Below, piece after piece: positions 1 through 47,598 of a stretch of 47,598 nt of DNA (its first letter is position 1; each line of letters opens with the position of its first letter). Under the pieces are notes generated by a model. The model saw only the letters and a program-made list of their open reading frames with translations, had not been told where the DNA came from and did not search any database. The stretch covers positions 2,144-49,741 of the forward strand of contig VKHL01000172.1 in assembly GCA_015146655.1 (NCBI GenBank), given 5' to 3'. The position numbers and the translations under genes are program-made. Source of the stretch: Ochromonas danica (lineage: Eukaryota; Sar; Chrysophyceae; Chromulinales; Chromulinaceae).

Positions 1-2816
1 GTTGTCTGCGAAGGAGCAGGAAGTGTTGTCCTTGCAGGAGCAGGTGTCATCGTTGGATCCACTGAAGACGGGTCTTGAGGAAGAGGTGGCTGGCTTGCGC
101 TCTGCGTTGTCTGCGAAGGAGCAGGAAGTGTTGTCCTTGCAGGAGCAGGTGTCATCGTTGGATCCACTGAAGACGGGTCTTGAGGAAGAGGTGGCTGGCT
201 TGCGCTCTGCGTTGTCTGCGAAGGAGCAGGAAGTGTTGTCCTTGCAGGAGCAGGTGTCATCGTTGGATCCACTGAAGACGGGTCTTGAGGAAGAGGTGGC
301 TGGCTTGCGCTCTGCGTTGTCTGCGAAGGAGCAGGAAGTGTTGTCCTTGCAGGAGCAGGTTTTTGGGTTAACAAGTAGAATTTCTGATTTTGAGTTGACG
401 TTGGAGAAAGCAAAATCTGGGTATCGTAAGCTTCGTGTTGAGCGTTCTGAATTGTTCGATAAGGTTCAGACTTTGGAGGCTTCTATTTCTCATTTGGAGT
501 TGATGAATGGTAATTTACAGGTATGTTCTTTTATGTTAAGATATACTACTAAATGTGAGACGGCTCATTTTTGGTTTGATTTATAGATGGAATCGCGTAA
601 ATGGGCAAACAAGTTGGAAGAAAGTCAGCAGAACGTTCTTTCTCTGGAGAATCATACTGCTCGAATGGAAGAAGAGAAGGTATGGCGAAGTTGTTTTATT
701 ATATTGGATGGTAGTGGTAATGCGGCGGGCTCACTCTACCTCCTGCTATGGTTCTGTAGGCTTTGGCTAAGGCACAGTATGAAGAAGAAGTCCTGTCGCT
801 CCGCAGTGCACTTCAACAATCTGAACAGATCAGTGAAAACCACTCCGGCGAGGCAGCGGCGGAGATCATCTCTCTTCGCGATGACTTGCAAGCCAAGGCG
901 CAGCTGGTGACCAACCTCGCCAAAGAGCAGGAGCTGACTAGTGAGAGTTTGCATCTCTTGGAAGAGGAAAAGAAATCCTGGGAAATGCAGCGCAAGGAAA
1001 TGCAGATCCACATTGAAGGTTGGCAACTGAACAGTCAGTCCGTACTGCTTGACATGAGTGATCTGATTGGCTGCAAATTCGCTGTTGCTTGGTAGACCTG
1101 GTCTCCTCTCTTCGCTCCAAGGATGAGACTTTACAGACTCTGCAACATGTTGGCGATGAAAAGGAGAAAGGCTTACGTAATCAAGTGACGACTTTGAGCA
1201 GTCAACTCAAAACTCGCACTCAGGAGCTCTCTCTGCAATGCGACAATCTGAAGGCAGAGCTGTTGCAAACCAACGCTCTCTTAGAAAATCTCAAAACCCA
1301 GTTGCTGCAAGCGCAAAAGGAGAAAATAGAATGGAAGGAGTTGCAGGAGAAAACTCAAGCCAAACTCGATCAAGAGACGAATCGCAAGCAGGTGAGGAAA
1401 TTCTGCGTGTTACTTCATGGCTTGGCTGACTTATGCATTCACAGGATATTTCCAAACACACAGCGGAGCTGCTTGAGAAATTAAATAGTGAAAAAGATGC
1501 GCTTATAGCCGCTAAAGAAGCACTTGAGATTACAAACCGCGACCTTGTTAATCGTCTTGAAGGTGCTGAGATCGCTGCAAAGCTTAATGACGAAAAGGTG
1601 GGCTTTACGTTTTTGATACTATAGTATGATATTAGCGACTCATTTTCATCTCTTCAATGTCATACTAATATTCATTTCTGGTATATTATAGTTGCATGTT
1701 CAATATCAAGCTAAGGTGCAGGGTTTGGAAGGTAAGGTCGCCGTGTTATTTCAGCTCCTCCTGTAGCACTCATCTCGAAATGCCTTCCTCTATGCTATAG
1801 CATTATTGATGGAGAAGGACGACGAAATCATTCGACTAAAGTTCGAAATGACATCTTCTCTTCATGAGGTAATTAATGTACTGTTATACTTGTTGGTATT
1901 GTTCTTATCGAAAGAATGAATCGATATTTCAGATGAGTGAAATGGAACAGAAAATGGAAGTGAACGTGAAAGAGTTAGAAGTGCACAAGACTAAGCGTAC
2001 TGCGACTCAGAACGAGCTTCTTCGCTTGATCAAGGTGATTTTCTCTCCCACTTGCTCGCTACGGCGGCGATTGCTTATTTCGTTATTTATCTTAGAGCTT
2101 GGAGAGAGCGCAAAGTGAGGCTCAAGATATTAAAACCACTCTTCAAGGCTCCATAAATCCTACAGTTTATCGGCAGGTGAGAATGTTATGTTCTCATGCT
2201 GGTCTGTATTCCTTGCTAAGATAATTCAAATTGCCGGATGTGATAGATCAACGATATAGAGTCACTCGTGCGCAATGTTGAGCAAGTAGCCTTTCTCCTC
2301 ACTAACCCGCGGTCCAAAGCAAAGCCTGCAACAGTTTCTCACTCCACGCCGCCTTCCGCATCCAACAGAGCAGATATTGAGTTAGTTCCCACACGCTCTT
2401 CTCAAACACAAGCATCTTCCAGGAGACCTTCTGCGCCAAACAGTTCTGGAGGATTGCACACCATTTCCGAGGCCTTATCTTTGCTCAGCACTCTTCGTGC
2501 GAACCTTGATCGCTCCCAAATGGGCCTCACTTTACTTTCTCTTTCAGTGACAAAACTTATGGACATCGCTTCTCCAAATTCATCTGATTCTAGTCGCCAA
2601 AGTGTTACTGGAGCAAATTCCAATGAATCTTCTTCCGGCCTGGGTATATTTTTCAATTATTGTTCCACTGCTGTCTATGACTTTGTTTCTGACGGTTTGG
2701 CTCAGGTCAATCACGATGTGTCCGGATCTTACATTGCTCCCACCTTCAGCGACACAGACGATCGCAGTTCCTTGCTTCCCAACAGCAACTCTTCAGGTCT
2801 TAGCAATAGTAAATAG
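1..2816 (+). CDS. Long coiled-coil protein, 5' end outside the window
   Basis: Ten exons can be placed: up to 520, 587-679, 760-1018, 1096-1391, 1445-1597, 1692-1731, 1801-1868, 1933-2034, 2096-2176 and 2247-2816. All introns are GT-AG, 53-94 bp, and the phases agree throughout, giving 726 visible residues. Most of the protein is Glu/Lys/Gln/Leu-rich with heptad-like spacing, as in golgins, centrosomal or cytoskeletal coiled-coil proteins. The visible N-terminal part is a perfect 35-residue repeat. The last 180 residues lose the coiled-coil pattern and become Ser/Pro/Asn-rich. No enzymatic domain is seen. A T-rich stretch at 2644-2705 has intron-like ends, but removing it would shift the frame into an unlikely tail, so it is kept as coding. 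The gene converges on phosphoglycerate dehydrogenase, with 139 bp between the stops. A precise family cannot be named, because coiled coils look alike across families. Confidence 0.8.
2..359 (+). repeat. 105-bp tandem repeat in coding sequence, about 3.4 copies
   Basis: Units begin at 2, 107, 212 and 317 and appear identical base for base. The fourth breaks off near 359. Each unit encodes 35 residues, exactly five heptads, starting LSAKEQEVLSLQEQ and including the block GLEEEVAGLRSA. Copies probably continue to the left of the window. Identity at synonymous sites points to recent expansion or ongoing homogenisation. Confidence 0.95.
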
Positions 2817-2955
2817 ATGCCTGTTCTAGACTCAATGCCTCTAACCAGTGTAACGATGAAGAATGACTGTCAGGATTAGATTTACCGTAAATTGATCAAC
2901 AATTTGTCTGTACGTTTCTCAAGCATTTCATTACACAACAATGCCCACTTAATCT

Positions 2956-5112
2956 TTATCGCAACTGGACCTTTGCCAAGCCATGAATGGACTGAATAGC
3001 CTTGAGTGCTTCCATTGCATGAGTGGTAACATCATCGTCCAATGCGATGAAAGTCAACGCCTCTCCTTCAGCTGCACCTCGAGCGACATTCATCGCAGCG
3101 ATGTTCACCTTTTCGCGATACAGGATGTCAAGCACAGAGGAAATAACACCAGGCTTATCTTGGTTGCGGAATGTGAGAATATAAGGAGCAGCTTGTGGCT
3201 GAAAAGCAAAGAGATCGCTGTAGCTGTCGACCTTAACAACATGTGGGACGCTGCCGAAAACAGCACCTGATGGCAAGTAGATGGTCGATGAAATGGCCAA
3301 CAAGAGAATCAATCAGCATTTGCATGTACTTACCAGTGATTTTATTTGTAGACCCATTAGCACGAGTGACCTCAAGAGAAAGCAAGTTCCAATAGGGAGA
3401 GCCCACGTGACGAGGGGGTTCTTCCGAGCTGTAAAGAAAAAGAGCCAATGAGTGGAAATAAGGGGAAAAAGAAGTTTGTGACTAACATGACGGCTTGGAT
3501 GCCAAGATCTGCTGCCATAGCAGGAGAGGAGATCAGATCGGGTACCAGAGGAACACCATTGGTGGTGCGACGATGCTTGACAAGGCCCTTCAAAACCATT
3601 GCCATGAGCAGCTTACGGGCCGTCTGCGAAAAGAAAAGTCAAACGCAATCATCATGATAATCAATCAACACGTTTACCTTGCTCTCAATGTTGACATCGC
3701 GTCCTCCGAAGGTCCTGAGCACAGCAGAGACCACTTCTCCACCATCTTCTGCCGATAGCTGAGCTTGCATCGCTCCCAACGTTTCTGCAAGTTGCATGAA
3801 GGCCTGAATGTGAGGATGACTGGCAGCAGAGAGATAATCCACATTGACAACTCCCAGGTAATCTCTTTGATCAAAAACATCGCACATTTGTTGTGCAATA
3901 TCTCTGGCCACATTAACCTGTGCCTCTTCTGTAGAGGCACCTAAATGAGGAGTGCAGATGAGATTTGGGTGCTGTAAAAGAGGCGCGAGATGGGGTTTGG
4001 GGGGTTCCGAAGTGAAGACGTCAAGTGCAGCTGAGGCGACTTGACCTGATTGCAAGGCTCGCAACAAGGCAGCTTCATCGACAATTCCTCCTCTCGCACA
4101 ATTGATAACACGCACCCCCTTCTTGCACTTGGCAAGCGTTTGATCATTCAGCAGGTTGGAAGTCTCAGGGGTTAACGGAGTGTGCACGGTGAGAAAATCC
4201 GATCTGGCAAGCAAGGTGTCGAGATCTGCTCGATGAATACCTATCATATTCAAGGAGCCTTGTGAGCGAAGAGGTAGCAATAGCAAGACATAGACTGACC
4301 TAGATCCTTAAAGGCCGATGCAGGCAACACAGGATCAAAACCCAACACAGACATTCCCATTTTCTGCGCGGTGTTTGCTACAACCTATCACGCGGGACAT
4401 ATGAATCGACCAGTTCTTCAACTTAAGGTCAACAACTAACCTGACCAATTCGTCCACATCCGATCACGCCGAGTGTCTTGCCGTGAAGCTCTACGCCCGC
4501 CACTTTACGATCCCACTTCCCCTGTCACAACCGAAATAGAAACATGATGACATCAAAAAGAAACATGATGATGGCGCTACTGTACAGACCTCCTTAATAG
4601 CCATGTCTGCTTGTGGGAGAGATCTGGCCATGGAGCAGAGAAGCGAGAGAGCGAGTTGAGCCGTGGAGACGGTGTTGCCGCCCGGCGTGTTCATAACGAT
4701 GACACCGGCCTTGGTCGCCGCCTTCACATCGATATTGTCGACACCCACTCCAGCACGACCAACAACACGCAACTTACGCGCGGCTTGAAGGACGGTAGGA
4801 GTCACTTTGGTTGCACTGCGCACGACCAGGCCGTCGTACTGGCCAATGACTTTCAACAGCTCAGACTCGGGCAGCGTTTTCAAGAGGTCAACTTCATGGC
4901 CACGCTCTTGGAAAATGTTGACACAGCACTGTTGTTGGAAAGCGTGGGGAGGTGAGTCAGTCGAGTGAAGTGGGCAGGCTGGGAGACGCTCCTACCTCAT
5001 CTACACCATCGGTGGCTAAAATTCGCGCAGCAGCCAAGGCTGAGCCTTGAAAGTGGCGATTAGATCTCGAGTAAGGAGAGGAAAGAACCTTGCGAGCGAC
5101 TCTGTGGAGCAT
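2956..5112 (-). CDS. PHGDH: D-3-phosphoglycerate dehydrogenase (long form with ACT domain)
   Basis: Catalyses the first step of phosphorylated serine synthesis, 3-phosphoglycerate to 3-phosphohydroxypyruvate with NAD. Eight exons: 5112-4996, 4928-4590, 4521-4441, 4384-4300, 4258-3678, 3623-3487, 3428-3334 and 3266-2956. All phases agree, giving 581 residues. The Rossmann motif GVIGCGRIG (residues 170-178) and the Arg-Glu-His triad (R263 in CARGG, E292 in SEPP, H312 in PHLGAS) are intact. The regulatory domain ends with a C-terminal ACT domain of about 75 residues, which in this family can bind serine. About 40 N-terminal residues precede the catalytic core, are Arg/Ser/Ala-rich and lack acids at first, as in a mitochondrial or plastid presequence. 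The start is the first in-frame ATG that splices cleanly to the core. The fourth intron, 4299-4259, is only 41 bp. The gene is divergent from the next one. Confidence 0.95.
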
Positions 5113-5679
5113 AGCGGCGACTCTCTTTGTGTTGATTGACTTGATGAGATCAGATCGATTGTTTGCGATGCGATGCGATGGTGCACTTGCAGCAAATGGT
5201 GGGCTTGGGTGACGAGCGACTTTTAACTGATCATTTCCGACTTTGCTCCGTGCTACTTGAACACTACGGTAGTGGTTTGCAGAGTTGAAAACAACTAGTT
5301 TGGCAAAAATGAGAAAAGACGAGTTCAAGATGCAGAATTCCCAGTTGGGTTGAGTGAGTGCCCCAGCCTACTGCGTTTCACCTCTTTTTCCGCGTCACGC
5401 TTTATCGCGTTTTTGTTTAGCATGCGTTTTTGACAGCATATACAGCAGTACATACAGTACAGGCTGATCCGGCCAACGGTCAACGAAAATACCTTTTTCC
5501 AGTTTTCCCCCCCAAATCGTTGTCAGTTTGCAAATCTAAATACACCATTAGAAAGCCCTTTTTTCGCGCTTCAAAAGTCTGATCTGCAGTTGTGGGAACT
5601 CCTCTTCCTTGAAGAGATATGATGCAAAATCCATTTTTGAACTTTATCAAAAACCCTTTTTCTCAACAACCAGAAGGTG
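5113..5679. other. Intergenic region between divergent genes
   Basis: This 567-bp spacer should hold the promoters of phosphoglycerate dehydrogenase (left) and the small gene starting near 5680. It is fairly AT-rich with T-runs near 5480-5580. No TATA box or other named element could be assigned with confidence, and no coding potential was seen. Confidence 0.5.
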
Positions 5680-6341
5680 ATGGAGACTCTGCAGGTGAGC
5701 GTTAGATTCCTTATTCTATAAGGAGTATGGATGTTAACTTAGTTTTACAGGAAAGCATGCCTACGGGGTGGATAAATGCAAACGAGTCTTCCCCGCCTGG
5801 TGGTAATGGGAACATTCCATCAAATATTCACGACAAAGTCGTCCATGCACAAGTTATACCCATGATAAGGAGTACAAATAACAAAACTAATTGGGGTATA
5901 CGCGTTAGCTTCTACCTGCGAGGCAACAAGAAGAAGAAAGAGAGGCAGGTAGTTACTACCAGTGGTTATGCTACTGAGGAGGCTGCAAAAGCCGACCTAA
6001 ACGCCTTCGTCAGCCTAGTGGATCGATTTGGTCATGGATATAAGGCAAAATGGAAGAAGTATCGAGCGTCAAGGGACTCATTAAGCCCCCCCACAGATGC
6101 TATAAGCACTCCTCCTCCTCCTCCACCCATCAATACTGGGCAGCTTGACCCACCAGCAGTGCCGAAGAAGAAGCGATTACTGAACGCTTCGCAGCTTAGT
6201 CAATGCAAAATGACTCTTAGTGAGTTGGCGTTGATGTTTGGGGTGTCTGTCTCGCTTTGTGGGTGCCTTTGTGCCTCAACCAAATTGCTGTTTTCAACCC
6301 ACTATGAGCAGCACAGTACAGTGCAATACTTTGGATTGTAA
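5680..6341 (+). CDS. Small basic protein with weak AP2-like region
   Basis: Two starts are possible. A 15-bp first exon, 5680-5694 (METLQ), spliced over a 56-bp intron to 5751 keeps the frame; otherwise the protein starts at the ATG at 5727. The central part reads like a DNA-binding beta-sheet plus helix: a strand with WGIRVSFYLRG, a Lys-rich turn, then GYATEEAAKADLNAF, which recalls the GxxxTxEEAAxAxD helix of AP2/ERF domains. Conserved AP2 positions are too few to be sure. A Pro-rich linker and a Lys-rich patch follow. The last 40 residues look less like protein and may be an unspliced intron, since a GTGAGT occurs near 6220, so the 3' end is uncertain. Function is not established. Confidence 0.5.
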
Positions 6342-7314
6342 TAATAATATGATAGAATTTGACCATTCAGGTTGTTATTATTATAGTTACATTGTTGCGC
6401 ACTACTTCTAAAGCCCATTCAAGCATCGGATACCTGCAGCGAGGAAGTGCTACTTGCTTGCCCCTGCTGCAGCTGGCTCCAATACCAGGTAGCACCACGC
6501 CGTTCGCATTTCCAGACAAAATAAGCTACAACTGCATATTTATCCTCGTCATTTCCTTTTTGTGCATGACCATACCCTGCTTATGCTCTCCCTTCTTCAG
6601 GCCCTTCCCCTTATTCTTTGTTCTTTGGAAGAAAAGGAAGGGGTCGTGAAGGAAGACTCTGTTATAGTTCTTCGAGCCCCCAGCCTTGCTTTTCTTGTCC
6701 TCATTTTGGAATAAAGGCACTGGAAGTTTGTTTGTGTGGCAAATTGAGTTTCCAATTTGCGTGGAAAAACCGTTTTTCTGCCTTTGCGTCACCCATTGTT
6801 TTGCGAAACGGTGGTGGGTCCCGGAAAAGGTGTTTTGGGCACTCTTGCCCGGATCAGCCTGTAGAACTCTCTGTTTCCCACAGTCTATAGTCTACTGCTC
6901 TAGACGTCTACTGTACTGCACTGTACTGCTCTACTGTATAGATTATACTACAGTACTATCTATATACAGACTATGCAGTCTATACTGCACTGTACTGCTC
7001 TACTGTATAGATTATACTATAGCATATTCAGACTAGACTACCTATGCTATACAGACTATGCAGTCTATACTGCATAGTATGTACAGTATATACACACTTG
7101 ACTGTAATGAGTCACTTGAACAGGAGTCTATTACTCTTACATCATGAGGATTGGCAATCACCGCGAATCCTCAACAAATAGGAGCAACGACTATCAATCG
7201 TCAATCTCCAAAGAGACGTTCTCTCCATTGCAAGGCACTTGCCACAAAACTCTCCCGAGAGATGGTCAGCTTAAGGCATCGAATCTCCGCAGGCGACTGC
7301 CTCGTCAACCTTCT
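6342..7314. other. Intergenic region between converging genes, with CTA-rich repeats
   Basis: Nearly 1 kb lies between the small AP2-like gene and the 3' end of CFAP46. The left half could hold another exon of the upstream gene after an acceptor near 6370 or 6376, but no reading frame is convincing. The right half holds the direct and inverted CTA/TAG-rich repeats listed separately. Confidence 0.5.
6886..7095. repeat. CTA/TAG-rich repeat cluster with direct and inverted copies
   Basis: A 37-bp unit occurs at 6914-6950 and again at 6983-7019. A 26-bp unit centred on ACTATGCAGT occurs at 6964-6989 and 7049-7074. Short complementary pieces such as AGACTATGCAGTCT make local palindromes. Together they cover about 200 bp of non-coding sequence and could form hairpins. 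Similar CTA-rich text occurs in the spacers near 41200-41450 and 46370-46580. Confidence 0.8.
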
Positions 7315-10300
7315 CTATGTTTCTTGATAGAACTGGCCTCCAAGACCTGTCACTACTGTGGCCAGTCGAATCCATTTCTTGACGGGAACGGGATAGAATG
7401 CTGTCCTCTTTAGCGCTGCGCCCAATGATTGGCCCTCCTTGGTCCATCCAGGCAGCACAGTAGCGATCCATCGGCGCTGAGAAGGGTAAGGTGTGGACCA
7501 CATCTGCTGCACTAAGCATCCAACTCCCGCCAGCGACAACAAGGCCGCCATGATTAGAGGCGCTTCAAGCTCCATATCTTGCGGTGACTTGAGCACGTCT
7601 AGACTAACCTGGCGTCTGTAGCTGATATCATTGTGCGAGGAGTCCAACACGATGAAGACTGCCAGACGGTCCAAGTTAGCTGGAGAAACATCAGAAGCTG
7701 AGAGCAGGCTTCCCAAACGGCCCAGGGAGAAGGAAAGCAACGCCAAAGGAACTTTGTTTGAACCACTCGCCATAGAAGAAGATTGGAATGCCAGCAGAAA
7801 GTCCTCAGCGCAAAGCAGACCATTCTCCGGAGACTTCAAGAGGCTCCACTTGCTTCCGCCGGGAAGGCCAGCGCCTCCTTGCTGTGCAGCCAGGAGAGAT
7901 CTCAAGCTCTGCCCGATGCTCTTCACAGCCACTGCCGACTTTTCTTCGTCCTGCCATGGATCAGCAACATATTTTACACTCGCAGCAGATATGGCTGATG
8001 AGGAAGAGAAGGAGCTATTGGCTAGTAAGCGATGATGAAGAAAGTGTAAAGAGAACTCGCGGCTAATCGCCAGGCTTTCTTTGTCGAAGATCGCCAAGCC
8101 TTCCCATGGCAATGTCTGCAAGAAGGAATCGACGACCAGAAACAGTTGTTGCTGGTTTGGGGACTGCGCACTGGACTGAGAGAGCAACGCGTTCCCCAGC
8201 ACACTCTGTGGGCCCAAAAGAGGCGACACGATCATCTCCAAGTCTTCCAACAAGGCGCGCATGCGTTCTTCAAGAGCTCGCTCGGCCTTCTGAGAAACTG
8301 TACCGGGCGGCAGATCGCCTGCTTGCTGGCGGTTGTCAAGGATCGCCTCCTCGGAAAGCTCAAAACCAAATTGAGAAGCGAACTTCGTCACATCTTCACG
8401 CCACTGCCGGTGCTGCTCCACCAGAATGCGCACCTTCCGCACATCATCTCCAAGCAGCGGCATCTAAGAAGACCGAAAACGAAGGTAAGAATCGACCATG
8501 CCTAACGATCCAGTATTTAGTGTGTTTAGTACCTGGTCGATGAGTCGCTTGTAGGCGACAGAAGAGGTGACAGCCGCCGCCGCCGCCGCCGCCGCTTTGT
8601 CAGTCTTTCCGCCACGACCTGCTGCTGTTGGTGCAGCTGCTGTATCGGTTTGGGGCAGGAGCAGTGTAGCATAGAAAGATCGTTGCCAAGGGTCTGTTTG
8701 CAAGCAGAGAACGGCAGCGTTGAGAGTAACGCGGCTGCTGCTCAGCGAGTCTATAATACCGTCGACACGAGCAGCGCAAGACAACTTGCTCACTGCCAGC
8801 GAAGCACTTTCTAAGAAGCTCTTCTCCGCTCGATACACAGCTGAGGCTCTCAGGTCGTCGGCGTCACAGGGATGTGAGTGATGAAGTCGCTCCACTCGGC
8901 GCAGCGAACACGCCACCTCACAGCGCCGAGGCAAGGCCGACTCCCACACTCCTCTCAACCAGCCTGACATTTGCAGGGATTGAAGCAGAATCAAAGCACG
9001 ACAGCCAGTGGCGGTCAGAGCCTCGCCCGACTGCCGAGCAGCCGAGAAGAGGATAACACAAGCCCAGGGAAGCAAGAAGGCGATCCTGCCGTCCTTTTCC
9101 AGCCCTTGCTCTACCACAGAGCAAAGCACGCTTTCAAGAGCCTCCAACCAGTCCTGCGCAAGTCGTTTTGTTTCTTTCCACTCGGAGCTGAAGTGTTTGC
9201 ATTCGACCGCTTGCAGCACTTGTGCGCAAAGGAAAAGCAGTTGGCCGAAGCACAGCAGAGAGGGAGAGGAAGTGTTTCCCTTCAAGGCTAGCAGAGCCGC
9301 GCTGGAAATATGAAGGCAACGTGTTAGTGGCGGTGCTTCGAAGGCGTCCTGAGCGTAACGTGTGGGAGGAGCGGTGACTCGCAGGAACTCCTCCACGGGA
9401 TTTGCTACATCTTCACCTCTCTCCTGCTGCCTCTGAATGGAGGGAAGCAGTGTGTCTTTAGAGTCGCAGAGATACAGCCAGAAGAGTTGAGAAGCATGCA
9501 TCAATTGCACGGGGACCAATTCTCGAGCAATAATGCAATCCGCGCTTGCGGCGGAGGCGGAGGGAACCTTCTTGAAGGCAGTCGCTTCTAACAACTGCTG
9601 GGCTTGAAATGATAGGATCTCCGACGCTTTTCCAATGTCTACAGCGTCAGTTTGGGTGGAAGAATCAGGGGAGGAGGCGGACAGCGCAAGTGAGCTTCGC
9701 ACGCGATGAATCGCTTCTTGTGTTTCCTCCATCATCGCCACCAGCTCGTTGTGCATCCAATCCGAGTCCATGCCACCCCCATCCCAATAAAAGGCTCGCA
9801 ACAAAACTGCAAAGGCATCGCTTCTAGCTCGAGTAAGCTCTAACAGCCAACGGCATTCGCGTCCCACGTGCTCTATTAGCAGTTGCCTCACTCGAGATAG
9901 CCTCTTGCCAAGCGATTCAAAGGCCTCACGCGGAGAAGAAAGACTGCGCGGGCCTCGAATAACCTCGCACAGCATGTACCGAAACAGATCGGCGCTTAAA
10001 AGCGAAACATCTTTTATGGCCCGCAGATATTCGAACCCAACCTCCTGCTCCTGTTGCCTTGGGTTTCCACTAGTTGTTGTTGTTGGTTTCTCCGTCTTCT
10101 CCATGGCCTTTTCATTAGCGACAGTTGATCTTCGCACAGCAAGATCTTCGAGTAAACAGAAGAGCAAGTCCAGCGCCTCCTGCGCATCCCTCCACTGGCC
10201 TTCCTGCCTTTGCGCCTCCAACAACAGCCTTCCCTGTTTCACCAGAAGCTGCGGGTCTCCCACGATCTCCAACAAGTCGCGCAGTTTGAGTAGACCAGAC

Positions 10301-13300
10301 ATTGCCTCGGTCGTTCTTCCGTCCAGAAGCTGTGTCTCAAGCAAGACCAAGCGAGCTTCCCCCAGCAGTCGCAGCGCGCTTTGCTCACACGAAACCTGCT
10401 GCACAGTTAGCGCCATACGTTGTGCCACCGGCAATTGGCCCAACTCAACAAGCAAATCAGACACATGTGCCCAATAATAGCCAACCTCAAGGCGCTGTGG
10501 AGAGGCGAAATGGAAAGGGCAGGTGGGAAGGAAGAGAGAGGGAGGCTGAGGCTGCGCGGAAGATCGCTTGGCAGAGAGAAGGTCCTCGTAGGAAACGTCG
10601 TAAAGGCGGTCCGAAGAAAGATCCTCTTGAGCGTGAACGTGGTCACGCGCGTACTTAGTCACATAGGCTTCCATGATACTGCCAAGAGAGTGCGGAGGGG
10701 GCAGGAAGCACGGCAGTTGGTCCGCCGGCTGGCCAAAGCGTTGCAGCAAATGCACTGCACGCAGCTGACACAGCGCGAGGACAGGCAAGACATCTTCAGC
10801 TGAACCCCACGCTCCGAACGCGCCTTCCTCGTCATTTTCTCCTTTATCTTCCGCGCTTCCTTTCGTCTCGTTCTTCTCTTGCAAGGCCCTCAAATAGGCT
10901 GTGAGCAGCAGGCGGAGAAAGGCAAGAACAAAGGCGGCATCCGCTTCGCTGCCAAACTCCTCTAACGCCATCACAAGAGTGAGCAAATAGAACGCCGTGG
11001 CTCCTATTGCTGGCAATGAGTGCAGACTAGGCACACGACGCGCCACGTCCTTCGTCGATCTTGGAATAGTTACGGTGCGGTTGCAGAAGTCGAGGGCTTG
11101 CTTGGTGGGCCAAGACAAGAAAGCCAGCGGCTGTGCGGGTGGAGAGGTTGCCTCAGAGAGACTTCCATCTGTTGCTACAGTTGTTGCAGTTCCAGCAATA
11201 GTCTCGGACCAGAGCTGCATTGCACGGCGGATGTAGTAAAGAGCGCCTTGCATGCAAGCAAGCCTAGCAGTCCACAGAGTTTCGGTCTGCATGGTCATGA
11301 TGTAAAGACGCGCGCTTTGCTCCAAAGCCTTGAAGTCAAGTTCCTGTGGCCGGACATATTCTGGCTTCCCTGATATCGCAGATCCACTCCTCGAGCCTGC
11401 GCGACTGCTACTTGAAGGATTGTTGCGCGATCGACCCGCGGAGCTCACTGATCGACTTCCGACACCAACTCCTCCTCCTCCAGAAGAAGATCTGCGAATC
11501 GATGTTCCTCTTTGTATTTCCTCCAAGTCCTCCTCCTCCAGCTCTCGCACGTCTTCGAAACGCCTCTCCTCAATGGCACAGTATGCATCTAATGCCGCGC
11601 GTAGAACATCTCTCACGGCGCGGCGGGGAAGCCCTTCGCTTGCGATCTGTTCAGCGAGTTCCAGAAGGTAATCGGCACGTTCTACTCGCCCTTCCAGCAG
11701 TTCTGCCGCTTGCAAGTAAGTGGCAATACGTGGGCCTAGTAGTGGCGTGGCTCGCGCGAAGAGAAGCAAGACAGACGCTTGCTGTGCCGGGTCGCTTTCC
11801 TTGAGTTGCTGAAGACCATCTTTCGGCTGTGCTCCTCCTCCTCCACCTCGTCGGCTCATGCAAATGACCCGCGCGGGCCAGAGATCGCGATGCAAAGAAC
11901 TATCGATTTGATCGAAAGCTCTGAGCAACAGCTGAAGCGCAGTTTCGTAGTCATGTCTCCTCAGCAAGAGAGCGCTCAGATCTCGGAAAAGGTCTCGCAA
12001 AAGGCGCTGACTCTCTCGGGTCAGACTACTGCCGCGGACGTCAGCAATGCACTGCAAGCCCAAGGAAAAGGCACGTCTTTGGATTTCTCCCTGGGTGCGC
12101 AGCAGAGGCGGGAGGAGGGAAAGGCAAAGGGCGAGAGCGCGGTGCACGAGGCGTCCGTCCCCTTCTTCGCCTTGCGCGACAGCGTAGCGCATGCTTGTGG
12201 CCGCATGTTGAAGCGCCACGATTTGCAATTGAGCAACCAAAACTGGGTCGAACGCAGCAGACTTGCTTCTCGAATGTTCGAGAAAGGCCAGCAGCGCGAG
12301 TGCAGACTGCTGTTCGCAAAGCGCTGCCCAGCGATAGAGTCGCACGCCCACTTCCCCTTCCTGCTCTAACAGATGCGCACTTTCCTCCTCAAGATCGTCT
12401 TCGTCATCTTCCACGCCGCTTTTGTGCACATTATCGCTCTTCCTGAGATGCCCTTTAAAGAGAGTTACTCCTTGGTTCGCTGCATCTTGTCCAGCAACGA
12501 ATTCGCCGCGCAGAACTTGAAGTCGGGCTAGTCGAGCCCATGCCTCTATCTGTAGCTCGAGACGTTGATCGATGGCCTCCTTTGTACGACACACGCCACT
12601 TTGTTTCTCTTGTTTCTCTTCATCCTCTATTTGTGTTTGCACTTCAGCGAGGAGTCTTTGAGCGCGCACTAAAGCCTCCGCCACTACCTCGACTGGCAGT
12701 GCCGCCTCTTCTGGCACCAATTCTGCCACTGCCAAAGAAGCGAAGACTCCCAGCAAGGTGTTTGTGGGGACTGCGAGCGGCTCACACAATGCTGCCCCAC
12801 CTTTACTCTTCCCGCCTCCTCCTCCTCCTGCAGCAGCTTTGCTGGCTTGGAGTACCTGCAGCTTAGAAGCATGTTCAACCAAAGCCTTCTTCAGAAATGC
12901 GGCCGCACTGGAAGAAGGTGTCGGCACAGGGCATGGGAGATTGTGTCCCCGCAGCGCTGTTTCCAGAGCCTTTTCAAGATTTCCTTGTGATTCGTAATAG
13001 GAAGACAGCGCATCAAAGAGAGACACAAACAGCCTCAAATCGCAACACACAGAAGCCTCCGCAAAGCCAATCATCTCTTCAGCAGCTTGGCATGCGATCT
13101 GCAATGTGTTGAAAAGTTGATCCAAAGTCTCACTATAGCGCTGGGAGCGGAAAATGTGCAAGTGAAGATTCCAGAAGAAGATGAGAACGTTGCTCACTAG
13201 ATAGGCATCTCGACGACTGCGAGCCAGGACCAAGGCGGCTTCCAAGGCGCGAAGAACAAGGCGCTTCATCCAAACAACTTCTTCGCTGCCTTTTCGAATC

Positions 13301-15891
13301 CCCGGCGCGGCATAGCCCTCCTTTGCTTCCTCGTCCTCCTCTTGACTTTTCTCCGCCGTCTTGACTTTGGTGGCCTCGAATGCTTTCTTCTGGGATTCGC
13401 GGGCAGCAATCTGAATCCGCAGGGAGAATGACTCTGCCAATAGACACGCCGCTTCGACCTGATCATCGAAGAACTCCTCTGCGAAAGACTCCATCACATT
13501 CCAGCGAGTTTGCAAGAGAAGAAATGCGCAGCGCTGCACAATGTTAACATCTTCTAGGCGATGTGCCTCTTTCATTAAGAAGACCAAGAGGCGATGTCTG
13601 CGCTGCACAGCATAGGAGAAAGCTTGGGCAGTTGCAGGCGGCTGAGTGCTGTTGCTGATCTCCTCCAGCACACTTTCCAATTCCTTCAAAGGCACTGCTT
13701 CAATGTTAAGGGGGCCTCGCTTCATAAGCACTAGTCCCCAATCCACAGCGATCCCATTCTTAATGTTCTCGTGCGTCTGTGCCGAGACGGAATCATTGCA
13801 GTAGTCGTAGAGCAAGAGAGCCGCCTTGGTCAAAGCCTCGCGCGCGAAAGCCTTCGCAGTTGCCTCGCGGGCCTGCTGAATCCACAAAAATGCCTGACTC
13901 TCAGGCTCTGGAGGAGAAGCAAACACGTCAATGCGGAGCGCAAGAGAAGCGATCCAAGGTGTGAGCTCCTGGTCCATGGGACGATTGAGATCAAGGCTGG
14001 TATTGCGGTCAGCAGGCGAAGGATACGCTCCCAGCTGGCCATAATCTTGGGAGAATGCTCTTTTGGCCTCTGTGAGAGCCAGGCTCGCGAAGTCTGCCGC
14101 TTCCTCGCATAGGGAAAGCTCAAAGTGCAAACGGGCGCGTAACTCTGGCAGTGAATCTTGTGCAGTGGCCTCTAGCGCTAGACATAATGTCTTCAACACG
14201 GCGTGCACCTTTGGGCGCAGTCTAGCCGAGAGAAGAGGTAAGATGGTATTCCAGAGCAATAACGACAACTCAAGGACGAGAAAGCGATCTCGAGCTGCGA
14301 CAAGAGCCATAGAAAGAGAGCGTTCGAGTTGCCTGGCCACCTCCACACGTCGCTTCACCCGCAGACCCTCCACCTGCCGCTGAGTGAGAACCATTTGCTG
14401 ACTAGCGCGGACAGCACTTGGTTCGAGCTCGTGGACATTTCGCAGAGCAAGAATAGTATCGTGCTTTACTTTAAGGATTTGTGAAACCGTCGCTGTTGAG
14501 CCTTCGTAGAGCGTCTGGCACTTTATGGCAATTGCGGGCTGTTTGAGGTACCAAGCCGCACGGCACAAGTCCAGAAGGGTCTCTTCACGGAGATTGCTAG
14601 GGCTATCCTCCAGACGCTTAATCATTCCATTCCAGACGCTCTCAATCTCCTTCTCACCCACCGCACCGCTCAAAAGACATTGGAGATTGACCAGCACGAA
14701 ATAGCGGAGATCGCCAGCAATTGCTGGGGCGGAAGCGTATTTTCTCCCATCAGAGGGGAAGACTGCGACACGCAGACGATGGAGAAGGAGAACGGCTTCG
14801 CTCTGTGCAATCTGGCACTCCGCGACTTTCCGCATTCGTTGCTCAGCTGTGGTGCGCTTCAGCTGCGAGGCGTCCAGGCGATCTTTGACTCTTTCACGAC
14901 CCTCACTAGCAAGACCTTCTAGCGCAGGTAGCTCAAGTGGTGCTGTGATGTAAGGATCGTCAGGAGGAAGGTCCGGATCGATCTTGCGGGGCTTACGCAA
15001 CCGCTCCTCGCGCTCCTCAATCGCACGGAAGGCATTCATTACCTCTTCCACCTCTTTCTTGCAATCTTGCAGATCTTTCTCAATGGTGGCGAGCTCAGAG
15101 CGAGTTTTTGTTAGTTGTTGTGTGGCGAGAAGGACGGCGCGATCCACCACATCAGCAGCCTGCTTGCCATCCTGCGCGTCCTCCCAGCAGAGCGCCGCGG
15201 CAGAGAGAAGCTGCACTCGCCAGTCGATGTCCGCGTCGTTCTGCTGGTCAAAAGCGTTAACTAAAGGCAGAAATACCTGCGCGAAGTGACGAGCTCTCCC
15301 AGTGCGAAGGAAAGGTCGCACTATTTTCCACGCAGCCACGGAGGCATTGTAGACGACGAACTTGTACCTCGTCAGATTGCTCGGGGCTGTGGCGATCTCC
15401 ACGGCTTGGGCAATCTCACGAAATGCTCTCAACCCCGCATCAACCAGCTCTTTCCCTTTGAGGTCCTCAGCTTCCACCTGAAGCACTCTGGCCATGGCTA
15501 TTTTGGCTCGGCAGTAGAACTGGTCCTTCTGAGGGCCAAGCTGAAAGAACGACACAAGCAGGCGACGCGCAGAAGAGAAATCCTCCACAAAGAGCGCAGC
15601 CTCGGCCAGCGCCACCAGACCCTCGCTGTGGTCGCGCAGTCGCGGCGCAACGGCGAAATTGCTTTCGCGCTGAATGGTGTCGAAGGACTGCAAGCACCGC
15701 TGAGAGAGAAGAGGGAGGCCAAAGGCAAAGGTCAGTCGTATAGGACAAAAAGGAAGCGCAAGGAGGAGATGGCCTACCGAGTAGATGGCTCGGGCCTCGG
15801 AGGCGAGAATGGCCACGCGGGACTTCTCGGCTTGCTTCATCTGCTCCTGCAGACTGTGGATCTCATAGATCTCGTGGATTAGGCTGTTCAT
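7315..15891 (-). CDS. CFAP46: Cilia- and flagella-associated protein 46 (central pair C1d)
   Basis: CFAP46 is a very large helical protein of the axonemal central-pair projection C1d, which helps control flagellar beating. Three exons are seen: 15891-15778, 15699-8533 and 8463-7315, with introns of 78 and 69 bp, giving 2809 residues. The human protein is about 2700 residues. The N-terminal region, around residues 150-170, carries the family signature FVVYNASVAAWKIVRPFL, followed by TPR-like helical repeats over most of the length. Low-complexity inserts (poly-Gly, Ser/Arg, and poly-Ala near the second intron) interrupt the repeats. The chosen start is the first in-frame ATG, beginning MNSLIHEIYEIH; an upstream exon joined at an acceptor-like sequence near 15915 cannot be excluded. 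The first intron is a multiple of three and open, so it could be misread as coding. Its middle exon of 7167 bp is unusual here. Confidence 0.93.
8573..8596. repeat. GCC trinucleotide run encoding poly-alanine in CFAP46
   Basis: Seven consecutive GCC units, followed on the plus strand by GCT, read as an alanine run close to the end of the long CFAP46 exon. It is likely polymorphic by slippage. Confidence 0.85.
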
Positions 15892-16249
15892 GTCTGCAAA
15901 TGAGATCTCATCCACTGTGAAAGAAGTAACAGAGGAAGTCAATCCTTGTCAGGGTGGCCGATAATGTCAATCCTTGTCAACCTCGTCAATTCAATTTAGT
16001 CGACAGTTTTACCAACAACGTGTTTTTGTCAGAAACAGTTTTGATTTGTAATCAGATTTGTTAACTTATGAAAGTAGACAAGCCAAGCGGGGAAGACTAC
16101 GTAGTCTAGAACAAGAAGTCTTTTTAAATGTTAGCAGAGGCACTTAGACATACACCACACCAAGAGAATAGAGGAAGAAAGAGAAGAAGTCGCAACGCAC
16201 TCAATAGCACGCAGAACAGAAAGGGAGAAGGGTTAGACAGAAAGCGAAG
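15892..16249. other. Spacer between two minus-strand genes
   Basis: These 358 bp separate the TPS stop from the CFAP46 start and should hold the CFAP46 promoter and the TPS 3' UTR. A 14-bp direct repeat, GTCAATCCTTGTCA, occurs at about 15938 and 15966. Nothing else was recognised. Confidence 0.5.
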
Positions 16250-19200
16250 CTAATCCTCCGCGGAATCCGATGCGACCAGCCCTGCGAGAAGATTCTCCAC
16301 GTCCTAGCGAGTGAGGTGATAAGTCAAATGAGAGGTTCTCGTAAGAAAGGAAGACGAGGGGAGGGGGTGTTACCGTGACATCGTTGAGGTAGTACTGAGA
16401 GGCTGCCTCGCGCTTGCCCACAGTCGCCGTGAAGACTTTGAGATGGCGCAATTCACTCTGTGCTACTTGCGGGGCATCACCAAAGAAGCGATAGACCGCA
16501 TTTGTCATTCCGTCGTCGCTCTCTTCCCCGCTGAAGAGCGTGACGAGGCCAGGCAGCTTGCCAGCGCGCACAGTGAGCACTTTCTCCAACACACTTCTCA
16601 CGATTTGGCCCTTTGCAACACAAGATGATCCCTCAATAAGAAACATTTCCAAGGAATTTCTATTTAAAGCTTTCACAAACCTTGTGTAGAGTGCGCGGCA
16701 CCACCTCGATGGATCCCGGGATGAGGGAAGTGACTTTAACGTCATGCTTAACCAGCGCGGCCTCCAACTCCAACTGGTCGATCATCAACAACACAGAAGA
16801 TTAGGGCAGAGAACAAGAAAGCTAAGAGAAAAACCTGTTACCGTCAATTGAGTTGCTTGCTTTTGACCCCATTCTGGATCGGCTCCGAAGTACGACCAGC
16901 CGATGCCTGGGAAGCGAGGAGTCTGGCAGGTTCCATTCGTACGGAAGGTAAAGCGAGTGATAATGGGCATGGCAAGCGCAGCCACAGCCGTCCAGTTGAC
17001 ATTGCAAGGCATGCACTCCCAGTTTCTCTCCTCTAAGGAGTCAGTGAGAGCTGCTTGCACGGGTCCGCTGGTAGCGCTGGCACCAGTCGCCCCTCCATTA
17101 ACATTGTTGGTGCTCGATAGGCTAAGATGCGATGCACGCGTCGTAATTGAAGAAGTTGACGGAGAGTTGGTTTGGATGAGCTCCAGGCATTTGTGCTGCA
17201 CTGTAAGATTCTCAGCCCAACTGTAGACAAGGCCGTTGCTTGTAGCCAGCGTCACGTTGCGAAACCCCTTGAAGGTGTCGCTCAACTTCTGTCGAGTCAG
17301 TCCTGTGATGATCACGACCACGTTGCGTGGATCTTCGCTCAAGCGACGCAATGTCTCCATCATGCGATCACTGGGGCGACGGCCTGCAATAGCAGACAGA
17401 GTTGTCTTGATGTAGATGTCGAACTTTTCCTTCTGCAGCAACACTCCTCCGTAGTCGAAGATGAAGACACGAGAAGCTGAGGGGATGAGATGGCTCTGCT
17501 GATTGTTTTGATAGGCTGCCATGACAGAAGGTAAGGGCAAGGGTTGCGCCACGCGACGAGACAGTCCCCCTCGGCCACGACCAATGCCACAAGTGAGTTG
17601 ATGCAAATCTGTGAGGATCCGCCTCGTCCACTGCGAGGAGGGATGAGAAGATATGAAAGGCAAGTCTCTCTGTCTGCGATACTCCATCTCCCGCGAGCCC
17701 AAAGACAGAGCCTTAGCTAATGCATCTGCCACACTAGCCGGGGCAAAGGGATTAACTTTGAGCGCACCATTGAGCAAGGAAGAGCAGGTGGAAAACTCAG
17801 AAGTGATAACCACTCCACCGCGAGGAAGATCCTTGCGGGCGTAAATATACTCAAGCGGCAAGAGATTAAGTCCTTCGCGCAGTGGGGATAGCAAGAAGAC
17901 ATCTGCGACAAGGTAGAGCGCCAATCGCTCCTTCAAATTGAGTCCTTTATAACTTTCCACTTCCTCATAGTCCACCACATCCACTGAGGCCTCCTCCACG
18001 TCGTGTCCATCAGGCACCGGCTGGGCGGGACCCTGTGACGATCCAGAGCGATTACTCAGCAAAGCTTGCGCTACAGAGGAGGTGAGGGAATACTTGGCAT
18101 TGATGTGCGTCACCATCTTGCGCACGTCTGAGGAAGTCGTCTCCTCATCCTCTGGGCGAGACCCTTGGCGCACCGCGCGTTGTACCAGCACTACTCCTGC
18201 TCGCTCTGTAGTGCCTGAATCCGTAAGGTATTTCTCAAAGGCAGCCATCTTGAGCGCCAAGCCAGACAGACGCTGGCAGACGTCAATTCCTAGAACAACC
18301 TTCTTGCCTCGAAAGCGCTCGCGCAACTTCTCAGCGCGAAGAGCGACCTCCGGACTGTTAAGAGCCGCATCGACACGGGCCGTCTCAATAGATACGTGGC
18401 TCATGGTGACCAGAACGTCGCGGTCTTGAACAGAGATTGTAATCATGCCACCAGGTCGAGGATAATAGCGATGGCCGAGCATTCGTCGAGACGCGTTGAG
18501 AAAGTGGCGAGCGTGATCAAAAGCATGGAAACCCACGAGATCTGCGCAGTTCATCGACTGAAGCAATTGGCTCGCTTCTGGGAGAGTTCGGAAAATCTGA
18601 CTGGTAGGGAAAGGGATGTGCAGGAAGAAGAGGATCTTGACTGGTCGCGATTCAAAGCTCTCGCTGTTCCTCAACAAGGAGGGAACGAGCATGAGGTGGT
18701 AGTCATGCACCCACACAAAATCTCCCTCCTTCGTATTTTCTATGATTGTCTCCGAGAAAATGCGGTTGACTTCACAATAGGCCTTCTTATAGGTGGAGAC
18801 GTGCTTGTTCCACTCGAGGACTTTGTTCTCGTTGTTCGTCTGAGAGGGAGGGTCCCACACATGGCTTCCACCACCTCCACCTCCGCCTAGACCACTGGTG
18901 AGAGCGGAAGCGGGAGCAACCGAGTGTGGAGGGAGGTGTCCACGATGCGATTCGTAATAATCGGGCGGCAAGTTCCAGGCCGCGTGGATCTGGTCGAGCT
19001 GGTCCACATTGTGGAAGACCGGCCACATCACAGTCTTGCAAAACCCGTAATAGGCATCAGCCGCTAAGTCCGCCTCGAGGAAAACGGGTACACAATTCAT
19101 CTGCTGCAGGATGTGCAGGAGGACGTCTCGTTCCTCCGCAGTGAGATCGTCCGTGTTCAGCGGCACAGTGCCAATCCATGTTGTCTTCAGATTCTGTGCA

Positions 19201-19754
19201 ATAGAACCTTCTGTCTTTGCTATGAGGGACTCGGACCAGTTCACGAGGAATGGCTGCTCGGGATTGTCTGTTCGCTTGATTTCCACAGGCAAATGGTAGC
19301 AGACCAGGAAGAGGCGATGGTTCTCGTTTGGCCCAGTCATCCAGTCGAAATCTCCTTCAGAGGTGTGGGTCTTTAGGCCCTCCGAGTGCTCAAGAATGTC
19401 TGCCGAAGTGTTAGTCAGCGGGCCCACGAGGCGGTCCACCGCGACTTCGTCCTCCACGACCAGCGCAGCCTCCTCGGGCACCAGCACGCGCGGAGTCAGA
19501 GCCTGCTCCTGCGCCTTGATCTTCCCACCTTCTATTATGCAGTAATTATAGGTGACTTGCATTCGGCGAGGGAGGACGATAGGGTGCTGGGAGTGCCAGA
19601 TAGGGTAGGACTCGGGAGTGGTGACCAACGGCACAGCCGGAAAGTCGGCGCTTTGAAAAGCGGAAGACGAGCCACTAATTCCCACCGATTGACCAGCCAA
19701 AGTGCTGCATTTCACACGGACATGGACACAACATAAATCTCCTTCAATATCCAT
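16250..19754 (-). CDS. Trehalose-6-phosphate synthase/phosphatase fusion, class II-like, altered active sites
   Basis: Four exons, 19754-16842, 16773-16681, 16610-16374 and 16303-16250, give 1098 residues. Residues about 8-90 resemble a CBM20 starch-binding module (YPIW, then VTYNYCIIEGG). Residues about 145-720 form a GT20 synthase domain with VWVHDYHLMLVPSLLR and FFLHIPFP. The usual basic substrate-binding motif (RLDYxKG, or DMDIFKG in plant class II) reads IDVCQRLSG (490-498), losing the lysine. REGLNLLPLEYI replaces DGMNLVxxEY, as in plant class II forms. The C-terminal HAD phosphatase has DYGGVL at 767-772, keeping the nucleophile Asp but with Gly at the acid/base position; the last acidic motif reads GEESDD. 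Canonical members make trehalose 6-phosphate and dephosphorylate it. This one more likely acts as a regulator or sugar-phosphate sensor. Low-complexity loops sit near residues 285-310 and 565-600. Confidence 0.9.
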
Positions 19755-19930
19755 CTTGTCTCGGAGTTAAAATGGGGTGGCAGCACAACAACAGCACAGC
19801 AATCGAGGCGTCCACCGCAAGGCAATAACACCTGCCAAGGGCGAGAAGTTATTAGGGGGCGAGGGAAAGAAGTTATTGTGAAGCGAGGGAGAGAAGCAAT
19901 TCAGTGCCGAGGAGGAGGTTGAAATCAAAA
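19755..19930. promoter_or_regulatory. Shared spacer of the divergent TPS and CSN1 genes
   Basis: Only 176 bp separate the two start codons, so both core promoters must fit here or extend into the genes. The stretch is rich in GA-type runs (GCGAGGGAGAGAAG). No TATA box is evident. Confidence 0.5.
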
Positions 19931-21505
19931 ATGGATGAGAAGGATTTTGTGGCTGAGATCGAATATGTGCTGGGGTCCTATGAGGGGTATAGCAAGTATC
20001 AGCGTCTTCTAGGGATGGTGAAGAAAGGGAAGGGCTTGGCGCCCCTCGCTTTGCGTGCCCTCCTATCGAGCCTGCGCTCCTCCGAGTTGACCGAGTTCTA
20101 CCGGAAACACGTTAAATGCTTGGAGGCTGACTTTCCTTCGATCTTCCAAGAAGAGGAAGAAGATCACCTGAAGGACTGGCTGGCTGAGAGCGAGGCGACA
20201 CTTCGCGACCAGCAGGCTCTGGCAGAGAACGAGTTGCGCGCCGCGACAAGCTCTTTGATCAAAGAGTCCATCCGTTTAGCTATGGTTGACCTCGCCTCCA
20301 TCTACCAGCGCTGGGGTAAGTTGGAGGAGGCGACAAAGGAGCTTCTGCGGTCGCGAGAGCACTGCTCCACGCCCGGCCAGCACAGCTCGCTGCAGACCAC
20401 CCTCCTCACCCTCTCCGTGCAGCTGGGCCACTACCTCAACACGACTAATTTCGTGAAGAAGGCTCTAGATGTCTCGAGCGAACCCTCAGTCACACTTAAG
20501 GCCAAGATTGCCTCGGCATTAGTGAGTCTTCATCATGAAGACATCCGCGCGGCGGCGCACAGCTTGCTGTCCATCCACGAGGACGCGGGCTCCTCTAACA
20601 ACGACCTTCTCTCTGCTCGAGAGATCGGTCTTTATAGTCTGATCTGCGCGGTCGCGTCCTTCGATCGACGAGCTCTGCGAAGAGAACTTCTTGATCAGCG
20701 ACCCTTCGTGGCGCGCTTCCTGCTGCCTGATCCGCGACTCCGCGTGATGGTTAGCAGCCTCTCCTCTGGGCAATACGCCGTTTTCCTCCACGAACTCCGA
20801 CTTCTGTTACCGCGAATGCAAGTCGACTTTCATCTTGCAGAAAGGGCCGAGCGATTGGTGGATCTGTGCTCGCAACAGCTTCTGCGTCACTACCTCGCGC
20901 CCTATTGCATGGTCACCTTCGATCGCGCATGTCAGGACCTCAGCCTGTCAGAGGAAGACATGATTCGAATGGTGGTATCTCTCAATCAAAGCCTGAGCAC
21001 TTTGAAGGCGACGGATGATCAGTCAAGCAGTCCCTCGCAGCTGAACTTCCGCATCGACTCTGCCAACAGAACTCTTGTGCGCGCTAAGGCGGAGTCTTCT
21101 CAAGACAGAGTGCTGGCTGTGGAGGCATTGTTGCAGCAACATCTGTTGGTTGCGAAAGGGTGCTTGTTGAGGTTTTCTGTTCTCGACCAAGGTCTCTTCG
21201 CTTCTGAGAAGAGGGAAGAGCATGGGAGACTGATTGGCGGCAGCGAGCAGTCTGTCAGGGTGGACAATTGTTATGACCGAGAGGATCCCGCCGATCAGCA
21301 GAGTGTGTCAGGTCGTACAAGACAAGTAGCCGCCCCTTCGTCGGTAGTATCCTCCACATCCGCTTCTGCAGTTCTTGCAGCGGCGGCGACCTTCGCCATT
21401 CCTCCACAACCCGAAGTCAGCACTCAAGCGGTGGAGGGCATGGAGTCTGGAGAAGGAGAGGACGATTCCGAGGAAGAAGACGAGGATGTCATGCATGATG
21501 ATTAA
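19931..21505 (+). CDS. CSN1: COP9 signalosome complex subunit 1
   Basis: The COP9 signalosome removes NEDD8 from cullins, and subunit 1 is a PCI-domain scaffold. The single-exon gene encodes 524 residues from the ATG at 19931, the first in the frame. Family features appear in order: a helical Rpn7-type region with SLIKESIRLAMVDLASIYQ, where human GPS1 has SIKESIRRGHDDLGDHY, then TPR-like helices, then LSAREIGLYSLICAVASFDR, matching the conserved LCALATFDR stretch, and a PCI region with a QQLLRHYLAPY block. The C-terminus ends in an acidic tail (EEEDEDVMHDD), preceded by a Ser/Ala-rich linker. The winged-helix part seems more divergent than in animals or plants. Rpn7 of the proteasome lid is the closest alternative, but the block matches fit CSN1 better. 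Confidence 0.87.
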   Translation: MDEKDFVAEIEYVLGSYEGYSKYQRLLGMVKKGKGLAPLALRALLSSLRSSELTEFYRKHVKCLEADFPSIFQEEEEDHLKDWLAESEATLRDQQALAENELRAATSSLIKESIRLAMVDLASIYQRWGKLEEATKELLRSREHCSTPGQHSSLQTTLLTLSVQLGHYLNTTNFVKKALDVSSEPSVTLKAKIASALVSLHHEDIRAAAHSLLSIHEDAGSSNNDLLSAREIGLYSLICAVASFDRRALRRELLDQRPFVARFLLPDPRLRVMVSSLSSGQYAVFLHELRLLLPRMQVDFHLAERAERLVDLCSQQLLRHYLAPYCMVTFDRACQDLSLSEEDMIRMVVSLNQSLSTLKATDDQSSSPSQLNFRIDSANRTLVRAKAESSQDRVLAVEALLQQHLLVAKGCLLRFSVLDQGLFASEKREEHGRLIGGSEQSVRVDNCYDREDPADQQSVSGRTRQVAAPSSVVSSTSASAVLAAAATFAIPPQPEVSTQAVEGMESGEGEDDSEEEDEDVMHDD

Positions 21506-22467
21506 ACAAGACGTCCTTCTGGACGCAATAAGATAACTTCAATTAGCTTAAGCAGTTAACCTCTGTGGACTAAGCTCTCTCTATATATTAACACAATTGA
21601 TACTTCATTATAATGAACTACGCGCAGCAGTTCAGTGGCAAGCTAACTATAGCTTAACGAGATGAAGCAAACATGCCAAGCCAACAAAGAGGAAGCGGCA
21701 GTAGATTCATACCGCGACGTCAATCAGCCGACGAGATTTGCCACTTCCCCACAGAAGCAAGCCACCAACATATTCACAAAATCACCATTCAAAACATGGC
21801 ACTCCAGCTACACAATTAAACTTCCTAACCTATCGAACATCCCTCCTTCGCCTACTGTATAAGATGTCATAGAGTGGCAGGCGGGGTCCAAAATTAACGC
21901 AAATCTAGAACGAACGGCAGTGTCGCACGACAAACTAACTAAAATAATAAAAATAGAATAGGAATAGCAACCCTCACTTCCATGAAGCTCACCAAAGATA
22001 ATGATGGGCTCCGAGAAGCAAGAAACACAAGCAAATTAAAACAACAGCGACAAAGCTGCATGGTCACAAAACTAGCTAATTTGAAGCATGATGGGATGGG
22101 CAATCTACCAGGTGGATGAAGGAAGAAGCTTGGTGGTGTGGCCCACGTAGCTCACGAATGGTAAATTGGAAGAATAACACAGTGTCGGGGCCACACAGAG
22201 AATAACGATAGGATCAATAGAAGAGGCAGATGTGAAGTTGTGTTTTGTGAGAAGGGCATTTGCAGTAGCAACCACAAAACACAGCTCGGCACAACCAAAA
22301 CAGAAACAAAGATATCATGATCATACATACCAAGCAGAAAGCTTTCAGATAGAGCCACGAAGGCAAGGGGGTTGGAAAGACGGCATACTATCAGTGAATG
22401 ACGGAACTCTGGGAGAATGACGGATGAAGAGGGGAGGTGAGAATATAATGCAACGAACGGAGTCACT
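21506..22467. other. Intergenic region between converging genes
   Basis: About 960 bp between the CSN1 and MYB stops. It is A-rich on the plus strand and holds only short chance frames. It probably contains both 3' UTRs. Nothing was recognised. Confidence 0.5.
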
Positions 22468-23858
22468 TTAGTCGAAGTGATGCAATAGCATGTGCGACTC
22501 CAATAAATCATCCATCGCAACAGATTCTTCCGGGAGAGTTACCGCAAGCTTCCGACTGGGTCGCCCTCGCGCTCTCTTCGGAATACTTTCATCGGAGACA
22601 GATTTCTCTCCCTGTTGCTCTGCTGATGGAGGAAGCGAGTAATGACAAAAGGTTGAGGAGAGAGGAGTGAGAGTCGATCCTTGAGAAAGACAGGACACAC
22701 CATTAACGCGATCTCCCGCAGCCAAAGCTTTTAAACTCGGTAAAATACCAGGTACCAAGCACCCGTTATTCTTGACCTCCTCAGATGCACGCTGAATAAC
22801 AGAGCGGAACTCAGCCAGCACTGTGTTATAAGCAGCGCGACTGCACTCCTCCATCTGCGTAGCAACAGATTCAGGACCCAGCTCAATGCCACTGCTCGCA
22901 GTCTGCACGGCATCAATGAAAAGAGAAGGTTGAGGCGCAAGTGCAGAATGATGGCTTGTGATTGGGCCAGCCTGAGACACACACTGTGTACTCAGACAGC
23001 CATAGTCCACATTGTATGGAACAGATTGAGAATGATTTGATGACAAATAAGAAGGAAGTGGGAAAGAAGAAGACATGGTCATAAGTTGCTCTTCGGCGTG
23101 CCAATCGATTTTCTCCATGAGGTGGAGAAGGGAGAGAGACTGATTGAGAGGATCGTCAACTTCGACGCCTTGACTCAACGGCAGCAAGTCGTCGTAGCAA
23201 TCAAAATCCAAGAAAGTGATGTCAGTGACATCAGTAAGATCAGACATGTCGGAAGAGGAGCGATTGTTTGCCCGTTTGGGGCGCATGGGACTTCTTTCGT
23301 TGCGCGACCTCTTGCGAGGAGTGGAGGAGGCACTGCTTTTAGGGGTCTTCTTGTCTTGTGATTTGGTCAACAGCACCACAGGAAAGGAAAGCTTCAAGCA
23401 TTCGGCCTCAAAAGAAGACTTTGGAGACTGCTCTGAGTCGGATGACTCGCCCTCGGAGGTCGTGGCAGTATTGACACCATCCACACTGTCGGAACTGGAC
23501 AATGAAGAAGAGCGATGCAGATTAGAAGCACTTGTTTTGCGATCACCAGCAGTGATAGAGTCGGAGCGCTGCAGCTTGTTGGCATTGTTCATTTTCTCCA
23601 GTTTCTGGAAGTACTTCTGGGCGTGGGTACGAATCTGAACGACCGTGCGAGTTTTCACCAAGTCTGCAATCAACTTCCACTGCTTATTGTGGATCTGCAG
23701 ACCTTGCAAAAAGAGACGGTGCTCCTCAGTTGTCCATCGGCCGGCTACGCAAAGAGACCACAGTCAGAGGGAGGGAGGGAAGAAGACCGGAATAATTAAT
23801 TCTCACCCGCTTTCGCATTATCGCCTCCATCCATTCCATAAGAATCCATGTCGTTCAT
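22468..23858 (-). CDS. SHAQKYF-class single-repeat MYB protein with AT-hook-like tail
   Basis: Two exons, 23858-23807 and 23744-22468 (62-bp intron), give 442 residues. The MYB repeat spans about residues 19-66: GRWTTEEHRLFLQGL, W40, and RTHAQKYFQKL (56-66), the variant of SHAQKYF common in plants and stramenopiles. The intron splits the protein just before GRW, and only the spliced form gives the complete first helix. The rest is Ser-rich, with a basic block (TPRKRSRNERSP), a Thr/Asp-rich segment and near the C-terminus KRARGRPSRK, an AT-hook-like GRP core. Family members bind DNA and regulate transcription in the nucleus, including clock and developmental genes. The target is unknown. It is transcribed towards CSN1. 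Confidence 0.9.
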
Positions 23859-24364
23859 CTAGATAGAATTTTTCCGCCGGTAGTCAGCACGTCAGTCATA
23901 TTCCGAGCAGAATTGGGGAAGGGGGGGGGGGGTCTCACCATCAAACTATCTTCCATTTTAACAACAGAGTTTCTTTCCACAACTTGCAATAACAAGAGAC
24001 TAGAAAAAGAAATTTCCTGCGGCGAAACTAGTTCACAAGGCAGGAAGGGCAGAAAGCGATGGTCTGCTGATGAGCGAGCAGGCAAGGAATGGGACGGCAG
24101 CAGCAGCAGGCAGCAGTCACAGCATGAGCAGACAGACAGCACTGGGTGAGTGAGTGAGTGAGTGAGTGAGTGGGACAAGAGAGCACGGAGAGACGCACAC
24201 ACGCACAGAATCGTCACACACGCCAACGACCTCAACAAACAGCCCCACAAACTGTTCCTAGAGTCCCGGTTGCGGGATAAACGAGGTTGAAGAGAGGGCA
24301 ACGTCAATTTCCGTCAGCAGCGCTGCAACGTGCGTCGTTGAAGGTAAAGCTCGCTCTTTGTCGA
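23859..24364. other. Spacer upstream of the MYB gene with simple repeats
   Basis: About 500 bp likely holding the MYB 5' UTR and promoter. It contains a run of 12 G at 23921-23932 and a (GTGA) repeat at 24146-24172. Frames across it, for example 23855-24307 on the minus strand, look like chance readings of these repeats. Confidence 0.55.
24146..24172. repeat. (GTGA)n microsatellite
   Basis: About six tandem GTGA units in the MYB upstream region. Confidence 0.9.
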
Positions 24365-25165
24365 TTAAAAGTCCATTTTCTCGCATTCGGAAATTCCTTC
24401 CCAGGAACAAGGCGACTTGTTGATTCGTTCCCATCCAAGATATTCTTCGTGACCTCTGGCCTTGTCATCCTCGACTTCCCCATCCCCGTCCTCTGTCCCT
24501 TTTCTGGTGGTTTCACGCCTTCGGCTGGCGATGCTTGAAAATGTCGAATGGCCAGAAGAGATACAAACATTGTCCTCCTCATGACTTGTTTGAAGCGTGT
24601 CGCTCGCAATGATCTCTAGAAACGAGACCATGCAGCACAGTTAGTTGGGAGATGTTCCCCAGCAAACTATCTATCTGTGAGATAATTCTCATGTTCGATG
24701 TTATTTGAGCCTTTGCATTAACGAGAGCGTCAATCAGACCATTGTTATTCGAAGCCAAAATGATAAATTTGAGGGCAGATTCATCATGAGACCCTTGCCT
24801 GCTTTCCATCCCTTTTGACTTGTAGTCATCAGGCAACGTAGTCATGCCGCGTGTTTGGCTTAAAGATCAGTTGACTGACTTCCTTTGTGACTTGGCCTGA
24901 GCTGTGACTCCAAGAAGTGACTGTGCATGTCAAGATCTGGGCAGTATTAAAGCTGATAGCACAGCGGATAGGCAAGGCGAGATGGACTGGCATTGCTTTG
25001 ACGGCTTGAGCGGTGAAAGATCGCTGTGTACCGACAAGAGAGATTGGATGTCGAACGTTGTAGACTAGATACATTTGTTGATCAATACTTTTTAAATTAA
25101 TGGTACAAACTTTGATGATGACGACAAGACGAAAGAAAAGCATAAATCGCGAATTCGCGATTCAT
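24365..25165 (-). CDS. Unknown four-exon protein
   Basis: No family is recognised. A model with exons 25165-25131, 25087-24880, 24818-24668 and 24615-24365 has GT-AG introns of 43, 61 and 52 bp, in the size range of the neighbours, with matching phases at all three junctions, and gives 214 residues. The first half is hydrophobic to mixed (for example QQMYLVYNVRHPISLVGTQ, then LALPIRCAISFNTAQILTCT) and could be a beta-rich domain. A helical stretch with KFIILASNNNGLIDALVNAK follows, and the C-terminal third is charged (KGTEDGDGEVEDDK). The first donor (GTCTTG) is weak, so the N-terminus is the least certain part; the internal ATG at MYLVYN is an alternative start. An 18-bp perfect palindrome overlaps the proposed start codon region. 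It follows the larger unknown gene in the same direction. Confidence 0.45.
25145..25162. promoter_or_regulatory. 18-bp perfect palindrome
   Basis: AATCGCGAATTCGCGATT is its own reverse complement. It lies at the proposed 5' end of the unknown gene at 24365-25165, within its first codons under the four-exon model or in its 5' UTR under the shorter one. It could be a binding site for a dimeric protein, or chance. Confidence 0.4.
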
Positions 25166-25343
25166 AACATCCTCGTCCATGCCCACCTCAAGCCACAAAT
25201 CCATGTATACAATACATGGACAAAGTACCAGACAATTGGCTAAAAGTAATACTATGTTTCAAACAGTGCATAGTGATAAAAGCAAAATGAGGCTGGTGGA
25301 GAATACGAAATCAATGGCCACCAAGCCAAGCATCGAAGAATGC

Positions 25344-27433
25344 TCATGGGCGACGGATTGGCGTGACGTGCATATGGGTATCCATCCACTCCCAAAGATC
25401 CAGATTGAGTCCCCCAACAGTTGCGGCAGGAGAGGTGGAGGTAGAAACACCATCGAAGGTGGCGAAGTCATGCTCCAAAGTGCTGTGCAAGATTTCCCAA
25501 TCTTCGCAGCGAGGAAAGGAAGTAGGAACAGGAGAGTCGTCCTCACAGCTGCTCTCTGATTGGCAACAAGACTGCAAGTGAGCAATCGCACTTTCTTCCA
25601 GGGCTCTAGAGGTAGCCAGGGAAGCGAAATGCAAAGGAGAAGTAACAGGAGATGGGGTGACTGGGCGAGGCCGAGCACGCGGCTTGCGGTCATGGCGAGC
25701 GCGTTTGCGCGGATTTCTTTCTTCCTCTTCGAGTACATCGCCCTCTTTCTTGATGGAGGGTAAGGTACGAGGCTTGAAGGAGGAGATATGATTGTTGTAG
25801 CAGGTAGTTTCAACAGAAGGAGAAGGAGAAGGCGGGGAGAAGGGAGAAGATAGATGCAGCAGTTCCGCCTCGGAGAGCGAACGAATGGGCTGGAAGAGCG
25901 CTACTTCGGTCTCATTCTGATTTAACGCTTCACTACGACAGTTGCGATCGTTTTTCACCCTCAGTCCATAGCGACGACCTGAAGAGGGCAGTCTGTGGAG
26001 AGGCCGGCGAGGCGGCGGAGAGGGGGACTTGGCCTCGGACTTCACTGGCTCTGGTGTGAGCACTGAAGGCGGCAACAAGAGACTTTCCTCAGTCATGTCG
26101 CAACTGCGCTTGTTCCGTGGGCTTCTTACCACCGTATGACGCAACTGGAGAGTTTGATCAGGTGGCGAACAATAAAGAAACAGAGCCTTGAAGACAGCGA
26201 CTTTGAAGATTCGGCCGATGTCCATCTCATAGGCCTGCAAGGCAGGATGACCGCAAAGCCAATTGACGATATTAACATGCTTGTCATGTGATTTGGAAGC
26301 TGGGCCCGATAGCATGGTGGCGCGCAAGGCGGTGAGATCGGTCCATGGCTGAGGCACATTGTGCAGGATCAACAAGGACAACTCCTCCACCTCTTCCACC
26401 CCCTGCAGAAAGGGGAACCACTGATTGTAGGGTTGCTGTTGAACGTGTCCATCTTGATCGGCGTCTTGCATCGACATTGACTTGTTGCAGCGCATGAGTG
26501 CCTTTCGCGAGGCGAGCAGGTCGACCACCTCGGGTCTACTGGCCTGCAGCTCCGCATAAATACACTCATGCAAGACTTTATGTTGATTGAAAGCGCGGCG
26601 ATGAGAGAGATTGAAGCCATCAATGTTCAAGAAGGTGATCAGCGCGTCTAGAAGAAGCGGCGAGCACCACTTGGACCTCGCGCCATCCACCACACGATCT
26701 TCGTCTGGCCAGCTCTCAGGCAAAGAGTCGAAGTGGCACTACATAGCAGGGAGGTGATTAGAGGGGGGATAGCTGAAGAGGATATGAGGCTAGAGCTCAC
26801 CTTCTTGCTGACGCAGAAAGTGTCTCTGAAGGCCGAGGCGAAGCGGCGCATGATTTGGTGGACATCGAGAGAGAGGGGCTGGCCGAGGAGAGACAGCACC
26901 TCATCCTCATGGACCGCAAACTCCTTGGAAAAACCTTTGCTTAAATTCTTCATTTGGCTTTGATTTTGCATGGAAGTGTGAAGAAGCGGAGAAGTGTGAG
27001 GCGGCAAGTGCGCAGCAGAGGGTGAGGGCGGAGAGTGGGGATTGCCTCCTTCAAGGCCACCCCCACTCGTACCCGCAGTGGCAGTGGGGCTGTCATAGGT
27101 CTTCATTGTATCTTGAGAGGACTCATGGAAGGAAATGGGCGACCAACAGGGAAGCTGATTGGTGACCTCTCGCTGCTCTGGATAATAATATCCTTCAGCT
27201 TTTGGCTCTTCTTCTTCAAAGCGACAGATCAGAACATCCTCCCACTCCAATGAGATGTCTGTATCGAGGATGCATTGCATCTTTGGTTTATATTTCCACA
27301 GGTGGGTTGGATTCTGTGGACGCCTCATCTCGAGGTGGATTGCCTCTGTCCCAGGTCTTGCCATATCCAAATGCGAGAAAGGCAAAAGCTGTTTCTCTAA
27401 ATGAAAAGTGCGTTTCCTCAAAGCACCACTCAT
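25344..27433 (-). CDS. Unknown Ser/Pro-rich protein, probably nuclear
   Basis: Two exons, 27433-26801 and 26738-25344 (62-bp intron, phase 0), give 675 residues from the first ATG of the frame. No named domain is recognised. Two segments look folded: residues about 160-330, spanning the exon junction (HQIMRRFASAFRDTFCVSKK, then LLLDALITFLNIDGFNLSHR), which is helical and hydrophobic, and an N-terminal block rich in aromatic and charged residues. The C-terminal half is disordered, with Pro/Ser clusters, basic patches such as RNPRKRARHDRK that look like nuclear localisation signals, and a final acidic-aromatic motif NLDLWEWMD reminiscent of activation domains. A transcription-associated role is inference from composition only. 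It is divergent from the CCCH gene, 316 bp away. Confidence 0.75.
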
Positions 27434-27749
27434 TTTGAATCCACGCGCATTAGTACTGTTTCTAGATGTGGTGTGTGAAAAGTCACATCATCGAAAGTCA
27501 ACGTGAACTGAAAACGAAGAGGGAAGTTGAATCACGAGGGACGAAGTGTCGTCGAATTTCAGTTCATCCCCTTAAGCCCACCCGCAGCCCTCTCAGTCCG
27601 TCTCTCATGCAGCAGCTGCTCAGCGCTGCCGCCATTCTCTCACTCTCTCAGTCAGGCAGTCAGTCGCTCTCCTTCCAACCACAGAATCAAATCCTTTCAC
27701 CAAGTTTCCACGCTTCACTTCGCTTTGACTTCCTTTATCGCTTCCACTG
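27434..27749. promoter_or_regulatory. Shared spacer of two divergent genes
   Basis: These 316 bp separate the start codons of the unknown nuclear-like protein and the CCCH protein. The stretch near the CCCH gene is rich in TCTC and CAGTC motifs (27590-27670), as often seen just upstream of starts in this window. No named element was identified. Confidence 0.4.
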
Positions 27750-29914
27750 ATGCTTCCTTGGATTGAGACCGATTTGCCCAACTTTGGGCTACCTCCTTCC
27801 ATCTCTCAATCTCAGAGCATGGATTCCCAGACCGTCGAGAAGATCTATGCTTTCCGCCCTTCCATACCCGCAACTCCTGAGGAGGCTAGTGATATGATCC
27901 TCGAAAAGCTTGAACAGGCTGGAAGAGTGCCCAGTAAGGACAAATTCCGCAGAATGGCTTGTAATGTACGAGTATTCTTCCTTCTTTATTTGCTGTCTGC
28001 ACTCACTCACAGAATGCTCCTATGACTTCATTCAGACCTTTATTTTCACTGGAGCTTGTCCCTACAATGATCGATGTGAGTCCTGCGCTCTTCCTAGTTG
28101 ATCCAACCCTGTCTCATCATGAAATGTTGTCTTTTGTTCTTTACCGCACAGGTGTCTTCCTACATGACTATCGGATAAAAGCGGAAGGTGTGAAAGTTCG
28201 TACAACGAGACAAACCCGTAGCAACAATGCCATCAAGGACACGTTCTACTGGCCAGACATGACGGTGAGCTACAGTAATTATCTTACCATGATATGTGAA
28301 CTTGTCTCATCTTGTTCCTTGGTTCTCTTCGTCATGCAGCGCAAAGATGTCATCCGCAATACTGATGCACAAGGTCTTCCTAGTGCCAATCAGATGTATG
28401 TCATCCCTGAAGCGTTCAAGACTAATCCCACGAACTTCCACAATCGTGGACTGTATTCCATTTGGGCACATTTTGTCGAATTCTGCGTTCATAATGCGAT
28501 CTTTTATATCAAGAAATATCGCGACTTAACTTCGGAGCCATTCTTTCAAACATGTGCTTATCGTGAAAATCCTCATGTGCCTGGGGCGAAGCGCTTAGAT
28601 ACTTTTGTCCAGCTCTCTATGGGCATTGCTGCAAGCAATCGAGTGCAACTCACTCAGACCGCAGCTAATCCCTTAGTAGAGGAAATGCGCATTGCTGCTC
28701 CTAGAGAGGAGCAACAGGACAAGGAGTACTCTGGCGCGATTGCAAAAACGTCTGCATCTTCTGGTTTGCTTGCCCGTAGAAGCACGTGGTCTGAAGGGCA
28801 GTTTAAGAGTGTTCTTCCTCCAACACTTGGCGCAACTTCTATGGATGAAGGAAGTAATTTTTCGACACCTGTATTTCGTCCTTTGGATGTGGACTTCAAC
28901 ACTTCAATGGACACTTACGTGACGCCTGCTCGTGGGGGATTTGCCAAGCAGCAACCGCTGCGATACTCCCAGGCTACTAACAGTCCTCCAGCGTTGGGCA
29001 GATTTAGCCCACAGCCTCACCGTGACATCTCCCCTGATTCAGTTATTTTGCCCAATCGTTCATTAGATGTATCTGAGGGAATTAGGGAAGACGACGAGGC
29101 TTCTTTTATGATCGATGTGCCTGATGCTGAATCCATTCAAAACTCTTTGTGGGAGGGAATGGTATCCGACACCACGAAAGGTGATCCTTGGGCCTCGTCA
29201 GATTATCGTGGCGCTGATTCCAAGCTGAATCGAAGCTTGGAGCCAAGATCGGATTTAACCTCTTACTCCTCCCTTACAGTTGCTCGTCCTTCCAGCCCGC
29301 TTGCAGAACTGTCATGTGATAGCCACTCACGCCCAGTTCAAGGAGAATATACTTCTCAGACAGAAATATATTTCCCGCCTGTCGATCTAAAGTTCCAGAA
29401 AGTGAGAGATTCTACCTTCAGTAACCACGCAGATGTTTTTCAGAAGGAGAGAGAGTATCAAATGCAGCGATTGAAAGGAAGAATGGAAGATGCACATGCC
29501 ACTAACACCAACTTTTCTCAACCATGGAATGAGTTTCAAGCACCGCCACTTGCATCGTCTTATCAATCTTACTCGGCTGCATCTTCTTCAATTCCGACCT
29601 TGTTCGTTCCTGATATGAGATCTTTCGCTTATGAACCTCAGCAACATGGAGCTTATCAGGCACATTCATACGGAGTGCCGAATGTGGAACGTATGCCACA
29701 CGCAGGTGAGGCAGGTGGTTATGCTAACCCTCATTTGAAGGTGACCCCGCCACCGTATCCTATGGGGTATGGGAATGTCGACATGGGAATGGGGAAAAGA
29801 TATGATGGCGAATACTATGATGTGTTCGCAGTTCATAATCACGAACAGCTTTGTCCTTCCAAGTCCCGCGGCTTGAACCCCAACTCTGCCCCATTTGAGT
29901 ATCGCCAATATTAA
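27750..29914 (+). CDS. CCCH-type zinc-finger protein
   Basis: Four exons, 27750-27965, 28036-28075, 28152-28264 and 28340-29914, give 647 residues. The 40-bp second exon is decisive: only this splicing assembles a C-x8-C-x5-C-x3-H finger with Cys71, Cys80, Cys86 and His90 (FTGACPYNDRC, then VFLHDYR), the TIS11-type spacing that binds single-stranded RNA in this family. Reading straight through the introns destroys the finger. Downstream lies a conserved-looking stretch, KDTFYWPDM, then FVEFCVHNAIFYIKKYRDL (about residues 120-190). The remaining 430 residues are low-complexity and Ser/Pro/Tyr-rich, as in RNA-binding regulators. Role inferred: post-transcriptional control of mRNA. The N-terminal 70 residues hold a helix, ATPEEASDMILEKLEQAG. 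Only one finger is present, whereas tristetraprolin proteins have two. Confidence 0.85.
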
Positions 29915-30816
29915 GGAAGTATGCACTTTTGAATATCCAGGTTTTTGGTTCTTCTACTTACAGATTTTATTTTCAAACAGCATGAAAAGGCTATCTTCTA
30001 TCTTTGATGCGTCTGACTTCGAAGGTGGATGCTTTCTCGAACAGCCTCTTGTATCGTACGCTCCAGTTCTTTCTACAATTCCAACAAGTCGGACTTGACA
30101 ACCATAAGATACCCGTTGTTAGTGTCCTTTGTATGGTTCACAAGAATATTCTGATTCTGCCTCTGTATATATTGGTATGATATTGTTTGGTGCAGAAGGA
30201 CAGGTGAGGTGGTCTCGCTTGAGCTTTTTGTATTGATCTGCCATAAATATTCTAGTTGCCTTGATGACTTCTTTCGTCCAGCAGCTTGTGTTATATATCC
30301 ACAGCCTATTTGCGCTCAGTACCTGGCCTCTTTGCCCCCAGAACTCTTCAATAGTTATCATAAATAAGTTGTAATGTTTCTAGGTTAGGGTTTGAGCGTT
30401 TTGTCTTCCTATTTTCTATCATGATAATTAAATTGGATACCAGTACCTTGATGTTTGATTCCCTCCCCCTAGCAATATGACAGTTGCCTGAAGTGGCTGG
30501 AACAAGATGGAACTTATTTTAGGAATAAAACATACCAATAACAACACCAATCATCGAAGAAGAGGCGCAGAAACAACAACAATCATGATGCCACAAGACA
30601 AAGAAAGACCAACCAAGGCGAGATACTGTATGATAACAAACAAACAAAGTGACCACACCAGAGTACTGAAGGGAGCCTTAGCTATAATATAAACATCAAT
30701 AAATAGAAATGTATACTGTACAGATACACTATTTGCCTGCTGCTCGTCCTTCCTCGTTGTCATCACCATGGAGCTGAGGAAGAGAAGAGAAGCTGCTGAG
30801 CGAGAGAATGAGAGTC
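29915..30816. other. Intergenic region between converging genes
   Basis: About 900 AT-rich bp between the CCCH gene and the small myristoylation-motif gene. A short frame at 29895-30098 could be an extra 3' exon but has no supporting splice pair. No other feature seen. Confidence 0.5.
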
Positions 30817-31463
30817 TCAGGAATTATTGGTTCTAGAGTTCTTTCTAGGCGCTGCCGAAGAGGCGACGGCTTTGTTCAGGTTGCTGCTACTGCTACCTCG
30901 TTGCTGTTGGTTAGACGCCAGATTGGCCGAGCTCGGCTGTTTCTTCGTCGTCACCGTGTGAGTGCCTCCGCTCAGACGCTTTCCTGCACAAAGAAGATGT
31001 TAACATGGGAAGAGACCGAAGGAGAAGGAAGACTGACTGGCTTACCAATAATAGTAGAGAGCTCGAATTCCTTCCAGGAGGATCGCCTTAGCGAGGCGTT
31101 GAGGTCCTTCCAGTAGTTCTTCTCGGACTGCCCCATGTGGATGGACTCGACGTCCGCTGAGGCCAGCGACTGCTCCGCAGGGATCTGCCTTTGCGATGGC
31201 AGGGTTTTCATCTTCGGCTTGGCCAGACTTCCATCATCGGCGTCGAAGCCGTCAGCCACGAAGGGGATGACAGTGGTGGCGGCCTTCTTCTCTACTGCCT
31301 TCTCCTTCTGCGGCGAGTCGCTCCGCGGAGAGACCAACACGACCACGTTGGCATTGTTTTTGGGGACAATGACGAAGCTCGCAGGTGAGTCTTGTCGCTC
31401 GATGGTTTTCTTCGGTACGGGACTGACTCGCTGCAACTGCGCGCTGCTATTGAGATTGCCCAT
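30817..31463 (-). CDS. Small protein with N-myristoylation-like start
   Basis: Two exons, 31463-31046 and 30983-30817 (62-bp intron), give 194 residues; without splicing the end would be a short unrelated tail. The N-terminus MGNLNSSAQ fits the N-myristoyl consensus (Gly2, Ser6), which would anchor it to membranes. An upstream in-frame ATG would hide this glycine, so the second ATG is preferred. A hydrophobic strand-like stretch, ASFVIVPKNNANVVVLVSP, is followed by a charged middle with HMGQSEKNYWKDLNASLRR and SSWKEFELSTIIGKRLSGG, and then a Ser/Asn/Gln-rich tail. No domain family is recognised. It is divergent from centrin. Confidence 0.75.
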
Positions 31464-31874
31464 CTTGACTGACGGCAACACTTGATCAGTTGGCAATCTA
31501 ATCACTCTCTTGAAAGACCATAGACTTCCTCTTCAACTCAAGGAAGGCTCTTAGTCAAGGAATGATACAGGATGATGATGACGGATGATAACAGATGATA
31601 ACAGATGATGATAAAGCAGTCAGTCAGTCAGTCAGTCAGACAAAGTCTTCCCACCGGAAACAACAACAAAGACAGTTAACTTGTCAATTCTGGTGATTTA
31701 GAGATTTAGAGATTTAGAGATTTAGAGATTTAGAGATCTGTCGATCTGGGTGGTTGGCTGTGTGGGCAGTTTTTGAATCGAAACGATCAGATCGTCTCCA
31801 ATTCCTGCGCGACCCTCTCGCCCTCCCCGCGACCCTCTGCTCTTTCTGCTCTACACTAGCCCCACAGAGAAACC
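31464..31874. promoter_or_regulatory. Divergent spacer with short tandem repeats upstream of centrin
   Basis: 411 bp between the two start codons. It contains a GATGATAACA-type repeat (31570-31612), a (CAGT) run near 31617-31638, and five tandem GATTTAGA units (31695-31734). A pyrimidine-rich stretch precedes the centrin ATG. The repeats may be slippage products within the promoter. Confidence 0.5.
31695..31734. repeat. (GATTTAGA)5 tandem repeat
   Basis: Five perfect 8-bp units about 140 bp upstream of the centrin start. Confidence 0.9.
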
Positions 31875-32453
31875 ATGTCTGCAGCAAGAACTGCGAAAGC
31901 GGCCAATAAGCGCCCCACCAAGTCTTACGAGCGGCCCGGCCTCAGCGAGGAGGAGATCGAAGAGATCCGCGAAGCTTTCAACCTCTTCGACACGGACGGA
32001 TCAGGTAGGCTCTTGTGCTTCACAGAGAGAGTGTGTGTGTAAGTGACTGACACTAGCTGTCCTCTGCCAGGCACAATCGACCCAAAGGAGCTGAAGGCCG
32101 CCATGCAGTCGCTGGGCTTCGAGGCCAAGAACCAAACCATCTACCAGATGATCGCCGACATCGACAAGGACGGAAATGGCACTATCGACTTCGAGGAGTT
32201 CCTCGACATGATGACCGCGAAGATGAGCGACAAGGACACGCGCGAGGACATCCAGAAGGTCTTCAACCTCTTCGACGACGACCAGACCGGCAAGATCTCG
32301 TTGCGGAACCTCAAGCGTGTGGCGAAGGAGTTGGGCGAGACGATGAGTGACGCGGAACTGCTCGAGATGATCGAGCGCGCGGACACCGACGCGGACGGAG
32401 AGATCAATCCCGAGGAGTTCTACGCCATCATGACCAAGAAGACCTTCACCTGA
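31875..32453 (+). CDS. Centrin (caltractin)
   Basis: An EF-hand calcium-binding protein of basal bodies and centrosomes. Two exons, 31875-32004 and 32071-32453 (66-bp intron), give 170 residues, the usual centrin length. The intron falls inside the first EF-hand loop, between Gly and Thr. Four EF-hands can be read: [36 protein letters not shown] and [12 protein letters not shown]. The third lacks the Glu at position 12 and has Gln at position 4, so it probably binds calcium weakly; this loop is also variable in other centrins. The N-terminal 25 residues are basic and flexible, and the C-terminus KKTFT resembles the KKTSLY end of centrins. Together with CFAP46 it indicates a flagellated or centriole-bearing cell. 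Confidence 0.95.
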
Positions 32454-32588
32454 CCACTTCACCTTAATCCCTAACTACACACTCTCTTTTATCTACATGG
32501 CTAGCTAGCTATCAAGCTACTTTGGCTACCTCCGCGCATTGACTCACGCTAATTTACAGAGATACAGAGGGAGGAGGAGGAGGAGGGA

Positions 32589-34659
32589 CTAGAACTGGTC
32601 CATGAGCAAGAGCGTGTGGTCCAGGCGGTAGAGCGTCGCCTCCAAGCAGTGCAGCCGCGCCAACAAGTTCTCGTAGGCAGTTTGGTCTACCGCGGAGAGC
32701 ACCGTGGAGGTCTGCACCAACTCCAGCAGGTCCTTGCTCTTCGCCAACTCGCTCTCGCGGCGCAAGCGGACGTTATAAATAGCTTTGAAGAGATGCTCCA
32801 AGACTGCTTCGCGGAGTCGAGGCATGTCGAGATACCAAAAGTAACACGAGGAGGCGGGACTGAAGTCTCCTCGTTTGCTGAGCTCAAGGCAGCCGAGCCA
32901 ACGGTCGCGGAAGAGGCGGTACAGGCGCTCGCGGGTTTCCCTCGCGGGGAGAATCGCTCGATCTGCCACAGCCTGTTGCTCGAGATACTTGTGCACGTGC
33001 AGCAACTCGACGATTCGCGCGGAATAGACGCCGTACCGACCCGAGGCAATGCGATGGATTGTGCGCCGCCGCAGAGAGGCAAGGATGGCCTCGTAATTCA
33101 CCACAAAGAGCGGGCCGGTCGCCTCACCATCCGACCCAGCCACCTGTCAAGCATGTCACGATGACTAGATGAGAACACGAATGACGAAAAGGGTTAGGGT
33201 CATGTCACGGGTGTCTCACCTTGAGCAACGCCTGCAGAGAGGAGAGGCGCATGACTTCCACCAGCCGCTTCACCGTCTCCAGACTGAGATCTTTGCCCAC
33301 CTCTCCTGACGCCTGCTGCTGCTGTTGTTGTACTTGCAGGAGACGGTAAATCTCATGCAGGCCGAGGGCATTCGACTTGGCAGGGCGAGGCCCGAGCTCG
33401 AGGGACATCGAGGCCGAGAGGATCGCGCGCACCACGTCAGCGGCCAGCTGCTCCAAGTGCTCGGCCACAGCAGATATGCAAGCGCGATGGCGCTCTTCGC
33501 GAATGAGCTGCTCGGTGCCGACCATCCAATAGGCATCTGCCCGCACTATCGAACTATCTCCTCCTCCTCCTGCTCCTCTTGTCCCAGAGCCATTGCTAGC
33601 ACTAGTCGATGGTTCGTGATTATTAGAAGAGGACGACGCCACTCCTCGGCCTCTACCACGCCCTCTACCTCTTCCTCCAGAGGTACTACCATTCCTTCCG
33701 CCACCTCCTCGGCCAGCGGTAGTGGAGGAAGTAGTAGGGGTAGGAGCAGGAGGTGCGGAGGGATCTTGCCATTCCGTCTCTTCATGCTGCATCATCAAGC
33801 GCAGCTCCACAGGCAGGAAGCTGTCAGTGGCCGAGGAAGTGGCAGCAGCAGGAGGAGGCAGGCTGGACAAGGCGTCGCGGCTGCGCTTTATGCCCGCCAC
33901 ACGCTTGGCCGCGGCAGCGCCACCGACGGAATCGAAGACAGACGGAGGCTTTCTTCCTCCTTTGCTCGCGATCTCCTGGTCAGCCAGCTGACGGCGCTTG
34001 ACATCGAGCGGGGGCAGAGCCACGAGGAAGCGATGCCTCACCAGCTCCTCGAAGACTCTCTGCAGGCCCTCCACCCCCTCCTCCTCCTCCTGCTGCTGCT
34101 CCAGCAGCTTCTGGAGGTCTCCGTAGCGCAGTCGGCCATGCAGGATGACTTCCTCCATCATTCTCAGGGGCAGGTCGCCCAGTGAGGAGGAGAAGCGGTC
34201 CCGCACGATGCGCAGCAGGCGGCCGTGGCGCAAGCGATGCAAGACAGCGTCCACGTCGACCTTGTAGAGCAGCCCTGTGGTGCTGAGCTTGGCCTCCATG
34301 ATGGCCGAAACATCTCCTCCGAGGTCGGGCAAGTCGAGATCGTGCGGCAGCTCCACCACGAGGCAGTGGTGCTTGAGCAGCACGAGGAAGGCGAAGCGCA
34401 CCGCCTTGGGCGAGAGTCTCTGGTCGCCCTCCAGCAGCACAGAAGCTGCTCGAACCACTCCCTGCAGCGTGCACTGCTCCATGCTCATGATGAGGTGCGC
34501 CGCGTCCTGACAGAGCAGATCGATCGTGAGCGTCAGAGAGCTTTAAAGACACAGTGGGGAGCGACAACGAGAACTTACCCTCACGATGTCTCCGAAGTGG
34601 TCATTGATAACGTTGAGAGCCAGGCGGGCGCGGAAGGTGTTGGGCAGCGCTAGAGGCAT
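32589..34659 (-). CDS. RPC3: DNA-directed RNA polymerase III subunit RPC3
   Basis: A Pol III-specific subunit (POLR3C/Rpc82) needed for initiation at tRNA and 5S genes. Three exons, 34659-34579, 34506-33220 and 33143-32589 (introns 72 and 76 bp), give 640 residues. The N-terminal extended winged helix begins INDHFGDIVRDAAHLIMS, split by the first intron, where human has LLLQEHFGEIVEKIGVHLI. Further winged-helix regions follow: LKHHCLVVELPHDL, EEVILHGRLRYGDLQKLL, and the C-terminal FVVNYEAILASLRRRTIHRIA. The end is a coiled coil with LLARLHCLEATLYRLDHTLL. A lineage-specific insert near residues 285-330 is Gly/Arg-rich (GGRGRGRGRGRG) and followed by Ser/Asn. A short poly-Gln run precedes the second intron. 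Confidence 0.88.
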
Positions 34660-34954
34660 CACTCAATATGGGATCGATTCCTTGGCCATTGCGATGAGAA
34701 CCGCTCCCGCGCACCACAACAATAACTGAATGATGAAATGTCACAAACCAACCATTTGAGGAAATACTTAATTCCACTGGAATCCACTGGAATCGAGCGT
34801 TTGTTTGGTGTTAAGTCAATCCGAAAAGCGCATTTATGAAGCTAAAAGTCCGGAAACGAGTCTAGACAGGTCTAGATAGCCAGACCAGATCGCCAGAGTT
34901 GATCAAAAGGAGAATGCAATTACTTCTTTGCTGTTCTTCTATTGAAGTGAGTTG
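34660..34954. promoter_or_regulatory. Shared spacer of divergent RPC3 and HisA genes
   Basis: 295 bp between the two start codons, AT-richer than the flanking exons. A direct repeat, CCACTGGAAT, lies near 34775-34795. No named element was seen. Confidence 0.4.
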
Positions 34955-36033
34955 ATGAAGCGGTTCCGCCCTTGTATTGATCTTCACGAGGGAGTGGTAA
35001 AGCAGATAGTGGGATCTTCTCTAACAGAGAGCGATAACGACAAACCTGCAGAGAACTTCGTCTCCAAGCAGAGCGCCGCGCACTTCGCCAGGTTGACCCC
35101 CTTCCCCCTTCCCCCTTCCCCCTGCCACACACACGCACTGTCGCAGTCCCTCCACTGACTAGTGATCATGCAGGCTCTATCAGGAAGACGGGCTCTTCGG
35201 TGGCCATGTCATCATGCTGGGCAAGCACTGCGAGGCCGCGGCCCTCGAGGCGCTAAGCACTTTCCCCGGCGGACTGCAAGTGGGAGGTGAGCGATCATCA
35301 CCTGCCTGGCTGCCTGACTGACTAACTGACCCCTCCCCTGCTCTTCTCTTCTGTGTGTGCAGGAGGGATCACGCAGGACAATGCCATGCAGTACTTGCAG
35401 GCCGGCGCGGCGCAAGTCATCGTCACTTCCTTCGTCTTCCACGATGGATCCATCGACTTCCATCGACTCTCGGCGCTGCGGGACCTTGTAGGTCGTCATC
35501 GTCTCGTTCTAGACCTCTCTTGCCGTAGGAAGGCTTCTGGTTGCCAAGAGGACAGCGAGACGTTCTTCGTGGTGACCAACAAGTGGACCAAGTACACAGA
35601 CTTCGCCATCACGTTAGTCCCCCGGCCCTTCCCCTTCCCTCCTCTCCTAATGGCTGACTGACCCTGCGACACTCTCCTGCTTGTGTCTTGCAGGCCGGAG
35701 AATCTCACATTGCTGGCTTCCTTCTGCTGCGAGTTTCTCGTGCATGGCGTGGATGTGGAGGGCAAGCGCGCTGGCATCGAGAGCGACCTCGTCCAGCTCT
35801 TGGGCAACTGGGCCGTGGCAACAGCGGCGAAGTTGCAAGAGATGAGTACCACCGGCGAGCCCTTTGGCATCACTTACGCTGGAGGAGTGCGTGGCTTGGC
35901 GGACCTTGACCTCGTGGACACGTTAGGACAGGGACAAGTTGATGTCACCGTAGGCAGTGCGCTGGACATCTTCGGAGGAGACCTGAGCTACAAAGAGGTC
36001 GTACAATGGCACCATGCCCACAGCAGGCACTAG
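34955..36033 (+). CDS. HIS6: ProFAR isomerase HisA, eukaryotic type
   Basis: Phosphoribosylformimino-AICAR-phosphate isomerase, the fourth step of histidine synthesis, a TIM barrel. Four exons, 34955-35091, 35174-35286, 35363-35612 and 35694-36033 (introns 82, 76 and 81 bp), give 279 residues; yeast His6 has 261. Conserved blocks are present in order: [18 protein letters not shown] with the catalytic-type Asp9, [52 protein letters not shown] and [10 protein letters not shown]. The second, third and fourth exons start inside conserved motifs, so the splicing is well constrained. It resembles fungal and plant HIS6 more than bacterial HisA (for example [12 protein letters not shown]). The gene converges with the CTC1-like gene, 133 bp away. 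Confidence 0.95.
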
Positions 36034-36166
36034 ACTACTAGTATTAACTTTATTGGAACTCATCGAAGCCACCCCAAGCATAGTCTAATGCTGTCGTAGT
36101 CTAGTGAGAGTGCCAGATCTATACAAATGGACATTAAAAGATAAGAAAGACAGCAGCTCTGCCCTC

Positions 36167-39100
36167 TCAAAGGGTGGCTAGCAGGTCGTAGGCAGTCTCC
36201 GCCACAGTCTGCTGGTCGCGCAAGGGCTTCACTTCCACTGCCATCAACTCCATTCGCTCACTCCGCCAGGTATTCAACAGGCAGTGTTGAACCCTGTGTT
36301 TGCAACGGTGATTCACTTCCTGCAATCGAATGGTTCGACTCTTCTTGCCCGAAAGAGCGCCTTCTCCAGGGGGCAGCAAAGTGGAGGCGGGGCGGAAGCT
36401 TTCCAATCGAACCAAAGCTTCAAACACTTGAGCACGTGGGAGGCCAAGACGAAAATACGACCGCACAGCCTCGACTGGTCGTTGTAGATATGCTCCGCGA
36501 ACTAATGCGGAATAAGTTTGGTGGCAAACAACATCATGTGAGACTTGCTCTACTGCCCCCTCTCCCTCTCCCTCTGCTTCAATCAAAATGCGCTCTAAAT
36601 CATCTTCCGGTCCTCCATCTCCAGCACAGTTATCCGCGTAGTCGTACACGAAGCGTCCCACAGTCCAAACCTCTTTCTCTACAGCCTCTCTCACAGCGGC
36701 CCATGCCAGACCTCGCGGGTCTTTCCACAAATTCTGTAACAATGCGGCAGTCGCTTCGCTTCCCTCCACTTTGAGCATTGCATCCGCTGACCCATCTTCC
36801 ACCAGAAGAGACACCTCCATGACGGGCAGGATCGAGGCAGATGATTCACAAGTTGGGCAGTAGTAATTACCCAGAGCAATGGTCGAGGTAGCGGCCACTC
36901 GAAAACAGACATGGCAGCGAAGAAAGCACTGCAGCTTGCGCAGAGTCGCAATGCTTAGAAGAACGCGATGAAGTCGTCTGTCCCACTGACGAGTCGCAGC
37001 GAGCACAGACAGGTTGCACACGGGCAAAGAGATCGAGGCGGCGGTCAAATCGGCAGAATACGGCGATAATCCGATCCGATCCACAATCTTGGTGACGAAA
37101 CTTTGCCACACTCGTGATTGAGTAGAGCAAACTTGTAACCCTTTCTCATCCAATAGGCCAAGCACAGCAGTCTTGGTGGACATGGAAGTGGAAGCCGTGC
37201 GAAGGTAAAGCTTGCGTTGCTTTTGCGGGCAACATAATACAGCACAATGAAGAGAGATGATCATACCCGGCATCAACCCTGCGCTCTCCGAAGAGGATAA
37301 GTAGAAGTGGATGGTGTCTGGAAAGCGAAGATCGCACAGAAGGAGGTCGACTCTTCCTTGAACATCCTCGTCCTCCCCTTCTTGCTTCCATCCAGTTACC
37401 ACTCTGGGCTCACGCGATCGCTTCCGACTGTTGGAGGTCTCCCCATGGTCTTGCAAGTGCAGTCGTCTGCAAAGAACGACAGCCATGATGCTACAGTCCA
37501 AGTAAAGGCTACCTCCCGCACCCAGCTGTGTGGTGAGAACCTCGCGCAAGCCTTTGATGCCTCCACCGCAAGATGTGGCTTGGAACGGCATCCTCTCCAC
37601 GGCACTAGGAACGAAACGCAGCGGCTGGTCAAGAGGGAAGAGAGTCACTTGAGAGGGATGTGCAAGTAAACAAGTTTCTCTTCTCCCTTCAGCACCACAC
37701 ATCACAACAACGTCAAGACGACGAATCCAAAGCAACGCATTTGTCGTGGGCAATTGAATCTCTTTCACGACGAACCGGAAACCACGAGAATCATCCGAAG
37801 GACAGGCAAGCAGCAGGAGCAACACAAGAGAGCCAGAGGTTGGGCAAGAAACAACCAACTGAGCCATGCCAGATACATAGCGTACTTCCACTAGACGTCC
37901 AACCAGCACATCGAAGGGAAGACTGTCGTGGCTCATGTCGGAGGAGGCGGGAAGGTAGTGCAAGTCGAAGTCCACAGTCATGCACAGTCCTTTGCGATTA
38001 GCAGACGGCAGAGAACGAGACAGTCGATCAACGGTGCTCACAGTGGCTACCCGAGGCAGCAAGGAAGAGAGGTAATCGCCGTCTAGTCCACCCCGAAGTG
38101 TGTGAAGAGCGCATCGCCAGCTGTCCACCACTTCCTCCTGCACTACACGCTGCAGTGGGTCTTTCAGCATTTGCTTCGTTGCTTCAGACCACGACAAGAG
38201 TTCCTTGTGAGAGAGCTGGTCCAGCGCAGCAAGAAGACCGTTGGGCAGGACAGCGCGATCCAGTGCGGCAAGCAGTCGTTGCAACACTTCACGCCTCCAG
38301 GCCGAAACCACCAAGCCACAATGACGCAAAAACCGAGGCATGGCTTCCAAAGCGTGTTTGATTCTGCTTGTCTCGGCATCTTTGGAAGCGTGGGCGAGCA
38401 GTGAAAGGGAGGAGCGAGGCGTGTAGGAGTACCCCGACAGGCGGCCGTGCAACACGATAGGCAGGAGGCGGTGAAAGACGACCTCTGCTCCTGCGCCAAG
38501 GGCATACCACTGCACTGAGAGAGAAGAGCGCTGGAGATGGGAGAAGAAGATGTGGCAGCTTGGAGCCTTGGGGTCTGAAGAGGAGAGCCTCAGCGTCAGC
38601 CATCCAGCCTGCAGCGACTGCACCGATCCATGAAGACAGACTTCCCTCTCCACTACTGTCTCCTCCTCCTCAAGAGAAGGAGAGGGGGGTGAACAAATAT
38701 GAGGGGAGGGGGAGCGCACTTCTCCCAGCAACAGAGAGGAAGCAGAGGTGACCAGCAGCCAGGAAGGACTGCCTTGCCTGCCCATCCCTCCTCCTCCTCC
38801 TTGCCAGCTAAAGACTTTAGCCTTCTGTACCACAACATGCCTTCCAAGGCAGAGATAAGGAGCCAAGCCCAAGGCGTCTTTGGAGAGAAGCAGATGGCGT
38901 AGTCTTCCCTCCTGCTCACCCTCCACCACCTCCTCCTTGATGGCGAGGAAGACTACAAAGCCATCCACCAGACGCATTGGATCACTGCAGAAGTCTACCC
39001 AACCTCTAGCCAAGGAGTGCGAGGGACTGTCACACTGTGTGGGGAGTACTATTGCGCGGGGCGCCTGAAGGGTGAGTGTGTTGGCGAGGAATAGCCGCCG

Positions 39101-39328
39101 GCCATGGACGAGATCGTTGCTGAACCTGCCCGCCATGCAGGCGCCGCAATCGAAGAGGCATCCCGCTGGCTGGAAGGCTGGCTGGAAGAGGAAGCAGACG
39201 AAGACCACAGAGAGTGGAGGCCCCGCCGTCTCGATGATGAAGGTTGGGAAGACTGTCAAGCAAGCGGTTTGGCTTGAAGAAGAGAAAGAGGGGCGTTGAA
39301 ATCTTCCTTGGATCGTTACTTCGGTCAT
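36167..39328 (-). CDS. CTC1/RPA1-like OB-fold protein with zinc ribbon
   Basis: A single exon encoding about 1053 residues. The start at 39328 (MTEVTIQGRFQRP) is preferred, because an upstream in-frame ATG at 39493 lies only 30 bp from the divergent phosphatase start. The protein is beta-rich with OB-fold-like stretches and ends with a zinc ribbon, CHVC then YYCPTC, followed by SLLVEDGSADAMLKVEG, the pattern of the last OB domain in RPA1 and CTC1. The length is far above RPA1 (about 620) and near CTC1 of the telomeric CST complex (about 1200), so CTC1 is the better call. CST binds single-stranded telomeric DNA and aids lagging-strand fill-in. Most of the N-terminal two thirds shows no sequence motif that I can name, and a different RPA1 paralogue remains possible. 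Confidence 0.6.
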   Translation of the reverse strand: MTEVTIQGRFQRPSFSSSSQTACLTVFPTFIIETAGPPLSVVFVCFLFQPAFQPAGCLFDCGACMAGRFSNDLVHGRRLFLANTLTLQAPRAIVLPTQCDSPSHSLARGWVDFCSDPMRLVDGFVVFLAIKEEVVEGEQEGRLRHLLLSKDALGLAPYLCLGRHVVVQKAKVFSWQGGGGGMGRQGSPSWLLVTSASSLLLGEVRSPSPHICSPPSPSLEEEETVVEREVCLHGSVQSLQAGWLTLRLSSSDPKAPSCHIFFSHLQRSSLSVQWYALGAGAEVVFHRLLPIVLHGRLSGYSYTPRSSLSLLAHASKDAETSRIKHALEAMPRFLRHCGLVVSAWRREVLQRLLAALDRAVLPNGLLAALDQLSHKELLSWSEATKQMLKDPLQRVVQEEVVDSWRCALHTLRGGLDGDYLSSLLPRVATVSTVDRLSRSLPSANRKGLCMTVDFDLHYLPASSDMSHDSLPFDVLVGRLVEVRYVSGMAQLVVSCPTSGSLVLLLLLACPSDDSRGFRFVVKEIQLPTTNALLWIRRLDVVVMCGAEGRRETCLLAHPSQVTLFPLDQPLRFVPSAVERMPFQATSCGGGIKGLREVLTTQLGAGGSLYLDCSIMAVVLCRRLHLQDHGETSNSRKRSREPRVVTGWKQEGEDEDVQGRVDLLLCDLRFPDTIHFYLSSSESAGLMPGMIISLHCAVLCCPQKQRKLYLRTASTSMSTKTAVLGLLDEKGLQVCSTQSRVWQSFVTKIVDRIGLSPYSADLTAASISLPVCNLSVLAATRQWDRRLHRVLLSIATLRKLQCFLRCHVCFRVAATSTIALGNYYCPTCESSASILPVMEVSLLVEDGSADAMLKVEGSEATAALLQNLWKDPRGLAWAAVREAVEKEVWTVGRFVYDYADNCAGDGGPEDDLERILIEAEGEGEGAVEQVSHDVVCHQTYSALVRGAYLQRPVEAVRSYFRLGLPRAQVFEALVRLESFRPASTLLPPGEGALSGKKSRTIRLQEVNHRCKHRVQHCLLNTWRSERMELMAVEVKPLRDQQTVAETAYDLLATL

Positions 39329-39522
39329 CTCCCCACTGCCACCGCTGCCATCTCTTGTTTCCCTCTCCTGGTGGTCTTCCTTTTCAAATTGTCCCCGCCC
39401 CAAGTCAGATCTAGAACTCTGGAGATCTGGATTCAAAAGCTGTTTGTTTCTTGGAAGCTGTTTGTTCCACTTCGTGAACTTAACAAGAAGCATGAAGCGA
39501 ACAACATTAAGATAAAGAGAAG
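39329..39522. promoter_or_regulatory. Shared spacer of the CTC1-like and phosphatase genes
   Basis: 194 bp separate the preferred start codons. No named element was found. Confidence 0.35.
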
Positions 39523-40869
39523 ATGTATTACGTGCAAAGCGCTACGAAGCTTGGCGGGATTTACCTTGCTCCTTGCAACAAGTCCTCGCTTCTCTTTCCT
39601 CTCGAGGAAGATCCCCTCTCTTGGCTCTCCTGCCATGACGCCTACGAGTACACGTGGTCAGTCGACCCGGACGGTCTGCTGGCTGGGCTGTCAGCTGATC
39701 TCAAGATTCGTCTGGCGCGGTCCAGTGGCTTCTGCCCCCACCACCGCTGCCAGCTGAGCGAAGTGGGCAACGCAGACCGCGAGGGCCGCTGTCCGCAGGG
39801 CCTCTGCTACTCGAAGGTCGAGCACGGCGCGGTCTCCTTCGGCGCCTGCTGCTTCCGCAACGGAACCTTTGAGACACAACGGCTTCTAGGCTACTACGAC
39901 AAGCTGTCGCCAACCCCCAAGCCCATCTACCGCGCCCATCGAGTCCTTCTGCAGCCCGCCAACGGTACAGACGATCCCTCACCGGAGGTGTTCTTCAATG
40001 CGCACTACCTGCGCGACCACCTCATCGCCTCGCAGTGCCCCCTGCACAGCACGGTAGAAGACTTTAAGCTCATGCTTGTACAGCAGCAGGTCAGGCGGTG
40101 GCTGCAGATCTACAACCCGCCCAAGCCCTCAGCCCAACCCAAGCCCAAGCCCAAGCCCAGCCCGTGTCTTCTGCTGCCCGAGGCCTTGAGAGAGAACGAT
40201 CATCGCCATGGAGTCTGGGTGGAGGAGGTGGAAGAAGCGGGCGATGGCGCTGCTGTCCTGCACTATCGCATCTCCTTCTGCTTCCGCAATGATCCTGTCT
40301 CAGCGGTGCGCCAACTGCTACCCTTCTCTACGGCCACTACCTGCCACCGAGGAGGTGGCGCTGTGCATGGGCTAGAATACTTCGTCTTTCGCGGCTGGGA
40401 GGACTTCCTTGTGCCCAATGAAAGCGACGCCCCCGCCCTGCTGCGCCTCGCCCAGTCCTTCGCTGGCGCCAATGCGGAGGGGCAGATGGTGGGCGTGAAC
40501 TGTCTGTCTGGCCGCGGCCGCTCCGGATCGTTTGCTGCGCTTGTCGCGGCCTCAATAGATAACGTGACCACTCATCGTGACTTGATCGATCTGATCGTGG
40601 CCATGCGCGAGAGAAGGGATGGCCTCGTGGAGACTCCGCGGCAGTACCGCTTCATCGCCACTTTGCTCGGCTTGCCCGACCCCGCCCAGCCGTCTTCTCC
40701 TTCCTCTGCCTCTCCTGCTGCCATGCTGTCCTCCAATACAGAGTCGTCTATGGGCATGAGCGATGCACAGAGGTCTCTTGGAGGGGGGAGTGCCCTCCTT
40801 CTTTGCTCTTTCCTCCTCCTCCTCCTGCTACCTTGGCGGTGGGTAGTAAACCGCTATAAGAACACCTGA
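39523..40869 (+). CDS. Protein tyrosine phosphatase, C-terminally membrane-anchored
   Basis: A single exon of 448 residues. Classical PTP motifs are present: VFFNAHYLRDHLIASQCPLH then TVEDF (about 156-181), GWEDFLVP (291-298) in place of the WPD loop with the acid Asp294 kept, the signature NCLSGRGRSG with Cys327 and Arg333, and QYRFIATLL (Q373) of the Q loop. These should hydrolyse phosphotyrosine. The usual His before the catalytic Cys is Asn here, and Pro of WPD is Glu, so activity may differ. The N-terminal 130 residues are Cys-rich (CPHHRC, CPQGLC, GACC). A Pro/Lys-rich insert (PKPKPKPSP) splits the domain. Residues about 423-440 are a membrane helix followed by a short basic tail, suggesting tail anchoring as in PTP1B. 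No clear signal peptide was seen. Confidence 0.85.
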   Translation: MYYVQSATKLGGIYLAPCNKSSLLFPLEEDPLSWLSCHDAYEYTWSVDPDGLLAGLSADLKIRLARSSGFCPHHRCQLSEVGNADREGRCPQGLCYSKVEHGAVSFGACCFRNGTFETQRLLGYYDKLSPTPKPIYRAHRVLLQPANGTDDPSPEVFFNAHYLRDHLIASQCPLHSTVEDFKLMLVQQQVRRWLQIYNPPKPSAQPKPKPKPSPCLLLPEALRENDHRHGVWVEEVEEAGDGAAVLHYRISFCFRNDPVSAVRQLLPFSTATTCHRGGGAVHGLEYFVFRGWEDFLVPNESDAPALLRLAQSFAGANAEGQMVGVNCLSGRGRSGSFAALVAASIDNVTTHRDLIDLIVAMRERRDGLVETPRQYRFIATLLGLPDPAQPSSPSSASPAAMLSSNTESSMGMSDAQRSLGGGSALLLCSFLLLLLLPWRWVVNRYKNT

Positions 40870-42153
40870 ACTAGAGGAAAGCTCTCGTTGATCCTTTGGG
40901 TGGTTGTGTGTTGATGACTAGCTCTTATCTATGGCCTCAAGTCTGCTACCATAGCCTATAATAGCTATCAATGCTATTGCTATGATGTGATGTGATGCGA
41001 TGTGATTGCTACTGTTGAAGGCGAAGGAAAGCTGGACTATTTCCCTCTCGTCTACAGCACAGTGCATGACCAACAAACAACGTTATCTACATACCATACC
41101 ATACCATAGTGTAGATTAGATTAGATTGGCTTAGGAGGAGAGGGATAGACTAGCTTGGGTTGGGTTGGGTTGGGTTGGGTTGGGTTGGGTTGGGTTGTAA
41201 CATCTGCTGTCTTACCAATAGACTATAATCCTGTAGTCTAGTTAGCTAACACTTGTACTAATAGCTACTTACAATACCAATACATGTAGTTACTGTAGCT
41301 AGTCTACCACTAACACTACTACACTACTGTATTGTTATTGTAAATAGTCCAGCAGAGAGAGTGTGTGTTAACTTAATAAGATGATTGTCTTGTATTACTG
41401 TATGTTACAAGCCTAGACTAGACTACCACTACGACTACCACTACGACTAGCGTTACAGAGCAGATGCTGCTCGCTTCAATTAGCAGTACAATAACAACAA
41501 GAACAACATGAGACAAGTGCTGCTCGAAGTCGATCAGTCAGTTAGTCAAGTACAGTCATAGAATAGGACAAGGTTATCTCAGAAGAGGCTACAACTACAA
41601 CTACAAAGAAGAAGAATAGGCTGTCTGACCACTCAGTCAGTCTGGCTGGTCAACATGAAGGTAAGGGAGGTAGGGGGAGGTGGTGGGGGAGTGAGAGAGA
41701 AGAGAATGTACAGAATGCAAAGCACAGCAAAGCAAAGCAAAGCCACTCATCACACAAAATGAAGAATACTAGTATTTCAAAATCAGAACAAAATAGTTCC
41801 CAAAGGCCATCGACATTGAGGAAGATGAAACCATTCTAGTCAGACTGGAGCCATAGCATAACATAGCACAGCATCATATCCAGCCATTGTCATTGTCATT
41901 GTAGACTAGACCAAACTAGACTAGAAGGGTTTGGGAAGGTAAGAGAAGAGAAGAGCAAGTGATGGTGAATATGAACAAACAAACAGACAGACAGCACAAC
42001 AGCAAAACAACAAAACTAAAAGCCGAGACGTAACAATACAAGAAGAGCAAAAGTGGACAACAGGGAGGAGGAGCAGTCTTCTTCCCTATGGATGGGATGG
42101 GATGGGATGGTATGGCATAGGTACCGTAGGGAAGGGATAGTGTCTTGATGGTC
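40870..42153. other. Long intergenic region rich in simple repeats
   Basis: Nearly 1.3 kb between the converging phosphatase gene and the unknown gene at 42154. It is full of short tandem motifs: ATACC units (41091-41107), GATTA units near 41112-41126, a TTGGG array (41155-41196), CTACAA units near 41590, GCAAA near 41725-41742, and GGGAT units near 42090-42112. CTAG-rich text is frequent. No coding potential was seen; it probably holds both 3' UTRs. Confidence 0.6.
41155..41196. repeat. (TTGGG)8 tandem array
   Basis: About eight perfect TTGGG units. The motif is G-rich and telomere-like but is not one of the standard TTAGGG or TTTAGGG forms. It sits among other microsatellites, so slippage is the simplest origin. 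Confidence 0.9.
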
Positions 42154-42978
42154 TTAGACGGCCACCTTGCGCAGCAATCGGAAGGGTCGGCCTTCCTTCT
42201 CCCTCTTGAGACGACACCATTCCGTCTCTGGAGGTCGTTCTCGCAGGTGAGGCATCTGGTTAGGGTCTGCCCCCAGCAGCGAGAAGAGGCAGAACATGGA
42301 GTGCTTGAAGGGCACTTTCTTCACCGCCACCACGATGCGGATGTCTTGGAAGGGCATGCCCTCCAGCAGCTCGATCTTCCAGCCCAAGAGCTCCTTGGGG
42401 GACTTCGCGGAGATCTTCAAGGTGCGCACTATCTCCTGCTCGGTAGTGAGGGAGTCGTCGATGAACATGGACTCGTTGATGTCTGTCTTGATGATGGCCG
42501 TGAAGGCTGACTTGATGCTCGCGCTGCTGCTGGCTCGGTGGAGGACATCCAGAGAAGGTCTGCTGGGCGGCGGCGGGCAGTAGTGGCGCGGCTCTTGAGT
42601 CTCCGCGGAGCTGGCCGAGGCCTCCTCCTCCTCCTGCTGGTCTTCGCTCTGGTGGCGATGATGGTGAGGAGGAGGAGGAGGGCTGGTCGCTACGGCTGGC
42701 TGGACGTCCTCGTCAGTGAAGGGATGGACTGCGATCTCACAGTCTTCTCCCACATCGTCCAGCTTCTCAGAGTTACTCCTCGCCCTGTCCCTGTCTCTGT
42801 CCCAGGAGAGCTCTTGAGTGGAGGCGGTGTGCTTGGAGTGATCAGACCCGCAATCCACGCTCTCCACCCTCGACACTCTGCTCTCCGTGACCGCTTTGGG
42901 CAGGAAGAACCACGCCAAGAGATCTGCGCAATAGTCGCAGCAATCGAAGTGAGGTTTCTGATCAGCTCGACTGGGCAT
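42154..42978 (-). CDS. Unknown protein with disordered N-half and compact C-terminal domain
   Basis: A single exon of 274 residues from the first ATG of the frame. No family is recognised. The N-terminus has a cysteine cluster followed by hydrophobics (FDCCDYCADLLAWFFLP), which could be a lipidation or metal site. Residues about 35-150 are low-complexity (Glu/Ser, Pro/His: SPPPPPHHHRH). The last 110 residues look like one folded domain, alternating charged and hydrophobic strands: SLTTEQEIVRTLKISAKS, LGWKIELLEGMPFQDIRIVV, VAVKKVPFKHSMFCLFSLLG, ending in a basic tail. It is followed downstream only by repeats and lies downstream of the G-patch gene in the same direction. Confidence 0.7.
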   Translation of the reverse strand: MPSRADQKPHFDCCDYCADLLAWFFLPKAVTESRVSRVESVDCGSDHSKHTASTQELSWDRDRDRARSNSEKLDDVGEDCEIAVHPFTDEDVQPAVATSPPPPPHHHRHQSEDQQEEEEASASSAETQEPRHYCPPPPSRPSLDVLHRASSSASIKSAFTAIIKTDINESMFIDDSLTTEQEIVRTLKISAKSPKELLGWKIELLEGMPFQDIRIVVAVKKVPFKHSMFCLFSLLGADPNQMPHLRERPPETEWCRLKREKEGRPFRLLRKVAV

Positions 42979-43489
42979 TTATATGTATAGGTTGGTTGAA
43001 TGCAATTAGTCTGATATACTAGTATATGTGAGGTCTCTCTCTCTCTGTCAAACTTCACTCTTCACTGTTCACTTGCCTGGCTTCTCTCACCATGTCCCAC
43101 TGTAACTATTATTACCACCCCGCGCTAAACACTCAATGGTCTACACTGCATTACACTACACTCACTACATTACACTACTATAGGGTAATTAATTCCTCTG
43201 ACCAATATGAAGTGTTCTATGTCATTGTACACACTCACATCTAGAAGGAGACTAGCTAGTGTTGGCTCATTAACAACCATAAACTAGACCAACAGCTAGT
43301 CTAGAGCGTGTGTTTGCTGAAACAGCCGTGGCCACGAGAAGTCTGTAAACCTTTCTTCTGTCCACCAGGTCAATGCTATTAGTTATTTTATCTCTTGGGA
43401 AATGATCATCGAACAACAAAAAAGTTTAACTTATAGACATTATAAACAACAGGTTTCCCTCAACATCAATCACTTTAATTCCGCATAAT
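42979..43489. other. Spacer between two minus-strand genes
   Basis: About 510 bp holding the promoter of the unknown gene and the G-patch 3' UTR. It includes CACTACA-type repeats near 43140-43180 and A/T-rich stretches around 43380-43490. No coding sequence was recognised. Confidence 0.5.
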
Positions 43490-43856
43490 TTAATTTGACT
43501 CCGCGGCAGGCCTCGAGACATGGTGACCAAAGATAGCTCTCTTGTCATGGTGACTCTTCGAGCTCAAGTCTTTCGCTTCGTGGAACTTCTTGTACCTACA
43601 GAATCCAACAGCAACAAGATAAGAGGTCAGCACCACATTAAACATCACATGGACATGTATAATATATAGAGGTATATATATATAGAGAGGTAGTGTGAGG
43701 TGGACTCAGCAGTTCATCGGAAGGAAGTCGACAAGATTGTATCCGCATGACAAGGCGGGACTATTGCCCCGACCAAGCAGTCAGACAAGTAAGTAGATAA
43801 CAGGGTATCGTCATTTGACCCGCAGCCACCACACACAGCGAGAAGGACACAGGCAG

Positions 43857-43897
<41 letters not shown>

Positions 43898-44399
43898 CTC
43901 ACTTGATGTGCACAGAGACGAGGGGGCGCTTCTTCTTCTTCTTGACCTCCTCCTCCTTCTCCTCACTGACCTCCTCTGCGTCCTCTTCCACCTCGTCTCT
44001 CTTCCGCTTCTTCTTCTCTTTCTTCTCCTTCTTGTTCTTCTTTTTCTTATTCTTCGAGCTCTCCTCGTCGCTGACATCCTTGCGGTAGTTGTTCTTGAGG
44101 ATGTCCAGCACGGAATTGAAGGAAGTCACTGTGGACGACCAGGCTTTGGATCCCACCGTGTCGTCCACCACTCCCTCCATGCCCAGGCCCAGGCCCACGT
44201 CTCTTTTCTTCATCTTCAGATGGGAGGTCATGCCAGAGCCGTCCTTGCCCAGGCCTTTGTCTTCGCTCCAGCCCATCTTCTGCAGCATGCGGTAGCCAAA
44301 GCCGCTCTTGTTCTTCTTCCAGTGGCTGTTGAGCGTGTCTTCGAGCTCTGCAGCCACTGGCACTGCCACAGGCTCGGAGGAGGAAGAAGACTCGGTCAT
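43490..44399 (-). CDS. G-patch protein, PINX1/PXR1-like
   Basis: Two exons, 44399-43903 and 43595-43490, joined over a 307-bp intron, give 200 residues. Without splicing the gene would stop at the donor. The G-patch spans about residues 33-73: FGYRMLQKMGWSEDKGLG then VGLGLG. It is followed by SFNSVLDILKNNY, matching the FNxLLxxLN helix of PINX1/Pxr1, then a long Lys/Glu-rich region, and the spliced end VHIKYKKFHEAKDLSSKS, which matches the RxxKFxxAKxxSxxS motif of Pxr1-type proteins. Yeast Pxr1 acts in rRNA and snoRNA processing with the helicase Prp43, and human PINX1 also binds telomerase. A nucleolar role is likely. The second exon is only 34 residues, and its intron contains CT/CA microsatellites. 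Confidence 0.87.
43855..43891. repeat. CA and GA microsatellites inside the G-patch intron
   Basis: A short CA run followed by a (GA) run at about 43867-43891. Read on the minus strand it is a CT run directly after the splice donor. It helps explain why this intron is several times longer than its neighbours. Confidence 0.85.
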
Positions 44400-44703
44400 C
44401 CCACAACTGAAAGATACGCGCGACAAACTGAAAAGAGCGAATAAGGAATGAATGACTGGAGAACAGCAGCAGCCCCACCGGTGCACACACACACACGCTG
44501 GACCTGGAGAAACGCGTTTGATAACTGCAGCCAGATATCCAGAGGGCCAGAACTAGCCCCTCTCTGTCTGTCTCTGTGTGTTGTCTGTCTCTGTCTGTCT
44601 CTGCCATAGTGGCGAATTGTCAATTGTTTGTCAATCAATCACAAACAAAAGCAAAGCAAAGCAAAGCCAAGCCAAGCCAAGCCAAGGGAAGTGAAGAAGA
44701 GAA
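44400..44703. promoter_or_regulatory. Divergent spacer between the G-patch and M-domain genes
   Basis: 304 bp with CTGT-type repeats (44562-44600) and GCAAA/GCCAA pentamer repeats (44649-44685) just before the plus-strand start. It should hold both promoters. No named element was recognised. Confidence 0.45.
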
Positions 44704-45653
44704 ATGCTGAGCAGAGCTAGTCGTCAGTTGATTCTTTCTAACAGCGTGCCTGCTAGTAAGATAGCTGTGCGTCACATGGGCTTCTTCAGCGACACCATCA
44801 CTAGCATGACAACGAAGACCATGGAGTCCTCCAGAAGTACCTCCTCCTCCTCCTCCTGCTCCTCCTCCTGCTCCTGCCCCCAGCCTCGCTGACCTCTTGC
44901 TTCTTCTCTGACTGTCTTCTTGTAGAGAAGGCCTTCGACAAGATGTTGGACCTCATGCTGAACTCCGAGACTTGGTCTCTGCGAGTGTGGAAGGCCACCA
45001 TGGACGAGCACCTCAACAGCTGGATGATGTACATCCCCGGCGTCTCCTCGGCCAACGAGACCAAAGAGCTCAAGGTCATACGAGGTAACTAGAGTCTCTC
45101 TATCTCTCTCTCTATCTCTTAGCTGACTCTCCTCCTCCTCCTCCTCCTCCTCCTCCTCTTCCTCCTCCTGCACCACCACAGACATCATGCAGTCCATGAC
45201 TGACGCCGAGCTGGACGACGCCACCTTGATCAACGGAAAGGTCAAGGAGCGCCTGGCCATCCAATCGAACCATCCCATTGACCAGGTCCACCGCCTCTTC
45301 GTCTTCTACAATCAGAGCCGCGTGATGCAGCAGTGGCTCAGGATGAAGTGAGACACCCCCCTTACCTACCCTACCCTACCCTACCCTGTCCCTATAGTAC
45401 CTGACTGACAGAGTGACTTTGCTTCTATTGACAGGAAGGAGAAGGGCGAGCCTCTGCCTCAGAGCGATGTTGAGATGCAGAAGTTGGCGTCAGAGGACCC
45501 TCGCATCAAAGTCATCACACAGAAAGTGTAAGATAGCACAGCCTCCTCCTCCTCCTGCTGCTGCTGCTGCTCTCTCTGATTGGTCCTTGGTTATGATTCA
45601 ATAGGCTGTTTCCTGATAGGCGCAAGACGGGACGGTCTCGCTCCATGTTCTAA
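44704..45653 (+). CDS. Stand-alone SRP54/Ffh M-domain-like protein, probably mitochondrial (MAP67-like)
   Basis: Five exons, 44704-44836, 44926-45084, 45182-45347, 45435-45527 and 45605-45653, with consistent phases, give 199 residues. The first 25 residues (MLSRASRQLILSNSV, then VRHMGFF) are basic, Ser-rich and free of acids, like a mitochondrial presequence. The body follows the SRP54/Ffh M domain: FDKMLDLMLN, a YIPGV motif in place of IPG, DIMQSMTDAEL (SMTxxEL is a hallmark), LINGKVKERLA for the INxSRxxRIA RNA-binding helix, PIDQVHRLFVFYNQS, and QQWLRMKKEKGEP. There is no NG GTPase domain. The RNA-binding Arg/Gly residues (SRxxRIAxGSG) are largely replaced, so SRP RNA binding is unlikely. 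I recall MAP67 as the name of a mitochondrial protein family related to the Ffh signal-peptide-binding domain; this gene fits it. Confidence 0.8.
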
Positions 45654-46615
45654 AGAGAGGGGTAGTGAGGAGTGGAGCACTACTGAGGTAGAGAAGCAGT
45701 GGAGGATAGATAGCTATGTACTATACTATGCTATACTCCAATGTAACATCTAATAGAGACATAGTGAGGAGCAATAGTGTAGTGATGAGGTTGCTTTCCT
45801 TCGCTTTACACTCTTGGACCAGCACTGTCACTGTCACACACTAACCTAAACCACACTAGTCTAACCTGCACTAAATAAGGTCTAGACTACATCATCGAAG
45901 GTCTCTTCTTCTATGCACAAACCCTCATTTCTGTTCATGGAGCTGAAATACACAATTATACATGGAGCACTGTCCATCACTATTATGATGCTACTCCACA
46001 GTTTAAAGGCTGCAATGAAAGTCATTTATAAGAAGTTGAAGATCGTTGGGAGCGAACAGCTTGTTTACTACAGTAAGAGTACGCCAATTCTTCAGTAAGT
46101 TCGACTACGTGTGGAGACAACAATCCAGTCATCTCAGACTATACAGTCTAGTTGAACATCTTGTACTTGTACATCTTGTACTTGTACATCTTGTACTTGT
46201 ACATCTTGTACTTGTACATCTCCGATCTGGCTTTGGCTCTCTCCACTTAACTTTGGGCTGCAACAGTCAAATCCAAACAAAGTGACTGACTGGATTAGCT
46301 ACATTCCTAGAGATAACCTCTAGTTGATCCAACAAGACAAACAGATCTGGATTTACACTTTACACTTTAGTCTACAGTACTGTACCATTGTCGTCTTTAG
46401 ATTAGCGCCACCATACAGTACCTTCGCTTTACACACTAACCTACACTAACCACACTAACCACAGTAAACACAGTCTAACAGTAGATACTGTATTACTACT
46501 ATGTCTTAGTCAGTAATCTGTATCTACTACTGCTGTAGATACTGTAGATAGTGCAGATAGTGTACTGTAGATACTGTTTAGTAGCTAGTTAGCATGACCA
46601 TCAAAGCCTTCACAA
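45654..46615. other. Intergenic region between converging genes, repeat-rich
   Basis: About 960 bp between the M-domain gene and the ubiquitin protease gene. It includes a perfect 15-bp tandem repeat (46161-46220), ACACTAACC-type repeats near 46430-46465, and TAGATACTGT repeats near 46480-46580. Reading frames through the tandem repeat give an artificial Leu/Val/His pattern. No gene was recognised. Confidence 0.55.
46161..46220. repeat. 15-bp tandem repeat, four perfect copies
   Basis: Four identical copies of TTGTACTTGTACATC. Each unit contains the near-palindrome TTGTACATC and could be bound or could form hairpins. Confidence 0.92.
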
Positions 46616-47497
46616 TCATAGCATCATCTGACTAGCTGGAGGGTGTTGACGACGTTTATAAAAGAGAAGGTAAGCTTCAGCGCCTACCACTTCCTCAGCA
46701 CTGATGGGAGTGACACGATCGTCATCGTAGTGATACCACTGCTTGGACAAGGTAGAGGGCAAGGTAGAGGCAGTGGTGGTGGCATCATCGCTGCTCTCAC
46801 TGAGATCACTGTTCATAGTAGACGAGGCTTTGTCATCGTAACGCAATGATGAACCAGCAGTAGCAGTGGTAGCAGTGGCAGCAGTGGCAGCAGTATGGCT
46901 TGGTTGCCAAGAGCGAGCAGCGGCAGTGTAATGGCCATATCCCATGCGACCATAATGATTACATACTGCAAACAAATCATACTGACAGTTGCTGTTGCTG
47001 TTGTTACCACCACCTCCTCCTCCTCCTCCACCACTCTTCTTCTGTTCCTCCTGCTCCTCCTTGCTGCTGCTGGGTGAATAGCAATAAGGAGCCAGATCCA
47101 AGCCATTGAGAGGACAGTCCACGAACAAGTCAATCTTCTCGCGATGCATGCCATTGTTGCCTCCTAGCATAGCACCAAACCCACCACCACCTCCTCCTCC
47201 TAGACTACCGTCATGCTGGCCTAGTAGTTGTCTGTACTCGAAGCGCTTGAGTGAGAGGATTAAGACTGGAGGGAGATAGTCGCGTGCAAAGAGAACTTTG
47301 CGTCTAGCATTGGGCAGATGTTGTTGGCATCTAGCGCAGTAGTAGTCGTTACCTTCGCCGAGTACCTCTTCCGTGGTGTGCTCGGCGAGACAGTCTTGTA
47401 GTGTGAGAAGATGAGATGCTGCACGTGGTCGACGATTTGAAGTTGTGCTTGTATTCGCTGGTATGGATCGTAACCTTTGTACCTCCCACAATGAGAT
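46616..47497 (-). CDS. Ubiquitin-specific protease, C-terminal part of catalytic domain
   Basis: The last exon of a gene running off the right edge. It starts at an acceptor near 47498 and encodes about 293 residues to the stop at 46616. USP features are clear: LTLQDCLAEHTTEEVL with GNDYYCARCQQH (zinc-binding finger part), LPPVLILSLKRFEY, the His box YDLFAVCNHYGRMGYGHYTAAAR with the catalytic His, and WYHYDDDRVTPISAEEVVGAEAYLLFY with the Asp. The Cys box lies outside the window. Two low-complexity inserts (poly-Gly near 47030 and 47190, plus an Ala/Thr/Ser stretch between the His and Asp boxes) enlarge the domain. The enzyme removes ubiquitin from proteins. Which USP it is cannot be decided from this part. 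Confidence 0.88.
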   Translation of the reverse strand: MSLWEVQRLRSIPANTSTTSNRRPRAASHLLTLQDCLAEHTTEEVLGEGNDYYCARCQQHLPNARRKVLFARDYLPPVLILSLKRFEYRQLLGQHDGSLGGGGGGGFGAMLGGNNGMHREKIDLFVDCPLNGLDLAPYCYSPSSSKEEQEEQKKSGGGGGGGGGNNSNSNCQYDLFAVCNHYGRMGYGHYTAAARSWQPSHTAATAATATTATAGSSLRYDDKASSTMNSDLSESSDDATTTASTLPSTLSKQWYHYDDDRVTPISAEEVVGAEAYLLFYKRRQHPPASQMML

Positions 47498-47499
47498 CT

Positions 47500-47503
47500 A
47501 CAT

Positions 47504-47598
<95 letters not shown>
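47500..47598. repeat. CATA/CA microsatellite in an intron of the ubiquitin protease gene
   Basis: Five CATA units (47501-47520) followed by an uninterrupted CA run to the window edge. On the minus strand it is a TG run ending in TATGTAG, the likely splice acceptor. Apparent Cys-Val frames across it are artefacts. Confidence 0.9.

Follow-up and report, generated by a model that had tools for sequence, protein, structure and literature searches.

The closest described counterparts of the protein considered here are probably the MAP67 proteins and their mitoribosomal form, mL105, and what follows about them is taken from excerpts of the published accounts. In Tetrahymena, mL105 sits where the mitoribosomal tunnel opens; its C-terminal helix reaches inside, next to a loop of bL23m, and the protein has been described as an orthologue of MAP67 (Pyrih et al. 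2021, PMC8321541). In Polytomella, mL105 is found at the tunnel exit as well, where extensions of bL24m and uL29m keep it in position. It is associated there with a density attributed to the OXA1L insertase, and its site overlaps the one that mL45 takes in metazoans. The protein is also discussed in a paper on Toxoplasma. MAP67 of Arabidopsis, Chlamydomonas and Toxoplasma has been assigned to mitochondria by mass spectrometry, a method that does not thereby place it on the ribosome (PMC8321541). The MAP67 family, its mitochondrial location, its position on the ribosome and the loss of RNA-binding residues are, in the excerpted literature, already in print for other members.

The gene presented here lies on the plus strand (44704-45653) of the window, by which we mean the whole stretch of 47,598 nucleotides that was analysed. 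Its spliced exons form a coding sequence of 600 nt including the stop codon, which encodes a 199-residue protein. The features are as follows:

Exon 1, 44704-44836, plus strand: ATG and presequence-like leader (residues 1-29 without an acidic residue), through codon 45
Intron 1, 44837-44925, plus strand: 89 bases, GT..AG
Exon 2, 44926-45084, plus strand: Met-rich stretch N-terminal to the Pfam core, to YIPGV...VIR
Intron 2, 45085-45181, plus strand: 97 bases, GT..AG
Exon 3, 45182-45347, plus strand: M-domain core (SMTDAEL..LINGKVKERLAIQSN..), with the RNA-binding motif mostly replaced
Intron 3, 45348-45434, plus strand: 87 bases, GT..AG
Exon 4, 45435-45527, plus strand: KEKGxPLP motif, common with mL105, and the next segment
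Intron 4, 45528-45604, plus strand: 77 bases, GT..AG
Exon 5, 45605-45653, plus strand: basic C-terminal tail (..GRSRSMF) and stop codon

All four introns (89, 97, 87 and 77 bases) have GT..AG borders, and the exon junctions fall in codons 45, 98, 153 and 184. An in-frame TGA at 44692-44694, 9 bases 5' of the ATG, fixes the N-terminus, barring an additional 5' exon. The length of intron 3 is a multiple of three; read-through is nevertheless impossible because a stop codon follows immediately in frame (ORF 45127..45351). The alignment with mL105 described below spans residues 35-185, so that junctions 1-3 are well covered and junction 4, in codon 184, is covered by a single residue. The chain of five exons and 199 residues proposed in the preliminary description is thus borne out as a predicted gene model by its introns, by the upstream stop and by the mL105 alignment across the junctions. 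Head to head with this gene, on the minus strand at 43899-44399, is a G-patch gene (PF01585, E 1.1e-13). The two genes begin about 300 bases apart and run in opposite directions, so the promoter region may be common to both. A frame for a ubiquitin hydrolase (PF00443, E 9.6e-21) lies downstream, and neither neighbour has a bearing on the function of the M-domain protein.

SRP_SPB, the M domain of Ffh and SRP54, is the sole Pfam family above its cut-off in the 199-residue protein (residues 74-146, E 5e-11, 43.3 bits against a cut-off of 27), and a score above the cut-off puts this match far beyond chance. The frame of exon 3 alone also passes, at 29.5 against 27 bits, when the whole genome is searched in six frames, and single-sequence AlphaFold2 returned a poor model of this 74-residue frame (mean pLDDT 66.5, pTM 0.32). 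Among the Pfam families listed for the protein at E<=10 there was no GTPase family, and no Pfam domain was found C-terminal to the M domain. The only other entry at that threshold, a paramyxovirus phosphoprotein model with E 0.028, lies below its own cut-off and was set aside as a chance match. The NCBIfam model ffh (TIGR00959) matches residues 34-146 with E 5.1e-6 and scores 25.6 bits, where the cut-off is 473.2, and SRP54_euk reaches 14.6 bits against 576.25. Membership of SRP54/Ffh calls for an NG GTPase together with an M domain that bears the RNA-binding motif, a combination not present here. What the protein does have, as in MAP67 and mL105, is an M domain homologous to that of Ffh and SRP54 over most of its length, with the N and G domains absent. 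The profile match and the missing GTPase domain agree with the earlier reading of a stand-alone M domain.

When the whole protein was searched against PDB sequences with phmmer, chain AT of 6Z1P came first of 19 matches at E<=10 (E 2e-8, 37.5 bits, query residues 35-185), and the runner-up was the Ffh structure 2FFH (E 0.00067, 22.8 bits). Chain AT is mL105 according to the descriptions in the excerpted papers. In the pairwise alignment the protein is 22% identical to the mL105 segment, and a four-way alignment gives identities to the window protein of 26% for E. coli Ffh, 21% for mL105 and 17% for the plastid-type SRP54. Past the end of the Pfam match, the window protein and mL105 have LR-x-KKEKG-x-PLP in common, and the profile search also aligned a common GRS(K/R) at the C-terminus. 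For residues 147-199, the last 53 and outside the Pfam match, the sole PDB match at E<=10 is again chain AT of 6Z1P, with an E of 0.29 that is non-significant alone. With only the M-domain core (residues 58-146) as query, Ffh is the top match at E 0.0028, and mL105 is absent from the 19 matches at E<=1. Since the core favours Ffh, it is the whole protein and its tail that carry the family assignment. None of the Polytomella chains (8A22, 8APN, 8APO), nor any chain labelled mL105, was retrieved in the PDB searches, which, like the low identity to mL105 and the higher one to E. coli Ffh, counts against the assignment. Membership of the predicted protein in MAP67 is well supported by its architecture, its whole-protein score and its tail, and the family claim made at the outset is supported, the top whole-protein match being the MAP67 orthologue. 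A search of the viral collection confirmed no relatives among 378 pattern matches, and the prokaryote collection gave four loci out of 360 pattern matches (according to their titles two Methanoregula, one Methanocalculus and one uncultured Methanomicrobiales archaeon). One of these loci (L037) sits in a 441-residue frame that looks like an ordinary SRP54.

The RNA-binding motif of E. coli Ffh reads G396-S-R398-K-R-R401-I-A-A-G405-C-G407, and the window protein has G116-K-V118-K-E-R121-L-A-I-Q125-S-N127 in its place (Ffh GSRKRRIAAGCG against GKVKERLAIQSN). We take R398, R401 and the turn glycines of Ffh to be the positions important for RNA binding. Of the four, three differ in the window protein (R398 to V118, G405 to Q125, G407 to N127) and R401 is kept as R121, while all four are replaced in mL105 according to the four-way alignment. 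The loss of RNA-binding residues asserted in the preliminary description thus applies to R398, G405 and G407 and does not apply to the helix-M4 arginine R401, with which the protein might still bind RNA. That assertion was sound, slightly overstated, and already published for a Plasmodium member, in which, according to an excerpt of the 2021 report, the helix-M4 arginines are missing and some hydrophobic residues of the groove are kept.

The first 29 residues contain four K/R and no D/E, a composition matched in 0.9% of 20,000 samples drawn at random from residues 31-199. The amphipathic moment is maximal at residues 19-36, partly beyond the presumed leader, so that amphipathicity lends weak support. 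A hydrophobic N-terminus followed by phenylalanine is a mark of import into complex plastids. The N-termini of the plastid-type SRP54 and FtsY of this genome consist of a hydrophobic stretch and then phenylalanine (..AGAF and ..LYGF), whereas a long hydrophobic stretch with a subsequent phenylalanine is absent from the N-terminus of the window protein; the highest mean Kyte-Doolittle value over 13 residues is 1.03 here and 2.35 and 1.77 in the plastid-type proteins. The absence of these features favours the mitochondrion over the plastid, and a mitochondrial location, predicted from simple scores of the leader, is the favoured one, consistent with the mitochondrial-type N-terminus noted earlier. 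The protein might instead be a plastid one, a second and stand-alone M domain beside the plastid SRP54 of the alga, given that two contigs with red-type rbcL-rbcS mark the assembly as algal and that the genome encodes a bacterial-type SRP54 and FtsY with plastid-type N-termini. With neither the hydrophobic stretch nor the phenylalanine of these two proteins, and with a mitoribosomal protein as its top whole-protein match, it is very unlikely that the window protein acts there. The plastid-type SRP54 (L001, contig G000:C61) itself has an M domain without the RNA-binding motif (..SPVAKKEVKEAAFEQQKDLAKRAN..), and its signal-peptide-like N-terminus is followed by F.

The red-type rbcL and rbcS genes lie on contigs G000:C193 (L041) and G000:C289 (L042), and the two rbcL are 88.1% identical (430/488); following them, a cbbX-like frame on one contig and an ilvB-like frame on the other were named by eye. 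Two mitogenome contigs, G000:C214 (L023-L026) and G000:C237 (L020-L022), have a similar gene content. Their COX1 proteins are 86.3% identical (428/496), and rRNA genes were detected on C214 alone. The differing mitogenome contigs indicate that the assembly may be derived from two related algae. That an alga with a red-type plastid is represented rests on rbcL-rbcS and the two plastid-type N-termini, and we infer that the window comes from the same organism as the plastid-type genes; GC content is 0.514 in the window and 0.506 at L001. The eEF1A of the assembly is without the insertion that marks opisthokonts. Fusion of triose-phosphate isomerase (TPI) to GAPDH is a stramenopile trait. Seven TPI matches were found on contigs G000:C106, C160, C45 and C306 (L029-L035), two of them with an internal stop, and the five of these seven loci that were scanned for the fusion had no GAPDH motif.

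The genome was also searched for possible partners. PF00448 gave three matches among nine candidates, in two genes, a bacterial/plastid-type SRP54 (ffh 464.2 bits, cut-off 473.2) and FtsY (ftsY 204.3 bits on a partial protein, cut-off 260.7). As both SRP-GTPase genes are of the plastid type by N-terminus and scores, a mitochondrial Ffh and a mitochondrial FtsY went undetected in this genome search. SRP RNA was not found at the gathering score in the 68,962 bases that were covered out of 69,116 in the two mitogenome contigs, C237 being perhaps incomplete. The Oxa1 family is represented by six matches at four loci, and some of these loci may encode plastid Alb3; there are two LETM1-type genes. 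A single gene matched PF04280 and was judged by eye to be Tim44 itself, so that mL45 was undetected, although a divergent or intron-split copy could escape such a search. MBA1 (PF07961) and TMEM70 (PF06979) had no match here nor in 14 control genomes, which makes these searches uninformative; PF06979 is linked to TMEM223/Mrx15. PF00448 and PF02978 found neither cytosolic SRP54 nor SR-alpha in the genome, for which an assembly gap, introns and the limits of the searches are all possible reasons.

It is highly probable that the gene is the alga's MAP67/mL105, and that its product is a guide for nascent chains at the mitoribosome exit which uses neither RNA nor GTPase and feeds an Oxa1-type insertase. 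Import, ribosome docking and membrane targeting we infer from the relatives of the protein. The leader would direct import into the mitochondrial matrix, where the M domain would dock on the mitoribosome, at the site where polypeptides leave it, through protein contacts that replace the SRP RNA, with the C-terminal segment extending into the tunnel. As membrane proteins encoded in the mitochondrion come out of the ribosome, the Met-rich groove could then contact their hydrophobic segments, and the M-domain protein would keep the ribosome near an Oxa1-type insertase, without involvement of a GTPase, a receptor or SRP RNA.

Ffh itself is mobile, and by this analogy the protein could be mitochondrial but soluble, a mobile M-domain factor for signal-like nascent chains instead of a stable ribosomal protein. 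The mass spectrometry of MAP67 is compatible with such a factor, in that the excerpted report places the proteins in mitochondria but does not show them on ribosomes (PMC8321541). However, the mitoribosome structures of Tetrahymena and Polytomella include mL105, as far as the excerpts describe them, and the segment that follows the core is common to Tetrahymena mL105 and the window protein, which makes a purely mobile role very unlikely. That the gene is a broken or misjoined fragment of a cytosolic SRP54 gene, for which it counts that PF00448 and PF02978 searches of the assembly found no cytosolic SRP54, is extremely unlikely for a gene with its own ATG, an in-frame stop just 5' of it, four clean introns, an additional C-terminal segment, an RNA-binding motif that is mostly replaced and an SRP54_euk score of only 14.6 bits (cut-off 576.25).

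The MAP67/mL105 reading thus adds one more compact gene of this family, from an alga. It agrees with the published view of a remnant of bacterial SRP that persists in many eukaryotes as a mitoribosomal part. If the proposed function were demonstrated, it would explain how nascent membrane proteins could be guided in mitochondria without SRP RNA, Ffh or FtsY. A wider proposition appears rather doubtful: both organelles would work with RNA-free M domains, the plastid with its SRP54 and the mitochondrion with MAP67, and MAP67, in the place of metazoan mL45, would have taken on the entire SRP step as a permanent component of the ribosome, with one of several Oxa1 paralogues as its dedicated partner.

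Compared with known systems, the window protein resembles E. coli Ffh in its M-domain core, which includes the SMT motif (26% identical residues when the four sequences are aligned), but it is without the NG domain, its RNA motif is mostly replaced and its C-terminal segment is different. With the plastid-type SRP54 of G000:C61 it has the M domain in common, in which the RNA motif is replaced as well; that protein, however, has the NG-M arrangement and a signal-peptide-like N-terminus, and the window protein has neither. The MAP67 family, as described in the excerpts of PMC8321541, is alike in having a stand-alone, Ffh-related M domain without N and G domains and with a leader compatible with mitochondrial import, whereas its members in Chloroplastida and Centrohelida carry SecA-type C-terminal extensions that the window protein is without. 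Tetrahymena mL105 (6Z1P chain AT; PMC7326499, in part) differs at 22% identity and in a longer N-terminal part, the match starting at residue 35 of the window protein and at residue 123 of the chain, and it is alike in being alignable over residues 35-185, in KEKGxPLP and in the C-terminal GRS(K/R).
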